Assembly (NCBI RefSeq): GCF_014695975.1
Contig: NZ_JACJPI010000052.1
Span: 1 to 64,000 of the forward strand
Reading direction: 5' to 3'
Length of the DNA: 64,000 nt
Source of the DNA: Leptolyngbya sp. FACHB-321
Lineage (GTDB): Bacteria > Cyanobacteriota > Cyanobacteriia > Leptolyngbyales > Leptolyngbyaceae
Shown here one piece after another: positions 1 through 64,000 of this stretch. The notes under the pieces are model-generated. The model saw nothing but the letters and a program-made list of their open reading frames with translations. It was not told where the DNA came from and made no database searches. The position numbers and the translations under genes are program-made. The stretch's first letter is position 1, and every line of letters begins with the position of its first letter.

Positions 1-735
1 AACATTACAGCGGCAAAGATAGTTGGGGGGTAGCTCCCTGCAAAAATAGCTCGGTGCCAGGTTGATTCTTCGGCAAACGGTGGGGTAGTCCAATGCGGCT
101 ATCCCACCGTTCTGTTAAGTAAATCCCTATCATAGCCATCGCTGCTGCTGAAGGGAAGGTTGGGGCAATCGCCTTAATAGCGCTTATTAAATATAGACCT
201 AGGGGCACTGTAAAACTTGTTCAGCCAGTCTTAATAAAACAGATATAAATATCTTCACAATAGTCGTGTGCGTTGGTATTATAGCTGTTGCTAGTTCGAT
301 TAGGGCTTAAACTAACTTAGTTCGGGATAAGAATTAGGATAAGAAAGGGGCAAACCTGATAGGCTGAAAATGCTAAAATTTCATGCCCAGTTTGCCCCAC
401 ACTTAGTCTAGAAGACCTGTTCTGCTCCGTCGATTTCTGTAAGAGCTTTGAACCGTTCTGGAAACAGCAGCTTTTGAGCTTTGGGTTGCATCTTCGCAAT
501 CGACCTTAAAGCCTGAGATTGAGCGAAATCATGACGGTCTTGATTGAATTCTATCAGTAGTGCTGCCGCAGTTTTAAAACCTACTACCTGAAAAGTTGCA
601 GACTGAGTGGGAAAAGGCATTTCTCGTATTCGTTAGTTACCCGTAATTCATCGGATGGGTTCCCGACACGTGAGTACGGATGTGCGCCTATTTGCGTTCA
701 TGCTTTGGCAAGTGTGCATAAGCCATTTTTGCTGA
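1..735. other. Region with no gene I can support confidently
   Basis: Apart from the weak small frame at 408-620 I recognise nothing here. It borders the block of decayed insertion sequences and is probably non-coding or heavily degraded. The frame at 5-208 on the minus strand has no recognisable domain. Confidence 0.4.
408..620 (-). CDS. Possible small hypothetical protein (70 aa)
   Basis: The frame starts with ATG and encodes a 70-residue, soluble-looking protein with normal amino-acid composition. I do not recognise a family. No strong ribosome binding site precedes the ATG, and it lies in a region of decayed mobile elements, so it could be a chance frame or the relic of a longer gene. 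Its composition looks more protein-like than that of the overlapping frame on the same strand (317-499). Confidence 0.25.
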   Translation of the reverse strand: MPFPTQSATFQVVGFKTAAALLIEFNQDRHDFAQSQALRSIAKMQPKAQKLLFPERFKALTEIDGAEQVF

Positions 736-990
736 CTGGATGCCTTGACTCCAGTACTCCAGCCTAGAGAGTGGGTGATTGTAAATAATGCCACCTTTTA
801 TCATGGTAGACGTATTGCTTAACCACTTGCAGCCGGCAGGTGCTCAAGTCGTCTATCTGCCCCCTTATTCGCCTGACCTCAATCGCATTGAGAAATGCTG
901 AGCATGGTTGAAAAGTCACATTTGCAAACAGTTACGCTACTGCAACACATTGCCTAAGGCAATGGAGACTGTTCTAAATATTAGTTCGGA
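736..990 (+). pseudogene. IS630-family transposase remnant, C-terminal DDE part
   Basis: Translation from 736 reads DALTPVLQPREWVIVNNATF, the segment around the second catalytic Asp of DDE_3 (IS630/ISY100-like) transposases, where the expected DN is changed to NN. After a +1 frame change between about 819 and 833 it continues with VVYLPPYSPDLNRIEKC, holding the third catalytic residue (Glu). A TGA then replaces the usual Trp, followed by AWLKSHICKQLRYCNTLPKA. The N-terminal half is missing. It lies on the strand opposite to the IS630 element at 1176-3379, so it is a separate copy. Clearly dead. Confidence 0.8.
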
Positions 991-1177
991 TAAGGAATCG
1001 CCAGAAGTCCTGGCTTTCCGTGACTTGCTACCATGCTCTCGGTCAGGTTCTGATAAGATCCACAGTTGCAAATACTTTCAGTAGCAGGTCTTATCGAGAA
1101 AAATGACTGGCTGCTTGCTTGACTCAGGCTAGTCATAGTAGGAGTTTTAGCCTTCGGCTTAACCTGATCAAGTTATA

Positions 1178-1862
1178 CCAAATCAAAAAATCTCTGCGAT
1201 AGATAGGGCTTCTACAATAAAGCGAAAGCCAGTAACAGAAGCAACCGTTTTGGGTATCAATGCAGCAATGAGGTTGTCTACTTGGGTTTGGAGTTGGGTT
1301 AATTTCTTGAACAATCCCTAGTGTAGGTCTCTCTTCAAGTGCTGTCACAAGGGTTCATAGGGCTTTACCCCGCTAAAGGAAAAGCGTACGGGTTCAACTT
1401 AGGACAGTAAGGTGGTTGAAATAATGAGTATCAGATGATACTGTCGGGAAACACGAGGTTTTTGGCTTTGTGAAACGTCCCGTTATCGCCTTTCAGAATA
1501 TTAAGCGTACCAGGATAGGCTTGAGAGAACTGATTGGGAAAAAGCTGATAGCAGTCGCTATCAACAGGCGTAAACTGCAAAAAGAACTGCTCTCCCATCG
1601 TTGGTTCTACCGCACCATAGATCCAAAAAGCTTTGAACTGCCATTGTCAGCTGTCTAATGGTTTGACTTCCAAACTAGTAATTAAGTGCATAACAGTCGT
1701 CTTCAACCTAAAGCGATTTTCGTCTTGAGGAAAGTCGCTTTGAGTTGATACTTGGGTTTTGTGAGCGCAGCATACTGCTTGAGCAGGAGCAGGTCCTCAC
1801 TAAGATTTGCTGAAATGCCTTTAAGGCTTCCAGGTCCTGCTTCGCATCGGTAGTTCTATTTA
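1178..1862 (-). pseudogene. IS630 transposase, central and C-terminal part, broken
   Basis: Reading down the minus strand, pieces of one protein appear in shifting frames: TTDAKQDLEALKAF and NLSEDLLLLKQY near 1860-1780, then LKTTVMHLITSLEVKPLDS, a TGA, and QWQFKAFWIYGAVEP. It goes on through ILKGDNGTFHKAKNLV (second catalytic Asp), a TGA, and FQPPYCPKLNP at about 1420. Extra sequence then replaces the expected IERLW segment that carries the catalytic Glu. QHLKRDLH, a stop and KLTQLQTQVDNLIAALIP follow to the end. At least four lesions make it non-functional. Confidence 0.75.
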
Positions 1863-2687
1863 GTAAAGGATGGGGAAAAGAGGACACTTTTAACAACTTG
1901 AATGCTTCAAACGAATCAGTTGGTTGTAGTAATGAATGAAAGTCCAAATGGCACCGCTGTGATTATCGAGCTTCTTGGAGAACGCTAAGGTCTTTCTGAC
2001 CCAACGGACCAAACGGGAAACTCGTTGTTGTAAGGTGTTGTTCAATCGTTCAATGTAACTGGTCAATCCAGTTTCTTTGCCCACGGCCCAATGCCGTTGA
2101 CATGGCAGTACCGCCTTATATGCTTCCCAATAGTCGGTATAAATCATGGCAGATTGGCAATACACCGCTGATATTGAGTGCCACAAAGCGAGAGCCGAGT
2201 CACTCGAACGGTCACCGCTGTAGCAACCGACAATCTCATGCGTCGTTACGTCGAGGGCAAGCTAAACCCACTGCTGGTTGCCCTTGTTATCGACAAAGGA
2301 CCACAATTCGTCCATTTGTACAGTGAGTGTTCCTTTCGGCTTGGGTAACACTTGCACTTGACGTGGCACTGCTTCGTAGCATTGGCTCACATACTGGTGG
2401 AACCAGAATGGCGAGAGCTTGAGGACACGGACGATGCCTGCCAACGGGATTTTCTCTAGCGGTAAGCGGTTAACCAAAGCGCTCTTATCGGGCCCCCAAC
2501 GTTTCCACTGGGGATGCTTAACAAATTGGCGACCACAATCACGACATTTGTAATTTTGTTTGCCGCGTCGGGTGGTGCCATTTTTCATGATGTCTTCTAA
2601 GCCACAGTTAGGACAGCGCACGAAAGGAGGGATAGTTGACATAGCAATGAAAAGAGCAAGCTCTGGCTATTATCCCCTATCCTTTAC
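1863..2687 (-). mobile_element. IS1-family insertion sequence inside the IS630 element
   Basis: The transposase frame at 1890-2642 is bounded by an imperfect inverted repeat: GTAAAGGATGGGGA at 1863-1876 and, on the other strand, GTAAAGGATAGGGGA at 2673-2687. The length of about 825 bp fits IS1-like elements. A candidate target duplication is CTATTTAG at 1856-1863 against CTTTTTAG at 2692-2699 (7 of 8 matching), but it partly overlaps the terminal repeat, so the exact ends are uncertain. IS630 transposase sequence resumes on both sides. Confidence 0.65.
1890..2642 (-). pseudogene. IS1-family transposase, single in-frame stop
   Basis: One frame of about 250 codons begins at ATG 2642 with a zinc-ribbon DNA-binding domain (CPNCG at residues 9-13 and CRDCG around 33-37). 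A helix-turn-helix region follows, then the catalytic core starting with the DELWSF motif. At 2262-2264 a TAG replaces the Trp codon expected after NQQWV. The same frame then continues with LALDVTTHEIVGCYSGDRS, IYTDYWEAY (second Asp) and ERLNNTLQQRVSRLVR (Glu). Because the frame does not change, this is a nonsense mutation and not the IS1-type programmed frameshift. Confidence 0.85.
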
Positions 2688-2716
2688 AATCCTTTTTAGA
2701 AGGCTACTACCCTTTG

Positions 2717-2870
2717 TATCCCTCTTCTGTCACTCTAGTTGAATAGAAATCCACAAGCTACGCTGCACAGCGGTTTCGCTTCTCGGATGAGTTTTGGCAG
2801 TCTTATTGAGAAAGTGAGGCTAGATAAGGCTTCTAGAATTTACTCCTACGAAAGTGACAGAAGAGGGATA
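2717..2870. mobile_element. MITE-like element with perfect 18-bp inverted repeats
   Basis: TATCCCTCTTCTGTCACT at 2717-2734 is the exact reverse complement of AGTGACAGAAGAGGGATA at 2853-2870. The outer dinucleotide is TA on both sides, matching the TA duplication of IS630/Tc1-mariner transposition. The 118-bp interior has no coding capacity. Sequence near the end of the adjacent IS630 element (AGTGACAGATGAGATACTA on the minus strand, about 3335-3353) resembles the repeat, which hints at the autonomous partner. The element sits directly downstream of the IS630 N-terminal remnant. Confidence 0.7.
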
Positions 2871-3321
2871 TGAACCGGACGGGCAGCTTTGAGCTTTGCA
2901 TCCAAGCGATAGCGCACAAGGTGATGCACCGTTGCATATTCCGCTTCAATGTTCAAGGTCTTAGACCACCTTGCCGCACTTGCATGTAGCTGTCAAAGCT
3001 ACCTTTTGGGTCATCCAAGTGCCGGTTCAAGCGAGTCACTGCCTAGGCTGGAATGACGATCGGTCGGCCGGAACTCTGTCGTGTTTCTAGCAATCCCGTC
3101 AACCTGTTGTCGCAATACTGGCTCAACCATCGCTGCACACTGCCCTGATGCCGTTCAATGACTTTCGCAATCGCACTGACGCTCATCGCATTCGGTAATT
3201 GCAGCAAGTACAACACTTGCAACCGCTCTTTCAGGTGGGGGTTCGAGTACTGTTGGAGCAATGCTTCTAGCTCTGCTATCGTTTCTCGAATTTTAATCCG
3301 AGTGATGCCTGCTATTGCCAC
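2871..3321 (-). pseudogene. IS630 transposase N-terminal part, broken
   Basis: From ATG 3321 the frame encodes a homeodomain-like helix-turn-helix region of about 90 residues (SVSAIAKVIERHQGSVQRWL, then TGLLETRQSSGRP), typical of the N-terminal DNA-binding part of IS630 transposases, and stops at 3043. Beyond the stop, in shifting frames, come TRLNRHLDDPKGSFDSYMQV and IEAEYATVHHLVRYRLDAKL, the second half of the same DNA-binding region. Similarity ends at 2870, exactly where the MITE-like element begins. Confidence 0.75.
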
Positions 3322-3396
3322 TTCCTCAACACGCTAGAAGCTAGTATCTCATCTGTCACTCTCTTTTTTCAATTTGGTATTACATTGTCCCTTTAC

Positions 3397-3641
3397 CGAG
3401 ACAGCACAGTCATTTGCCGACCAGATTCAGGGCTCTGGGCGGTGGAGAACAAAGTGCATTATGTGACTCAAGGCAAAGATGCTTCTCGCATCTGCACCCC
3501 CCGTTGATACAGAGTTGGGCTCTAGCGCGAAATTACGCGCTCAATCTTTATCGTGACCATGGTTTTGCTAACATGGCTTAAGCACAGAAGCTATGAGGCT
3601 TTGGACTAGGCACACTAATGTCTCTATTTAAAGTGAAATAG
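3397..3641 (+). pseudogene. ISAs1-type transposase remnant, C-terminal part
   Basis: The plus strand reads RDSTVICRPDSGLWAVENK and VHYVTQGKDASRIC, then after a one-base frame change PLIQSWALARNYALNLYRDH, GFANMA, stop, AQKL, stop, GFGLGTLMSLFKVK and a final TAG. This is the C-terminal end of the DDE transposase found in ISAs1 and H-repeat-associated proteins (the W-x-[VI]-EN motif and the DASR region). The N-terminal three quarters are missing, probably cut off by the abutting IS630 element. Confidence 0.8.
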
Positions 3642-4053
3642 CCCTGGATAAGGGGCTGACTCTATCAGTTCTACAAAATAACAGAATGAAAGGGTGCAAA
3701 ACCTGTTTCTGGAGTATTCGTTCCGCAAGCTACCGTTGGCAACGCAACGAGTTTTTCAAGTGTTGGTGCTGCTTTCGACGACGCTCTGCTCATCTCTGTT
3801 CTCCACCCAAGGTTAGGGTTGAAAACCTTCGGAATGTTCACACTCATTTTAATTTCGATTGCCTTCACCCAAGATTTGTTTGCAGTTGCAGTACGATTAC
3901 GTGGTTAAAAAAATCAACTATATTCACAGAGCCTGAGACAGTATTACTCTTCCACAGCTAAAACCTGGAAAAGCTATACTGTTCGTTGCTCGGCTATGTA
4001 ATTTTGCTTAATAGATACGGGGCAAACCATTAAGGCTAGCTGGAGTTTGAAGT
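3642..4053. other. Intergenic region without supported gene
   Basis: This stretch separates the insertion-sequence block from the first intact gene. Two overlapping opposite-strand frames (3671-3868 minus, 3686-3961 plus) have no recognisable family; the plus frame is Cys/Trp/Phe-rich in a way typical of non-coding translation. Confidence 0.4.
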
Positions 4054-4488
4054 ATGCCTTTACCATCTTTTCTTTGGTTGTGGAAGATTGCAGCATGGTC
4101 GATGGGTTTTACGATTGCTGCTTATTTTTTGTTGGCAGCATCAGGTGTGGGTATAGCTGTTCAGCGTCAGCAGAAGGTCTATTCTTATTGGCTTCGTACC
4201 TTACACTTTTTGACGGGCGGAATACTTGTTGTATTAGTACTGCTTCTTTTAGGGATTGGTATTGTCGGTACATTAGGTCATTTTGGCAGTTTAGGTCATT
4301 CATGGCACTTGCTAGCAGGGTTAATTGTAGTAAGTTTAGTGTTTCTTTCTGCTTGGAGCGCTGTACAGATAAAGCTCTTGAAGCCTTGGGCTCGGTGGCT
4401 GCATGTCAGTACTAATGCTGTACTTTTTATAGGGCTATGCTGGGTTTCATTGACAGGCTGGGACGTAGTGCAGAAATACCTACCTTAG
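4054..4488 (+). CDS. DUF4079 family membrane protein
   Basis: A 144-residue integral membrane protein with four predicted hydrophobic segments (about residues 10-35, 50-78, 84-108 and 118-140). The segment GTLGHFGSLGHSWHLLAG and the ending VSLTGWDVVQKYLP are characteristic of the cyanobacterial DUF4079 family. The role is unknown; paired His residues in membrane segments would be compatible with a b-heme cytochrome fold, but that is inference. The next gene is upp in the same direction, 180 nt downstream, with no sign of coupling. Confidence 0.75.
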   Translation: MPLPSFLWLWKIAAWSMGFTIAAYFLLAASGVGIAVQRQQKVYSYWLRTLHFLTGGILVVLVLLLLGIGIVGTLGHFGSLGHSWHLLAGLIVVSLVFLSAWSAVQIKLLKPWARWLHVSTNAVLFIGLCWVSLTGWDVVQKYLP

Positions 4489-4670
4489 TGTGCTTTGGGC
4501 ACAGCAAATGTTTCTATAACAGTCCCAAATTAGTTGTGAGATTGAGAGGCTTGGTGAGCAAGAATTCCACTGGAAGCCTTGCTCACCATCCAGATAGGAT
4601 CGCTATAGTTGAAGGGCTACTAACTAAACGATGCTATGTATTACTGTTGCATCCATAAAGAGTTCTACCT

Positions 4671-5306
4671 ATGGCATATAGCGTCACAGTTATCAATCAT
4701 CCCTTAATTCAACATAAACTTACACTTATGCGGCGTGTAGAGACTAGTACTGCTAAGTTTCGATCGCTCATGACCGAGGTTAGTATGTTGCTAGCTTATG
4801 AAGTAACACGCGATTTGCCGCTCAAACAGGAATTAATTAAAACGCCGATTTGCGAGATGTCTGCCCCAGTTTTGGCTCCTGACAAAAAACTTGTCATTGT
4901 CTCCATTATGCGTGCCGGTCAGGGCATTTTGGATGGCATGCTACAGCTAATGCCGTCTGCAAGAGTGGGACATATTGGTTTGTATCGAGAGCCGACAACT
5001 TTGGTGCCAGTGGAATATTACTTTAAGGTGCCACATGACATCGAAGAGCGCGATATGTTAGTAGTTGACCCTATGGTAGCCACGGGTAACTCGGCAGCTG
5101 CGGCTGTTCAACGATTGAAGCAGACTAATCCACGATCGCTAAAGTTAGTGTGCTTGTTAGCGGCACCTGAAGGTATTCATAATTTTCATGAGCAGCATCC
5201 AGATGTACCAATTTTTACAGCTGCAATTGATGAAAAGCTGGACGAGCATGGGTATATTGTGCCTGGGTTAGGTGATGCTGGCGATCGACTGTTTGGTACA
5301 AAATAG
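4671..5306 (+). CDS. upp: Uracil phosphoribosyltransferase (copy 1)
   Basis: Soluble pyrimidine-salvage enzyme: uracil + PRPP gives UMP + PPi. The 211-residue length is standard. The PRPP-binding loop reads [15 protein letters not shown] (about residues 128-142), and the C-terminal uracil-binding segment [17 protein letters not shown] is intact. A second, divergent copy lies at 33154-33804. The next gene encodes a ureidoglycolate lyase, which suggests, but does not prove, a nucleobase or ureide nitrogen scavenging context. Confidence 0.95.
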
Positions 5307-5468
5307 CTAACCTTGTTGGATACAAAGCACTTTGCGTTGGCATTAGAGTGCTTCTGCTTGAAGCTTTCGGTACAGCTTGGCTGTGGGGTCAGATATCAAC
5401 GTTCTGCTGAAGATAACTGACTTGCCTCTTTTTGCACCTTACAATTAACTCCAAGATCACTGCGTTCA

Positions 5469-5960
5469 ATGATGGAAGCTAAACTGCTGCAAACAATTCG
5501 TGCCCAGTTGATTACTTCAGAGTCTTTTCACCCTTTTGGTCAGGTGATCATCGCTTCAAGTGACCATAGACCTTTTGGCTTGGAGGCTGCACAGTTACAG
5601 CTGCAAAATGGGATTCCTCACTTCTACATCATGCGGCTACATCAACGCGGGCGGAAGTTTCATCAGATCACGCGGCATCAGCTCTGTACACAGTGCTTAG
5701 GGTCTTTAGAAGGTAAGGAATGGTTGCTGGCAGTTGCGCCGCCAAGTCAAGCAGCACTTCCTCGCTTGGAGGATATTGTGGCGTTCCGCATTCCTGGTAA
5801 TTGCTTTATCAAGTTAGAGGTCGGCACCTGGCACGCAGGACCATATTTTGATGATCCCTGGGTTGATTTTTACAACCTCGAATTAAGTGATACCAATCTT
5901 GTTGATCACGATACTTGCAGTTTGCTGGAGCATTACGGAGTGGAATGTGAGCTTGTTTGA
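5469..5960 (+). CDS. allA: Ureidoglycolate lyase
   Basis: AllA-family cupin enzyme splitting ureidoglycolate into glyoxylate and urea, a late step of purine and allantoin degradation. The 163-residue length matches the family. N-terminal FHPFGQVI, the central FKQ-like region (KFHQITRHQLCTQCLGSLEG) and the C-terminal stretch GTWHAGPYF followed by DFYNLELSDTN are family hallmarks; the last carries a likely metal-binding His. Two consecutive ATG codons (5469, 5472) make the exact start ambiguous. It lies 162 nt after upp on the same strand. Urea produced here would need nickel-dependent urease, not seen in this window. Confidence 0.85.
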   Translation: MMEAKLLQTIRAQLITSESFHPFGQVIIASSDHRPFGLEAAQLQLQNGIPHFYIMRLHQRGRKFHQITRHQLCTQCLGSLEGKEWLLAVAPPSQAALPRLEDIVAFRIPGNCFIKLEVGTWHAGPYFDDPWVDFYNLELSDTNLVDHDTCSLLEHYGVECELV

Positions 5961-6200
5961 TGGCTTCGAGCTTCTTTAGACAAAAGGCGTGCTGTGTAGG
6001 TCACCCTGGCCGCCAAGTAGCGTCTGAAGCGATCAAGCAGCTTTTGAATAACGTTGCGGTACTCTCTATGAGGGAAGCCTTCGGAGTTATTGTGTGCATT
6101 ACAAGCACGATAAAGCTTGACCTATCCTCTACAAGTCTTAAAGGCGAAGAGGTGTTTTTTCACTAACCCATGCAGCACAGAAAAAGTTTGGCGATCGAAA

Positions 6201-6223
6201 AAGCCCAGTATATAACTGGGCTT
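6201..6223 (-). terminator. Rho-independent terminator of petG
   Basis: AAGCCCAGT (6201-6209) and ACTGGGCTT (6215-6223) form a perfect 9-bp stem with a 5-nt loop. On the minus strand it is followed by a short T tract. It lies 29 nt downstream of the petG stop codon. Confidence 0.75.
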
Positions 6224-6251
6224 CGGTACTTGAAGAGAACGCTTTAGCAGG

Positions 6252-6365
6252 CTAAAGACCGAGTTGGTTGCCACGCTTATACTGAAGATAGGCAGCGACG
6301 AATAGTCCGGCAAGGGTGATGGGGATTAGCCCAAGCACAATACCTGAAAGAAGTGGCTCTACCAA
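6252..6365 (-). CDS. petG: Cytochrome b6f complex subunit PetG
   Basis: A 37-residue single-span thylakoid protein needed for assembly and stability of the cytochrome b6f complex. The translation begins (M)[19 protein letters not shown] and ends [12 protein letters not shown], near-identical to PetG consensus in sequence and length. The start codon is TTG (6363-6365, as CAA on the plus strand). GGAG lies 7 nt upstream on the minus strand, and no in-frame ATG fits the conserved N terminus. A terminator follows at 6201-6223. The gene is divergent from cytM. Confidence 0.93.
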
Positions 6366-6643
6366 GTTACAGCTCCTTTTGAATCAGTAATTTTTACGTG
6401 AGTTGCATATTCTCTTCTCATCGTACTAGGTTCATGACCAAAGCGCAGCAAAGACAGATAGGTTTTGGGGGACAGAAGGTGCAGTCTTGACAGCTTTGGA
6501 CTAAAGATGAAAGCGCTACGTTTGTTGCTTGCACTTTTAGAGTCTGAGAGAATTGCAAAGTTATCTGAAGAAGCTTTAAAATAGAGAAGTCGATGGATTG
6601 CTATCTTGATTCGACAACACTCTTTTGTGCAGCTTGAAAACTT

Positions 6644-7018
6644 TTGGATAATCAGCTTCCTACTAACGAAAGGTTGATTCAGCGGATTGCTCTTATGCTG
6701 TTAGCCCTCTGTTTTGCAGCCTTCTTAGCTGTTCTAGGGGTTTATCAGTTTCGTGCGTCTTCGCCTTATATGCAGGATGTTTTAGCAATCAAGGGTGATT
6801 CTGTACAGGGTCATGCCATTTTTTTGATGAATTGCGCTGGCTGCCATGGTACGGAGGCAGCGGGTCGGGTTGGACCAAGCCTGCGAGAGATATCCAATCG
6901 GAAGTCTAAGGTTAGTATGATCCATCAGGTGATTAGCGGGCAAACCCCCCCTATGCCGCAGTTTCAGCCTAGTCCGCAAGAAATGGCAGATTTGTTGAGT
7001 TACCTGGAAAGCCTTTAG
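6644..7018 (+). CDS. cytM: Cytochrome cM
   Basis: Small membrane-anchored c-type cytochrome of cyanobacteria, proposed to carry or modulate electrons between photosynthetic and respiratory chains. One N-terminal transmembrane helix (about residues 14-34) precedes a mono-heme domain with CAGCH at about 64-68 and the Met ligand in the PPMPQF segment (about 101-106). The length of 124 residues is slightly above the usual ~105 because the frame opens at TTG; an ATG at 6695 would cut into the membrane helix and is less likely. It is divergent from petG. Confidence 0.85.
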   Translation: MDNQLPTNERLIQRIALMLLALCFAAFLAVLGVYQFRASSPYMQDVLAIKGDSVQGHAIFLMNCAGCHGTEAAGRVGPSLREISNRKSKVSMIHQVISGQTPPMPQFQPSPQEMADLLSYLESL

Positions 7019-7261
7019 TCTGGCAGCGCTTTTACAGTTGCCGCCACTTTTACTGGCATAAGTTTCTAAAGCAATGTAGCTGTTGATCTTCGATCACGTT
7101 GTTTTAGATAATGGCGTTCTTCAAGTCTTCTCTTTCCTTAAGGGTTTCTTTTGACACTTGCCTGTACGCCCTCTGGCAGGATCAGCAGCATCACGGTAGA
7201 GTCAAGGAAAAGTAATTTTGTTGCAAGAAGTGGGGCAAGATTACGTCAGGCTGTGGATGCA

Positions 7262-9622
7262 ATGCTGGGTGAACTTCTCGGTGCGCGCTATAGAGTGATC
7301 AATGTCCTGGGATCGGGAGGCTTTGGTCATACTTATATTGCCGAAGACACTCAGCGTCCTGGTAAGCCGCGCTGTGTGCTTAAACATCTGACCTTTGCTA
7401 GTTCTAATGCGTTAGTGCTTCAACAAGTGCGGCGGCTCTTTCAAACAGAGGCAGAAACATTAGAGCGCTTGGGTCGGCATGATCAGATTCCGCAACTGCT
7501 TGCCTATTTTGAAGAGGAGCAGGAGTTTTACTTAGTTCAAGAGTTTATCGAGGGACATCCGTTAAGCGATGAGTTGACAGAGGGTGTTCGCTTTACTGAG
7601 AGTCAGGTGATAGCGCTATTAGATGATGTCCTGAGTGTTTTGGAGTTTGTCCATGCTCAAGGAGTAATTCATCGGGATATTAAGCCAGAAAACCTGATTC
7701 GCCGCGATCGCGATGGGCACTTTGTGCTGATTGATTTTGGTGCGGTGAAAACCCTTGGCAACACGATCGCTGAGGCAACAGGTGAAACCAGCTTCAGCAT
7801 CCCGATTTACACCTCGGGTTACGGTGCGAGTGAACAATGTTTAGGTAGACCGCAGTTTAGCAGCGATCTCTATTCTTTAGGCATGGTGGCGATTCAGACT
7901 TTAACGGGGATGCGCCCATCTCAGTTGCCTCAGGACTTTAATACCTCTGAGATTATTTGGCGTGACCAGGTGCAAGTGGGTGAGCCGTTGGCGGCATTTC
8001 TGGATCAGACGATTTGTTACCACTATATCCACCGCTATCAGTCCGCTTTGGAAGCTCGGCAGGCGCTCCAGCAAGTTGCTACTGGTCTAATGCCGCCTCC
8101 TGTTCGCGCTGCAAATGCCTTGACCGTCAGACACACGGCAAAGTCACTGACGGTAACGCCTACTAAGCAAACACAGTTTCAGCCTGATCATCATGCTTTA
8201 CGCTCAGACCCCAATCGTAAGAGTGTGAAAGTGCTGGCGATCGCGGGTGGAACAATTGTCACTGCCCTTGCCCTAGTCTTTCTAGTACGTGGTTTCTCGC
8301 CCACTCCGCTACCGCCCACCACTGAGCTAGCGATCAACCCAGTACAGAAGGCGTTGAACGATCGCATGAGTACAGGCGAAAAGTTGCTTAGTGATTGGCA
8401 AGCGAATCCTAAAAAGCAAGAAGGCGTTGAGCAGCTTGCTGCCAAGAACTATACAAAAGCAGTCGTAGCCTTGGAGGCAGCGCGAAGGAGTGATCGTAGT
8501 GATCCTGAGACCTTGATTTATCTCAACAACGCCCGTATTGGCACGGAAAAGTCTTATACGATTGCAGCTGCTGTGCCGCTAGGCGATACCTTCGGGTCGG
8601 CGCTCGAAATTCTGCGAGGGGTTGCCAAGGCGCAAGACGATGTGAATCAAGCGGGTGGCATTGGTGGAACACGTCTCAAGGTGACGATCGTTAACGATGA
8701 CAATCAGCCGGAAACAGCTCAACAGCTAGCAAAGCTTCTGGTAAACCAACCAGAAATTTTGGGTGTAGTTGGGCATGGGATCAGCGATACAACTCTGTCT
8801 GCTGCTGCTGTCTATCAAGCCAATCAGCTTGTTTTGGTATCACCGCTGAGTTCAGCCGTACAGCTATCAAATGTGGGTAGCTATATTTTTCGCACTATGC
8901 CGAGCGATCGTTTGACGGCGAAGGCTCTGAGTAGCCATATGCTCAATCAAATGAAGAAGCGTAAAGTGGTTGTTTTTTTTAATGCTGCCAGCGCCTACAG
9001 TCTATCGCTCAAAACCGAATTCAAAAATGCGCTGTTTTACAACGGTGTCGAGATTATGGACGAGTTTGACCTCTCTCGACCTGATTTTGATGCGGCTGAT
9101 AGTGTTGAGATGGCGATCGCAAGTGGTGCTGAAGTCATGATGCTGGCACCCGATAGCAATGTTTCTGACCGAGCAATTCAGATTGTGCAGCTTAATCGTC
9201 GTCGCTTAAAGGTGTTAGCAGGTGACAGTATCTCTACTGCTAAGGTGCTGAAAGTTGCGGGGAGGGAAGCAGTTGATATGGTTGTTGCTGTACCGGCTGA
9301 TCTAGCTAGGCTCCCGTTTCAGCAGCAGTCAGAGCAGCTTTGGGGACGAAATGCTGCCATTAGCTGGCGTACAGCACTTTCATATGACGCGACGCAAGCG
9401 CTAGTCGTAGCAATGAGACGCGAACCTAGCCGCAATGGTATTCAGAGGGTTTTAGCTCAAACCGATTTCATGGCATCAGGGGCAACCGAGCCAGTTCGCT
9501 TTTTGTCATCTGGCGATCGACAGGGCGGGGTACGCCTGATGACTGTCGCGCCGCTTCGTTCTGGCAATCGCGTACTCTATGAATTTCAACCAATTGGTCT
9601 GAAGTCAACGCCTAAAAAGTAA
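7262..9622 (+). CDS. Transmembrane Ser/Thr kinase with LivK-like ligand-binding domain
   Basis: A 786-residue receptor-like kinase. The cytoplasmic kinase domain holds the glycine loop GSGGFG (17-22), catalytic Lys41, HRDIKPEN (137-144) and the DFG motif (158-160), all intact. One membrane helix follows at about 322-345. From about 430 to 780 comes a periplasmic type 1 solute-binding domain (AAAVPLG, DDVNQAGGIGG, GVVGHGISDTT, VLVSPLSS) like branched-chain amino-acid receptors. The frame is open upstream to TTG 7151, but ATG 7262 gives the standard kinase N terminus MLGELLGARYRV. The substrate and ligand are unknown; an amino acid or similar small molecule is inferred. Confidence 0.9.
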   Translation: MLGELLGARYRVINVLGSGGFGHTYIAEDTQRPGKPRCVLKHLTFASSNALVLQQVRRLFQTEAETLERLGRHDQIPQLLAYFEEEQEFYLVQEFIEGHPLSDELTEGVRFTESQVIALLDDVLSVLEFVHAQGVIHRDIKPENLIRRDRDGHFVLIDFGAVKTLGNTIAEATGETSFSIPIYTSGYGASEQCLGRPQFSSDLYSLGMVAIQTLTGMRPSQLPQDFNTSEIIWRDQVQVGEPLAAFLDQTICYHYIHRYQSALEARQALQQVATGLMPPPVRAANALTVRHTAKSLTVTPTKQTQFQPDHHALRSDPNRKSVKVLAIAGGTIVTALALVFLVRGFSPTPLPPTTELAINPVQKALNDRMSTGEKLLSDWQANPKKQEGVEQLAAKNYTKAVVALEAARRSDRSDPETLIYLNNARIGTEKSYTIAAAVPLGDTFGSALEILRGVAKAQDDVNQAGGIGGTRLKVTIVNDDNQPETAQQLAKLLVNQPEILGVVGHGISDTTLSAAAVYQANQLVLVSPLSSAVQLSNVGSYIFRTMPSDRLTAKALSSHMLNQMKKRKVVVFFNAASAYSLSLKTEFKNALFYNGVEIMDEFDLSRPDFDAADSVEMAIASGAEVMMLAPDSNVSDRAIQIVQLNRRRLKVLAGDSISTAKVLKVAGREAVDMVVAVPADLARLPFQQQSEQLWGRNAAISWRTALSYDATQALVVAMRREPSRNGIQRVLAQTDFMASGATEPVRFLSSGDRQGGVRLMTVAPLRSGNRVLYEFQPIGLKSTPKK

Positions 9623-9707
9623 GAGCTGAAAGGGAAAGAAGCTAAAGAACGTTTAACCAACTCATCACGCTGAACGCTAACTCGTGCCTTCACAGCAAGG
9701 TAGCTTT

Positions 9708-10106
9708 TTACAAAGGCGATTGGCTTGTTGGCGCTGGGCTTGGAGTAACCACAGGTGGGGTTTGTGAACCACTCAAGCGTTTCTTCTGGGCTTCCCGAAA
9801 ACCAGCTGTTGCCGAATCAAGATTTTCTTGCTGCTGGCTTTGAAAGTCTTCGTAGCTAAGAGAGCCTGCCTGCTGGGCTCGATGCACCAGATCCATAACG
9901 CTACCAGCCTGATTGCCACTCCGACCCGAAAAAGGATCGTTATTTTGCTGGTCCTGGAAGATATCCTGAGGTTGAGCAACATCTACCTGTTCTGCTGATG
10001 CAGACTGAGCTAACCCAGCTACTAAACCGATCGCAGCCGTAAGGCTCAGAGTTATCTGGGTGAGCTTGCGTGTATACATGGTTGAAATGTTCATTGTTCT
10101 AGCCAT
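9708..10106 (-). CDS. Secreted hypothetical protein
   Basis: A 132-residue protein with an N-terminal signal peptide (hydrophobic stretch ITLSLTAAIGLVAGLAQSA, cleavage after ASA). The mature part is hydrophilic, Gln/Asp/Ser-rich and ends in a Pro/Thr/Ser-rich tail. I chose ATG 10106 because AAAGGA lies a few bases upstream; the frame also has a GTG at 10127. No domain is recognised. It is convergent with the kinase gene, which ends 85 nt away. Confidence 0.65.
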   Translation of the reverse strand: MARTMNISTMYTRKLTQITLSLTAAIGLVAGLAQSASAEQVDVAQPQDIFQDQQNNDPFSGRSGNQAGSVMDLVHRAQQAGSLSYEDFQSQQQENLDSATAGFREAQKKRLSGSQTPPVVTPSPAPTSQSPL

Positions 10107-10261
10107 AAAGCGTCCTTTACCCAACACACCTTAATTAAGAGAATTCCTAACCCTTCTATACGCTAAGACTGCACCTACCAGGCAAATAGTTCCATCTTGA
10201 GATTTTAACACCCAAAGCCAAGAGAAATTTTGGCGATCGCTTTGGCAGCTTTAAGGGGCTG

Positions 10262-11137
10262 TTAAGCGAGCGATCGACGTAGTTTTGGTTGAATCAGCAC
10301 TAGCGCGACCACATCAAAGCTAAGTAGCAGCAAGAGGGACGCTCCTAGTGTGACAGAACCCCAGGGAGCATGCATCACAATGCTACTTAATGACCAATCG
10401 CTGTGCAAATAGACATACCGGATCGGCTCAATCGCGTAGCTGAGGGGATTAAGCGTTGCAATCCACTGTAACCAGGTTGGCATGAATGACAGCGGTACTA
10501 GTGCCGTACTAGCAAACAGCAGCGGCAGGTTGGTCACAAAAATCACGGCAATGAGTTCGATATGACCTGGTAAGGAGAACGATAGTCCCAGGCTGAGGGC
10601 GGTTACGCCTAGCACAAGCAGGAGCACAATCAGACCTACAAGCCCTAAGCCAAGTGCGTTTGGTAGACCTGCCCCTAGCAGAGCGCTGACTGTCACGATC
10701 GCCACCGTTTGAATTAAGCTCAGTGTGGTGATAAAAATAGCTGATGCCATCACGATCGAGAATCTAGATGCCAGTGGAGCCACAAGCAGGCGATTAAGGA
10801 AACCAAACTCGCGATCGAACATCACGGGTAAACCAGCATTCAGCGCTCCACCAAAGGCTGTGAAAACAATTACACCTGCGCCCAAAAATTGCCCGTAGCT
10901 AACATCGGTGCCAAACAAACCCTGTGGTGCATTCTGAAACAGTGCACCAAAGAGTACCAACCACATAATTGGCTGCACGATCCCTGCAATAAGTGTTGAG
11001 GGGCGACGTTGCAGTTGGATGAAAAGGCGACGGGTCAGCGCTCCAGTTTCTTGTAAAAAGTCGCTTAACGCTGAGGAGGTTTGTATCGCCGGGATTGGCT
11101 TGGGATTAGTTTTGGACGGCGTAATAGTTGTGCTCAT
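10262..11137 (-). CDS. ABC-2 type transporter permease
   Basis: Membrane component of a DrrB-like ABC exporter: about six transmembrane helices and the ABC-2 signature region around FGFLNRLLVAPLASRFSIVM, with NPLSYAIEPIRYVY near the C terminus. ATG 11137 is preferred over the TTG at 11155. The partner ATPase lies immediately upstream on the same strand, separated by 151 nt, so the two probably act together to export a lipid, drug or small metabolite of unknown identity. Confidence 0.85.
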   Translation of the reverse strand: MSTTITPSKTNPKPIPAIQTSSALSDFLQETGALTRRLFIQLQRRPSTLIAGIVQPIMWLVLFGALFQNAPQGLFGTDVSYGQFLGAGVIVFTAFGGALNAGLPVMFDREFGFLNRLLVAPLASRFSIVMASAIFITTLSLIQTVAIVTVSALLGAGLPNALGLGLVGLIVLLLVLGVTALSLGLSFSLPGHIELIAVIFVTNLPLLFASTALVPLSFMPTWLQWIATLNPLSYAIEPIRYVYLHSDWSLSSIVMHAPWGSVTLGASLLLLLSFDVVALVLIQPKLRRSLA

Positions 11138-11288
11138 AGGTATAAGACGGTTCAACCGTGGCTCTGTAAAGGGGTGAAGGAGCGGAAAGCTAGATGGGCA
11201 AGGTCGATGTCAATGTTGATGGCTACATCCATTTCGTTGCCTCTGTTGATTTCCTTGCCTCTATTGCATCTCAAGTACTGCGTCTCAA

Positions 11289-12308
11289 TTACCGCATATT
11301 CTGCTTTCGTTCTGCCTTGGTGTCTCGACTACCAGCTGCCGCAATTTCAGCGTCTAACAGGGTGCGTCCGGTTGCAGCAAGATAAACATCATCCAGACTA
11401 GGACGTGCTTGAGCAATGCCAAAGATGGGTAAGCCGACGGTTTGGAGTGCCTGTTGAACCATAGCAAGGGCATCGCTCTGAGGATGAACAACTAAGTTAA
11501 GCGAGTTGCCCTGAGCGCTGTTGATGATGACTTCCTGTACAGATGGTAGGTCTTGCAGCAGCGCCTTCGCTTTTTCAGCTTCTTCCAAAGGCGAAAACTC
11601 ACGAATGCGGAGGGTGATGCGATCGCCGCCTACGTTGTCCTTCAGGGCTGAGGGCTTGCCGGATGCAATGACCATGCCCTGATCAATAATGGCAACTCGA
11701 TCAGCGAGTGCATCTACTTCTTCAAGATAGTGGCTGGTAAGCAAGACAGTTGTGCCCTGTTCTCGCAGTCCTCGGAGAAAGTCCCAAACAGCAATCCGGC
11801 TTTCGATGTCTAGCCCAACAGTTGGCTCATCTAAAACCAATACTTGCGGTTGGTGTAAGAGTCCCGCTGCTAGATCTAGACGCTTCTTCAGCCCACCCGA
11901 ATAGGTGCCCGTTTTTTTATCAGCGTAGCTTTCTAGATCCAGTAGCTTAAGGACGATCCCGATGCGTTCTTGGGCGATCGATCGTGGGAGGTGATACAGC
12001 GCCGCTTGAAGCTGAAGTAACTCTCGCCCCGTCAACACCTTATCTAGCGCTACTTCTTGGGCAATGTAGCCCAAATGCTGTCGGGCAAGGCGAGGCTGCT
12101 CAATTACAGAGATGCCAGCAACTTCTACTTTGCCAGTATCGGGTTCAGCCAGGGTACAAAGGCAACGCAACGTCGTTGTTTTGCCAGACCCATTCGGACC
12201 TAAAAGACCAAAGATCTCACCTGGTTCGACTTGTAGCGACACGTCCTTAACAGCCGCCACAGAGCCATAATGCTTTTTCAGGTTTTCGATGAACACTGCA
12301 GGAGCCAT
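11289..12308 (-). CDS. ABC transporter ATP-binding protein (DrrA-like)
   Basis: ATPase of the ABC exporter with the downstream permease. Walker A GPNGSGKTT (about 37-45), ABC signature YSGGLKKRLDLA, Walker B VLVLDEPTVGLD and the switch His in LTSHYLEE are all present. A C-terminal extension of about 100 residues (FSPLEEAEKAKALLQDLPSV) is typical of the DrrA/NatA type. ATG 12308 is chosen because the preceding codons of the frame do not fit the family; GGGGCGG lies just upstream. Confidence 0.9.
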   Translation of the reverse strand: MAPAVFIENLKKHYGSVAAVKDVSLQVEPGEIFGLLGPNGSGKTTTLRCLCTLAEPDTGKVEVAGISVIEQPRLARQHLGYIAQEVALDKVLTGRELLQLQAALYHLPRSIAQERIGIVLKLLDLESYADKKTGTYSGGLKKRLDLAAGLLHQPQVLVLDEPTVGLDIESRIAVWDFLRGLREQGTTVLLTSHYLEEVDALADRVAIIDQGMVIASGKPSALKDNVGGDRITLRIREFSPLEEAEKAKALLQDLPSVQEVIINSAQGNSLNLVVHPQSDALAMVQQALQTVGLPIFGIAQARPSLDDVYLAATGRTLLDAEIAAAGSRDTKAERKQNMR

Positions 12309-12379
12309 AGCACCGCCCCAAAGATATACAAATCTCAATACACTCATCCTATCGCACTTGTTGAAGCGAAGGAGTCGTA

Positions 12380-12454
12380 TCTAGAGCCCCGGCTTCTGAA
12401 ACAGGGGCATTAAACGTCTCTAGATCCCCAACTTCTGAAATAGGGGCACTAAAC
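12380..12454. repeat. Two tandem 36-bp hairpin repeats
   Basis: Two 36-base units at 12380-12415 and 12419-12454 differ at only 5 positions and are separated by 3 bases. Each begins with TCTAGA and contains a CCCC...CTTCTGAAA...GGGG hairpin. A related segment in inverted orientation (AAGAAGTCGGGGATCTTAGG) follows at 12471-12490. They lie downstream of ctaB and upstream of the ABC ATPase gene. They resemble short palindromic intergenic repeats common in cyanobacteria. Confidence 0.7.
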
Positions 12455-12547
12455 TCATCAATGTTGCCTCAAGAAGTCGGGGATCTTAGGTCCAAACCGG
12501 GGCTTTTTGGCGCTTTAGGGCTTTTTACCAGTTCAGCGTCTGCACAT

Positions 12548-13546
12548 TTAAGCGCTTAAGGAACCAAACATTGTCTGCACATTCGCGGCGATCGTCTGTA
12601 AATTGCCTGCTACCACGCTGACGAACTCATGGGTGAACGGCAAACTATCTAAGCCCATACCAGCGCAAAGCAACATCAGGTACAGAATGGAATACTTGAA
12701 GACCGATCGCGCTACTTGCAAATCTGACGGTGCTTGCATAAGCTGCCATGCTTTCTGAACAAAAATGCCGCCTAAGAGTAAAGCAATGCCGCAGTAGACC
12801 GCACCCATGACATGCAAGGGGTAGACCAGCAGCAACGTTACTGGAAGCAGTATCAGCGTGTAGTAGAAGATTTGGCGAGCGGTCGGCTCATTACCAACGA
12901 CTACAGGCAGCATCGGCACACCAACTTTGGCATAGTCTTCTCGAATTAAGACTGCTAGTGCCCAGAAATGTGGCGGTGTCCAGAAGAAGATAATGGCAAA
13001 CAGCACCCACGCTGCCCAGCTCAAATCACCCGTTACGGCTGCCCAACCAACCAGTGGTGGAATCGCTCCAGCAGCACCGCCAATGACGATATTTAGCGTG
13101 CTGTGACGCTTGAGCCAGTGGGTATAAATCAGCACGTAAAAGACAATGCCCGACATTGCGAGGCAGGCGCTCAACAAATTGGCAAAGACCGCTAACAGCG
13201 TAAAGGAGAGTGTGGCAAGAGCGATCGCAAAGATCAGTGCATCACGCGGCTGTATGCGACCCGATGGCAAGGGGCGATGGCGGGTGCGCTCCATGATGTA
13301 GTCGATATCGCGATCGTAGAAGCAATTGATGGTGTTGGCTGACCCAGCTGCACAAGCACCACTGATTAGCGTGACCAGCAAGAGAACGGAATCGACCTCA
13401 CCCTTGGCTGCAATCCACATACCGCCAGCAGTCGTAATCAGCAGCAGCAGAATAATACGAGGTTTTGTGAGTTGATAATAGCTTTGAAGAACCTGTAGAA
13501 CGTTTTCGTGTTGGCGGGGGATACCAGTTAAGACAGTTTCTTGCAT
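12548..13546 (-). CDS. ctaB: Protoheme IX farnesyltransferase (heme O synthase)
   Basis: Integral membrane prenyltransferase adding a hydroxyethylfarnesyl group to heme b to make heme O, precursor of the heme A used by the oxidase encoded nearby. It has about nine transmembrane helices; the first Asp-rich motif reads [20 protein letters not shown] (about 105-124), the UbiA-family site for prenyl diphosphate and magnesium, followed by the second loop around [29 protein letters not shown] lies just ahead of ATG 13546. It is downstream of ctaA on the same strand (140 nt gap), probably co-transcribed. Confidence 0.95.
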
Positions 13547-13686
13547 TCGCCCTTTCCTAAAGAAGACAGACCTAAAAACAAACTCGAACCGCAGTGATGA
13601 AAGTGATGAGCCTCTTACCTGTAGGACTTGCTCAAGCCGTACGTTGCCAAACCCACTTCACCGAAATCAGTTGGACTGGCTTGAAG

Positions 13687-14673
13687 TCAAGCCGGTTGAC
13701 CATTGGCACGATCGCCAGGAAAGGTCTCGTCTGTAGCCGCTGGTGCTAAAGGGGACAACGTTTCGTCGATCGCCGCTGTTGGCAAATCGCGCCACGCCAG
13801 TACTGTAAAGGCAACCAACGTTCCTAGCAAGGCAGCCCCGATCGCCTGATGCGAAACCGTTAGTGGTTCCACCTGCAACCTGAGCTTAAACGTTGCTACG
13901 CCCAAAAGAATCTGAAGCACCACTAAGCTGCTTGCCACTTTTGCCAGCTTGCGTAGCGTGGGATGCAGGGCTGGAGTGCGCCATGCCAGAACTGCCAGTG
14001 TCAAAACTGCCAGCGTTGGTGGCACTACGCCTGCAATATGGCTGTGCATCACCACACAAAGTCCAGAATCGTTCAGGCATTGATGCAGCGCCCAACGGGA
14101 CGCAACTAGCGCGCCTAAGATGCTTTGGAGATAAACCAAAAATCCCGCGATGAGACCAACCCAGGGCAGTTTCCCAGCAGTGCCCATGCCTTGGTGCGGC
14201 ATCAGCGCCACGCCGATTGCCAGCAGCGTCACAAAAAACAGCAGCGCCGTACCTAAATGTGCCGTCACAATGTCGAAGCGGAGCAACTCAGTCACAGTAA
14301 GCCCGCCTAAAAGCCCTTGAAAGAGTACCAACACCAGCGCCAACGCGGTTGCCCAGGGTGTCCAACCAGGAAGGGAGCGGCGGTACCACCAAGCAAGCCC
14401 AAATAGCCCGATCGCAAACAAGCCCATAGAGGATGCAGTTAAACGATGAAACCACTCCAGAAAGACCTGGAAGTTCATCTGCTGTCGCGGCAGTAATTCG
14501 CCATAGCAAAGCGGCCAGTCGGGGCACGCAAGACCAGCATTCATCACGCGCGTTGCACTGCCCAGTGCCATAAGAAACAAGGTTTCTGCTGCCATCGCCA
14601 GCGCAAAGTGACTAATCCGCGATCGATGTTGGGATGCTTCAGGAGCAGATTGATGGGAGATTGCATCAGCCAT
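13687..14673 (-). CDS. ctaA: Heme A synthase (CtaA/COX15)
   Basis: Membrane monooxygenase converting heme O to heme A. The 328-residue protein has eight predicted helices with the conserved ligands in EWFHRLTAS, TAHLGTALL, MHSHIAGVV and VSHQAIGAA, and the Cys pairs of periplasmic loops (CPDWPLC; CLNDSGLC). The C-terminal ~30 residues are a Pro/Ala/Thr-rich tail. It is transcribed away from ctaC; the shared 450-nt upstream region probably holds the promoters of both transcription units. Confidence 0.94.
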   Translation of the reverse strand: MADAISHQSAPEASQHRSRISHFALAMAAETLFLMALGSATRVMNAGLACPDWPLCYGELLPRQQMNFQVFLEWFHRLTASSMGLFAIGLFGLAWWYRRSLPGWTPWATALALVLVLFQGLLGGLTVTELLRFDIVTAHLGTALLFFVTLLAIGVALMPHQGMGTAGKLPWVGLIAGFLVYLQSILGALVASRWALHQCLNDSGLCVVMHSHIAGVVPPTLAVLTLAVLAWRTPALHPTLRKLAKVASSLVVLQILLGVATFKLRLQVEPLTVSHQAIGAALLGTLVAFTVLAWRDLPTAAIDETLSPLAPAATDETFPGDRANGQPA

Positions 14674-15123
14674 CGGCTTATCCTTAAATCACAAAACTAA
14701 ATGTAACTAAATACAACACAGGAGTGAGTGCTCACTTCAAACCTAGCACTCTAGACTCAAAAGCGGGTCTGCCTACTTTACTAGCTATTACTTTAGTGAT
14801 GCTGTTGCCTCATAGCCTCCCCCTTTGGAATTTCTTCGGATTACATCTTTCGTGCGGTATCAAGCGTTGCAAAAGCAAGATGCCGTAATGGCTTTTAGCT
14901 TTAAAGCTCTTTGTATCTTGGAGCTGACGCTTACAGTACCCAGGTTCTATGCTAGAGATCGAGAACTGAGGTCCGAAGAGCAATCCTGAAGAAAATCATA
15001 AGGATGTTTAACGATTACTCCTTTTCTATAAGCACTGCTTTACCTTGTAAGGTAGGTAAGGCTTATTTTGGCTAGCTTGAGTGACTTGTGTTGGCGATCG
15101 ACATCTTTAGGCGAATCTGAATT
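14674..15123. other. Divergent ctaA / ctaC upstream region
   Basis: No gene is seen in these 450 bases. They must contain the start sites of the ctaA-ctaB and ctaC-ctaD-ctaE transcripts. I see no confident operator or promoter motif. Confidence 0.5.
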
Positions 15124-16227
15124 GTGAATATTCCAAGTTCCATTACAACAATGCTTGCTGGCATTCTGCTTACCCTGGTTAGCCTTTGGGTTGGTCAAAA
15201 CCATGGTTTGATGCCAGTTGAAGCCTCTGAAGCCGCTCCTTTGATTGATGGGCTGTTCGACACGATGATGACGATCGGTACCGGATTATTCCTGCTGGTC
15301 ATGGGGGTCATTTTGGTTGCTGTGGTCAAGTTCCGCCGTCAACCGGGTGATGAGACGGATGGCTCTCCCGTTCATGGCAACATTCCTTTGGAGATTCTTT
15401 GGACTTCTATTCCGGCTGTCATTGTTTTAGGCTTGGCAATCTACAGCTTTGAGGTTTATACCCAGATTGGCGGGTTGAACCCTATGGAACATTCGGTAGC
15501 ACATGGGCAATCGACCCAGCAAATGGCAACGATTCCGGGGGCGGCGATCGCGGCAACGTTGCCACCTGATCAAGCAATGGCATCCCAGATGCTTATGGCA
15601 GATGCTGGATCAGATGGACCAACTCAAGCTGAGGCTGGAGCGCCTGGCGGGATCACCAAAAAAGAGGATGGGTCTGAAACCTCTATCACTCCTGGCGTTG
15701 GGGCTATGCCAACAAAAGATGACCCATCGAAACCCTTTGTGATCCAGGCAAATGGATTGCAGTACGCCTGGATTTTCACTTACCCCAATAGTGGTGTTGT
15801 CGCAGGTGAACTGCATGTCCCCGTTGGGCGTGAGGTTCTCCTTGAGATTTCTGCTAGTGATGTGCTGCACGCTTTTTGGGTGCCGGAGTTTCGGCTGAAG
15901 CAAGATGCCGTTCCCGGTCAACCGACTGAATTACGGTTCACGCCCAATCGGATTGGTGAGTACCCAGTAATTTGTGCCGAACTTTGCGGTCCGTATCACG
16001 GTGCTATGAGAACGAAAGTGGTTGCGGAATCGCCTGCTGATTTTGCTACCTGGGTTGACGAGCAAAAAGTTGCGAGTGCTCAAGGTTTGGAGCAGACGAT
16101 CGCCGTTAACCCTGCAGACAAAGCACCGGCTGAATTTTTGGCTCCCTATGCCGACCGAATGGGCATTCACCCCAATCTTCTCCAGCAGCTCCATTCAGAG
16201 TCTGGGCACGCTTACTCTGCAAGCTAG
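15124..16227 (+). CDS. ctaC: Cytochrome c oxidase subunit II
   Basis: Respiratory aa3-type oxidase subunit carrying the CuA centre that accepts electrons from soluble donors. Start codon is GTG. There are two N-terminal membrane helices (about 8-25 and 45-70), then the cupredoxin domain with SDVLHAFWVPEFRLKQD and the CuA ligands in CAELCGPYHGAM. At 367 residues it is long for the family because of an Ala/Gly/Met-rich insert (about residues 120-205) between helix 2 and the cupredoxin domain. It is first in the ctaCDE cluster. Confidence 0.94.
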   Translation: MNIPSSITTMLAGILLTLVSLWVGQNHGLMPVEASEAAPLIDGLFDTMMTIGTGLFLLVMGVILVAVVKFRRQPGDETDGSPVHGNIPLEILWTSIPAVIVLGLAIYSFEVYTQIGGLNPMEHSVAHGQSTQQMATIPGAAIAATLPPDQAMASQMLMADAGSDGPTQAEAGAPGGITKKEDGSETSITPGVGAMPTKDDPSKPFVIQANGLQYAWIFTYPNSGVVAGELHVPVGREVLLEISASDVLHAFWVPEFRLKQDAVPGQPTELRFTPNRIGEYPVICAELCGPYHGAMRTKVVAESPADFATWVDEQKVASAQGLEQTIAVNPADKAPAEFLAPYADRMGIHPNLLQQLHSESGHAYSAS

Positions 16228-16325
16228 GACGCGATTCGTCCGTCACCCTAGCTCTAAAAGCGCCTTCGACAAAGCAACACCATCTGTAACGCAACCTGTA
16301 AAAGCAACGCGATTAGCTGATCGCA

Positions 16326-18101
16326 ATGGACTTAGCTCTTATGACCCAAGCACAGCTACAAGAGACGGCTAATATTCCCGCTCACGGTGTCGAACCAAGC
16401 GGTAATAACTGGCGCACTTACTTCAGCTTTAGCACTGACCATAAAGTGATCGGGATTCAGTACCTGGTTACAACATTTGTTTTCTATTTGATTGGCGGTG
16501 CCCTGGCAACGGCGGTTCGTACAGAACTTGCAACGCCAGAAGTAGATTTTGTGAGCCGAGAGGTTTACAACAGCCTGTTCACGGTTCACGCGACGGTGAT
16601 GATCTTTCTGTGGATCGTGCCTGCTACAACGGGCGGCTTTGGCAACTACCTGGTGCCACTGCTCATTGGGGCACGAGACATGGCATTTCCTAAGCTGAAT
16701 GCCCTTGCTTTTTGGATGATCCCGCCTGCAGGCATTCTGCTGCTTTGCAGTTTTTTCGTTGGCGCTCCTGGTGCTGGTTGGACCTCGTATCCACCGCTGA
16801 GTCTCGTTACTGATAAAGCGGGTGAGGCGATTTGGATTCTTAGCGTCTTGATTCTCGGTACGTCATCGATTCTGGCAGCAGTAAATTTCATTGCTACAAT
16901 CTTTAAGATGCGTGTGGCGGGGATGGGTTTTAACCAGATGCCGCTTTTTTGCTGGGCAATGCTGGCAACCTCAACACTGGCTTTATTGGCGACTCCAGTG
17001 CTTGCAGGGGCGCTGATTTTGCTTGCCTTTGATTTGCTAGTGGGTACGGCATTCTTTAACCCGACTGGTGGCGGCAATCCGATCGTCTACCAGCATATGT
17101 TCTGGTTTTACTCGCATCCTGCCGTGTACATCATGATCTTGCCTGTATTTGGCATGATCTCGGAGATCCTTCCAGTCCACGCGCGCAAACCAATTTTTGG
17201 TTACAAGGCGATCGCCTATTCAAGTCTCGCCATTTGCTTTTTGGGGCTGATTGTTTGGGCTCACCATATGTTTACCAGTGGCACCCCGCCCTGGTTGCGG
17301 ATGTTTTTTATGATCACGACGATGGTCATTGCTGTACCAACGGGAATCAAGGTCTTTAGTTGGCTAGCAACGATTTGGGGTGGCAAGCTGCGTCTAAACA
17401 GCGCCATGCTGTTCGCGCTTGGGTTTTTGTCAATGTTCGTGATTGGCGGCATTAGCGGTGTTATGGTTGCGGCTGTACCGTTCGACATTCACGTTCACGA
17501 TACCTATTTCATCGTGGCGCACATCCACTATGTTTTGTTTGGTGGCAGCGTCTTTGGTCTATACGCTGGGTTCTACCACTGGTTCCCTAAAATGACTGGA
17601 CGGATGCTGAATGAGACTTGGGGGCAAGTGCATTTTTGGCTCAATCTAGTTGGCTTTAACTTGGCGTTTTTGCCCATGCATAAGCTAGGGCTGGAGGGTA
17701 TGAACCGTCGAATTGCGGAATATGAGCCTCGTTTTGCTTTCCTTAACTTGATTTGCTCGATCGGCGCTTATATCCTGGCAGTGTCAACCATTCCCTTCAT
17801 TGTGAATGTGATCTGGAGCTGGATGTATGGTCCGAAAGCCGGTGACAACCCGTGGAAAGGTCTAACGTTGGAGTGGATGACCAGTTCACCGCCGCCCGTC
17901 GAGAACTTTGATGCTGATCCTGTATTAGCAACAGGTCCTTATGATTATGGGTTTGGCGATCGTGCTACTCCAGTCGATGTACCCTTTTCCGATTCAAGAG
18001 ATCCCGCACTTGCTGCTGGTCCCAACTCTTCACTGAGAGCGACGCCTGACCCTGCTGTTGCTGTTTCGCCTGACGATCGTGGCGATAGTAATAACCATTA
18101 G
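16326..18101 (+). CDS. ctaD: Cytochrome c oxidase subunit I
   Basis: Catalytic heme-copper subunit reducing oxygen to water and pumping protons. The twelve-helix core holds the low-spin heme ligand (FTVHATVMIFLW), CuB ligands in YSHPAVYIM and WAHHMF, and HDTYFIVAHIHYV with the high-spin heme ligand. The YSHP motif lacks the Glu of A1-type oxidases and is the Tyr-Ser form of the A2 subgroup. The 591 residues include a hydrophilic, Asp/Pro-rich C-terminal tail of about 50 residues. It lies 98 nt after ctaC. Confidence 0.96.
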   Translation: MDLALMTQAQLQETANIPAHGVEPSGNNWRTYFSFSTDHKVIGIQYLVTTFVFYLIGGALATAVRTELATPEVDFVSREVYNSLFTVHATVMIFLWIVPATTGGFGNYLVPLLIGARDMAFPKLNALAFWMIPPAGILLLCSFFVGAPGAGWTSYPPLSLVTDKAGEAIWILSVLILGTSSILAAVNFIATIFKMRVAGMGFNQMPLFCWAMLATSTLALLATPVLAGALILLAFDLLVGTAFFNPTGGGNPIVYQHMFWFYSHPAVYIMILPVFGMISEILPVHARKPIFGYKAIAYSSLAICFLGLIVWAHHMFTSGTPPWLRMFFMITTMVIAVPTGIKVFSWLATIWGGKLRLNSAMLFALGFLSMFVIGGISGVMVAAVPFDIHVHDTYFIVAHIHYVLFGGSVFGLYAGFYHWFPKMTGRMLNETWGQVHFWLNLVGFNLAFLPMHKLGLEGMNRRIAEYEPRFAFLNLICSIGAYILAVSTIPFIVNVIWSWMYGPKAGDNPWKGLTLEWMTSSPPPVENFDADPVLATGPYDYGFGDRATPVDVPFSDSRDPALAAGPNSSLRATPDPAVAVSPDDRGDSNNH

Positions 18102-18299
18102 GGATTGACATGAAAAAAGTACCAGTCAATTAAGTTTCGTTTTCGCTTCACCTTCCGCAGCGGTGGATTGAGCGCGATTGAAGAAACTTAGCTAAGTAGG
18201 AACTGACTAGACCAATACCCCTCAAATTTTTGATGAGTTATCGTTCGCAGCCAGTCATCGCCAATCACCAAAGAGCCACCTAACGGAAACTTTCTACTC

Positions 18300-18920
18300 A
18301 TGACAGGTTCAACTTTAGATTCCGCTAAAACTGCGCTCAACTATCACCATGCTGAAGTTGAAGCACCCCACGCAGAACATCACGACTACAGGATTTTCGG
18401 CATCATCATCTTTCTGATTGCAGAAGCAATGATTTTCCTGGGTCTGTTTACTGCTTACTTAACCTTTCGCGCTGTCGCACCGAGTTGGCCCCCAGAAGGC
18501 ACACCAAAACTAGAACTGCTGCTGCCAGGTATCAACACCATCATTCTTATTTCCAGCAGCTTTGTAATCCATAATGCTGACACTGCAATTAAGAAAAACG
18601 ACGTAAAGGGCTTGCAAAAGTGGTTTGCAATTACGGCTGCTATGGGAGCAGTCTTTTTAGTCGGTCAGCTCTATGAGTATTTTCATTTGGAGTTTGGGCT
18701 AACTACCAACTTGTTTGCCAGCACATTTTATGTGTTGACTGGATTTCATGGACTACACGTTGCGTTTGGCTTAGTGCTAATGCTAGGGGTGCTGTGGCGA
18801 TCGCTTAAGCAAGGGCATTACAGCAGCGAGAATCATTTTGGTGTCGAAGCTGCTGAAATCTACTGGCACTTCGTCGATGTTGTTTGGATCTTTCTCTTTC
18901 TACTGCTCTACATTCTGTAA
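18300..18920 (+). CDS. ctaE: Cytochrome c oxidase subunit III
   Basis: Accessory membrane subunit of the aa3 oxidase. The 206-residue, five-helix form is the short bacterial type. It contains the conserved FLIAEAMIFLGLFTAYLTFR region, the central TGFHGLHVAFGL motif and the C-terminal EIYWHFVDVVWIFLF. It lies 198 nt after ctaD and ends the cluster; a bidirectional terminator separates it from convergent rplL. Confidence 0.95.
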   Translation: MTGSTLDSAKTALNYHHAEVEAPHAEHHDYRIFGIIIFLIAEAMIFLGLFTAYLTFRAVAPSWPPEGTPKLELLLPGINTIILISSSFVIHNADTAIKKNDVKGLQKWFAITAAMGAVFLVGQLYEYFHLEFGLTTNLFASTFYVLTGFHGLHVAFGLVLMLGVLWRSLKQGHYSSENHFGVEAAEIYWHFVDVVWIFLFLLLYIL

Positions 18921-19088
18921 GCGCTTGCAAAGGCTAGGCTGATGTTTTGCGACGCGGTTAGCCAAATTCTACAGAGAAGCAAGCTACAGTAAATGGTAAA
19001 TAGGGCTAGAAAACTAGTATCCTGATTGCTCTAAAGCTCTAAAAAGTTGAACCCCATAGCATGAGTCTGGGTTTAAAGGTACGAAAAT

Positions 19089-19118
19089 AAAAGGGGAGAC
19101 GTTTTCGTCTCCCCTTTT
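19089..19118. terminator. Bidirectional terminator between ctaE and rplL
   Basis: AAAAGGGGAGACG (19089-19101) pairs perfectly with CGTCTCCCCTTTT (19106-19118) around a TTTT loop. The A and T tracts on the two sides let it work for both convergent transcripts. Confidence 0.9.
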
Positions 19119-19151
19119 ATTTTTATTGCGGCAGCAGTGGAGCTAATCGAT

Positions 19152-19544
19152 CTACTTAATTGCTACTTTCGCACCAGCTTCTTCTAGTTGCTTCTTAGCA
19201 TCTTCGGCATCACCCTTAGAAACGCCTTCTTTGACGGCTTTAGGCGCTGCTTCAACCAAATCTTTCGCTTCTTTCAGCCCTAGACCTGTTAGGGTTCGTA
19301 CGACTTTCAGAATTGCAATCTTCTTGTCAGCCGGAAACTCTTCCAGCATGACATTAAATTCGGTTTGCTCTTCCGCTTCTTCTGCCGGAGCAGCGGCACC
19401 GCTAGGAGCTGCCATCATCATGCCGCCCACAGGAGCCGCTGCGCTTACGCCAAAGGCTTCTTCAATTTGCTTAACCAGTTCTGACGCTTCCAATAGCGTC
19501 AGAGTTTTCAACTGTTCTAAAATTCCATCAGTGGTTGCAGACAT
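19152..19544 (-). CDS. rplL: 50S ribosomal protein L7/L12
   Basis: Acidic stalk protein that binds elongation factors. An N-terminal dimerisation helix ([20 protein letters not shown]) is followed by an Ala/Gly/Met hinge (about residues 40-60) and the C-terminal factor-binding domain ([20 protein letters not shown], then [15 protein letters not shown]). ATG 19544 is the start: AGGAG precedes it, and the 12 extra codons of the open frame are not part of the family. It is last in the rplK-rplA-rplJ-rplL order and is translated in excess over L10 in bacteria generally. Confidence 0.96.
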
Positions 19545-19653
19545 TTGTAGTCTCCTAAGTTTTTGGTTTTCGGTTGTCAAGCCTACTGGGCAGGCAAGAA
19601 AAATTGCTAGTTTTGAGGGGTTTAGTTCTAAAAACTAAGCACTAAAAGCTGAT

Positions 19654-20187
19654 TCAAGCGGCTTCTTGATCTTTATCGGCAACCGCTTGAATAGCACGAG
19701 CCAGCGAAGACGGTACCTGATTGATCCCGATCGCCAACTTGGCAGCCACGCCATTGATTGCTCCAGCCACTTGAGCAATAAGCTGCTCCTTGGATGGCAG
19801 GTCAGCGATCGCTTTCACCTCAGCTTCCGTTAACGCACGTCCTTCCATCACGCCGCCACGAAGTTCTGTCTTCTTGGTCGCTTTCTGGAAATCCTGATAC
19901 GCTTTGAGCGCACCGCCAACGTCATCTTTAATTAATAGAAAGGCTGATGACTCTGACAACAGGGTTGTCATTGGCTCCCAAGCAGAATCACCTGTAACAG
20001 CGATTCGCATGAGGGTATTCTTAGCCACTTTACAGGTTGCGCCACTCGGCAGAAGCCGTCTACGCAAATCTGTAATTTCGGCAACCGTTAGCCCCTTGTA
20101 GTTGATGACAACTGCCAACTGAGACGAACTCAATGTTTCTTTGAGTTCAGCTACAAGCGCTTTTTTACCCTCTAACGTTCTACCCAT
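19654..20187 (-). CDS. rplJ: 50S ribosomal protein L10
   Basis: Stalk base protein anchoring L7/L12 dimers to 23S rRNA. The 177-residue length and N-terminal [20 protein letters not shown], then [12 protein letters not shown] and [11 protein letters not shown], match the family. A strong Shine-Dalgarno (AGGAGGTGA) precedes ATG 20187. A leader with the L10-family signature and a terminator-like hairpin lies upstream, so autoregulation by the L10(L12) complex is expected. Confidence 0.96.
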
Positions 20188-20264
20188 TTATCTTCACCTC
20201 CTTTTGTTGGATGGTTTGGTCAAACTTAAACACTGCTCATTCAGTTCATTAGATAAAGCCAGGT

Positions 20265-20430
20265 AAGATCAAAAAACCCCGGACTCGAAGCCGGGGTCAC
20301 GCTGTAAATTGGCTATCAGTGCTGTACAAGGCAACACTGACACTCCGAAAATACAAGACGAAAACCTCGGCAGGAAATTAAGCTCTGGGCACCCGCTGTC
20401 TCTGGCTTTGCTATGAAATTGTTGGTACTT
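20265..20430 (-). promoter_or_regulatory. Ribosomal protein L10 leader with attenuator hairpin
   Basis: On the minus strand ahead of rplJ the sequence contains GAGACAGCGGGTGCCCAGAG and TTAATTTCCTGCCGAGGTTT, closely matching the bacterial L10 leader, where the L10-L12 complex binds. About 60 nt downstream, ACCCCGG (20291-20297) and CCGGGGT (20276-20282) form a stem followed by a T run (20271-20276), a rho-independent attenuator. This layout predicts feedback control of rplJ-rplL. Confidence 0.85.
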
Positions 20431-20533
20431 AGTTAACGTCTAGTAATCCTATGATCGCAACAGTAATGAGGTGCAGTTGCTTGCTTAAGTGCTTAAACAT
20501 TAGTCTACCAACTAACTGTCACTAACGGAAAAC

Positions 20534-21247
20534 TTAGGCTGCGTCTCCCACCTTTAGATCTCGCAGGAGGCTTACGTCAACTTCAATCGATGGTCCCATC
20601 GTTGAAGCAACGTAGACAGTACGCCAGTAGCGACCTTTTGCACCAGAAGGGCGATTGCGATCGATCGTTTCTTGCAACGCCTTAAGATTAATCATCAAAT
20701 CTTCGGCTGGAAACGCTGCTTTACCAAACATCACGTGAACAATGCCCGTTTTATCTGCACGAAACTCCAGTTTCCCTGCCTTAAATTCAGCGATCGCTTG
20801 CGGTAAGTCAAAGGTAACCGTACCACCCTTAGGCGATGGCATTAAACCGCGTGGACCAAGCAACTTACCCAGCTTTGCCACTTGAGGCATCATGTCTGGT
20901 GTCGCAATCAGCAAATCAAAGTCGATTGTGCCCTTTTGGATCTCGGTAATCAGTTCTTCTGAGCCAGCTAAGTCTGCACCTGCATTCGTTGCCTCAGTCA
21001 CTTTCTCACCACGAGCAATGACAGCAACTCGAATCGATTGCCCCGTGCCTTTGGGGAGTGCAACAGTCGTCCGCAACTGTTGATCGGCATACTTAGGATC
21101 AATCCCTAAACGAATATGAGCCTCTGCGGATTCTGGAAATTTAGCGGTCGCTGTTTCTTTCAGCAGGTTTAAGGCTTCAAGCGGTTCGTACGCACGATCC
21201 TCAACCTTTTTGTTTAATTCTTGCAGTCTACGAGATATTTTGACCAT
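20534..21247 (-). CDS. rplA: 50S ribosomal protein L1
   Basis: Large 23S rRNA-binding protein of the L1 stalk and translational repressor of its own operon in many bacteria. The 237-residue sequence holds the conserved [16 protein letters not shown] segment (about 125-140) and the C-terminal [20 protein letters not shown]. It lies 112 nt downstream of rplK on the same strand and is followed by the L10 leader region. Confidence 0.96.
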
Positions 21248-21359
21248 AGTTTCCTCTTGGGGTGCTAACGAAGCATTGCCTCTCCCCCGCTAACGGTTTA
21301 CAAAAACTGCAATCCCTTGTCTAAGAACACTTAGACAACGTGCAAACTGAACTCTTAAG

Positions 21360-21785
21360 CTAATCCTTAACTGTCACGCCCATATTGCGCGCCGTTCCCT
21401 CAACAATTCGCATTGCTGCCTCAATGTCATTTGCATTCAGGTCAGGTAGTTTAGCTTGAGCGATTTCTTGAAGCTGAGAGCGAGTGATTGAACCCACCTT
21501 CTTACGATTTGCTTCGCCTGAGCCTCGCTCAATGCCTGCTGCTTTTGCAATAAGCTTAGATGCAGGCGGTGTCTTGAGAATAAAAGTGAAACTGCGATCT
21601 TCATAAACCGAAATTTCGACAGGAACCACCATGCCTGCTTGGTCAGCAGTTCGCGCATTGTATTCCTTGCAGAACATCATGATGTTGACCCCGTGCTGAC
21701 CAAGCGCGGGACCAATAGGGGGAGCCGGGTTTGCTTTCCCAGCGGTGATTGCCAACTTAATGACCGCAGCAACTTTCTTTGCCAT
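21360..21785 (-). CDS. rplK: 50S ribosomal protein L11
   Basis: Component of the GTPase-associated centre. It is 141 residues, with the N-terminal [20 protein letters not shown] motif and [14 protein letters not shown], and the C-terminal rRNA-binding domain ending [10 protein letters not shown]. It starts 8 nt downstream of the nusG stop, indicating a tight transcription unit secE-nusG-rplK-rplA. Confidence 0.97.
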
Positions 21786-21793
21786 TGACTCTA

Positions 21794-22426
21794 CTAACTC
21801 TCTTTCTGAACCTGATTGAACTCTAACTCCACTGGTGTATCACGCCCAAAAATAGACAACAGCGCTTTCAGCTTACTGCGCTCTGGGCTGACCTCAATCA
21901 CCTCGCCTTCAAAGTCTTTAAAGGGACCCGACAGCACCAAAATTTTGTCTCCAGGAGCCATGTCAATTTTGACAATAGGCTCTTGCTCTTGAGCTTGCTT
22001 AAAGATGCGCTCGACTTCAGCATTGCCCAACGGCAGTGGCTTAACATGACCGCGACCGCGACCATAACGGCGCTTTTGCTCCGCCCCCACAAAGTTGATG
22101 ACGTTAGGTGTATTTTTAATAACCTGCCAGGTGTCATCATCCATCAGCATATTGACGAGCACGTAGCCAGGAAATACTTTTTCTTCTGTACTCTGCCGAC
22201 TGCCATCTTTGCGAAGCCTGATAGCAGGAGTCTGAGGAATCTCGATCTGGAAGATGCGATTGACAACATCCAGTGTTTCAATGCGTTGTTCCAAATTTGC
22301 CTTGACACGCTTTTCGCAACCAGAGGCAACCTGCACAGCATACCAGCGACCGTTTTTAGCCGATGTTTCTTCTGACTGTTCCTCTGGTGCCGAATTTTGT
22401 TGAAAGTCGTCTGATGCAAAAGTCAT
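21794..22426 (-). CDS. nusG: Transcription termination/antitermination protein NusG
   Basis: RNA polymerase-associated elongation factor linking transcription to translation. The NGN domain starts at [19 protein letters not shown] (about residue 28) with GYVLVNM; the C-terminal KOW domain holds [18 protein letters not shown]. The true start is ATG 22426, which overlaps the secE stop codon by ATGA, indicating translational coupling; upstream codons of the frame lie inside secE. An acidic N-terminal extension of about 25 residues is common in cyanobacterial NusG. Confidence 0.96.
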
Positions 22427-22647
22427 CCGAACACCTGCTGGGCTCCCCAAGCGAAGAAATTATCAACCAGGTAAATGAGGGTTGCGGAAAGGATCACCAT
22501 CAAAACTACAGCGATCGATTCACTAATAAGCTGCTGACGACTAGGCCAGACAACCTTATCAAGCTCATCCTTTGTCTCTTGCAAGAAGGCTGAAGCATTA
22601 AAGCCAGGCTTTGCCTCTTGCACCTCGGTAGCTTCTTTTTTTGCCAC
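22423..22647 (-). CDS. secE: Preprotein translocase subunit SecE
   Basis: Single-span subunit of the SecYEG channel. At 74 residues it is the short form with one C-terminal membrane helix (SIAVVLMVILSATLIYLVDN) preceded by the conserved DELDKVVWPSRQQL amphipathic segment. Its stop overlaps the nusG start. trnW and rplS lie upstream, an order conserved in cyanobacteria. Confidence 0.95.
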   Translation of the reverse strand: MAKKEATEVQEAKPGFNASAFLQETKDELDKVVWPSRQQLISESIAVVLMVILSATLIYLVDNFFAWGAQQVFG

Positions 22648-22887
22648 AGTTCCTCATCTCCCTTTCAGTGCAGCGTTAAACTAGATCACTTCTTTCCTGT
22701 CTCCATGGTGGAAACCATCTTAGAAGTTGGCGACCGTACTACCAATGTATCCCATCGCTGTCGTTTAACGCTTCGTGCTGCTTGTCCAGTCCATTAAAAT
22801 GAATGACTTTTTACAGCCTCTGGTAAAACAGCAAAAGGCGATCGCTAGACCAGTATCAAACCTTACTCACGATCGCCGTTCACCAAG

Positions 22888-22960
22888 CGCGCCCTGGAGG
22901 ACTTGAACCCCCGACATCAGGTTTTGGAGACCTGCGTTCTACCAACTGAACTAAGAGCGC
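22888..22960 (-). tRNA. trnW: tRNA-Trp (CCA)
   Basis: On the minus strand the acceptor stem GCGCTCT pairs with AGGGCGC (one G-T pair). The D arm contains GTTCAGTTGGTAGAAC, and the anticodon stem CAGGT/ACCTG encloses the loop CTCCAAA, anticodon CCA. The T arm GGGGG-TTCAAGT-CCTCC completes the cloverleaf. The CCA end is not encoded. It sits between rplS and secE. Confidence 0.95.
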
Positions 22961-23070
22961 CAGTGCTTTAGCATTAGCATCATCAGTCTATCAGTTTGAC
23001 TGTTAGTTTGTCGGTTACTAGTAGCTAAAGGCACGGCTGCCAGCAATTAGTAACCGGGCACGCTAACGAC

Positions 23071-23436
23071 TCACTGAAGGGGACGATCAAAGCGCTGCTT
23101 AAGACGAGTTGCCTTACCAATACGATCACGTAGGAAGTATAGTTTAGCGCGGCGCACCTTAGCACGTCGCAACACCTTAATACTTTCAATACGAGGCGAA
23201 TGGATTAGAAAAACCCGCTCTACACCAACACCCTGAAACGTTTTGCGAACCGTGATGTTTTGATTGAGACCAGCACCCCGACGGGCGATGATAACACCTT
23301 CGTAAGGCTGTGTCCGCTCTTTACCACCCTCTTGAATGATGACACCAACTTTAACAGTGTCACCAATGTAAAGAACTGGCAGATCCGACTTCATTTGCTC
23401 CGCTTCAATGGAGCGGATAATCTCTTGGGCGTGCAT
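23071..23436 (-). CDS. rplS: 50S ribosomal protein L19
   Basis: Protein at the interface of the large and small ribosomal subunits. It is 121 residues, with conserved [40 protein letters not shown] and the C-terminal basic stretch [19 protein letters not shown]. It heads the minus-strand translation block, upstream of trnW. Confidence 0.96.
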
Positions 23437-23718
23437 AGGTTAAGTGAAAACTCACAGTCTACAATCATAGACCATGCTAGCCACTTCAGTCTAGAGACAC
23501 TGATGAAATAACTAAAATGCTGCTTGAACTTAACAGGGGGAGGCTTTCGCCATAGGGAAAGGTCTTTCAGGATCTTTTTTAAATTCGTAGCTGCGTAAGC
23601 AAGATGTTCTCCCTAAGCAAAAAGCAGTCAAATCTAGCTAGTACCCTCTCTCAGTATGCCCCCGTGGAGGATTGAATTTTCAGCTCTGTTTGTTGGAAAG
23701 TGTTGGGGCTAGTCCAGG

Positions 23719-24579
23719 ATGGGCAGATTGCGCCATCTGGGTAGTCGTTGGGTCACTCGTTTCTCTACTATTCCAGCTTTTCTGTTCTGTATCTACTTGT
23801 ATCTCAATGAGGACTTTGTTTTGATTACAGTCGGAGTTGTTTTCTTGCACCTACTGTCCTCCCCTCTATGGCGATGGGCACTGCCGTCTCATCTGGCACT
23901 ACATATTCCAGATGGGTTTCTCAGTTTGCCAGTTAGCTTAGCTACCTGGGTTGTGGCAGTCGCTCTGATTGCAGTAGCGCTAAAGCGAGTGGAATCCGAA
24001 TACAAGGATCGAACAGTTCCTTTAATGGGCGTTTGTGCAGCCTTTATTTTTGCGGCACAGATGATTAATTTTCCGATCCCAGGTGGAACGTCAGGTCATT
24101 TGCTTGGCGGTACATTGGCAGGTGCTTTACTGGGACCGTGGGCGGGATCGCTCGTGATGACAGTCGTATTTATCGTCCAGAGTATTCTTTTCCAGGATGG
24201 TGGTTTAACCGTTCTGGGTGCCAATGTTTTTAACATGGGCTTGATTGGCACCTTTGGGGGCTACTACCTGTATCGAGCCGTTCGCTTTGCCTTAGGACGC
24301 AACTCTCTGCGTGGAACACTGATTGGTGTAGCAATTGCTGCCTGGCTCAGTGTCATCGTTGCTGCGGTTACTACAGCAATTCAACTGGCTTTGTCTGGTA
24401 CGGTACCTCTTGCTGTAGCTCTGACCGCGATGCTATCCTGGCACATTCTGATCGGTGTCGGTGAGGCAATTATTTCTGTAACAACTATTAGTTTTATCTG
24501 GCGATCGCGCCCTGACTTACTTTACGATGCACCGCGTAAAGCGCATTCACTAGCATCGAAGTCACTTTTACCGCGCTAA
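23719..24579 (+). CDS. cbiM: ECF transporter substrate-binding protein CbiM/NikM-like
   Basis: Membrane component that binds Ni2+ or Co2+ for the energy-coupling factor importer encoded with the next three genes. The CbiM core begins at HIPDGFLSLPVSLATWVV (about residue 62), with FPIPGGTSGHLLGGTLAGAL (His of the metal site) and VLGANVFNMGLIGTFGGYY. The core is preceded by about 60 residues with hydrophobic segments. The codon before the metal-binding His is CTA (Leu), not the usual ATG, so an exposed N-terminal His2 would require processing. Nickel versus cobalt cannot be decided. Confidence 0.88.
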   Translation: MGRLRHLGSRWVTRFSTIPAFLFCIYLYLNEDFVLITVGVVFLHLLSSPLWRWALPSHLALHIPDGFLSLPVSLATWVVAVALIAVALKRVESEYKDRTVPLMGVCAAFIFAAQMINFPIPGGTSGHLLGGTLAGALLGPWAGSLVMTVVFIVQSILFQDGGLTVLGANVFNMGLIGTFGGYYLYRAVRFALGRNSLRGTLIGVAIAAWLSVIVAAVTTAIQLALSGTVPLAVALTAMLSWHILIGVGEAIISVTTISFIWRSRPDLLYDAPRKAHSLASKSLLPR

Positions 24580-24645
24580 CTCATTTTTGTCAGAAGCTTA
24601 CGTTAGATATTTGCTGAGAAGCTCACATTTTTAAAAGGTTTCACT

Positions 24646-25002
24646 ATGAGCAACCGTCGTTACCAGCAGCGGAACCGCGCGTTTGTGCTTTCTGGTCTGG
24701 GTATTGCACTGCTAATCGCGATCGTTTTATCGCCCTTTGCAAGCTCAGACCCAGATGGTCTGGATCGAGTTTCAGAAGATCTTAAGTTTAGCGATAAGGC
24801 ACTTGAGGAGCAGCCAGCCCAGAAGCTGCCGTTCCATGCTGTTTTTGATGAATATGCTGTGAGGGGAGTGCCCGAACAGATTGCTACACCACTAGCCGGA
24901 CTGGTTGGTACACTGGTCACGTTTGGTCTGGCTTGGGGGGCAGGCAAGTTGCTTGTGCGGAAGTCAGGGACACCCTCTGACGATTCTCTGTCAGAAGAGT
25001 GA
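24646..25002 (+). CDS. PDGLE domain protein (CbiN/NikN-like)
   Basis: Small accessory protein of Ni/Co ECF transporters. The 118 residues contain two membrane helices (about 13-30 and 85-105) and, after the first, the SSDPDGLDRVSEDLKF motif that names the PDGLE domain. It lies 66 nt after cbiM and 74 nt before cbiQ, in the position of CbiN or NikN, so it probably stabilises or activates the CbiM component. Confidence 0.88.
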   Translation: MSNRRYQQRNRAFVLSGLGIALLIAIVLSPFASSDPDGLDRVSEDLKFSDKALEEQPAQKLPFHAVFDEYAVRGVPEQIATPLAGLVGTLVTFGLAWGAGKLLVRKSGTPSDDSLSEE

Positions 25003-25076
25003 TTTTTAGCTTGCCTGACTGCTGATATAGCTTATTGAACTCGTATTGGTGCTATTTCACCAGAAGGACAGCATGA

Positions 25077-25859
25077 ATGCTCCTGCACATTGGTGCTTTT
25101 CGTCTTGACATTGATAGTCAGCAAGTATCGTTGTGGCACCGATTAGCGCCCAAGACTCGCGTGGTATGTACGTTGTTACTGCTATTTGCGATCGCCCTTA
25201 CACCAAATGGACGCTGGTGGACTTGGTTCGCCTATGCCCTTGGTGTTGGGGTGATTATTTTATGCAGCCGTGTCACCCTTTCTATCTTGGTGCAGCGGGT
25301 TGCAGTTGAGTCAGTTTTTATTAGCGTTGTGCTGCTTGGTACGCTGTTTCGTGGCGGTGGTAACGTGTTGTGGCAATGGGGTTGGCTGCAAGTTACGACT
25401 GAAGGGCTTCTAGTTTTGGGCAGCGTGGCGTTCAAGGCATTGCTATCGCTTTTAATAGCAAATGTTTTAGTTCTGACAACCTCAGTACCAGCACTACTTC
25501 AGGCATTGACTGAGTTGCGGCTACCGCCTCTACTGGTCGCAATCATGGCATCCATGTATCGCTATGTAGCAGTGTTGGTTAGCGAGTTTCAGTCGATGCA
25601 GCGAGCGGCGCTTTCGCGTAACTTGATGGGGAGCGATCGCTGGCAGCGATTGGTCATTGGCAATATGTTTGGCTCATTGTTTATCCGTACACTTGACCGA
25701 GGCGAGCGGGTGCACCAAGCGATGCTATCACGTGGCTATGAGGGCTTACCACCTGCGCCAGACGCTACAGGTGTTGGTCAGCACGATTACCTTGCGTTAA
25801 CGCTCACTGTGAGCTTGACCCTGCTGGGGCAGGGCATTTACCTCTTCAACGTTGTTTAA
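25077..25859 (+). CDS. cbiQ: ECF transporter transmembrane protein CbiQ
   Basis: T component coupling the ATPase to the substrate-binding protein. It is 260 residues with about five membrane helices. The coupling-helix motif region reads QRAALSRNLMG and later HQAMLSRGYEG (the A-R-G type motif). GAAGGA precedes ATG 25077. The cbiO start lies 12 nt after its stop. Confidence 0.92.
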   Translation: MLLHIGAFRLDIDSQQVSLWHRLAPKTRVVCTLLLLFAIALTPNGRWWTWFAYALGVGVIILCSRVTLSILVQRVAVESVFISVVLLGTLFRGGGNVLWQWGWLQVTTEGLLVLGSVAFKALLSLLIANVLVLTTSVPALLQALTELRLPPLLVAIMASMYRYVAVLVSEFQSMQRAALSRNLMGSDRWQRLVIGNMFGSLFIRTLDRGERVHQAMLSRGYEGLPPAPDATGVGQHDYLALTLTVSLTLLGQGIYLFNVV

Positions 25860-25871
25860 CTTGCGGCTCGT

Positions 25872-26681
25872 ATGCACCATAACCCTATAGAAATCCGTGC
25901 TTTGAGCTACGCCTATCCTGATGAAACACAGGCACTTAAAGGGATCAACCTTTCGATTAAGGCGACTGAACGGGTCGCGATCGTCGGTGCAAATGGCTCT
26001 GGTAAATCGACGCTGTTGCTACACTTCAACGGGCTGCTGCTGCCCCAAACGGGTGCGATCACGGTTGGTGAGCTAGTGATGGCACCAAAAAATCTGAAGG
26101 CAATTCGCAACTTTGTCGGCTTGGTGTTTCAAAACCCAGACGATCAGTTGTTTATGCCTACGGTTTGGGAAGATGTCACGTTTGGTCCGTTGAATCAAGG
26201 CATCAAAGGGCATGAACTGGAGCATCGGGCAGTGGCAGCAATGAGAGCAGTGAGCTTAGACCCGCAGCAATATGGTTCGCGGAATGCCAATAATTTGTCG
26301 GGTGGTGAAAAGAAACGGGTGGCGATCGCGGGTGTTCTTGCTATGCAGCCTCAGGTGCTTGTGTTAGATGAACCCTCTGCCCAGCTTGATCCCCGCTGTC
26401 GTCGTGAACTGATTCACCTGCTCGATAGCCTGCCCTTCACACAATTAATTGCAACTCATGACCTGGATCTAGCGCTGGAACTATGCGATCGTACCGTTGT
26501 CCTTAGCCAGGGTGAGGTGGTTTTTGATGGACCTACTGAACATATCCTCAGCGATGCTGATCGGCTAGCACAATATTCACTGGAACTGCCGTTGAGCTAC
26601 AGCCGCCCGTATTGCCAGCTTGAACACGCTCCAACAGTGGTGAAAAAAGCTGTAGGTGCTGGATCGTTTGCTCAAAGCTAA
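25872..26681 (+). CDS. cbiO: ECF transporter ATP-binding protein CbiO
   Basis: ATPase of the nickel/cobalt importer. Walker A GANGSGKST (about 38-46), Q-loop FQNPDDQLF, signature LSGGEKKRVAIAG, Walker B VLVLDEPSAQLDP and switch His ATHDLDLAL are complete. It ends the cbiM-PDGLE-cbiQ-cbiO operon; spacing suggests one transcript. Confidence 0.94.
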   Translation: MHHNPIEIRALSYAYPDETQALKGINLSIKATERVAIVGANGSGKSTLLLHFNGLLLPQTGAITVGELVMAPKNLKAIRNFVGLVFQNPDDQLFMPTVWEDVTFGPLNQGIKGHELEHRAVAAMRAVSLDPQQYGSRNANNLSGGEKKRVAIAGVLAMQPQVLVLDEPSAQLDPRCRRELIHLLDSLPFTQLIATHDLDLALELCDRTVVLSQGEVVFDGPTEHILSDADRLAQYSLELPLSYSRPYCQLEHAPTVVKKAVGAGSFAQS

Positions 26682-26855
26682 GGTTGATCGGATCACTAAC
26701 CCCTAAACCGTTGCTCTGGGCTGCCTCGTAAATTCGCCACTGCGCTGCTCTACGAATGGATTAGATTAGAGCAGAGGCAAGTGTTGAGGGAATATAAGTT
26801 AGTTTCCTTGATTGGCTTGCTGAGATCAGTTTTTCAGAGCTTTGTCCGTATATTT

Positions 26856-29693
26856 ATGCTTTCTACACTACTGCGTCGCTACGGTCTTCCTAGCCTGCTG
26901 TTTGCTCTTTGTCTGGGTGCCGTCTTGTGGTCTAAACTGCCTGCGGTTGGTCAAACGGCGATCCCCAGCGCCGTCATTGCTCAAACAAGCCCTCAGAATA
27001 GTCCCCTACCAAAACCGCAGCCATCTGCCGTACCTTCAGAGGCGCTAACTGCGACCGTCCGTAAAACGGTGCTAGACAATGGGCTGACCGTTTTGACTAA
27101 AGAAGTAAAGACGGCTCCTGTGGTGACAGTACAAGTTTGGTACCGCGTTGGGTCACGCAACGAAACCCCTGGGATCAGCGGTATTGCTCATCAATTAGAG
27201 CATTTAATGTTTAAGGGAACGAAGGCGCGTCCCATTCAGTTTGGGCGCTTTTTCAGCGCATTGGGCAGCGAGTCAAATGCCTTCACTAGCTACGATCAGA
27301 CTGCCTACTTTGGCACGGTTGAGCAAGACAAGCTAAAGGCTCTGCTGGTACTGGAAGCAGATCGGATGCAGAATGCCCTCATTGATGAGCAACAGCTTAC
27401 CAGCGAAAAGCGAGTGGTGATTTCGGAACTGCAAGGATATGAGAACAATCCTGGCTATCGTCTGGGACGATCGGTAATGAAGGCTGCCTTTCCAAAAAGT
27501 CCCTATGGCTTGCCTGTTGGCGGTACAAAGGCAGACGTACAGGCGTTTACTGTAGAGCAAGTGCGTGCTTATTACCGTAAGTTCTATAGACCTGACAACG
27601 CAACGTTAGTCGTGGTTGGCAATTTTCAGACTGATGACACTCTAGCAGCGGTGAAAGAGACGTTTGGTGCTGTGCCTAAGGGTACGGGCGCATTACCTGA
27701 TCTGGAGTCACCGCAGCCAAAGGTATTGCCTAACCCTACTAAGAAGGCTCCAATCGTTCTAAAAGAATCGGGCAGTGCGGCATTGCTGAACGAGGTTTAC
27801 CCCCTGCCCAACGTGCAGCATCCTGATGTCCCAGCGTTGCAGGTAATGGACTATGTTTTGACTGGGGGACGGAGTTCGCGGCTCTATCAGTCATTGGTTG
27901 AGTCTGGGTTGGCAAGTGATGCAAGCGGCTATGCAGCAAATTTGATTGGTGCGGGCTGGTACGAACTCTCTGTAACTGCGGCTCCAGGCAAAGAGCTAAC
28001 GCAGATTGATACCGCACTCCAAAAAACGTTGGCTGATCTGCGCGCTCAGCCCGTTAGTCAAGAAGAATTAGAACGAGCAAAAACACAGTTACGAGCGTCG
28101 ATCGCCCTGCGGAATCGTGACATTACCAGTCAGGCACAGCAGCTAGGTGACGATCAGACCAGTACAGGCGACTACCAATTTAGCGATCGCCTGCAAGCTG
28201 CGATTGCTACTGTTACGCCTGCGGATGTGCAACGGGTTGCAACCACTTACCTCACGCCAGCAAACCGTACTGTTGGCTTTTTTGAACCCACACAGTTGGA
28301 TGGTAAACCAGGCACTAGCGCCAGCAATCCTTCGCAGACGATGGAAAACTTTAGCCCCGGTGCCCCAGTTGATCCGGCAGAGCTTGCTAAATATTTGCCG
28401 AAGCCGACTGCCAGTGATCAGCAAGTGGCGCAGACATTGCCCGAAAAGCTCACCCTCGCGAATGGGCTGAACGTTTTGCTGCTGCCTGATCGCAGCACGC
28501 CAACGGTTACTCTCAGCGGCTATGTTAATGCGGGTAGTGCGTTTGATAAGGCAGAGACCGCCGGTTTGGCAAGCTTGACGGCAGCCAACCTGATGAATGG
28601 TACGAAAACAAGAAATGCGCTGGCGATCGCCAAAACGCTCGAAAATCGGGGAGCTAGTTTGGGTTTTAGTGCGAATCGCGAAGGCGTATCGATCAGCGGT
28701 AATGCTTTATCAGCCGACCTACCAACGCTGTTACAAGTGTTGAGCGATGTGCTGCAAAACGCCAGCTTTCCGGAGGACGAATTGGCATTGAGCCGTCAAC
28801 GGGCGCTAACCAGTCTCAAACTGGAGTTGGATACCCCTGCTCGTCTGGCACGACGTATTTTTCAGCAAACGATTTACCCCGAAAATCACCCCTTTCACTC
28901 CTTCCCGACGGAAGCCAGCCTGAAGCAGGTGACTCGCGCTACCGTAATGCAGTTCTACCAACAGCGCTATCACCCTGATAACACAGTGATTGTCTTGGTC
29001 GGCGATTTTGACTCCAGCCAGGTGCGTGCCCTACTTAACCAGGAGCTAGGTGCTTGGCAAGACCCGACTCAAGCGACGACCATTGAGTTTCCACAGGTGC
29101 CACTGCCAAAAGCCATCACGCGGGTCAATCCAGTCTTGCCTGGTAAGACACAAGCGATTACCTACATTGGTTACAACGGGATTGATCGCAATGATCCCCA
29201 ATACTACAGTGCACAGGTCATGAACCAGATTATCGGTGGCGATACACTGTCGAGTCGTCTAGGCACCGAAATTCGCGATCGCCAGGGTCTTACCTATGGC
29301 ATCTACAGCGTCTTTCAAGCAGGCATCACCTCTGGTCCCTTCATGATTAGTATGCAAACGGCTCCAGAAGATACAGACAAAGCGATCGCCAGCACTCTCA
29401 GCCTCTTGAAGCAGCTCCGCGACAACGGCGTGACCGAAGCTGAAGTCGCAGCCGCCAAACGATCGCTCACCAGCAGCTATCCAGTGGCACTGGCAGATCC
29501 CGAGAGCCTCTCTAGCGAAATCCTGATGGATTTTGTCTATGGTCTGGGCATCAACGAAATTCGCGACTATACCGCTAAGATCGATGCTGTTAACCTGGCA
29601 CAAGTGAACCAGACGATTCAGGCGCTGCTCCACCCCGATCGCGTTGTTGTCGTTACTGCTGGACCCGGCAGTACAGCTTCTTCCCAAAAGTGA
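26856..29693 (+). CDS. Secreted M16 family zinc protease, two-domain
   Basis: Pitrilysin/processing-peptidase family protein. From ATG 26856 it has a signal peptide (LPSLLFALCLGAVLWSKLPA) and a Pro-rich linker, so it probably acts in the periplasm or envelope. The first M16 half carries the inverted zinc motif HQLEH with the distal Glu region of the family. The second half (from about residue 525, TLANGLNVLLLPDRSTPTVT) lacks the HxxEH motif, as is usual for the structural half. About 945 residues. The frame is open to GTG 26781, but the ATG fits the signal peptide better. It can be compared with the PqqL/YhjJ type. Confidence 0.88.
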   Translation: MLSTLLRRYGLPSLLFALCLGAVLWSKLPAVGQTAIPSAVIAQTSPQNSPLPKPQPSAVPSEALTATVRKTVLDNGLTVLTKEVKTAPVVTVQVWYRVGSRNETPGISGIAHQLEHLMFKGTKARPIQFGRFFSALGSESNAFTSYDQTAYFGTVEQDKLKALLVLEADRMQNALIDEQQLTSEKRVVISELQGYENNPGYRLGRSVMKAAFPKSPYGLPVGGTKADVQAFTVEQVRAYYRKFYRPDNATLVVVGNFQTDDTLAAVKETFGAVPKGTGALPDLESPQPKVLPNPTKKAPIVLKESGSAALLNEVYPLPNVQHPDVPALQVMDYVLTGGRSSRLYQSLVESGLASDASGYAANLIGAGWYELSVTAAPGKELTQIDTALQKTLADLRAQPVSQEELERAKTQLRASIALRNRDITSQAQQLGDDQTSTGDYQFSDRLQAAIATVTPADVQRVATTYLTPANRTVGFFEPTQLDGKPGTSASNPSQTMENFSPGAPVDPAELAKYLPKPTASDQQVAQTLPEKLTLANGLNVLLLPDRSTPTVTLSGYVNAGSAFDKAETAGLASLTAANLMNGTKTRNALAIAKTLENRGASLGFSANREGVSISGNALSADLPTLLQVLSDVLQNASFPEDELALSRQRALTSLKLELDTPARLARRIFQQTIYPENHPFHSFPTEASLKQVTRATVMQFYQQRYHPDNTVIVLVGDFDSSQVRALLNQELGAWQDPTQATTIEFPQVPLPKAITRVNPVLPGKTQAITYIGYNGIDRNDPQYYSAQVMNQIIGGDTLSSRLGTEIRDRQGLTYGIYSVFQAGITSGPFMISMQTAPEDTDKAIASTLSLLKQLRDNGVTEAEVAAAKRSLTSSYPVALADPESLSSEILMDFVYGLGINEIRDYTAKIDAVNLAQVNQTIQALLHPDRVVVVTAGPGSTASSQK

Positions 29694-29724
29694 GCTTTAC
29701 GGAAAGAAGATTCAACCAGGCTTA

Positions 29725-29768
29725 GATCGTCTCTATAAACGTAAGTAATCTTGTTTATAGAGACGATC
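29725..29768. repeat. Perfect 16-bp inverted repeat downstream of the protease gene
   Basis: GATCGTCTCTATAAAC (29725-29740) and GTTTATAGAGACGATC (29753-29768) form a perfect stem with a 12-nt loop. It lies 31 nt after the protease stop codon. No T run follows, so it may be a terminator of weak type, an mRNA-stabilising hairpin or a small palindromic repeat. Confidence 0.75.
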
Positions 29769-29994
29769 GACCGTTACTGACCTATGAACGAGGCAAGCGG
29801 GTCAGCCATCCTAGGATGCAGTAATTTGAGTTACTGTTAGTAAAGGTAAGCGTTCAAGATCAGGTAATCAACACACCTGTATGAGTTAATTTGAACAATG
29901 TCTTACCGTTGGGCTACGGCTTGAATTGTCTGGTTTGGGTCTTTTGTCAGCTGCGACTTTTGTTGGTAACGCCTTTAATTTTGGTTGCGATCGC

Positions 29995-30819
29995 ATGAAT
30001 ATTTTTAGCCAACTGCGTAACAAACCTGCTCTGTCTTCACCGCCTAAACAGCGTCGCGGCATTGAGCTAAAATCTCCCCGCGAAATTGAGATCATGCGGC
30101 AGGCTTCCCGGATTGTGGCAACCGTGTTGAAGGAAATTGCAGCGCTGGTTGAGCCTGGTATGACCACAGCCGATCTAGATGCCCATGCCGAAAAACGCAT
30201 CCGTGAAATGGATGCTACTCCTAGCTTTAAGGGCTATCACGGCTTTCCTGCTTCCATTTGCTCATCTATCAACAACGAAGTGGTGCATGGCATCCCTAGT
30301 CGTAAAAAAGTAATCCGCTCTGGTGATGTGTTGAAGGTAGACACTGGTGCTTACTTTCAGGGGTTTCACGGCGATTCCTGCATCACAATCGCCGTTGGTA
30401 CTGTTACGCCCGACGCGGCACGTCTGATTCGTGTGGCGGAAGAAGCGCTATATAAAGGCATTGAGCAGGTAAAAGCGGGTGCTCATTTGCTGGATTTGGC
30501 AGGCGCGATCGAAGATCACGTGAAGGCAAACGGGTTCACAATTGTCGAAGACTTTACAGGGCATGGCGTGGGGCGCAACCTGCACGAAGAACCGTCGGTG
30601 TTCAACTTTCGTACCCACAGTATGCCAAACGTCAAATTGCGGGCAGGCATGACTCTAGCGATCGAACCAATTCTTAATGCCGGATCACGCTTTACTCGTA
30701 CCCTTGCTGATCGCTGGACTGCCGTCACGGTCGATAACACCCTCTCCGCCCAGTTTGAACATACAGTGCTGGTTACGGAGCACGGCTACGAAATCTTAAC
30801 CGATCGTACGAACGTTTAA
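29995..30819 (+). CDS. map: Methionine aminopeptidase, type I
   Basis: Metalloenzyme removing the initiator Met from new proteins. The core begins at [20 protein letters not shown]. Metal ligands are visible in [14 protein letters not shown] (Asp), [14 protein letters not shown] (His), LAIEPILN (Glu) and [10 protein letters not shown] (Glu). ATG 29995 gives a 274-residue protein with a short N-terminal extension; the frame is open to TTG 29926, but the added residues do not belong to the family. Confidence 0.95.
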
Positions 30820-30837
30820 ACGCAGACCCAGCAGCCA

Positions 30838-31539
30838 TTAACTGTCTAGCCAACGCCAATTAGGGCGATTCCAGTCATAGATTCCTTGCATTTCGTATTC
30901 GGTGCCATCCCCAAAGCGAAGAATGCAACTTGTCTCACTATTGCCTAATGCGTTAACACTACTGTCCCTTAGTAGTGAGCCAGCATCATTACTTTCAGTT
31001 GCGTCTCGGATGCTGACTACTGTACAGGGAAACCATTCTCGGCTACAGGGCCCGCTTTCTTGTACCCATTCCCACAAGCCGTTAGTGACTTCAATGCGGT
31101 CGCCCAGCTTTAGTTTGAGTCCATCACTGCTGTTTGATTCCAGGTAGGTTGCTACTTGTGCCGGGGTAATCTGCTCTAGCCACTGAATGCCGTAACGTTC
31201 ACGAATAAACTGAACGCCTCCAGAACTTCTGCCCTCAAGCCAATCATTCAGTAAAGTAATTTTCCAGGGTTGGTTTTGGCTTTCCTGCTGTTTAAGGAAC
31301 GACAGAAAGGCTTGCTTTTCATCAGACGTAAGTTGCTCTAGTGGATTGCTTGTACTATTTGTCTCACCCGCAACGGCGCTGCGATCGCAATCCAGTTGCT
31401 GCCCCTCCTGCTCAAACTGCATCGCCGCCAGTACTACTTGAAGCAAGATCTGCTTTTGGCGATCACTTAGAGGCTGCAAAACGTCTGCACATTGGTTAAA
31501 CGCTGCGTTGAGAGCAGCTTCAAGCTTCGATTGAGTCAT
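30838..31539 (-). CDS. Conserved cyanobacterial hypothetical protein
   Basis: A soluble, acidic 233-residue protein. The N-terminal half (1-60) is helical. The middle segment WKITLLNDWLEGRSSGGVQF (about 90-110) is followed by GIQWLEQITPAQVATYLE, and the C-terminal half contains a beta-rich module GDRIEVTNGLWEWVQESGPC ending CILRFGDGTEYEMQGIYDWN. I do not recognise a named domain; the last part looks like a small SH3-like barrel, which is inference. It is convergent with map, 18 nt away. Confidence 0.7.
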   Translation of the reverse strand: MTQSKLEAALNAAFNQCADVLQPLSDRQKQILLQVVLAAMQFEQEGQQLDCDRSAVAGETNSTSNPLEQLTSDEKQAFLSFLKQQESQNQPWKITLLNDWLEGRSSGGVQFIRERYGIQWLEQITPAQVATYLESNSSDGLKLKLGDRIEVTNGLWEWVQESGPCSREWFPCTVVSIRDATESNDAGSLLRDSSVNALGNSETSCILRFGDGTEYEMQGIYDWNRPNWRWLDS

Positions 31540-31700
31540 GTCTATCAGCGATCGCCGAACATGAATTCTCTATTATGACAAACGTTTCAAAAAGCGTCCT
31601 CCAGGCTATTGAGGTTCGATTCAAGATAAGCTGAGACAGGGCTTCTGCGTGATGTAACGAAGTCGTCCATCCACCGTGTCTAGCTGTTGACCCATACCCT

Positions 31701-32135
31701 ATGACATTTCGCGCGTTTGCCACTCTTTTTGCTACAGGTCTTTTGTGGTTGCTCACCACTTTGAGCACGCCGCCCGCCCTAGCACTTACCCAAATTAGGC
31801 TGTTCGACCTCTCTTACCATGAGTGCCCTGCTGAACTGTCCGATAAGCAGGAGAACAGTGGTGTTGCCAGCATCTTCCCCAACTGCTTCATCGTGACGGG
31901 AAAAACCGAAAATAAATTTGGCAAGCCTGTAGTCAACGCCGACATTTTTGGGCGTATCTACGATGCAAACAACGATTCTGTGATGCAAAATCGTACTCGT
32001 TTGGGAGCGATCGACGAAGTGCCGCCTGGTATTGGCACCTTTGATTTGAGAATTTCAGTGCCATCAAGTCAGCCAACACCACTAAAGCTAGAGCAGTTTA
32101 AGGCGGCTGGCTTCACGGGAACGGTTCGTCGCTAA
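31701..32135 (+). CDS. Secreted conserved cyanobacterial protein
   Basis: A 144-residue protein with a clear signal peptide (FATLFATGLLWLLTTLST, cleavage after ALA). The mature part contains LFDLSYHECP, PNCFIVTGKTEN and NADIFGRIYDANND, a pattern I associate with a cyanobacteria-specific secreted family, sometimes misnamed biotin carboxylase in annotations. Two Cys residues could form a disulfide. No function known. A strong hairpin terminator follows. Confidence 0.75.
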   Translation: MTFRAFATLFATGLLWLLTTLSTPPALALTQIRLFDLSYHECPAELSDKQENSGVASIFPNCFIVTGKTENKFGKPVVNADIFGRIYDANNDSVMQNRTRLGAIDEVPPGIGTFDLRISVPSSQPTPLKLEQFKAAGFTGTVRR

Positions 32136-32141
32136 GACTGG

Positions 32142-32182
32142 AAAAGCCTGCTCCGCATTCAAGAAAATGTGAGCAGGCTTTT
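32142..32182 (+). terminator. Terminator-like hairpin
   Basis: AAAAGCCTGCTC (32142-32153) pairs perfectly with GAGCAGGCTTTT (32171-32182) around a 17-nt loop, ending in a short T tract, 7 nt after the stop codon of the preceding gene. Confidence 0.8.
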
Positions 32183-32258
32183 GATGTGTTTGACTCAGCA
32201 TATTCAAGTGCTAGAACAAATGCTAGAAGCGCTTGAGCAAGCAACTACAAGGAATATC

Positions 32259-32561
32259 CTAATACCCTACTTGTGAGCCAACGAGTAACTGAGCGATCAG
32301 CGGCAGAACAGTGGATTGAACTACTTGTAGAAGCAGCAATGCCAGAATTGCTGAGAAGTCAAGACCACCCAAAGGTGGAATGATGGAGCGGAAAATATTC
32401 AGGTATGGGTCAGTGAGTTGACTCAGAATAGAAAACGGTGGATCAAACCAGTTAATGTTGGGAAACCAGCTCAACAGAATCCGGATAAATAGTAGAGCCA
32501 GGTAGAAGCCAAGACAGTTCTGAATTACTTGAAACAATAGAAAGATGGGGTTGTCAAGCAT
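32259..32561 (-). CDS. YggT family membrane protein
   Basis: A 100-residue protein with two hydrophobic segments flanking the motif PFSILSQLTDPYLNIFRSII, the YggT signature (a proline-rich interhelical segment). Family members are linked to osmotic tolerance in bacteria and to thylakoid membrane or nucleoid organisation in cyanobacteria and plastids (CCB3/YlmG). It lies near, but not coupled to, the YtxH-like gene on the same strand. Confidence 0.85.
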   Translation of the reverse strand: MLDNPIFLLFQVIQNCLGFYLALLFIRILLSWFPNINWFDPPFSILSQLTDPYLNIFRSIIPPLGGLDFSAILALLLLQVVQSTVLPLIAQLLVGSQVGY

Positions 32562-32683
32562 AGAGGTATGTTTCCTTTTACAGCAAAGATGTTGGCATCT
32601 GGACTTAATTTAACGAATATCAGCAGCGATCGATCCAGGTAAGTTTATCACCTCATACCAGACGCGCTATTTCCAGGTAGTAG

Positions 32684-33016
32684 CTACAGTTCTCTAGCAG
32701 TCGATCGCGCTTCGGTAGAGCCATTCACCCCACCCAGTTGTTGACGCACATCGTCGATCGCATCATTTAATTGGGCAATTTTATCTTCCAGGCTGCGGCG
32801 GGCAACTTCCATTTCTGCCTGTTCGTCGGCTGCCTTCAGCGATCGCCGCTTTGCCCTACTGTCTTGAGGATCAGCCTGACTGCTACTTAACAGCGGTTCC
32901 TCAGACTGGGGGTTAAGTACCCTGGAGGCAACTACAGCACCCAACGCACCGCCAACGATGCCTCCAAACATAGCACCGAGTAAAAAGCCGCCCGAAAAAT
33001 TGTCTCGCTGACTCAT
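32684..33016 (-). CDS. YtxH-like small membrane protein
   Basis: The 110-residue protein starts with a Gly-rich hydrophobic segment (FLLGAMFGGIVGGALGAVVA), a glycine zipper typical of YtxH-like proteins. A hydrophilic region and a C-terminal coiled-coil-like helix (about 68-98, heptads in SLEDKIAQLNDAIDDVRQQL) follow. Function unknown; membrane anchoring of a helical cytoplasmic tail is inferred. Confidence 0.7.
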   Translation of the reverse strand: MSQRDNFSGGFLLGAMFGGIVGGALGAVVASRVLNPQSEEPLLSSSQADPQDSRAKRRSLKAADEQAEMEVARRSLEDKIAQLNDAIDDVRQQLGGVNGSTEARSTAREL

Positions 33017-33153
33017 CGCTGCTCAAAATCCCACTTGCATCGCCAAATTTAACTCTTGCCTTGTTACCCCTAGCTTAACTGCTAGTGCCGCTAACGGCTA
33101 GCACTGTGAACAGGCTAAACACCTAGCCAAGCAAGTGCCTTAGATTAACATCA

Positions 33154-33804
33154 TCACGTGCCAAAGGTGCGATCGCCAGCATCACCCAGCCCCGGTACGA
33201 TAAAGCCACTCTCATTTAAACCTTCATCAATGCCAGCCGCGTAAATAGTGAGGCTAGGATACGCTGCACTCAGCTTCTGTAACGCTGTTGGAGCCACAAC
33301 GACAGAAATAATACGTACCAGCGCTGGATCAACTCCTCGTTGGACTAACTCTGCCATCGCTGCAATGCTTGTTCCTCCCGTTGCTAGCATCGGTTCTGTA
33401 ATTAAAACCCGCGTCTGTGGGGCGAAGTTCTCTGGCAGCTTGTTAAGGTAGCAGCTTGGCTCCAGAGTTTCTTCATTTCTGACAAACCCAATATGGTAAA
33501 TCGACGCTAACGGCAGCAGTGCTTGGGCACCATCCAAGAGCGCCAGTCCCGCCCTCAGAATTGGCATCACTACAACGGGCACTGTTGGATCAATAAAGGT
33601 CGCTGGACAGGGAGCCAGCGGGGTATCGATCGTAGTTTCTTGAATTGGCAGCCAGTCGCGAATAGCTTCATAGGTCAACCAGCGACCTAACTCAGTCATG
33701 GCACTGCGAAAAAGCGTTGAAGGGGTTGACACATCGCGGGCTACAGCCAACCAATGCTGGATAAGGGGATGTGGCGGCACATAGACACGCAGTTGAAGAG
33801 TCAT
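33154..33804 (-). CDS. upp: Uracil phosphoribosyltransferase (copy 2)
   Basis: A second UPRT-like enzyme, only distantly similar to the copy at 4671. The 216 residues contain the N-terminal HPLIQHWLAVARD, the PRPP loop ITEPMLATGGTSIAA and the C-terminal uracil-binding segment [17 protein letters not shown], all intact. It is probably active on uracil, although the divergence leaves room for a related regulatory or substrate-shifted role (for example a PyrR-like or UPRT-related function). It is transcribed alone, divergent from the crtISO region. Confidence 0.88.
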   Translation of the reverse strand: MTLQLRVYVPPHPLIQHWLAVARDVSTPSTLFRSAMTELGRWLTYEAIRDWLPIQETTIDTPLAPCPATFIDPTVPVVVMPILRAGLALLDGAQALLPLASIYHIGFVRNEETLEPSCYLNKLPENFAPQTRVLITEPMLATGGTSIAAMAELVQRGVDPALVRIISVVVAPTALQKLSAAYPSLTIYAAGIDEGLNESGFIVPGLGDAGDRTFGT

Positions 33805-33983
33805 AGATTAGAAAAATCTGAGAAAGAATAGTCCAGCGGCGATCGGTCACAAGTTTGACTCATCATACTCTCTTACTACAACTCAGTTTGCACTTCTAGG
33901 CTCACTTGTAAACGGTAAGCCAAGGCGATCGCGCAGGTGCTTACTGCCCTTTTTCGATCATGCTGTAAGGCAATGACTTAGAG

Positions 33984-34012
33984 TTGACATAGATTCTCAA
34001 CAAAGCTATGGT
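33984..34012 (+). promoter_or_regulatory. Sigma70-type promoter candidate
   Basis: TTGACA (33984-33989), a 17-bp spacer, then TATGGT (34007-34012) make a near-consensus promoter; the -35 box is perfect. The predicted start is near 34019, just before the hairpin unit ending at about 34088. Confidence 0.6.
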
Positions 34013-34018
34013 TATCTG

Positions 34019-34088
34019 AGTGTTCTCCTCTCTGAAGGATTAGCAGGGGGATTGGTCAGCAGCAGTAGACCGATCCCCTTTTTTTTTG
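34019..34088 (+). ncRNA. Putative small RNA or crtISO attenuator
   Basis: A short transcript of about 70 nt is predicted from the promoter at 33984-34012 to the terminator at 34047-34088. It contains no open frame. The 5' part is pyrimidine-rich (TTCTCCTCTCTGAAGGA), which could pair with Shine-Dalgarno sequences, as cyanobacterial sRNAs such as Yfr1 or IsaR1 do. Its size and shape resemble such sRNAs, but I cannot assign it to one. Alternatively it is the attenuated leader of crtISO, whose start lies 150 nt downstream. Confidence 0.5.
34047..34088 (+). terminator. Strong rho-independent terminator
   Basis: GGGGATTGGTC (34047-34057) pairs with GACCGATCCCC (34068-34078) with one G-T pair, followed by nine T residues. 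No coding gene lies upstream on this strand for several kilobases of matching orientation, so it must end a non-coding or leader transcript. Confidence 0.85.
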
Positions 34089-34237
34089 ATCCATTACTAG
34101 GATCGATTTCCCCTAACGCTTCTCTCTATGCTTAAAGAGCGAGGATTAGGCGGCTAGCTCTTACCGCGCAAGGCTTACTAGAGGCAGCAACTTCGGTAGA
34201 CTGGTGAAAGTCTTCGTCGTGTCGATTGCGCTATTCT

Positions 34238-35797
34238 ATGCCTTCATCTTCTCAATCCGCTTCAACGCCTGTTGCTGGGCAATCGCCGCTGTCACCAGCC
34301 GCTTCTACTGACTTTGACGCGATCGTGATTGGCTCGGGCATTGGGGGCTTAGTGACTGCCACACAGCTAGCAGCAAAGGGAGCCAGCGTCTTAGTGCTGG
34401 AGAGCTACCTGATTCCTGGCGGCAGTGCAGGCTATTTTGAACGGCAGGGTTATCGGTTTGACGTTGGCGCTTCGATGATTTTTGGCTTTGGTCAACAGGG
34501 TACGACCAATCTTCTCACTCGCGCTCTAGAAGCGGTGAACGTCAGTCTTGAAACGATTCCTGATCCTGTGCAAATTCACTATCATTTGCCCGACGGCTTA
34601 GAGCTAAAAGTACACAAAGACTATGAGAAGTTTTTGCAAGAGTTAACGGATCTGTTTCCTCATGAACAGAATGGCATTCGACAGTTTTACGATGAATGCT
34701 GGCGCGTGTTCAACTGCCTGAACGTGATGGATCTGCTGTCGCTAGAAGAACCGCGTTACCTTATGCGCGTCTTTTTTCAGCACCCGCTTGCCTGCTTGGG
34801 GCTAGTCAAATATCTACCCCAAAATGCTGGAGACATTGCCCGACGGTATATCAGTGATTCCGCGTTGCTGAAGTTTATTGATATGGAGTGCTATTGCTGG
34901 TCGGTTGTACCCGCCGATCGTACACCGATGATTAATGCGGGTATGGTGTTTAGCGATCGGCACTACGGCGGCATTAATTACCCCAAAGGTGGCGTAGGGC
35001 AGATTGCTCAGAAGCTAGTCGAAGGGCTAGAAAAATGCGGTGGGCAGATTCAGTACAAAGCTAGAGTGACCAAAATTTTGCAAACAAACGGACGTGCTAC
35101 AGGGGTAGAACTGGCTTCTGGAAAACGTTACACCGCAAAGCGCATCATTTCTAATGCAACCCGCTGGGATACCTTCGAGAATCTGATTCCAGCGGCGCAG
35201 ATGCCAACTTCAGAACGAAAATGGCAACGTCGCTATCAGCAGTCGCCAAGCTTTCTTAGCCTGCATCTGGGTGTTAAAGCCGAAGCACTATCGGCTGGGA
35301 CTGAGTGCCATCACATCTTGCTAGAAGACTGGGAGCGCATGGAAGACGGTGAAGGCACCATTTTTGTCTCGATTCCAACGCTGCTTGATCCAACCTTAGC
35401 TCCTCCCGGTTATCACATCATTCACACTTTTACACCCAGTTGGTTTGACGATTGGCAGCATTTGTCGCCGACTGCCTACAAAGACCGCAAAGAGGCTGCC
35501 GCCGATCGCCTCATCCAACGGCTAGAGCGCATCTTTCCTCATCTCTCTACCCATCTGGATTATCAGGAGATCGGTACACCCCGCACCCATCGCCGCTTTC
35601 TTGGGCGCAACAACGGCACTTATGGACCGATCCCTCGTCACAAGCTGGCGGGTTTGTTGGGTATGCCCTTCAATCGCACAGCCGTTTCTGGTTTGTACTG
35701 CGTTGGTGACAGCACCTTTCCAGGACAGGGGTTGAACGCAGTTGCCTTTTCTGGCTTTGCCTGCGCTCATCGGGTCGCGGCTGATTTGGGATTTTAA
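34238..35797 (+). CDS. crtISO: Carotene (prolycopene) isomerase
   Basis: FAD-dependent CRTISO/CrtH, converting tetra-cis-lycopene to all-trans-lycopene in the plant-type carotenoid pathway of cyanobacteria. The dinucleotide-binding motif DAIVIGSGIGGLVTATQLAA is near residue 27, with ESYLIPGGSAGYFERQGYRF after it and the C-terminal GLYCVGDSTFPGQGLNAVAF typical of the CrtI/CrtISO family. ATG 34238 is preferred over the TTG at 34226. The first 25 residues are a low-complexity Ser/Pro/Ala leader. A terminator-like structure at 34047-34088 may attenuate its transcript. Confidence 0.92.
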   Translation: MPSSSQSASTPVAGQSPLSPAASTDFDAIVIGSGIGGLVTATQLAAKGASVLVLESYLIPGGSAGYFERQGYRFDVGASMIFGFGQQGTTNLLTRALEAVNVSLETIPDPVQIHYHLPDGLELKVHKDYEKFLQELTDLFPHEQNGIRQFYDECWRVFNCLNVMDLLSLEEPRYLMRVFFQHPLACLGLVKYLPQNAGDIARRYISDSALLKFIDMECYCWSVVPADRTPMINAGMVFSDRHYGGINYPKGGVGQIAQKLVEGLEKCGGQIQYKARVTKILQTNGRATGVELASGKRYTAKRIISNATRWDTFENLIPAAQMPTSERKWQRRYQQSPSFLSLHLGVKAEALSAGTECHHILLEDWERMEDGEGTIFVSIPTLLDPTLAPPGYHIIHTFTPSWFDDWQHLSPTAYKDRKEAAADRLIQRLERIFPHLSTHLDYQEIGTPRTHRRFLGRNNGTYGPIPRHKLAGLLGMPFNRTAVSGLYCVGDSTFPGQGLNAVAFSGFACAHRVAADLGF

Positions 35798-35820
35798 GGC
35801 TTTTACAGCCGCTAACGCCC

Positions 35821-36024
35821 TCAATCTACTACTCGCAAACGACCCCTCCGCAGCAGTTCAAACACCCGATTAATTAACTCTTGCTCAGTCTGGTTAATAC
35901 TCTTCTGGGAAAGTAAGGCGGACATAAACTGCTGCTGATCAGCACGGCTAATTTTGCCACAGGCTGTAATTTGATTCACCATCTGTTCAATATCTGGACG
36001 ATGTAGATGAACGTCTTTTGTCAT
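35821..36024 (-). CDS. Small conserved cyanobacterial protein
   Basis: A 67-residue, helical, hydrophilic protein (PDIEQMVNQITACGKISRAD then QQQFMSALLSQKSINQTEQE). I recognise it as a type of short hypothetical found in cyanobacteria, without function. It is convergent with crtISO (23 nt apart). Its start is 68 nt from a perfect CRP-type palindrome at 36092-36107, which could control it. Confidence 0.65.
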   Translation of the reverse strand: MTKDVHLHRPDIEQMVNQITACGKISRADQQQFMSALLSQKSINQTEQELINRVFELLRRGRLRVVD

Positions 36025-36685
36025 TGATGCACCCGGAACTATCGCACGCTGAGTTTATCAAATCTCTATGTCTGCGCGATCGCCTATTTTCTGTGATTAC
36101 GATCACACAACAAGTTGTGCAATTGTTTTAGCGCTTTTTGTTTTTTCTAAAAAAGTAGCTTTGTGATTGCTTGCTACGCGTAGCTAGGAAAAAGTGCCTT
36201 TTCAGGTGTTATGCCGTTCTACAAAAACTGTGCTTAAGCAGCACAACATCAGCCGCTTGAAAAAATCTATAGGCTCTTTTCTGTCATCCCTTCTGCATTA
36301 ACTTTGTGCTGCATGATGTCCAGAAGCCTTGTGCAGTGAGTTTTTTAGTAGCGATCGCTACAATTGTCTCTTTTGCTAAACATAATAGGGTGCTGTTAAG
36401 TCGATCGCGGCTTAACTGTAGTTTTCACTAATTAACTTTGCTATCGAGATTAAAGTTTGCTTGGGGCGAATCAGCGCCTTAAGCTCTGCGATCGTTCTAC
36501 CAAATTTACTAGAAATTTATTTGAAAATGAGCCTTTCTATTCTTAGCTTTACGGAAAAAAAGCTCCTGATTTGTATCTTATAGGGAGGAACAATCAATCA
36601 GCTACAACATCAAAGCTTGTAGGTGGCTGTATCAACGATTAAGAGCAGACACAGATTGAGAACATACAGACAAGTGAGGTTTACG
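36025..36685. other. Long intergenic region with regulatory signals
   Basis: No gene is seen in these 661 bases. They contain the CRP-type palindrome at 36092 and HIP1 octamers, and are more AT-rich than the flanking genes. Probably the regulatory region of the two divergent flanking genes. Confidence 0.6.
36092..36107. promoter_or_regulatory. CRP/SYCRP1-type binding palindrome
   Basis: TGTGATTACGATCACA matches the TGTGA-N6-TCACA consensus of cAMP receptor proteins at all ten defined positions; the cyanobacterial regulator SYCRP1 recognises the same pattern. It lies 68 bp upstream of the minus-strand gene start at 36024 and 579 bp from the plus-strand gene at 36686. Confidence 0.6.
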
Positions 36686-37000
36686 ATGTCTGATTCACAA
36701 CTAGCCTTTCATTCCACCCTGCCCTCAGCCAAAGCTGCACCACATACTCTCTGCATCGATGTGCTGCAACCCGTTCGCCAGTGGCTTGACCGTCTTGCAA
36801 TTAACGATCCAAAGCTTGCCCGTCTTTTATACAAAGTAATTCCTGGTCAGTGCCCCTTCGAGCGAGATATCATCCTTTTTGGTCGCAAACTGGCTCACAT
36901 TCCACCTCTCTGCAAACTGAACCCTCTTTACGACCAGTTAGTCGGCTTGCGCTTTCGTTCGATGTGCTATCTGGTTGATGTCTGCGGGGAGACGGTTTAG
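36686..37000 (+). CDS. Mo-dependent nitrogenase C-terminal domain protein
   Basis: A 104-residue protein nearly all of which is the Mo-nitro_C domain: VLQPVRQWLDRLAINDPKLA, RLLYKVIPGQCPFERDI, ILFGRKLAHIPPLCKLNP and LRFRSMCYL. The domain is named for homology to a C-terminal extension in some nitrogenase-associated sequences, but cyanobacteria encode several stand-alone copies; the function is unknown. GAGG precedes ATG 36686, which is preferred to the frame opening at 36623. The 5' region is long and AT-rich. Confidence 0.82.
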   Translation: MSDSQLAFHSTLPSAKAAPHTLCIDVLQPVRQWLDRLAINDPKLARLLYKVIPGQCPFERDIILFGRKLAHIPPLCKLNPLYDQLVGLRFRSMCYLVDVCGETV

Positions 37001-37196
37001 AAGGCAGGAGGCTAAAGGCTACTAAAGGTTTGGTCAGTAGTTAGAAGCTGAGAGCCAGAGTTACAGAAATTTTCTACGGATAGCTACAGTTTTCTATCAG
37101 TGAGTAATCAGTGAGTGAAAGAGTGATGGGGTGAAGAGTATGGCTTAGGCAAGCGGAAGTAGCTGTAGCTTATCCTTCATCCCTTATCCCCTCCCT

Positions 37197-38279
37197 TCAC
37201 CCTGGCAAAGCGGTTAATTGACTCTCAATGCGGCTTGCATCCAACGCGCGACCGATGAAGACCAGACGGGTCTGTTTTGCTTCTTCAGGCTGCCAGGGGC
37301 GATCGTAAAACTGGTCAAAGCGCTTGCCTACACCTTGCATCACCAGCCGCATTGGTTTTTGGGGCACAGCGACAAAGCCTTTGATACGGTAAATTTCTTG
37401 CTCTTGTACTAGCGTTTCTAGTTGCTTTCTCAGTAGGGCAGGGTCAAAGGCGCGATCAAGGATCAGGTGCGCTGAAGTAATCTCATCATCGTGATCGTGG
37501 TCTTCTTCTTCATCATGGTGGCTAGGGCGAGATTCTAAGTTTGCTTCGACCGCCGCTTGAAAGCCAAGTAGGATATCTGGATCAAGTTGACCGTGACGAC
37601 TAGACACAATTTTGACGGCTCTGGGAAGCTCTTGAAGGACAAGCTGTTCAACGTCGGCTTGGGTTGCTGCATCGACCAAATCGGCTTTGTTAAGGATTAC
37701 CAGATCGGCGCAAGCAAGCTGGTCTTCAAACAGTTCTTGAATCGGTGTTTCGTGATCAAGGCTTGGATCGGCTTGGCGTTGCGCTTCTAAGGCTTTGAGG
37801 TCAGTAGCGATCGTTCCAGTTGAAACTGCTTCGCAATCGACTACTGTGATCACGCCATCAACTGTTACCGCATGGCTAATTTCGTGCCAGCGAAACGCTT
37901 TGATCAGCGGCTTGGGCAGTGCAAGCCCAGAAGTTTCAATGAGAATGCAGTCTAGACTATCTCTGCGCTTAAGTAGCTCTAACATGACGGGCAGAAATTC
38001 TTCCTGCACAGTACAGCAGAGACAACCATTGGTTAATTCCACGATGTCGGGTGGGCGAGATGTAATAGTTGTCTGTGAAGCCGTTTCATCAGCAGGGGTT
38101 TCTTCATCACAGACTTGGCACGATCGCAGTAAGTCACCATCAATCCCCAATTCGCCAAACTCGTTGACCAGTACGGCAATACGTCTGCCCTGATTATTTT
38201 GCAGCAGATGCCGAATCAGCGTTGTTTTGCCGCTGCCGAGAAAGCCTGTGATGATAGTGACGGGGATTTTTGCTGCCAT
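37197..38279 (-). CDS. CobW family GTP-binding metal chaperone
   Basis: G3E-family GTPase. The P loop GFLGSGKTT (about 12-20), the metal-binding GCLCC motif (CxCC, about residue 85), ILIETSGLALP, and NKADL for guanine specificity are present, then a His/Asp/Glu-rich loop (about 253-268, HHDEEEDHDHDD) and the C-terminal CobW_C domain. Members insert or deliver Zn or Co; the common annotation CobW (cobalamin synthesis) is not proven here. The acidic His loop suggests Zn2+ or Ni2+/Co2+ handling. Confidence 0.88.
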   Translation of the reverse strand: MAAKIPVTIITGFLGSGKTTLIRHLLQNNQGRRIAVLVNEFGELGIDGDLLRSCQVCDEETPADETASQTTITSRPPDIVELTNGCLCCTVQEEFLPVMLELLKRRDSLDCILIETSGLALPKPLIKAFRWHEISHAVTVDGVITVVDCEAVSTGTIATDLKALEAQRQADPSLDHETPIQELFEDQLACADLVILNKADLVDAATQADVEQLVLQELPRAVKIVSSRHGQLDPDILLGFQAAVEANLESRPSHHDEEEDHDHDDEITSAHLILDRAFDPALLRKQLETLVQEQEIYRIKGFVAVPQKPMRLVMQGVGKRFDQFYDRPWQPEEAKQTRLVFIGRALDASRIESQLTALPG

Positions 38280-38389
38280 TTGGGGGAGGTGAGGAATGAG
38301 GAGTAAGGAGGAAGCGGGAGAGATAGGGAAGCAGAGGGGGAAGTTTTAGGTTTTGAGTAGTGTTGCTAGAGAGGTTTGAGCTGATTCTA

Positions 38390-38470
38390 ACTAAGACTTC
38401 TTAGTCTTTAGCTTTTAGTCTTTAGCTTTTAGCCTTTAGCCTTCTGCCTTTAGCCTTCTGTCTTCAAACT
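38390..38470. repeat. Degenerate CTTTAGC-type short tandem repeats
   Basis: The stretch repeats variants of CTTTAGC and TTTTAGC about eight times on one strand. Related copies occur as GGCTAAAGG-type runs near 37005-37025, 47145-47170, 48690-48720 and 50100-50165. These resemble the short (mostly 7-bp) tandem repeats of filamentous cyanobacteria and are confined to intergenic DNA. Confidence 0.65.
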
Positions 38471-38565
38471 ACGAATCCTGAAGGCTTGATAGCGTTTTAA
38501 CCACCAAGCCCCCAGGATTCTAAAGGTAATGCAGTAAAATGATTGAGATCTGACAAAGGTACTGC

Positions 38566-39282
38566 TTAGTCTGCCGTTGCTAGCTCGGTACTGCCACGAC
38601 TGCGGCGGCGAGTAAGGGTATTGAACAGCATGGCTCCGATCGCCTTGATCAGGTTGCCTTCTAGTTCTTGGAACAACTTCATGTTCATGCCAAAAGCGGC
38701 ATTAGCTTCATCCACAATGCGGTCAGCGGTAGCATCATCGATCGGCAAATCATTCATTGCCTGCCGATAGGTTGCTTTAAACTGCTTTTCGTCAGGAATG
38801 CCCTTGAACTCATAAAAAGCGGTACCGTTGCCATCTGAAAGGTTCATACCGCGTTCGGCAATGCCTTTCAAAATCTGCCCACCCGATAGGTCGCCTAGGT
38901 AACGAGTATAGGAGTGAGCAATCAGCAGTTCGGGAGCAGTGTTAGAGATTTCACGAATGCGCTGAATATAAGCTTCAGCAGCCGAAGAAGGGGCTACTTG
39001 ATCTCGCCAGTTAGGACCGTAGTAGTAATGCAAGTCTTGCTCTAAGGCTGCTTTACGGTTTAGCTCTGGGAAGTAAATTTTGGCAAGCAACGGATGCTGT
39101 TGATGCCGCTCCATCTCTTCTTCCATGGCGGAATAGACAAAGTAGAGATTTGAAACCAGCTTGCGGTAGGAGTTCTTCTCAACAACTCCCTTTAAAAAGC
39201 ATTTTACAAAACCGACGTTTTCAGCCATTGAGTGAGACTTTTTCGTCCCCTCACGCAGCTTGGTTGCTAAATTACTGCTCAT
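38566..39282 (-). CDS. ho1: Heme oxygenase
   Basis: Soluble ferredoxin-dependent enzyme opening heme to biliverdin IX-alpha, the first step to phycobilins, with CO and iron released. From ATG 39282 the 238-residue protein has the proximal His region TKKSHSMAENVGFVKCFLKG (heme ligand His near residue 17) and the distal-helix signature RYLGDLSGGQILKGIAERG. The open frame extends 62 codons further upstream, but these have no family similarity, so ATG 39282 is taken. The next gene on the strand is ndhM, 297 nt upstream, apparently separate. Confidence 0.95.
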   Translation of the reverse strand: MSSNLATKLREGTKKSHSMAENVGFVKCFLKGVVEKNSYRKLVSNLYFVYSAMEEEMERHQQHPLLAKIYFPELNRKAALEQDLHYYYGPNWRDQVAPSSAAEAYIQRIREISNTAPELLIAHSYTRYLGDLSGGQILKGIAERGMNLSDGNGTAFYEFKGIPDEKQFKATYRQAMNDLPIDDATADRIVDEANAAFGMNMKLFQELEGNLIKAIGAMLFNTLTRRRSRGSTELATAD

Positions 39283-39579
39283 GCTAAATCTTCTAAAGCT
39301 TACGTTGACTGGATGGTAACTGATGCGCGATCGGTGAGCGCGATGAACCTCGCCAGTAGCCACCCACTTGTTACGGTAGACTGATTTGATGAGAATTTTT
39401 ATTAAAAAATCTAAAGCAAATGCGCCTACTGTTAAACGTTTGTGAGTGAAAAAGAGGTGATGTTGCAAAGAGAAGAAGCGCAGAGTAAGCAGAATGAAAG
39501 ATGCGCCTCAAGTCTGTTCTCTAACAGAGATAGGTGCGTAAAATTGCATTACTATTCAGCGATCGCTTAACAAGCATCA

Positions 39580-39921
39580 TTAGCCTTCACTCGGCACTAC
39601 ACGGGGCTGGCCCATGCTGTAGTTGAGCACGCGGCTGTTGAGGTTATAAGAAATGTCGCCTTTTTGCAGGAGCGCTCGCACAAAATGCTCTAGATCAGAA
39701 CCAATACGACGCAGGTTGTAGTCTGTCAGGTCAGCCCCGCCGTAGGATTCGACTAACTCGTCAAACTTGCGATAAACCTTCTGTACTGCTTCTTCACTCC
39801 AGTTGAATTCGTTGTCTGGGTCAATGTCAAGTGTCAAAACATTGTCATTGGGGACTAGCTCGTTATTTTCAACCACAGCCGTAAAGATATGGATGTGACG
39901 AGTAGTAGATTTGAGCAACAT
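39580..39921 (-). CDS. ndhM: NAD(P)H-quinone oxidoreductase subunit M
   Basis: Cyanobacteria/chloroplast-specific peripheral subunit of NDH-1, which carries respiration and cyclic electron flow. The 113-residue protein matches NdhM throughout: [55 protein letters not shown] and [10 protein letters not shown]-type ending. A short leader (CGGAG) precedes ATG 39921. A single-gene unit. Confidence 0.95.
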
Positions 39922-40386
39922 GGCATAAACTCCGCTGAACTGGATGTGTAGTGAGTTGATTTCGGGGGTGACTGTTCTAAACGTTATTGTAAGGGGCAGT
40001 CTTGTTAGTTGCCGAGTGCTTTAGAGAAGCAAAACTGACTGATGCAGTAAGGGCGATCGATAGAAGGGTGCTATGTACCATTAAAAGCCTACTTGAAAAC
40101 TGTCATACGATCGCTTGGCTCAGTCCATATCGTCACTGATCACTAACAGAGCAATCACTGATTGCATCTGCTTAAATCAGGGCACGATCATGCAGATTCC
40201 GTCAGATTCTAGCTCCTTGAGCAGAAAACTGGCAGAATCAAAGAGGTGCAGCAGCAGTTGCGACCTTATTGCTCTTTTAGAACTTTAGACAAGCTGCTTT
40301 AACTACCAACCCCCTTTTGTAACCGCCCCTTCAATGAGGGAGTACTTGCTGGCAAACCACCTCGAGACTTTCCAGGTGTCTAATTT
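39922..40386. other. Intergenic region between ndhM and coaE
   Basis: No gene, repeat or confident hairpin is recognised in these 465 bases. They separate divergent ndhM and coaE and probably contain both promoters. Confidence 0.5.
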
Positions 40387-41043
40387 ATGAATACTCACAG
40401 CAATCAAGCTCACCCCCCTCAACGCATCATTGGTCTTGCAGGGGGCATTGGGATGGGTAAAACAACTGTCTCAAATTATTTGGCAACAGTTCACCAATTG
40501 CCTGTTCTGGATGCCGATATCTACTCTAGAGAGGCTGTTGCGCCAGGGTCGCCTGTACTTGGTGAGGTGGTAGAGCGCTATGGTTCTGGGTTGTTGCTGC
40601 CTGATAAGACGCTGGATCGACATCGATTGGGCGATATCATCTTTAGCAGTCCACCAGAGCGACTGTGGTTAGAGCAGCGGATTCACCCTTATGTCCGCGA
40701 TCGTTTGGTGGCAGGTATGCACACGCTGTCTACAGAGATACCGCCGCATCCCACTATTGTCCTGGTGATTCCGCTCCTGTTTGAGGCGCGCATGACTGAT
40801 CTGGTGACTGAAACCTGGGTGGTGCGTTGTCCGCCAGAGCAGCAGCTAGAACGGCTGATGCAGCGCGATCACCTGAGTTTGCAGCAGGCTCGTGCCCGTA
40901 TTGACAGCCAGATGTCGATTCAAAAGAAGGCGACTTATGCTGATCTGGTGCTAGATAACACCTCGACGCTGGAGCATCTGTTTCAGCAAGTGGATGCTGG
41001 ACTGGCACAAATACCCGTTCGCTTGACCGTACCACGCGGGTAA
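40387..41043 (+). CDS. coaE: Dephospho-CoA kinase
   Basis: Last step of coenzyme A synthesis: phosphorylates the ribose 3'-OH of dephospho-CoA. P loop GLAGGIGMGKTTVSNYL (about 17-33), the LDADIYSREAVAPGSP motif, and the lid region VVRCPPEQQLERLMQRD with SLQQARARIDSQMS are present. It is 218 residues. It is followed, 91 nt later, by a conserved hypothetical gene on the same strand. Confidence 0.95.
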   Translation: MNTHSNQAHPPQRIIGLAGGIGMGKTTVSNYLATVHQLPVLDADIYSREAVAPGSPVLGEVVERYGSGLLLPDKTLDRHRLGDIIFSSPPERLWLEQRIHPYVRDRLVAGMHTLSTEIPPHPTIVLVIPLLFEARMTDLVTETWVVRCPPEQQLERLMQRDHLSLQQARARIDSQMSIQKKATYADLVLDNTSTLEHLFQQVDAGLAQIPVRLTVPRG

Positions 41044-41134
41044 TAGCGTCTTTGGGCGTAAAAGGGGCGAGCGATCGCCAGCAATTGTAGCGTATGGCGA
41101 CAGTTCCTGTTTTGGGTTGAACTTTGGACGATAA

Positions 41135-41806
41135 TTGACTGAAGACAAAACTGTGGGGCTGCCCCTTTCCACTTCTACCGTTTATAAATCACTAACCTGG
41201 AATACACCAACGCTTGCAGGTTTCTATCGAGACTTTTATATGGGCGCGACGCTGCAACAAATTGCTCGCTATTTAGACAACAAAGGCTGGAAATATAAGC
41301 TTGACGAGGATGAATGCCATATCCTCACTGGCGTTTATGCTGAAAACATTCCCGAATTCCTCATCGTGATTCAGCTTGATGAAGACGGTGAGTTTTTTGA
41401 ACTCTTCGCACCACGAGTCCTTTCTGGGGTTAATAACCATCCACATAAAGCAGCCATCCTTCAGACAATGCTCTGCATTTCCTGGGAAACCAAAATGCTG
41501 CAATGGGAGTATGACCCTTCAGACGGTGAAATTCGCGCCATCATTGAATTTCCGTTAGAGGACTCTACCCTAACCGAGCGACAGTTCAATCGCTGTTTGT
41601 ATAGCCTGGTAGAGTTAGTTGATGAAATTGCACTGCCACGTCTGAAAACCGTTATGGAAACGGGTGAAGATCCCGGTGATGTCACTGAAGGGGAACGGCT
41701 GTTGCTAAAGCTGCAAGAAGAATCGCCAGGGCTGCTAGACGTACTCGAACGCGCTATGGAAGCCCGGAAACGTCGCGGTCGCTTATCACCTTCCAACGAG
41801 GACTAA
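41135..41806 (+). CDS. Conserved YbjN-like hypothetical protein
   Basis: A 223-residue acidic soluble protein. The central region (about 45-160) has an alternating helix-strand pattern (LQQIARYLDNKGWKYKLDED, then KMLQWEYDPSDGEIRAIIEF) reminiscent of the YbjN / type III secretion chaperone-like fold. The C terminus is helical and charged. The frame opens with TTG at 41135; no in-frame ATG occurs before residue 36, so the start may be this TTG. Its link to coaE is only positional. Confidence 0.65.
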   Translation: MTEDKTVGLPLSTSTVYKSLTWNTPTLAGFYRDFYMGATLQQIARYLDNKGWKYKLDEDECHILTGVYAENIPEFLIVIQLDEDGEFFELFAPRVLSGVNNHPHKAAILQTMLCISWETKMLQWEYDPSDGEIRAIIEFPLEDSTLTERQFNRCLYSLVELVDEIALPRLKTVMETGEDPGDVTEGERLLLKLQEESPGLLDVLERAMEARKRRGRLSPSNED

Positions 41807-41926
41807 ACGGCTGCGGCTAAACAATGACTGTGGCTAAACGATTAAGAAGGCTAGGTAGCTGAAAAAGTAGGATAGTAGACGATCGCGCTACTTACAGTCT
41901 CCAGCACACTTAATTCTCCAGCATAC

Positions 41927-42148
41927 CTAAGTCTCCAGTGCACACTGAGGAAAACGCCCGTGCCGATTTGCCTCAACGACTGCATTGCGACATTCTAGTA
42001 AGCTAGCACCTGTTTTGCGCGAAAGCTCTTGAAGGCTGATGACAGGGTAGCTTGCTGGTGGTGCTGCCAGGTAAAGCTCGTAGGCAACATCTAAGACTTT
42101 ACCGTTGAGCATCAAAGGGCGGACGGTAGCCTCTAGAACGTTAAACAT
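41927..42148 (-). CDS. Small conserved cyanobacterial protein
   Basis: A 73-residue protein beginning FNVLEATVRPLMLNGKVLDV, with PVISLQELSRKTGASLLECR and NAVVEANRHGRFPQC following. The second part looks like a small winged-helix or HTH segment (inference). No named function. Confidence 0.6.
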   Translation of the reverse strand: MFNVLEATVRPLMLNGKVLDVAYELYLAAPPASYPVISLQELSRKTGASLLECRNAVVEANRHGRFPQCALET

Positions 42149-42364
42149 AAGACCTCATGCATCAACACGATTTGCTTATTTTTAATCAAGCTAGAGCGAT
42201 TAGCGTCTATCGCCAGTCACGTTTTGCCCAGGTTTAGTGCTGTGCCCAATGGTGTAATAATCTGGCTCGATCGCCTCTACCTTTTGAGACACCTCCTGCC
42301 AACTTGGCTACGTTGAGACAGACGCAAACGTTTCGTGAATAGACGCTAAAAGCCGCTTCTGCCC

Positions 42365-43771
42365 TTACTCTTCGTCTAATGCTTCTCCACCAACAACAAC
42401 GTTGCGAATGCGTAAACTGGGACCACCGCAACCAACGGGTAAGCCACTTTGTCCACCTTTGCCACAACCGCCTGATTCGTCCCAGAAGAAGTCGTCGCCG
42501 ATCGCCTCAATGTCGCCCAGGGTTGTGAAGGCATTACCGGATAGAGTTACGTCACGCACCGGTTCTGCCACTTCACCATTGCGAATCATCCATGCCTCGC
42601 CAGCTGTAAAGGTAAACATTTCGCCGTTGGTCATACCGCCTAGCCAGTTGCGGGCGTATACCCCTTCTTGAATGCCGTTAAATAGATCGGCGACAGGGGT
42701 TTGACCACGTTCGATCCACGTATTGGTCATACGAACGATCGGTGGATAGTGATAATTTAGGCAGCGGGCGTTACCTGTTGCAAGCTCGCCCAGTTTTCCA
42801 GCGGTTTCGCGGGAGTGTAGCCGTCCTACCAACATGCCATCTTTGATCAACTGAGTGGTGGTTGCAGGCGTGCCCTCATCGTCATAAAAATAGCTGCCGC
42901 GATGACCAGCAGGTGCCGCACCGTCAAAAATTTGCAGATCCGATGGACCAAACTGCCGACCAAGGCTCATAACTTCCATCAGATCGGGGTTTTCGTAGGT
43001 CATGTCGGCTTCCGAAAGGTGCCCAAAGGATTCATGCACAAACAGTCCAGTGAGGACAGGGTCAATAACGACAGTGTAGGTGTTGCCCCGCACGGGTGGC
43101 AGTGCCAGTGAATCAACCGCTCGTTGAGCGGCATTGCGAACTTGAGCATCCAGTCCTACCAAATCTTCGTACGCCTTGCGGGAACCAGTAGTCTCGCGTC
43201 CGGTTTGAACCGTTTCGCCATTACGCGCGGTGGCAGCAAACCGCATTTCCATATCTACCCAGGACTGCTCTAGCAACGTGCCTTCTGAGGTGGCAAGGAT
43301 AACGTGCTGGGCGCTGTCACCATACCGGATCGAGGTGGTCGTAATATGGGGGCTGATGCTGCGAAGAATGTCGCTGTAATGCTGACAGAGTGCTTTCTTC
43401 TGCGCCAAGGGGATATGGCGGGGATCAGTGCCCGTTAATGGTAGGGTGCAGGTTGTTTGAATGGGAGGAATAGGTGCCAGCAAGGTTTCTTCTTCGCCAA
43501 CTAGTCGGGCAGCGACGATCGCTTCTTCAATGCGATCGCTCAACGTCGAAAGCTGATTGAAACTGGCAAAACCCCAGCCGCCTTTGTGGCAAGCTCTTAC
43601 CTGCCCACCGATCGCAATCCCTTCTGTCAACGTTTCAATTTTGTCACTCCGCAGAAAAATGTCTGCTCCTTCAGCAGCTTCGAGGCGTACTGCTAGATAA
43701 TCGACGCGAGAGCGATAGCGTGCAATTAAGTCTGAGAGCAAATCTTTGATATTGGCGGGCAATGTAGCCAT
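42365..43771 (-). CDS. tldD: TldD-type metalloprotease
   Basis: TldD of the TldD/TldE (PmbA) peptidase pair, which in other bacteria processes peptides such as microcin precursors and CcdA. The 468 residues contain the zinc motif HESFGH (around residue 250) in VLTGLFVHESFGHLSEADMT, followed by GSYFYDDEGTPA and the C-terminal GGCGKGGQSGLPVGCGGP segment. No TldE partner is adjacent, which is normal in cyanobacteria. It is divergent from the CapA-like gene. Confidence 0.93.
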   Translation of the reverse strand: MATLPANIKDLLSDLIARYRSRVDYLAVRLEAAEGADIFLRSDKIETLTEGIAIGGQVRACHKGGWGFASFNQLSTLSDRIEEAIVAARLVGEEETLLAPIPPIQTTCTLPLTGTDPRHIPLAQKKALCQHYSDILRSISPHITTTSIRYGDSAQHVILATSEGTLLEQSWVDMEMRFAATARNGETVQTGRETTGSRKAYEDLVGLDAQVRNAAQRAVDSLALPPVRGNTYTVVIDPVLTGLFVHESFGHLSEADMTYENPDLMEVMSLGRQFGPSDLQIFDGAAPAGHRGSYFYDDEGTPATTTQLIKDGMLVGRLHSRETAGKLGELATGNARCLNYHYPPIVRMTNTWIERGQTPVADLFNGIQEGVYARNWLGGMTNGEMFTFTAGEAWMIRNGEVAEPVRDVTLSGNAFTTLGDIEAIGDDFFWDESGGCGKGGQSGLPVGCGGPSLRIRNVVVGGEALDEE

Positions 43772-44047
43772 GTCAAACGGTTGTGATAGTAACAGTCTTC
43801 ATTCTGCAATCAATTACGGCTGGTTAGTAAAAAGTAAAACAGTCGCCGCTAAATGCAAGGCTTAATGTAGGACATGAGGGGAGGAACTGGAACGATCCTT
43901 AAGATTTAGGCAGTTTGCTGGCGATCGTATGCCGAAAGTTAGAGATTATAGAGTATTAATGAACTAACCATTGTGGTGATTCATGCTGAGTGATAGCAGA
44001 ATGCTGCAAGGTTACGGTGTGATGCGGCAGAGTGAGGTCAGAGATTC

Positions 44048-46225
44048 ATGGTTTATACAGATAGCGTTCACCACCCATCGCTAGTAGAACTGGCACGGGC
44101 GGGAAATTTTCAGGCGATCGCGCATTGGCTCAACGCTGTGTTGCTGCCGCATGGTATTCGTGCCTATGTAGGTGGCATTCGTCCAGGCTGTTTGAGAGTG
44201 TTGATCGAATTACCGCTGCCGCCCTCACAGCGCGAGCTTGCTGAGTCGGGACGCACTGAACTGATCCACTTCATCTGTCATCGCATCTGGAAGCTGAATT
44301 CAGCTCAAATTGAGGGCATTCGCATTGCTGGCAAGTTGATGCATGAGCAAGCGCCAGTGTGGGAGCAAAGTGTACGGGTAGTTTCGCCAGCGCGTCGTGC
44401 CCGCAAACAACGATCGCAGCACCTTCGCACCCAGCTTCGTCAAACCGCGCAACAGCGATCGCAGCTTAAAACCATGCGGTCAATGCTGATTAGCGGACCA
44501 CCGATTTTTGCGTTCGTGTTTGGCTGTGTGCTGGGCTTTTCCAAAGCGCCCTCTGAGCAAACCAACGCGACCGCCTCTTCCTCGTTACCAAAAGCAAACC
44601 CCAGCCCTACATCTCTTCGTCCTAACACGGTACAGGCAGCGTTAGAAACGGTGTCTGTTGTCAAGCACGATCGCGTTCCCGACCCTAAAGACCCTACCGT
44701 TACACTGACGTTTGCGGGTGATGTAACGCTGTCGGACCATTTTGCCGATGCGATTGGAAAAGACTATGAGCGCACCTTTGCCAACATGGATGAGTACCGC
44801 AAGGCAGATCTAGGTATGGTGAACCTGGAAAACCCGTTGACGCGGGCTACGATTCCGCTGCCAGATAAGGAATTTAACTTCAAAGCTGATCCTGATGCAG
44901 TAAAGGTCTTGACTAGCGGCGGTGTTAGTCTGGTGAACCTGGCAAACAATCACGCGATGGATTATCAAGAACCTGGGCTAGTAGAGACGCTAGACACGCT
45001 GAAACAAGCAGGCATTGCCCACGTTGGCGCAGGACGAAACGTAAAAGAAGCCCGTCGCCCCGAAATCATCGACGTGAAAGGTCAGCGGGTTGCTTACTTT
45101 GGCTACTATGGCGCGGATTTTGAAAGTGCGAGTGAAACCAGGGCTGGCACCAACTATGCGGATGAGCAGCGCATTGCAGAAGATATAAAAGCCGTTCGTA
45201 GCCAGGTGGATTGGGTGATTGTGAACTACCACTGGGGTGAAGAACTAGCGACCCATCCCGCTGACTGGCAGATAAACCTGGCGCATTTTTCGATCGACCA
45301 AGGTGCAGATGTGGTCGTGGGGCATCATCCCCATGTGCTACAGGGTGCAGAAATTTACAAAGGTCGCCCGATCGCCTACTCAATGGGTAATTTTATCTTT
45401 GGCGGCAATCCTCGCAGCGATTATGATACCGCTGTTCTGAAGGTTGCTCTTAAAGACAAGCAAATGAAAGTCGAATTTGTGCCGGTGGAAGTGCGGGGCT
45501 ACCAGCCGAGAGTTGCTAGCGAACGCAGCGCCGAGATTCTGAACCAGATTGCCGATCGCTCCAGCGGTTTTCAGGAACCAATGCGATCGCCCATTGCGCT
45601 CGATGCCCGACCAGGCGTTGCTGGAGCGACTGCCGCTACAACAACTGAGTCACCGAATTTACCTGCTACTACGCCCTCTGACGCAACTGAACCAGCGACC
45701 GAATCAGCACCTGATATGTCGCTTCCAGTCGAATCAACTGCGCCAGCTTCAACTGACAGTGAGACGGATCGTCAGATGGAGCAGGCGGCTCCCTTGCCAG
45801 CAAAAAAACGTTCTGGCTTCGCCAATCCGACTGATTCGTTCATCACTTCGCCCGATCGCACTCCGTTTAACTCCAGCCAGCCAGAATCTAGTGATTCACC
45901 AGTGAACTCACCCTCGGATGCAATGGTGCCTGCGACTGAACCTGCACAGCCAGATGCCGCCACGCCTGCCACGTTAGACCACTCAGCGTTACCAGGACGG
46001 CTCTTAAGCGCACTGCCAGTTGCTCACCGTCAACCTGTTCGTCAGCCCGTTACAGCTAGCACTGCGGTTCCGGCATCCAGCGCTCGATCGCAAAACGAGA
46101 CAGCACAGCAGCCTTCTGCCCGTCGCCAAACCGCCAAAAAGCACCGTCAGGATTGGGTTGCTTCCGAACACGTTGGTGCCGAATTAATTCCAGATGTGTC
46201 ATTATTGGCAGCGATGGCATGGTGA
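44048..46225 (+). CDS. CapA-family protein with cyanobacterial N-terminal domain
   Basis: A 725-residue fusion. Residues 1-110 (LARAGNFQAIAHWLNAVLLP, GCLRVLIEL, IEGIRIAGK) resemble an uncharacterised module seen in many cyanobacterial proteins. A membrane helix follows (about 146-165), then a PGA_cap/CapA metallophosphatase-like domain (about 218-480: LTFAGDVTLSDHF, NLANNHAMDY, VNYHWGEEL, VVGHHPHVLQG, YSMGNFIFGG). The C-terminal 240 residues are Ser/Thr/Pro-rich and disordered. CapA proteins act in poly-gamma-glutamate synthesis or as metal-dependent phosphohydrolases; the substrate is unknown here. Confidence 0.82.
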   Translation: MVYTDSVHHPSLVELARAGNFQAIAHWLNAVLLPHGIRAYVGGIRPGCLRVLIELPLPPSQRELAESGRTELIHFICHRIWKLNSAQIEGIRIAGKLMHEQAPVWEQSVRVVSPARRARKQRSQHLRTQLRQTAQQRSQLKTMRSMLISGPPIFAFVFGCVLGFSKAPSEQTNATASSSLPKANPSPTSLRPNTVQAALETVSVVKHDRVPDPKDPTVTLTFAGDVTLSDHFADAIGKDYERTFANMDEYRKADLGMVNLENPLTRATIPLPDKEFNFKADPDAVKVLTSGGVSLVNLANNHAMDYQEPGLVETLDTLKQAGIAHVGAGRNVKEARRPEIIDVKGQRVAYFGYYGADFESASETRAGTNYADEQRIAEDIKAVRSQVDWVIVNYHWGEELATHPADWQINLAHFSIDQGADVVVGHHPHVLQGAEIYKGRPIAYSMGNFIFGGNPRSDYDTAVLKVALKDKQMKVEFVPVEVRGYQPRVASERSAEILNQIADRSSGFQEPMRSPIALDARPGVAGATAATTTESPNLPATTPSDATEPATESAPDMSLPVESTAPASTDSETDRQMEQAAPLPAKKRSGFANPTDSFITSPDRTPFNSSQPESSDSPVNSPSDAMVPATEPAQPDAATPATLDHSALPGRLLSALPVAHRQPVRQPVTASTAVPASSARSQNETAQQPSARRQTAKKHRQDWVASEHVGAELIPDVSLLAAMAW

Positions 46226-46234
46226 GGTCTTTGG

Positions 46235-47104
46235 ATGTTTGCGATCGCAGTTGAACAAGGTCAATACAAGACCTACACGCTCTCAGATCAGACGACGAAG
46301 ACCTCGTTAGAGGTGATTCCAGAGCGTGGGGGCATTGTGACTCGCTGGCGCGTACAAGGGCAGGAAATTTTCTATCTGGACGCAGCCCGACTTACAGACC
46401 CAACGCTGACGGTGCGGGGCGGTATTCCGATTCTGTTTCCCATCTGTGGCAATCTGCCTGACAACACGTACACTCACAATGGGCAGTCTTATACGCTCAA
46501 GCAGCATGGCTTTGCCCGTGAACTTCCCTGGGAGGTAGTGGATCAGGCGACGGACGATCGTGCCAGCATCACCCTCTCGCTCACCAGCAACGACCAAACT
46601 CGCGCCGTCTACCCATTCGACTTTCAGCTTCTTTTTACCTATACGCTGGAGGGCAACAAACTGATTGCTCATCAGCGTTACGTGAATCATTCGGATAGCC
46701 CCATGCCTTTCTCTGCTGGGTTTCATCCCTACTTTCAAGTTGTGGACAAGGCACAGTTAGAAGTTGATATCCCTGCCGATCGCCTGCTAGACCAACCGAC
46801 TAAGATCGAACATCCGTTTGATGGCACGTTTGACTTTGAGCGGGATGAAATCGACGTTGCCTTTACCAATCTGTCTCGCCACTCTGCTAGCGTCACCGAT
46901 CGCGCCCAAGGCTTCCGCCTAACATTAACTCAAAGCGATGAGTTTTCCATCATTGTGTTCTGGACAGTGAAGGGCAAGCCATTCTATTGCCTGGAACCCT
47001 GGACTGCTGGGCGGAATGCGCTGAATACAGGCGAGCGGCTGCTTTCCCTTGCACCAGGAGCCAGCCTGGAAACCGTTTTTAGCCTGACAGCAGATTTCCT
47101 TTAA
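46235..47104 (+). CDS. Aldose 1-epimerase family protein
   Basis: Galactose mutarotase-like (YeaD/COG0676-type) enzyme of 289 residues: GGIVTRWRVQGQEIFYLD, VRGGIPILFPICGNLPDN, LKQHGFARELPWEV and SAGFHPYFQV contain the conserved His residues and FARELPWEV motif. It probably interconverts alpha and beta anomers of a hexose or hexose-6-phosphate. It starts 9 nt after the CapA-like gene, so it is likely translated from the same transcript. Confidence 0.88.
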   Translation: MFAIAVEQGQYKTYTLSDQTTKTSLEVIPERGGIVTRWRVQGQEIFYLDAARLTDPTLTVRGGIPILFPICGNLPDNTYTHNGQSYTLKQHGFARELPWEVVDQATDDRASITLSLTSNDQTRAVYPFDFQLLFTYTLEGNKLIAHQRYVNHSDSPMPFSAGFHPYFQVVDKAQLEVDIPADRLLDQPTKIEHPFDGTFDFERDEIDVAFTNLSRHSASVTDRAQGFRLTLTQSDEFSIIVFWTVKGKPFYCLEPWTAGRNALNTGERLLSLAPGASLETVFSLTADFL

Positions 47105-47307
47105 CTTGAGCTGAATAAGGCTGAAGCAGAAACCGAACAGACAATTTTTAGTCCTTAGCCTTTATCCTTCCCCTCCTTGAGTCTGAGTGCAAGTCATCTC
47201 TTCGGGATGAGACAAACGCTAAGCGCATCAGACAAAATAGTAGCGTAGATAACAAATTTATTCCGTACTTGTAGCGTTTTAGACCTGCAAGTGGGAAGGA
47301 GGGAAAA

Positions 47308-47961
47308 ATGGCTTTAGGACATCACAAACGTGCAGTGGGTACCTTTTCTAGCTATCAGGATGCAGAAACCTCCGTACGTGAATTGAGAGATAGCGGTTTT
47401 CCAATGGATCGAGTTTCAGTTGTGGGTCGTGATACCGATCGTGCGGCTGATATTGCTGGTGCAGGCACCCATGCTGGTGACAAGGGCAAGCAAGTGGCTC
47501 ATGACACTCAAGCAGACGAAGGTGCAAAGAAAGGTGCCACAGCAGGGGGTGCTTTGGGTGGTTTAACAGGTTTACTGGTTGGTCTAGGCGCACTCGCTAT
47601 TCCTGGCATTGGTCCAGTGATGTTAGGCGGAGCGCTGGCAACTGCATTGGCAACCACCCTTACTGGGGGCGCAATTGGTGCAGCAGCAGGTGGTCTCGTT
47701 GGTGCTTTAGTTGGGCTGGGTATTCCTGAAGACCGTGCCAAGGTGTACAACGATCGCGTTTCTAGAGGCGATTACTTGGTGATCGTGGATGGTTCTGAAG
47801 ACGAGATTCGCCGAGCAGAAGCAATCTTAAGCCATCGCGGTATTCAGGAATGGGGTGTTTATAACGCAACAGCTCACGAAAACGCCGATCGTACAACCTA
47901 TCCTTCTGGCGCTGGCTATACAGCAAGCGAAACGACAACAAGACGCGATCCTTTGCTGTAG
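47308..47961 (+). CDS. General stress protein with glycine zipper
   Basis: A 217-residue protein. The N-terminal domain (VGTFSSYQDAETSVRELRDS, SGFPMDRVSVVGRD) is the YflT-like general stress protein fold. A long Gly/Ala-rich hydrophobic region (about 75-140) could insert into membranes. The C-terminal part (VYNDRVSRGDYLVIVDGSED) repeats the alpha-beta half-domain. GGAGG precedes ATG 47308. The neighbouring BON lipoprotein suggests a stress or envelope maintenance locus. Confidence 0.8.
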   Translation: MALGHHKRAVGTFSSYQDAETSVRELRDSGFPMDRVSVVGRDTDRAADIAGAGTHAGDKGKQVAHDTQADEGAKKGATAGGALGGLTGLLVGLGALAIPGIGPVMLGGALATALATTLTGGAIGAAAGGLVGALVGLGIPEDRAKVYNDRVSRGDYLVIVDGSEDEIRRAEAILSHRGIQEWGVYNATAHENADRTTYPSGAGYTASETTTRRDPLL

Positions 47962-48056
47962 TTATTGCTAGTGCTTTAAGTACTTTGTGGGGACGGGCAG
48001 AAGCTCGTCTCTGCAAACCTTTTTAGTCAATATATTTCAATCAAAGGATTAAAAAA

Positions 48057-48518
48057 ATGAAAAAGATTATGCCCTTGCTGTTGGGCGGCTTTTTGCTAGT
48101 CAGTACAGTCGCTTGCAACAATGCTAAGACTACGTCAGATGCCCCCAATGCTACTGACAAGAGTGGTCAGGTGCCAGATGCTCAAGAAGCGCAGACTGCT
48201 AAGAATGACGCAACTAATGACGTTCGTAAAAAGCAGATCGAATCTGACATTCGGGCACGTGAGCAGCGCAATGATGCTGGCGGCAATCAGGACAAGCGAA
48301 GCGATGGTGATTTGCAAAGTGAAGTGCGTGGCAAGCTAGAGGCAAATATCCCCAACAGCAAGCTGACTGTAGATTCTAAGGAAGGGGTTGTAACGGTAGC
48401 AGGGTCTGTACCGACTCAAGCACAGCTTGCCAAAATTGAACCGTTGGCAAAGGAAATTAAGGGTGTTAAGAGTGTTGCAGTGAAAGCAAAAGTGGCAGCA
48501 CCAGCTAAAACAAACTAG
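48057..48518 (+). CDS. BON-domain lipoprotein
   Basis: A 153-residue lipoprotein with signal and lipobox (FLLVSTVAC, Cys20), a charged linker (about 25-85) and a C-terminal BON domain (SEVRGKLEANIPNSKLTVDS, VVTVAGSVPTQAQLAKIEPL, AKEIKGVKSVAVKAKV). BON domains bind phospholipids or peptidoglycan-associated surfaces. AAGGA precedes ATG 48057. It follows the general stress gene by 95 nt. A hairpin terminator follows. Confidence 0.88.
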   Translation: MKKIMPLLLGGFLLVSTVACNNAKTTSDAPNATDKSGQVPDAQEAQTAKNDATNDVRKKQIESDIRAREQRNDAGGNQDKRSDGDLQSEVRGKLEANIPNSKLTVDSKEGVVTVAGSVPTQAQLAKIEPLAKEIKGVKSVAVKAKVAAPAKTN

Positions 48519-48539
48519 CTGGAACGCTTCAGTAATTGT

Positions 48540-48574
48540 GAAAAGGGAATGTCTACTGACATTCCCTTTTTTGC
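48540..48574 (+). terminator. Rho-independent terminator after BON gene
   Basis: AAAAGGGAATGT pairs with ACATTCCCTTTT around a short CTACTG loop, ending in a T tract, just after the lipoprotein stop codon. Confidence 0.85.
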
Positions 48575-48827
48575 TAGTTTTCTTAGGTTTAAAGTATCTG
48601 TATAAACCCACTTTTTGAACAAAGTGCCAGCCATAGCAGTTGAAGAGAGTTAGGACAGATTAGGGTTCCCAGTTCTGTTTCTGGTAAGGCTTCTACTTAA
48701 TCCTTTAGCCTTTTGCTATTTTCTACTGTCCGCAAGTGGGGAGAGTGGGACGTAAAGTCTGACCTTGGCATAGGGCAGCAATGCTAGAGGCTACTGCCCT
48801 TACAGATTGTGAACGGGTACAGGTTAA
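48575..48827. other. Intergenic region after the BON gene terminator
   Basis: No gene is seen between the terminator and the HAD phosphatase gene on the opposite strand. A CTTTAGCC-type repeat unit lies near 48700-48715. Confidence 0.45.
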
Positions 48828-49556
48828 TTAATTCTCGTTCCTTAGACCTGTGGCGGTAGCGTCTAGCAGTTCCCATAGAGCAGGCGCGGTGAAATCGGGA
48901 ATAACTAGCGTGGCTCCTAGGGCATAGAGCGTTTGGGGGTCGTAGCTTGTAGCAATGCCAATGGTGAGAATGCCTGCACCAACTGCCGATCGTATCCCCG
49001 ATGGTGAATCTTCAAAGGCTAGAGCCTGTTTGGGCGCGAGGTCAAATTGTTGAAGCGCATAAGTATAGGGAGCTGGATCGGGCTTACCAATGCCAAGCAT
49101 GTCAGCGATTACAACCTGATCAAAGGCTTCTTCTAGATGTAGCGATCGCAGGACATGGTGAACATTTTCGGATGGTGCATTGGTGACAACGCCTTGTCTT
49201 AGCCCTTGTTCTATTGCCCACTGCATCAACTTCATTAAGCCTGGTAACGGCGTTAGTTGAGGTGCTTGCTCACGAAACTGAGCTTCCTTTTGCTCAATAA
49301 ACTGTTGCTGTTGCAATGGCGACAGGTGGGGCAGCAAATCCTGCACGATCGCCGGTTTTAAACGTCCACTGATTTTGGCTTGGTAAAAGGCTTCGTCAAT
49401 GTCCAGCCCACACTCTCGCAACATAGCTTGCCAAACCTGGAAATGCAGCGGGTCAGTGTTCACTAGCGTGCCGTCTAGATCGTACAGAATGCCTAAAAGT
49501 TGAGTTTCTGCAATAGTAGCGAGAGCTTGTTCTAAGTTAGGTTGGGTGGTTGCCAC
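48828..49556 (-). CDS. HAD-family phosphatase (beta-phosphoglucomutase-like)
   Basis: HAD subfamily IA hydrolase of 242 residues: motif I YDLDGTLVNTDP (about 25-36; nucleophile Asp), helical cap, motif II VTNAPSENVHH and motif III/IV FEDSPSGIRSAVGAGI are intact. It could be a phosphoglucomutase-like or sugar-phosphate phosphatase; the aldose epimerase nearby (46.2 kb) gives weak support for sugar metabolism. Substrate unknown. Confidence 0.85.
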   Translation of the reverse strand: MATTQPNLEQALATIAETQLLGILYDLDGTLVNTDPLHFQVWQAMLRECGLDIDEAFYQAKISGRLKPAIVQDLLPHLSPLQQQQFIEQKEAQFREQAPQLTPLPGLMKLMQWAIEQGLRQGVVTNAPSENVHHVLRSLHLEEAFDQVVIADMLGIGKPDPAPYTYALQQFDLAPKQALAFEDSPSGIRSAVGAGILTIGIATSYDPQTLYALGATLVIPDFTAPALWELLDATATGLRNEN

Positions 49557-49695
49557 AGCGATGCTTAAGATTTCTTCACCTTAAAGTAACACCTCTGAGC
49601 GAGAGGAGACGACTGGCACGTAATTAGAGGTGCCTTTTGATAGATGCATTATCTTTGAGGGAACGCTCGTTTTATTCTGAGTGTATTAAGGAGCT

Positions 49696-50091
49696 ATGCT
49701 GATGAAAGGTTTGCTAGCTGGAGTGCTATTGACTGCGATCGCGATCGGTTCCTCTGGGACTGCTGCTTACGCACAAGCGAGTGCGGCAGATCTAACCACT
49801 ACACCTATGACGTCTCAAAGTGCGCCTCTGGTGACTCAGCCAGCGTCAATCAACCAGATGCCAAGTGGCGCTGGTCGTCCTGTCACATCCTATACGTCTG
49901 ACCAATTGAACGGTGTTTTAGGTATTCTTCAGGCAAATCCCAAACCTACAACGCCGTCAGCGACCAATTCGCTCGACTCCCTCATCCAACGCTTTTCCAC
50001 CTCTCAGCGAAAGCCAACTACGATTGACCCGATCGATTTCTTCAAGCCGCCTGCTTTAGAGGGTGGAGTCAAGATTCCGATTCAACGGTAA
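49696..50091 (+). CDS. Secreted hypothetical protein
   Basis: A 131-residue protein with a signal peptide (KGLLAGVLLTAIAIGSSGTA; cleavage after AYA). The mature part is Thr/Ser/Pro/Gln-rich and of low complexity, ending FFKPPALEGGVKIPIQR. No domain is recognised. Start is ATG 49696 or the second ATG two codons later. Its tail region is followed by GGCTAAAGG-type repeats. Confidence 0.65.
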   Translation: MLMKGLLAGVLLTAIAIGSSGTAAYAQASAADLTTTPMTSQSAPLVTQPASINQMPSGAGRPVTSYTSDQLNGVLGILQANPKPTTPSATNSLDSLIQRFSTSQRKPTTIDPIDFFKPPALEGGVKIPIQR

Positions 50092-50180
50092 AAGTAGCAA
50101 GAGAGTGGAAGGCTAAAGGCTGAAGGCTACAACCTAAAACAAAGGCTAAAGGCTAAAACCTAAAACGGGGAGCAAAAAAC

Positions 50181-51206
50181 TTAAAGCTCCTCCCTGCCAT
50201 CAAGTACATGGGCATAAGACTTGAGTAAGTAGTCTGGGCGGCGAGCTGTGATAACGTATCCGGCAAGAACCAGCAGTGCAGAGGCGATGACGATCGGCAG
50301 TGCAAAGGGCAGGTAAAAAACATGGCGACGATCGTGCCGCGCCATTTTTTGGAGGCGATCGCGAAAGACCTCTAGCTTGCCCTTGAAGCCAGCAGTGGGA
50401 TCGCGATCGTCGCTGAGGTTCTGCATGGCATTCGGTTGCTGCATTGTGCTAGTCGGTTTGGCTAGCAATTGCTGCTGCCAATAATAGTCGTGCCCAATCA
50501 GCAGAAACCGCCAAAAAAAATGTGAGCGATCGCTCGGTGGTGCGTGGGCTGCTCTTGCTTGAGGCTGTCGCCAAAGCGTGTAGCCCTGTTGCTGTAGATG
50601 ACGAGCATGGATGACGCAATTACCACGATATAACGGTAACGCGACTGGAATGGGCTGCTTCAGCAGAAATTCGCGCCGGAACGCCACGTTGTTGAGAAAG
50701 TATTGTGTTGTTGGAGCCAGAGAGTGGCTACCAGAGTACTGCGGAAAAATGTAAGCGATTGCCATTGCAGTGCCGTAGAGCCCAACGCCACGAGTGCTTG
50801 TTTCACCAGCGACGATCTGGATATCATTCCTGACTACAAAGGGCATCAGAAGGTGCTGTAGCCATTGTGGCTCGTAGGTACAATCAGAGTCGCAGTAGAC
50901 AACTACTTCCCCCGTAACCAGTGCGGCTCCCAGCATTTTTGCCTTGTAGTAGCCTGTGGAAGAGGGTGCTTGCTGTATTTTTAGCCAGGGATAGCGATCG
51001 CACAGTTGCTTTAATAATTGGGCTGGCGTATTGCCAGTATCAATAATCAAAACTTCGTTAGCAACTGTGAGCGGTAGATTTTGTTGCGCCAATGAGGCCA
51101 AAGACTGCGATAAACCGTCTAGATGAGCATTGGCTAGATTTTCTGTCTCCAGCACCAAAGAAAAGCTTGGAAACTGCTCCATTGGCGGCATCTTTGCCGA
51201 TTGCAT
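50181..51206 (-). CDS. Family 2 glycosyltransferase
   Basis: A 341-residue GT-A fold enzyme: SFSLVLETENLANAHLDGLS with EVLIIDTGN, the DxD region VVVYCDSDCTYEP (about 103-115) and later the VIHARHLQQQG segment. The C-terminal region is predicted to be membrane-anchored (LPIVIASALLVLAGYVITAR, about 305-325). It uses a nucleotide sugar on an unknown acceptor. AGGAG precedes ATG 51206. It is divergent from the ABC exporter gene. Confidence 0.85.
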   Translation of the reverse strand: MQSAKMPPMEQFPSFSLVLETENLANAHLDGLSQSLASLAQQNLPLTVANEVLIIDTGNTPAQLLKQLCDRYPWLKIQQAPSSTGYYKAKMLGAALVTGEVVVYCDSDCTYEPQWLQHLLMPFVVRNDIQIVAGETSTRGVGLYGTAMAIAYIFPQYSGSHSLAPTTQYFLNNVAFRREFLLKQPIPVALPLYRGNCVIHARHLQQQGYTLWRQPQARAAHAPPSDRSHFFWRFLLIGHDYYWQQQLLAKPTSTMQQPNAMQNLSDDRDPTAGFKGKLEVFRDRLQKMARHDRRHVFYLPFALPIVIASALLVLAGYVITARRPDYLLKSYAHVLDGREEL

Positions 51207-51425
51207 TAGTACTCCTGTTCAAGGGATAGGGGCTGCGATGAAGAGATTAATTAAACGTTGCTAATCAAAAGAATGTCTTGAGCGGTTACTGGGCATCGGT
51301 CGTGACTTAATTTTGCCCATCTTTCTTTATGTAATTCTAAGTTGACAGGATAATATGACTAAGCGTTTTTTAAAAAGTTCATTCCTTCCAGGCGGCTTGT
51401 TCAGGATGGAGTTTGATAGCACCGC

Positions 51426-53039
51426 ATGAGTCTGGTTGTTTTTCTTTTACGGTCGTCCTGGCGGATGGTGGCGATCGCCGTCCTGACAGGTTTTCTTAGC
51501 GGTGGCAGCACGGCAAGCTTGATCGCGCTGATTAGCCGATCGCTAACTCAGGAAAATGCGCGATCGCTCGCTGCATTCGCTTGGATCTTTGGCGGTCTGG
51601 CGCTAGTGGCGTTGGTCACCAGCGTGATTTCGCAGATGATGCTGATCCAGCTTGCACAGCAGGCAGTGTTTCAACTGCGTCTTAGCCTTAGTCGTCAGAT
51701 CCTTGCCTCTGAGCTAGCTCATCTCGAAAAGCTGGGTGCCCCGCGTCTGTTGGCTACCCTGACAGATGATGTGCAGGCTGTCACGGATGCAGTACGCTTG
51801 GTGCCGTTCCTCTGCATCGATCTGGCAACGGTGGCAGGTTGCCTGGTCTACATTACCTGGCTCTCCTGGCAGGTATTTTTTCTCGTTGTGGGCGTGACGA
51901 TCGCAGCACTGAGTAGTTGTGGCTGGCTGCTGCGGCAGGGTCGGCAACTGCTGGCACGCGCCCGCGAAGAGCAGGATCATCTCTTTCAGCACTTTCGCAC
52001 TGTGACGGAAGGCACGAAGGAACTGAAGCTGCACTACTGGCGGCGGCAAGCATTCTTGCAAGAAGATTTGCAACCAACGGCAGCGGCGTTTCGGCATTAC
52101 AGCGTGCGTGGGCTGATGATGTTTGCAATTACGGCTAGCTGGGGCAAGCTAATCTTTTTCTTTGCGGTCGGGTTTGTACTGTTTGCCCTACCAAAGATAA
52201 TGACGCTGAATCCCCAAACAATTTCGGGGTACGTACTGACGTTTACCTACCTGATGTTGCCGATGGATCGCCTGGTGAGCCAACTGCCAACGATTAGCCG
52301 TGCTGGGATTGCGCTCGGTAAAATTGAGGCGTTAGGCTTGTCGCTAGCGACCCGATCGGAAGTGCTAGCAGTGCCCGCCCCGCCCAACCAAAACTGGCAA
52401 ACGTTGACGCTCAAAGGTGTTGCCTACACCTATCAGACCGATCAAGATGATGCCTGCTTTGTGTTGGGACCGATCGACTTGACCTTACAGCGTGGTGAAA
52501 TCATCTTCATTGTGGGTGGCAATGGTAGCGGTAAATCGACGCTAGCAAAGCTGATCACCGGACTGTATCAACCCGAGAGCGGTGAGATTTATCTGGATGG
52601 ACAGGTGATTGATGCTGAGCGCCAGGAGTGGTATCGTCAGCACTTTGCGGTTGTGTTTGCCGATTTCTACCTGTTCGATCGCCTGCTGGGGTTAGATCAG
52701 GAGGATCTGGATGCACAGGCGCAACTCTATTTGCAACGCTTACGTCTCGATCGTAAAGTGAAAGTGTTAAACGGGAAGCTTTCGACCACGGCCCTGTCTC
52801 AGGGGCAGCGCAAGCGGCTTACCTTACTGACTGCCTATCTGGAGAATCGCCCGATTTATGTCTTTGATGAATGGGCGGCAGACCAAGATCCAAGCTTTAA
52901 GGATCTGTTTTATACAGAATTTTTGCCCCAATTACAGAAGCAAGGCAAGACTGTGCTTGTGATTAGCCATGATGACCAATACTTTCACTTGTGCGATCGT
53001 GCCCTCAAACTGAACTATGGACAGATAGAATCGCACTAG
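51426..53039 (+). CDS. SyrD/PvdE-type (cyclic peptide exporter) ABC transporter
   Basis: A 537-residue fused exporter: six-helix membrane domain (about 10-290) with the EGTKELKLHYWRRQAFLQED segment that marks the PvdE/SyrD subfamily. An ATPase domain follows with Walker A GGNGSGKST (about residue 365), LSQGQRKRLTLLTAYL signature, Walker B FDEWAADQDP and VISHDDQYF. Members export cyclic lipopeptides, siderophores or glycolipids; no peptide synthetase is nearby. The downstream GT21-like gene starts 60 nt after it. Confidence 0.88.
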   Translation: MSLVVFLLRSSWRMVAIAVLTGFLSGGSTASLIALISRSLTQENARSLAAFAWIFGGLALVALVTSVISQMMLIQLAQQAVFQLRLSLSRQILASELAHLEKLGAPRLLATLTDDVQAVTDAVRLVPFLCIDLATVAGCLVYITWLSWQVFFLVVGVTIAALSSCGWLLRQGRQLLARAREEQDHLFQHFRTVTEGTKELKLHYWRRQAFLQEDLQPTAAAFRHYSVRGLMMFAITASWGKLIFFFAVGFVLFALPKIMTLNPQTISGYVLTFTYLMLPMDRLVSQLPTISRAGIALGKIEALGLSLATRSEVLAVPAPPNQNWQTLTLKGVAYTYQTDQDDACFVLGPIDLTLQRGEIIFIVGGNGSGKSTLAKLITGLYQPESGEIYLDGQVIDAERQEWYRQHFAVVFADFYLFDRLLGLDQEDLDAQAQLYLQRLRLDRKVKVLNGKLSTTALSQGQRKRLTLLTAYLENRPIYVFDEWAADQDPSFKDLFYTEFLPQLQKQGKTVLVISHDDQYFHLCDRALKLNYGQIESH

Positions 53040-53099
53040 CACCACGAGCCACACTCATCACCATTACGGTCAGTCGATCGTGTCTAACCTACAGCACCC

Positions 53100-54242
53100 A
53101 TGATCACGCTTCTGGAACTTTTGCTTGTCTTGCTCATCAGTGGTTCGATCGTCTTCTATCTTGCCTGTGCCACTTTTACCTATCAGTTCTTTAACGCTGC
53201 TACTCTCCCTAGTACGGCAGATAACCTGGATTTGCCCGTCTCTATTCTTGTACCTGCTTGTGGTGTTGATGCTGGAGCCTGGGAGAACTGGTCGTCCTTC
53301 TGCCTTCAGAACTATCCCAACTATGAAGTGCTGTTCGGTGTCACCGATCCGCACGATCCGGCAATTCCGATGCTGCAAAAAGTGGTGGCAACCTATAGCG
53401 ATCGCGCCCGCTTGTTCTACGGACTGGAGCCACGGGGCGTTAACTATAAGGACAGCAATCTAAGCTATCTGCTGGAGCAGGCACAGCACGAGGTCATTAT
53501 TTTTGCTGACAGCGATATTCGGGTTCATGCTGACTACATTCGCACCGTTACGGCACCGCTGGCAGACGAAAAGGTGGGACTTGTAACCTGTGCGTTTATT
53601 GGCTACCAGCCACACTCCTTGGGAGCTGCGATCGCCTCATTAGGTCGCTGCTTTGACTTTATTCCTAGCTTGCTCATTGCCCGCGTGCTTGATCGTGGTT
53701 TGCGGTGTGCCGTTGGTGCGACGATCGCCACTCGCAAAACTACGCTTGCCAGCTTTGGTGGTCTGCACTTTAACCGTATTGGCTCAGACTATAACCTTGG
53801 CAAACGAGCCGCTGAGGCGGGCTATCGCATCGAACTATCGCGCTACGTGGTGGAATCAGACACTGGGAACGAAACTGTTGGGCAGGTCTTTCAGCGGGAG
53901 CTACGCTGGGCACGCACCATTCGCTTTAATCGGGGTGCCCAGTATTACAGCATGGTGTTTTGCTATGGCACAGTGTTTTGTTTGCCGTTGCTGTTGCTGT
54001 CGGGTTTTGCTAATTGGGTGATCGCCCTTAGTCTAGTTACCTTCATCGTTCGCTACCTTCAGATGGCGACTACTATCTTCAGTATCAAGTGTCCCAGCCT
54101 CTCACGCTGGCTCTGGCTCTTGCCGTTTCGAGATGTGCTGACCTTTTTCGTCTGGCTGATGGGTGCGTTTGGTCAGAGTGTTTACTGGCGTGGACGACAG
54201 CTACGAGTGGAAGGCGATGGGCTGCTAACCCAATGGGAGTAA
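53100..54242 (+). CDS. Glycosyltransferase, ceramide glucosyltransferase-like (GT21)
   Basis: A 380-residue membrane enzyme with an N-terminal helix, a GT-A domain with VSILVPACGVDAGAWENWSS, the substrate-binding VIIFADSDIRVHADYI (D2 motif, about 138-153), IGSDYNLGKRAAEAGY (D3 region) and the [QR]xxRW-type motif RELRWARTIR. C-terminal membrane helices follow (about 285-330, 335-360). GT21/HpnI-like enzymes make glucosylceramide or hopanoid glycolipids; the lipid acceptor here is unknown. It follows the exporter, likely as one operon. Confidence 0.85.
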   Translation: MITLLELLLVLLISGSIVFYLACATFTYQFFNAATLPSTADNLDLPVSILVPACGVDAGAWENWSSFCLQNYPNYEVLFGVTDPHDPAIPMLQKVVATYSDRARLFYGLEPRGVNYKDSNLSYLLEQAQHEVIIFADSDIRVHADYIRTVTAPLADEKVGLVTCAFIGYQPHSLGAAIASLGRCFDFIPSLLIARVLDRGLRCAVGATIATRKTTLASFGGLHFNRIGSDYNLGKRAAEAGYRIELSRYVVESDTGNETVGQVFQRELRWARTIRFNRGAQYYSMVFCYGTVFCLPLLLLSGFANWVIALSLVTFIVRYLQMATTIFSIKCPSLSRWLWLLPFRDVLTFFVWLMGAFGQSVYWRGRQLRVEGDGLLTQWE

Positions 54243-54311
54243 GGGGTAAAGGGTTCGAGTGGCTGATTGTTAGAGGAAAGAATCAACGCGAAACTCTCCC
54301 GATCTCCGCCT

Positions 54312-56786
54312 CTAGAAGCGTTGCCCAAAGCCAAGCTGAAAGCGACTATCGCCTTGATTACTGACGCCAAAGTCTGCACGAATAATGCCAAACGGTGAGT
54401 TAACTCGTAAGCCTAAACCAAAGCCAGCGCCTGTGCCCGGTTTGCCTCGTTGTATGCCTGGTTCGCCCAGCACTTCATCGCTAGAGCCTAAATCGGAGGC
54501 GAAATCAGCGAAGACCACACCCCCAATGAAGCGATAAAGGGGAAAGCGATATTCGGCAGAGGCTAGAAAGTAACTGCGGCTGGTTGCGAGGTCGCCTGCG
54601 CCATAGCCGCGTACAGAGTTCGGTCCGCCTAACACATAGGCATTGTAGGGAGGCAGATCGCCGATCGTAGTGCCACCCTGAAGATTAAAGGCAACCACTT
54701 GAGGCTGTTGGGCATCTGCATTCGGCTTAATTAAACCGACTGGGATGAATGTGGCATAGTTTGCCTGTAGGCGATTGCCCAGTACTTCGCCGCGACCGAT
54801 CGGAATGGATTGTTCGGTACTAAGCGTCACAACTGAGCCACGGCTGGGATTAACGATGTTATCGCGTAAATCTTGAATGGCTGTGAACGATAGGGTTGTC
54901 AGGTCATCAGTACCTGTGCCGCTCAGCGAGAGTGGATTTCCTCTTTCATCTCTGGCAAAAACGTCACCCTCACGATCGCGTAGGCTCACGTTGGTATAGC
55001 TCAACCCTAACGTTCCTCTCCAGGTAGGACTTAGCGGTTTAGTGGCATCAATCCCGACACCAATTTTGCGTTCACGCGCACGACTACCGTTTGGCAGCTT
55101 GATGTCATCGTCAAACACGCGCGATAGTCCCTGTCGCCGGAAAACATTGGCACCATAACCAGGTGTATTCGGGTCCGTATCGCGGTACGGGCTGTCAAAA
55201 CGGGCATCAAACTGTGTGTCTAGCGTTCCTGGCTGAATGTTGGTGCTAAATCGTTGTCCCAGTCCCCCAAAGTTGTTGTCCTGAAAATTGATTGACGCAA
55301 AAAGACCCTGCTCATCGTTATACCCACCGCTAAAGTTGACCCGCCGCGCCGATGCCTCAACCACGTTATAAATAACGGCAACCCGTCGTGCATCGCCCTC
55401 AAAGGAAACGTTGGCACCATCAAAGATGCCCAATTCACTAAGCCGCCGCAAGTCGGTACGGGCTACGTCTTCGCGAAAGACCTGTCCTGGTTGTAGCTTG
55501 ATCTGGCGGCGCAAGAAACCGGGTTGAGTCCGTCCCCGAATCGGCTGTCCTTGCTCATCAACGGGATTACCTTCTTTGTTGACAAAGCGCACTTGCACAT
55601 CACCCACATAGCCTTCAGCAACCTCAACGGTGATAACCCCCTCTCGTGTTGGCTGTAAGGTCAAGACCCGCGCTAGCGAATAACCGTTTTGGGCGTACCA
55701 CTCATTAATACGTCTTACACTTTCGTTGAGCAGGGTGGGTCTAACTGCTGTACCAAGCTGTTCGCCAAACAGTTGATTTGCAACGTCTACCGTCAGCGCT
55801 TGTGCCCCTGTTAGCCGCAGCGATCGCACTATGATTGGCTCGACTTGAAAAACTACACTCAACCCTTGAGGATTAGTGCGACTGCTAACGCTGGCATTGG
55901 CAAACAGCCCAGTGCCTAGAATATCTGCCACATCTTGCTTAAGCTGGCTACTGCTGGTGCCGCCACCTGGTTGTGTTTTGACCGTATTGCGAACCACTTG
56001 CTGTAGCTCTGCCTCAGCGCCCACGATCTGCACATCTGTTGCTGTCACAACCAGATCAGGTAACGCGATCGTGCCTCTAGGGGCAGGGGTGCGCTGGCTG
56101 GGAGGTGTAACTGGTGTGGCGCTGGGCAACGCTGGCACCGTTACTCTCTCACCTGGGGCTAGTATCGTCTCCGGTTTAATGTCTGGTATCGGTGCTGTTT
56201 CTGGTGTCGTAGCTTGTTGCGATGGCACGACCCAGATGGGAGCATTGATTGACGCAGGTGACGCTCCAGGAGGCATCTCGGTCGGTAGAGGCTCGCTCAG
56301 TGAAGTCTTAGTAGGCAGCGCTTGCGTGGGCGGTCGCTCAACGGTAGACGACAGAGGCGCACCAAAATTGATCGCTGGTTGATCAGATCCTACTGCTGGC
56401 GTTGAGTCAGATGGTGGCGATGTAGGAGCCGCTAGAGGGGCTGTAGCTGGTGCTACGATCGGCTGATAGTCCTGATAATACTGAGTTGTACTGCTTGTCT
56501 GGGCATCAACCGCTGCCGCTGTCTCTAAACTACTTGATGCTTGTTGATTACTTTGGGTTTGTAGACTGCTTAGGGTTTCTGGTGTTGCCTGAGCGATCGC
56601 GCCTACGCCTGGTTCTGTAATTGCGCTGGGCGGCAATGCGCTAACTGTTACGTTGCTGTTAGAGAAGTTGCTGGGTACGTTATGGCTTAACGACGAGCGT
56701 GGGCTAGCCGTTGCACTAGCAGTGTGAATGCTCTCGCATGCGGCGATCGCCGCGAGTGTGCAGGCTGCTAGTGTCTGTAGGTGCAT
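54312..56786 (-). CDS. Omp85/BamA-family outer-membrane protein
   Basis: An 824-residue outer-membrane beta-barrel assembly or translocation protein: signal peptide (HLQTLAACTLAAIAA), a long Ser/Pro/Thr-rich region (about 30-240), three POTRA domains (about 245-500) and a C-terminal 16-strand barrel with the SVRGYGAGDL motif and a terminal Phe. In cyanobacteria Omp85 has a long Pro-rich N-terminal part of this type. ATG 56786 is taken over the TTG at 56846. It is convergent with the glycosyltransferase gene. Confidence 0.9.
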   Translation of the reverse strand: MHLQTLAACTLAAIAACESIHTASATASPRSSLSHNVPSNFSNSNVTVSALPPSAITEPGVGAIAQATPETLSSLQTQSNQQASSSLETAAAVDAQTSSTTQYYQDYQPIVAPATAPLAAPTSPPSDSTPAVGSDQPAINFGAPLSSTVERPPTQALPTKTSLSEPLPTEMPPGASPASINAPIWVVPSQQATTPETAPIPDIKPETILAPGERVTVPALPSATPVTPPSQRTPAPRGTIALPDLVVTATDVQIVGAEAELQQVVRNTVKTQPGGGTSSSQLKQDVADILGTGLFANASVSSRTNPQGLSVVFQVEPIIVRSLRLTGAQALTVDVANQLFGEQLGTAVRPTLLNESVRRINEWYAQNGYSLARVLTLQPTREGVITVEVAEGYVGDVQVRFVNKEGNPVDEQGQPIRGRTQPGFLRRQIKLQPGQVFREDVARTDLRRLSELGIFDGANVSFEGDARRVAVIYNVVEASARRVNFSGGYNDEQGLFASINFQDNNFGGLGQRFSTNIQPGTLDTQFDARFDSPYRDTDPNTPGYGANVFRRQGLSRVFDDDIKLPNGSRARERKIGVGIDATKPLSPTWRGTLGLSYTNVSLRDREGDVFARDERGNPLSLSGTGTDDLTTLSFTAIQDLRDNIVNPSRGSVVTLSTEQSIPIGRGEVLGNRLQANYATFIPVGLIKPNADAQQPQVVAFNLQGGTTIGDLPPYNAYVLGGPNSVRGYGAGDLATSRSYFLASAEYRFPLYRFIGGVVFADFASDLGSSDEVLGEPGIQRGKPGTGAGFGLGLRVNSPFGIIRADFGVSNQGDSRFQLGFGQRF

Positions 56787-57082
56787 TAACGTCACATTGC
56801 AAACCGATAAGGCGTTCAAACCGCTACTATCACCAGTGGCTGGCAAAGTAGAAAAGCTACTAGATTAGCCCCTAACATTTTGCACGGTTGCTCTGTAATT
56901 ACGACATTCTTTACAAAAGAATGTGAAAAGTTTTGCTAAAGCACTGGCAACTGTGCAATCGAGGGGTTGGGTCGATGCACCTGACCAGGGATGCTACATG
57001 GATACCACCTGAATCACGACGGCTCTATCGCAATAGTGCAAGCTGAGTCATGATCGTGAAGGACAGTTTAGACTAAGGGACT

Positions 57083-57274
57083 TTAGACTGAGGGACTATA
57101 GGCTGCCAACAGGCACGATACAGATTGAAACCGAGCTTCAACGAACGCAGGGTTGCATGAAAAGTCTGTATAGCCATTGAGCCGTCTCAGCGAGACGATA
57201 TCCTCCTTGCACTCAACGACTCTGTAAAAGGCACCATTTTCACCAGTTAGAATATCCCCAAGCTTAATTTTCAT
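57083..57274 (-). CDS. Small hypothetical protein
   Basis: A 63-residue, likely soluble protein (KIKLGDILTGENGAFYRVVE, VSLRRLNGYTDFSC). No family recognised. The composition is coding-like and AAGAGA precedes ATG 57274. Between the Omp85 gene and the next minus-strand gene. Confidence 0.5.
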   Translation of the reverse strand: MKIKLGDILTGENGAFYRVVECKEDIVSLRRLNGYTDFSCNPAFVEARFQSVSCLLAAYSPSV

Positions 57275-57503
57275 TCTCTTAACGCTGGCTCACGACGAGG
57301 TGATTAATAGTATCAGTATTGCCTGTTACAGATCTAATTGACGATCGCTATTATGAAGACTTTCACGCCTTCCATAAATTCTAGGTAACGACTTTCTACT
57401 CGGCATTGCAGCCGTTGAAAATGTTGCAAAGCGTTAAGTTTTGCCTTCAATGCATAGAGGCTCGCTCAACGCTATGCAAGCAGCAAAAACATGATTGTCG
57501 TAC

Positions 57504-58826
57504 CTAGTTTTGCCCCTGTTCCAGGCGACGTTGCCACTCAGCGTCAATTTTGGACGTTTGCTCCACATTTTGTTCCAACAGATCGCGCTCTGTGGTGTAC
57601 GCTAAATCGCCTGTGCCAATGACTGTTTCCGCAGCAAATTGTTGAGCATAGGCAAGCTTGCCTTGCAGCTTGGCATTCGCCTGGTTAAGTTGCATAGCCT
57701 GCTGCTGGCGTGCTTCATTGCGGGCATTGATCTTGCCATTGCGCCATTGCACCCAAAAGTAGCGAAGGAGGGGTAGCGCCAGAAACGCAGTGCCATAGCC
57801 TAGTAACACCCAGTAAATGGACTGTGCAAAGGCAACTAACCCACCGAGTTGGGCAGCCGCAGTACCATCAGCAAGGAGGCTACCCAGCACTAAAGCCCCA
57901 ATAAGGTTAACGCCACCTAGCCCTACTGCCAGTATGAGTTGTCCCGAACCTGCTTGACTAAAGCGCCACGGTTGTTCTTGCAAATAAGCTGAAACAGGCT
58001 GAGGACGGGTTTGTGCCGCTGTCGCCTGCAACTCTGGAAAGTGATAGACAATCTCACCTTCAGGGCTCACTTCAGGTTGCCCGTTAAAACGAGTCAGCAC
58101 AGGCAGCATATACTCTTCGTTTTGGTCTGCGTATGGGCGGCTAAACTCTTGACCGACCTGATCAAGATAGGGCGCGATTTGCTCGGCAACAACAGCGCCT
58201 CGTTCATTGCGAATGACTGTGCCGATCGCCTGCCATCGTCGCTCCTCCAGATTTGCATTCGGGTTGCCATCGCCAAACAAGAAGGAGAACATCGCCTCCA
58301 GAAAGTTCATCTTAGGCTTGTCGCCAGACCGTGCAGACCGACGATCGTACCGTTGTGGGCGATCGTTGTAGTTGGGCGAAAAAATCCAAAAGATGTCTGG
58401 ACCGAACCAGATGTTGGGTAGAAAGATGCCGCCACCTGAGTCACGATCGTTATCGTCACGGCTAGAGTTAGCAGCCATCACAACGAAGAAGATTGTAATG
58501 GCGATCAGCGCGATCGAAGCCAACAGCACAATCCCAAAGGAGATCCGAATCAGGTAGAACAAGACTTTCCAAACCTTGCTCCACCATTCTTGCAACTGCA
58601 ACCGTAACGACTTATTGCGTAAGACGGTGCGGAAATTTTGAGGGAATAGATAAACAACCTCGCCCGACTCGGCAACCTGCAAATGCCCACCAGCCTCAGA
58701 GGCAAGCGCCAAAAGCCCTTGTTGCGCCACAGTTACATTCAACCCTGCTTGGCTAGCAATGTCGCCAACGGTTACGCGATAATCCAGGCGTTCAACCGCC
58801 TGCATAATTTCGGGATTTGGAATCAT
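57504..58826 (-). CDS. Conserved membrane protein shared with plastids
   Basis: A 440-residue protein: N-terminal winged-helix-like domain (RVTVGDIASQAGLNVTVAQQ, VVYLFPQNFRTVLRNKSLRL), a membrane helix (about 90-115), a central domain (LEERRWQAIGTVIRNERGAV) and two C-terminal helices (LGGVNLIGALVLGSL, IYWVLLGYGTAFLALPL), then a coiled-coil-like tail. From memory the architecture resembles a plant plastid family (AT5G03900-like, labelled iron-sulfur cluster-related); function unproven. Confidence 0.7.
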   Translation of the reverse strand: MIPNPEIMQAVERLDYRVTVGDIASQAGLNVTVAQQGLLALASEAGGHLQVAESGEVVYLFPQNFRTVLRNKSLRLQLQEWWSKVWKVLFYLIRISFGIVLLASIALIAITIFFVVMAANSSRDDNDRDSGGGIFLPNIWFGPDIFWIFSPNYNDRPQRYDRRSARSGDKPKMNFLEAMFSFLFGDGNPNANLEERRWQAIGTVIRNERGAVVAEQIAPYLDQVGQEFSRPYADQNEEYMLPVLTRFNGQPEVSPEGEIVYHFPELQATAAQTRPQPVSAYLQEQPWRFSQAGSGQLILAVGLGGVNLIGALVLGSLLADGTAAAQLGGLVAFAQSIYWVLLGYGTAFLALPLLRYFWVQWRNGKINARNEARQQQAMQLNQANAKLQGKLAYAQQFAAETVIGTGDLAYTTERDLLEQNVEQTSKIDAEWQRRLEQGQN

Positions 58827-58884
58827 AGCGGTTTCCCTGCAAAGCCTTATCTACTCCTAGTATAGGATCTGTATTTTTGCCCTT

Positions 58885-59025
58885 GAGAAGAAAAGGGGTG
58901 CAGGGAGTGGGGAGTAGGGAGTGAGAAGTAGGGGTAGGGAGTGAGCAGTAGAGGATTTGGGCTGCACCCATTGCTGCCAGTTCCCCTTCTGCATCCCCTG
59001 CTTCCCCTGCACTTCTTCTCCCCTG
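58885..59025. repeat. G-rich GGGAGTAGGG-type low-complexity repeats
   Basis: Bases 58890-58955 repeat variants of GGGAGT and GGGTAGGGAG; the facing part (58985-59025) has CCCCTGC and CCCCTGCTTC units. This is the short tandem repeat style of filamentous cyanobacteria. It lies between two minus-strand genes. Confidence 0.65.
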
Positions 59026-59027
59026 CC

Positions 59028-59648
59028 TCACGCCTTAGCCCTACTTACAGACTCAAACACACAGCCGTCCATAGAGACAAACATATTAGTCACGTCTCCC
59101 TGATGTGCTGCAGCAGGTTTCACTGTTGCTTTGGGGAGTGTTTTGCGAAGGGCTTGAACTTGTACGACAGCTTGTTTCGCCAGGTCGATCGTCTTTGCCG
59201 CAATTCTCAGTAGTTCTGCCTCCGATCGGCGGTAGTCCGTTAGCTCGATCGCGTAGAGATACACAATCTTGAACGCAAGCAGCGAACGATAGGTCAGTGC
59301 GAGGATAGAACTATTGACTGTGACTTCAATTGTGTGTTCATGTCCTTCACGTTCTAGACACGCTTTTACAATTTGCAGATGCTCGGGTGGCAAGATCGCT
59401 AGTGCTTCTACTTGCAGTCGTTTGAGTAGTTTTACCGCAGTCGGATTAACCTTGATCACTGCGCCCTCTGGATTAAAGACCAGAATCGGATTTGGGTTGT
59501 CTCGCAAGAAAGCAGCTAACTGAATAATGCCAGCATCAGCGTACCTACGGCTCGTTAGGTGCTGACGAGTCTTTAAGCTAGTTGATGACGATAGTAGTTC
59601 AACAAAGTGTGCCTGATAAGCTGCTGTCTGATTATTTTTCTCTACCAT
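59028..59648 (-). CDS. PAS-domain protein
   Basis: A 206-residue protein with a PAS-like core: NPNPILVFNPEGAVIKVNPT (about 50-70), LLKRLQVEALAILPPEHLQI and VYLYAIELTDYRRSEAELLR, typical of the sensor segments before kinase domains. No kinase or output domain follows; the C terminus is a helix plus a short tail (TNMFVSMDGCVFESVSRAKA). Possible single-domain sensor or adaptor. GAGGAG precedes ATG 59648. Confidence 0.75.
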   Translation of the reverse strand: MVEKNNQTAAYQAHFVELLSSSTSLKTRQHLTSRRYADAGIIQLAAFLRDNPNPILVFNPEGAVIKVNPTAVKLLKRLQVEALAILPPEHLQIVKACLEREGHEHTIEVTVNSSILALTYRSLLAFKIVYLYAIELTDYRRSEAELLRIAAKTIDLAKQAVVQVQALRKTLPKATVKPAAAHQGDVTNMFVSMDGCVFESVSRAKA

Positions 59649-60247
59649 AAGATATTAGCTCCTCAAGTTTGGTTGAACGGTGGAGTTAGCCAGGGGTGTA
59701 GTGCGGTAACTGAGCCCCTGGCTTTTGCGTAGCTAGATGAAAGAAAGTAAGACGCACTGACAAAAGAAGCGGAACAAACGCTCTGAGAAAGTTGTCTTTA
59801 GCGTCAGGTTATTCAGTAAGACCTCGTAAGCTGCAAGGCACTACCGCTTCAGTAACTTCACCGTCAAACGGTCGTTATGTTTAAGGTCTGTAGCATTAAG
59901 AACTTTGCTCTAAGTGGATGCCCTGAGACTTAACTATGAGCGACTTCTTTACTTTCGCTGGTGATTAAAGCCGTTTTGCCCTGTGAATGTTGTCATAGCA
60001 GGGTGTGACAGCCCTAGTCTTTAACGCTAACCAAACTCACTCAATCGGGTGACTGGTATCACACTAAATTCCCGTGTTACTGCTGTTGCCATAATTCTTG
60101 TTGGTCTAAAGCATTATCAATGGCGCGATCGCAGCACTGTAATAGATCTTCTACACGTCAGTTCCCAATGGGCGCTAAACTAATACACAGTCGAAGCAAC
60201 CTGCTTTCCCGACTTGTTCTTGCTCCCATCACTACCATTTGCGGGCT
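59649..60247. other. Intergenic region upstream of ycf3
   Basis: No gene is recognised. A 9-bp hairpin, AGCCAGGGG (59688-59696) with CCCCTGGCT (59715-59723), lies near the start of the divergent PAS gene and ends in a short T tract. The rest has no clear structure. Confidence 0.5.
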
Positions 60248-60769
60248 ATGCCAAGATCTCAACGCAACGACAACTTCATTGATAAAAGCTTCACGGTCAT
60301 GGCAGATATCATCTTGAAGATGCTGCCTGCCACAAAAAAAGAGAAAGAAGCGTTTGCTTACTATCGCGATGGTATGTCTGCCCAAGGCGATGGTGAGTAT
60401 GCCGAAGCGCTGGATAACTACTACGAAGCACTGAAGCTGGAAGACGACGATTACGATCGCAGCTACATCCTCTACAACATCGGGCTGATTCATGCCAGTA
60501 ATGGAGATCACGATCGAGCGATGGACTATTACCACCAGGCACTAGATTTAAACCCCAGGTTGCCCCAAGCGCTCAATAACGTAGCGGTTATCTTCCATTA
60601 CAAGGGCGAGCAGGCAAAAGAAGCTGGCAAGGATGAAGAGGCTGAGAGCTGCTTTCAGCAAGCGGCAGAATACTGGAAACGTGCTATTCGTGTTGCACCC
60701 AACAACTACATTGAGGCCCAGAACTGGCTTAAGACGACGGGACGATCGCAGATTGACGCGTACTTTTAA
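60248..60769 (+). CDS. ycf3: Photosystem I assembly protein Ycf3
   Basis: TPR protein essential for photosystem I assembly in the thylakoid membrane. The 173 residues contain three tetratricopeptide repeats ([60 protein letters not shown]) and the conserved start [23 protein letters not shown] 60248 is chosen because it matches the plastid Ycf3 N terminus; the frame is open from 60239. gatC follows 154 nt later. Confidence 0.96.
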
Positions 60770-60778
60770 GACGTTTTT

Positions 60779-60820
60779 AGTTGTTGGCTTTTAGCTGTTA
60801 AAAGCGATGAGCCAACAACT
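60779..60820 (+). terminator. Hairpin downstream of ycf3
   Basis: AGTTGTTGGCT (60779-60789) pairs with AGCCAACAACT (60810-60820), a perfect 11-bp stem with a 20-nt loop, 9 nt after the stop codon. No clean T run, so it may be a terminator or an mRNA-stabilising hairpin. Confidence 0.55.
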
Positions 60821-60923
60821 GTACTGGTCTAAGGTGCTACCTAGTTGTCAGTGTCAGCTTGTGAAGATGCAATAGCAGGTTATTTGCGCCTAAAACTTAC
60901 TAACCAATCGTTAACAACTACTC

Positions 60924-61214
60924 ATGCTCGATCGCGCACAAGTTCATAAAGTCGCTCACCTTGCCCGCCTGCAACTGACAGAAGAAGAAGAAGAGAAAAT
61001 GACTACTCAGTTGGGCGATATTTTGGGTTATTTTGAGCAATTAAATGAGTTGGACGTGAGCGGGGTTGAACCAACCACACGGGCAATCGACGTGAGTAAT
61101 GTGGTTCGCGCCGATACGCTACAGCCCTACGCTGAACGAGAAGCAATGCTAGAGTCTGCCCCCGATCGCGATGGTGATTTTTTCAAAGTCCCCAAAATCG
61201 TGAACGCAGATTAA
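60924..61214 (+). CDS. gatC: Aspartyl/glutamyl-tRNA amidotransferase subunit C
   Basis: Small subunit of the GatCAB transamidase that makes Gln-tRNA(Gln) (and Asn-tRNA(Asn)) from misacylated precursors. The 96 residues match the family: KVAHLARLQLTEEEEEKMTT, LGDILGYFEQLNELDVSGVE and the C-terminal VPKIVNAD. It is isolated from gatA and gatB, as usual in cyanobacteria. Confidence 0.94.
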   Translation: MLDRAQVHKVAHLARLQLTEEEEEKMTTQLGDILGYFEQLNELDVSGVEPTTRAIDVSNVVRADTLQPYAEREAMLESAPDRDGDFFKVPKIVNAD

Positions 61215-61254
61215 TGTCTGTCAGCTTGTAGAGACACTAACAGCATCCTCACGC

Positions 61255-61749
61255 TTAATTAAGATAAACCTCGCCATCTGGCTCAATGGTAAGTGCCGTT
61301 TTATCAGTGGCAAAGTCAGTTGTCTCTGTCAGCGTTAGCTCGATCGTATTAGTAGCTGCTGTAGGCACCTGAGGGCTGACAAGCAAAAAGCCACGATCGC
61401 GGCGATAAAACGACAAATTAACCGGAGTCGGTAATGACTGGAGCGTAATTTCCGATCGTCCGCTCAGCACGCGCAGCCGCGTATCACCAATTACTTGATA
61501 CACAATTTGTGCACCAGTCTTGTTGATTAGCTTTACCCCAACAGTGCCATTATTTGGAGTAAGTGTCGCAATAGGCGGTTGCTGTTCACTAGGTAAGGGT
61601 GGATTGACCACTGGAGCAGATGGACGAACCTGAGCCATTGCCCTGTCTGCAAGTGGAGTAGCGATCGCAGCAAAAACTAACAAACTGCTACAACATACAC
61701 CTGCGTACTGTAAAAAGTGTCTTGTGCAATGCGATTTCAGGTTCATCAT
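61255..61749 (-). CDS. Secreted conserved hypothetical protein
   Basis: A 164-residue protein from ATG 61749 with a signal peptide (YAGVCCSSLLVFAAIATPLA; cleavage after AMA) and a Pro-rich linker. The beta-rich domain that follows (NGTVGVKLINKTGAQIVYQV, LRVLSGRSEITLQSLPTPVN) is of unknown function. The frame is open further upstream to 61863, but the ATG pair with AAAGAG upstream fits a signal peptide start. It is convergent with gatC (40 nt). Confidence 0.65.
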   Translation of the reverse strand: MMNLKSHCTRHFLQYAGVCCSSLLVFAAIATPLADRAMAQVRPSAPVVNPPLPSEQQPPIATLTPNNGTVGVKLINKTGAQIVYQVIGDTRLRVLSGRSEITLQSLPTPVNLSFYRRDRGFLLVSPQVPTAATNTIELTLTETTDFATDKTALTIEPDGEVYLN

Positions 61750-61941
61750 AAACTCTTTGTAAAAGACCAAGACATCAGTGCTGCTTACAATGGTTGTACC
61801 GGGAACAACACCATAGGCAAGTACACGTATCTGTTGACGATTTGATCGATTGAAGAGTTCCAAAATATCTCAAAGCAAAAGTGCTTGCAGGTGACTGAAC
61901 AAGAATGGCTAAAGTCTTCTGTCCAATCACCTGCAACTGCT

Positions 61942-62796
61942 TTATGCTTCCTGCCAAAGCTTTTTGACTGTACCTGGTAGAAAACCTTGAATTTCCTGGA
62001 TACGATCGTCAGACAACTCATCTTTAGTTGCCGAGAAGACTGCTTTAACGACAGTTTCTGGATCAACAGTGGGTTGCAGACCGCCTTCTTGCCTGACTCG
62101 GAATAGGAACGTGTCGTCTTTGATAATAAGTGGTTGTCTAATGCGGCTAATAAAGCGCACCAGAGGGTTTGTATCTTCCCACAAGTCTTCAATTTCGTTT
62201 TGAAGTGCTTTTTCTGTGGTCGGCTCCATTTCTTTGTGAAGCTCGTCAGCAACGCGATCGACGGTTTGATTTGGCATCATATCCCGCATTGTGCGAAACA
62301 CAACTTCTGTAATATCGCGTGCGTCGTAAAGATCTGACACACCACTTTTGAGCATCACTTTTTCTAGGAAAGGTGTATCTTTAGTTGCGATCGGAACAGT
62401 CGTACCAGTTTTCAATGATTCAGGAGGATTCTTTTCCATGTCTTCTAACATTTGGTGACCTTTTTCTGTTAACTCTGCTTTCTTAAAGGCAATCAGATGG
62501 GGTAGTGGACCATCTGGCGCTCCGTATGTATTAGCAATACGAAAATCAACTTCTTTAGCGTTAATGACATTGGGTACATCATCCTGGTTGCCATAGGCAT
62601 TACCGCTAAATTCAGCGTTGATGTATGCTTCCTGGTTTAAATAATCTAAATGACCGAGAAAGTCTGCTGGAGTCAGTTCAATACCTGTGAAATCAGCTTG
62701 ATTAAAGTTGACTGGGTCTGGTCCAGGATTGCGATCGCTATCCTGAATTTTTTTCAACATAAGATAAACAACATCATCTCGAATCGAAATTGGCAT
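61942..62796 (-). CDS. DUF2267 protein with N-terminal winged-helix-like part
   Basis: A 284-residue protein. The N-terminal ~110 residues (RDDVVYLMLKKIQDSDRNPG, LTPADFLGHLDYLNQEAYIN, FKKAELTEKGHQMLEDMEKN) look like a winged-helix module of the YjcQ type (inference). The C-terminal half carries two DUF2267-like helical repeats (DLYDARDITEVVFRTMRDMM, VDPETVVKAVFSATKDELSD). DUF2267 proteins occur widely in cyanobacteria with unknown roles. No operon partner. Confidence 0.75.
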   Translation of the reverse strand: MPISIRDDVVYLMLKKIQDSDRNPGPDPVNFNQADFTGIELTPADFLGHLDYLNQEAYINAEFSGNAYGNQDDVPNVINAKEVDFRIANTYGAPDGPLPHLIAFKKAELTEKGHQMLEDMEKNPPESLKTGTTVPIATKDTPFLEKVMLKSGVSDLYDARDITEVVFRTMRDMMPNQTVDRVADELHKEMEPTTEKALQNEIEDLWEDTNPLVRFISRIRQPLIIKDDTFLFRVRQEGGLQPTVDPETVVKAVFSATKDELSDDRIQEIQGFLPGTVKKLWQEA

Positions 62797-63380
62797 TGTA
62801 TTTTTTCCTCGAAATCACTAGGCTGTTGTACGAACGCCTTATCAATTAATTGACCGCTAGAGACTGCGGTTTACAGAGATAGCTGTTGGTATAGCAATAG
62901 TTTTGCGGTGAGAAAACGCTAAAGAAGCCATTTGCTAAACAAGTGTTTGAGCCACCTGTGACAAACCGATGTCCGTAGCAAACCGAAGTATAGGTAACTA
63001 CAGCAGGGCTACCGTACAAAGCAACAACATTTGCATACTATTGCGAAGGATTACAAGATGACCTCTATCTAGAGGAATTAAATTGTAGAAGTGGTCGTTG
63101 GTCATTGGAGAGATTTCGTCAGGCAGATCAGTATTGCTTCAAAACGTTAAGACGGCATTACATCAGTTTCCAGGTGATTGGATCACAGTTTAAGATGAAG
63201 TAGATTCCTGGTTAAGCTCTCGTACTAATTGATAAAAAGATTATTTTTGCGCTTCTTCTAGCGCTGGCTGCTTATTTCTCTAAACAAAGTTTCTGCGTTT
63301 GCTTGCTATTGCGTTCTACCTTGCGTGTTTCAGGGAAATCTGAGGGCGCTTGAGATCAGTTGTCACTGCATTTTTGCTCA
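62797..63380. other. Intergenic region before the last gene
   Basis: No gene, RNA or repeat is recognised in these 584 bases; they separate divergent genes and are AT-rich. Confidence 0.45.
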
Positions 63381-64000
63381 ATGAAACTGTCACTTTATTG
63401 CCCCAAGTGTTCTCGACTGATCGCCGACCTTAATGATCCCCTTCCTCAAGTGACCTGTGCTGCCTGTCAGGATCGCTATGGTGTGTTGCATGGCAAGCTT
63501 TCCAAGCATTCTTCGATGAATGAGACGCTGTTGTTCTTAAGCAAAAGTTTGCCTAGCCTCCATAAGCGTCATTACACGTTTCAGATCACGACGCCCGATC
63601 GCAACCTGAAACAGCTTCAATTCTCTATTCCTGGTCAAACTGACCCGATTCCTGTGCATTACGGCGATGTGGTGTCTGTGCTTTACACCATGCAGGGATA
63701 CCTGATGAAAAAGCTGGTCGCTGTGACAAACCACACAACAGGCAAACGTTATGTGTTGCCAAACCCGGTCCCTAGCTCAACCCATCTCAGAATCACTATC
63801 AGCACGGCTGTGCTTACGTTATTAGTTGGTTCGTTTTTTAGTGGGTCAAATATTTTTCTAGCGTCGATCGTTACTGCCTTGGGTACGATGGCGTATCTCA
63901 AAGTGACCAATAGCGCTCAGTTGACTAGCCCGCCACTTGAAGCCTACGGACGCGAAGCCAATCGCCTGATTGGAGATCAACGGCTGCTGGCGCAAAAGTT
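63381..64000 (+). CDS. Membrane protein with N-terminal zinc ribbon (cut by window edge)
   Basis: Reading from ATG 63381 there is no stop up to the window end (206 codons). The protein starts with a four-Cys zinc ribbon, YCPKCSRLIADLN then TCAACQDRYG. A soluble region follows (HKRHYTFQITTPDRNLKQLQ), then hydrophobic stretches around residues 140-170 (ISTAVLTLLVGSFFSGSNIF, LASIVTALGTMAYL), indicating membrane anchoring. A conserved cyanobacterial type; no function is known to me. The C terminus lies outside the window. Confidence 0.75.
   Translation, partial: MKLSLYCPKCSRLIADLNDPLPQVTCAACQDRYGVLHGKLSKHSSMNETLLFLSKSLPSLHKRHYTFQITTPDRNLKQLQFSIPGQTDPIPVHYGDVVSVLYTMQGYLMKKLVAVTNHTTGKRYVLPNPVPSSTHLRITISTAVLTLLVGSFFSGSNIFLASIVTALGTMAYLKVTNSAQLTSPPLEAYGREANRLIGDQRLLAQK

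Follow-up and report, generated by a model that had tools for sequence, protein, structure and literature searches.

The closest described system is IsaR1, iron-stress activated RNA 1, the original description of which was reportedly given by Georg et al. in 2017 for Synechocystis sp. PCC 6803. In passages of the published literature, the RNA of strain 6803 is given as 68 nt long with a transcription start site at 3164320 (PMC6202907), one paper gives it as an example of sRNAs with a FurA-controlled promoter (PMC12090762), and its reported targets number more than 15, acnB among them, with sufBCDS, sodB, fed1 and acnB named in one account (PMC8136909). The sRNA NC-181, for which a section of another paper gives a length of about 70 nt, possible homologs across diverse cyanobacteria and a set of predicted targets that includes sodB (PMC3516471), is probably the same RNA as IsaR1, and an excerpt of a further study suggests that Trichodesmium may lack an sRNA of this kind (PMC12090762). 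RyhB of Escherichia coli and PrrF of Pseudomonas are likewise presented, in part of one source, as Fur-linked sRNAs acting on iron proteins, for example sodB (PMC3516471); the sRNA studied here has no match to their Rfam families, and they are analogues by role rather than demonstrated relatives.

The window (the whole stretch of 64,000 nucleotides of Leptolyngbya sp. FACHB-321 that was analysed) very probably contains the IsaR1 gene of this cyanobacterium, which would be controlled by Fur and would pair with mRNAs of iron proteins, a reading to which we give a probability of roughly 0.88. The assignment is based on comparing size, place, promoter and targets with the published description of the 6803 RNA, and it is very improbable that the unit represents a novel type of sRNA or an attenuator of crtISO. 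The features of the locus are as follows.

33154-33804, minus strand: upp, uracil phosphoribosyltransferase (Pfam PF14681, E 5e-69), a neighbour outside the sRNA unit
33984-33989, plus strand: -35 hexamer TTGACA, exact in 54 of 59 genomes
33985-33999, plus strand: predicted Fur-box-like element TGACATAGATTCTCA, overlapping the promoter and agreeing at 10 of 12 positions with TGANAATNATTNTCA, which we take to be the Fur-box consensus
34007-34012, plus strand: -10 hexamer TATGGT (promoter-site scan and locus alignments)
34019-34088, plus strand: sRNA of about 69-70 nt, very probably an IsaR1 homolog (covariance model; ends predicted)
34019-34032, plus strand: near-invariant 5' pairing region AGTGTTCTCCTCTC (alignments), with complements 5' of sufB and sodB starts
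34021-34045, plus strand: weak predicted 5' hairpin (fold), holding part of the pairing region
34024-34033, plus strand: CU-rich stretch UCUCCUCUCU (sequence reading)
34046-34087, plus strand: Rho-independent terminator, consisting of a GC hairpin (34046-34079) and a T run (34079-34087), with covariation
34238-35797, plus strand: crtISO, CrtH-type carotenoid isomerase (ORF from ATG), a neighbour outside the sRNA unit

The promoter, TTGACA-17-TATGGT at 33984-34012 on the plus strand, lies between the divergent genes upp and crtISO, and the GC hairpin, with nine T's at its end, follows the -10 element at a distance of 33 nt. The perfect -35, the 17-bp spacer, the GC hairpin with its nine T's and the lack of an intervening gene, all of which an earlier note on this DNA had pointed out, were confirmed, and no ORF of at least 40 aa was found within 33851-34225. 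The name crtISO was taken from that first reading; Pfam describes the frame as an FAD-dependent oxidoreductase. Elsewhere in the window, on the minus strand, we observed a ribosomal protein L10 leader (RF00557, 20262-20423, 52.9 bits) and a tRNA-Trp (22887-22960).

The conservation search in relatives that the earlier note had proposed found the unit widely. With positions 33975-34095 as a DNA query, there were matches in 35 of 58 genomes at E<=1e-3, a number that rose to 46 at E<=0.1; both counts include own genome, and the weakest of the latter matches cover only 20-30 nt and are possibly due to chance. A covariance model of the RNA only, built from 29 of the 30 aligned sequences and excluding the promoter, gave matches at E<=0.01 in 166 of the class's 388 genomes (137 of 359 when its building genomes are set aside), while 222 of the 388 had no match under strict filters; the suggested absence from Trichodesmium is in line with this patchy result. 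The model matched all five genomes of a genus that we take to be Synechocystis, and on the window it returned exactly 34019-34088 (82.2 bits, E 2e-22), the window being one of its 29 building sequences. Further comparisons used 59 genomes, of which 30 came from the DNA search and 29 from the covariance model (11 best-scoring, 14 hand-picked and 4 of the genus Synechocystis); at loci with more than one seed match, the match whose -35 was better was used.

Across the 30 aligned loci the conserved block reads AGTGTTCTCCTCTCTGAAGGAT and begins at 34019, seven bases past the -10 element, so that the start proposed near this position coincides with the first base of the block and is here the predicted start. 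The perfect 13-mer AGTGTTCTCCTCT stands at the 5' end of the sRNA in 50 of the 59 genomes, and in RNA letters the end motif is GUGUUCUC(C/U)UCU. The aligned sequence omitted from the model, L028 (genome G055), carries the seed AGTGTTCTCCTCT twice in tandem from about position 1538, as if duplicated within one sRNA copy. The model matched twice in two genomes: G009 has two strong matches (C15:5123-5194 and C6:14377-14446), and those of G026 (C44:133928-133992 and 137509-137573) are separated by 3.6 kb, the second being weak (E 2e-6).

The fold of 34018-34088 has a predicted energy of -26.9 kcal/mol (z -3.25), and none of 200 shuffles was as stable. An automated terminator scan, limited to loops of 3-8, did not list the GC hairpin at 34046-34079. 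In the locus alignment, 94.2% of the cells of the terminator helix are paired and seven of its nine pairs show changes on both sides, with 24 both-sided cells against 7.3 in shuffles; none of 500 shuffles attained the observed percentage paired, number of both-sided cells or covariation score, and sliding the helix out of register gave at most 54.3% paired. The terminator hairpin is thus preserved through paired changes while its letters drift. For the 5' hairpin, 97.4% of cells are paired and no pair changed on both sides; since this hairpin hardly varies, the variation speaks neither for nor against it. Judged from the sequences, 34019-34088 is a real, conserved, free-standing sRNA.

A Fur-box-like sequence, reaching at least 9 of 12 consensus positions, covers the -35 and spacer in 55 of the 59 genomes; two of the others reach 9/12 only at another place and two never do. 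The mean best match was 10.3 compared with 7.3 in block-shuffled copies, a score in which any TTGACA supplies four of the 12 positions and in which the window element has two mismatches. The first 30 loci were found by a DNA query that contained the promoter; among the 29 model-found genomes, for which the promoter was no part of the search, 26 have the exact TTGACA and 28 carry the Fur-like element. The genome of FACHB-321 has three Fur-family genes, and the Fur-box-like sequence on the -35 makes the sRNA promoter a candidate for iron/Fur control.

Target prediction, another step put forward in the earlier note, pointed to genes of iron-using proteins. The sequence GAGAACACT, which is complementary to bases 1-9 of the sRNA, stands just 5' of the sufB start in own genome (G000:C87:47134), and a perfect complement of at least 8 nt to sRNA nt 1-20 was found at the sufB starts of 14 of 22 genomes, compared with 0.19 expected from shuffled copies. 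Outside the window's family the site was present in two of the four scored genomes (G036 and G050, not G040 and G057). For sodB, such complements of at least 8 nt occur in four of 23 genomes against 0.35 expected, and AGAACAC lies within 15 nt 5' of the start in 13 of 23, own genome included; in 12 of those 13, again with own genome, the leader is AGAGAGAAGAACAC, which is complementary to the seed with hardly a break. Control starts had no complement of at least 8 nt (upp 0/13, crtISO 0/8). Starts could be placed at 22 of 23 sufB, 12 of 15 sodB, 21 of 21 acnB, 13 of 25 upp and 8 of 25 crtISO loci. The partial sufB of G043 was excluded, and the sod genes were sorted by eye and only sodB-like ones scored (three of 12 with at least 8 nt) before sodB was rescored on a larger set of 24 loci, 23 of them scored, with own genome added. 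These are related genomes whose shared ancestry makes the target counts not independent, but their leaders differ elsewhere. Together with the conservation and the terminator covariation, the sufB and sodB sites support the earlier suggestion of an sRNA with a CU-rich part that may pair near start codons.

In these respects the predicted RNA resembles IsaR1: it is a free-standing cyanobacterial sRNA, about 70 nt long and closed by its own terminator (34019-34087/8, predicted), with a putative iron-type promoter and with sufB and sodB as predicted targets. It differs in that acnB starts had no perfect complement of at least 8 nt in these genomes (0/21), an interrupted pairing still being possible there. 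In the genus Synechocystis, homologs of the window sRNA adjoin crtISO in four of five genomes, and in the fifth (RI_101) no crtISO was found within its 8-kb stretch; no sucrose-phosphate synthase gene was seen by eye in the examined stretches of Synechocystis relatives. For strain 6803 itself, passages of two papers place position 3142651 in sll0045 (PMC4632739) and identify crtH as sll0033 (PMC9505123). The first position is 21.7 kb from the IsaR1 start site, and the close locus numbers sll0033 and sll0045 make a neighbourhood of IsaR1 and crtH in 6803 plausible rather than proved. Compared with that neighbourhood, the other neighbour here is upp in 39 of the 59 genomes.

Size, putative iron-type promoter, predicted targets and possible place in Synechocystis fit a known RNA, and the word "new" in the earlier note's description is not supported. 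That the unit is instead a different and so far undescribed iron-responsive sRNA, unrelated to IsaR1, we consider improbable. Such a reading could draw on the Rfam 15 search, in which neither the gathering cut-off nor E up to 10 gave a family for this unit beyond chance, and on NC-1321, an sRNA of about 80 nt that is likewise induced by iron and is reported for Synechocystis in a portion of PMC3516471; against it, the Synechocystis copies agree with IsaR1 in targets, in possible place and roughly in length, one copy measuring 64 nt up to where its T run stops, compared with 68. A text search with the seed letters returned no cyanobacterial paper by title.

Other cyanobacterial sRNAs were considered as candidates. 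Yfr1 (RF01116) is likewise a short cyanobacterial sRNA, and it carries a CU-rich motif; it was rejected, RF01116 having no match at the unit and the genome's own Yfr1 lying at C54:537973-538037 (58.8 bits). NsiR4 and PsrR1 were considered on the basis of reviews.

The earlier note had also offered a transcription attenuator of the carotenoid isomerase gene, a cis-acting leader in which transcription toward crtISO would halt at the terminator unless a signal opened the hairpin. Its attraction is the neighbourhood, as in 40 of the 59 genomes crtISO adjoins the unit in the same orientation: both genes flank it in 30 (upp on the opposite strand), crtISO alone in 10, upp alone in nine, and neither was detected in 10, so that upp and/or crtISO flank the unit in 49. 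Many flanks extend for just some 1.5 kb (the contig of G006 stops just past the unit, and in G019 crtISO is 1.6 kb away), but crtISO is absent around the unit in 11 genomes whose flanks reach about 3 kb in both directions (L064-L068, L072-L074, L076, L080, L081), which speaks against an attenuator, and the unit therefore has no obligatory position 5' of crtISO. In G231, one of the Synechocystis genomes, the homolog is situated behind an LdpA gene. Moreover, the invariant part is the 5' end rather than an antiterminator pairing, general folding showed no competing hairpin, and the complementary sites sit at other genes, sufB and sodB, with none at the eight crtISO starts. The attenuator is thus highly improbable, even less credible than an undescribed sRNA; IsaR1 would act in trans, with crtISO and upp as mere neighbours.

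The description of the promoter as near-consensus stands insofar as its hexamers match at 10 of 12 positions, the best of the six promoter-like sites in 30000-38000, and fails as a mark of significance, the six sites in that 8 kb comparing with 7.6 expected in shuffles; the unit stands above chance because of its conservation, not because of its consensus match. A chance pairing of promoter and terminator without function, for which the equal frequency of such hexamers in shuffled sequence might be cited, is the least believable reading of all, already contradicted by the conservation, the near-invariant 5' end and the covariation.

On the IsaR1 reading, Fur would occupy its operator over the -35 when iron is sufficient and keep the gene silent. 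Under iron starvation Fur would be released, and transcription from 34019 to the sRNA's terminator would yield an RNA of about 69-70 nt. Through its near-invariant 5' end, AGUGUUCUCCUCUC, this RNA would then pair with messages of iron-using proteins whose ribosome-binding sites contain sequences resembling GAGAACACU or AGAGAGAAGAACAC, namely those of sufB and sodB and, in own genome, perhaps of phoX and a ferritin-like protein, and the pairing would stop translation of these targets and spare iron.

The last two candidates came from a search of own genome with GAGAACAC-N(0-16)-ATG, which gave 38 matches (37 sites, one counted twice) compared with 16 for the reversed pattern. Nine of the 38 precede an ORF of at least 100 aa, and by eye three of these (sufB, PhoX and the ferritin-like protein) look like true starts, the other six appearing internal to longer frames. 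The two additional sites are the following.

L205:1496-1508, equal to G000:C54:395879-395891: predicted phoX site, complement of the sRNA 5' end
L217, equal to G000:C72:155202-155216, minus strand: predicted site of the ferritin-like gene, complement of the sRNA 5' end

The gene of the PhoX alkaline phosphatase (PF05787, E 2e-121) has a 13-nt perfect site, GAGAGGAGAACAC, two bases 5' of its start codon, and that of the ferritin-like protein (PF13668, E 5e-22) has GGAGAACAC four bases 5' of its own. PhoX requires iron. In 25 genomes with phoX, scored over a wider region and with no shuffled control, runs of at least 8 nt were found in nine; in G001, G002, G004, G005 and G006 the run is TCCTTCAG, which matches another part of the sRNA, and G036, G057 and G017 have sites resembling the one in own genome, of 10, 9 and 8 nt respectively, while that of G050 is interrupted. 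It is possible, though we hold it rather doubtful, that the IsaR1 network in this lineage extends to phosphate scavenging and iron storage by repression of PhoX and the ferritin-like protein.

IsaR1 has been described as a central iron-sparing switch of oxygenic phototrophs, and because Rfam 15 has no match for this unit, the near-invariant pairing end, the recurring neighbourhood and the covariance model offer a practical route to its annotation. If the sRNA does repress PhoX and the ferritin-like protein, a single sRNA would tie iron starvation directly to phosphate acquisition, and a working phoX site would mean that iron and phosphate limitation are coupled post-transcriptionally.
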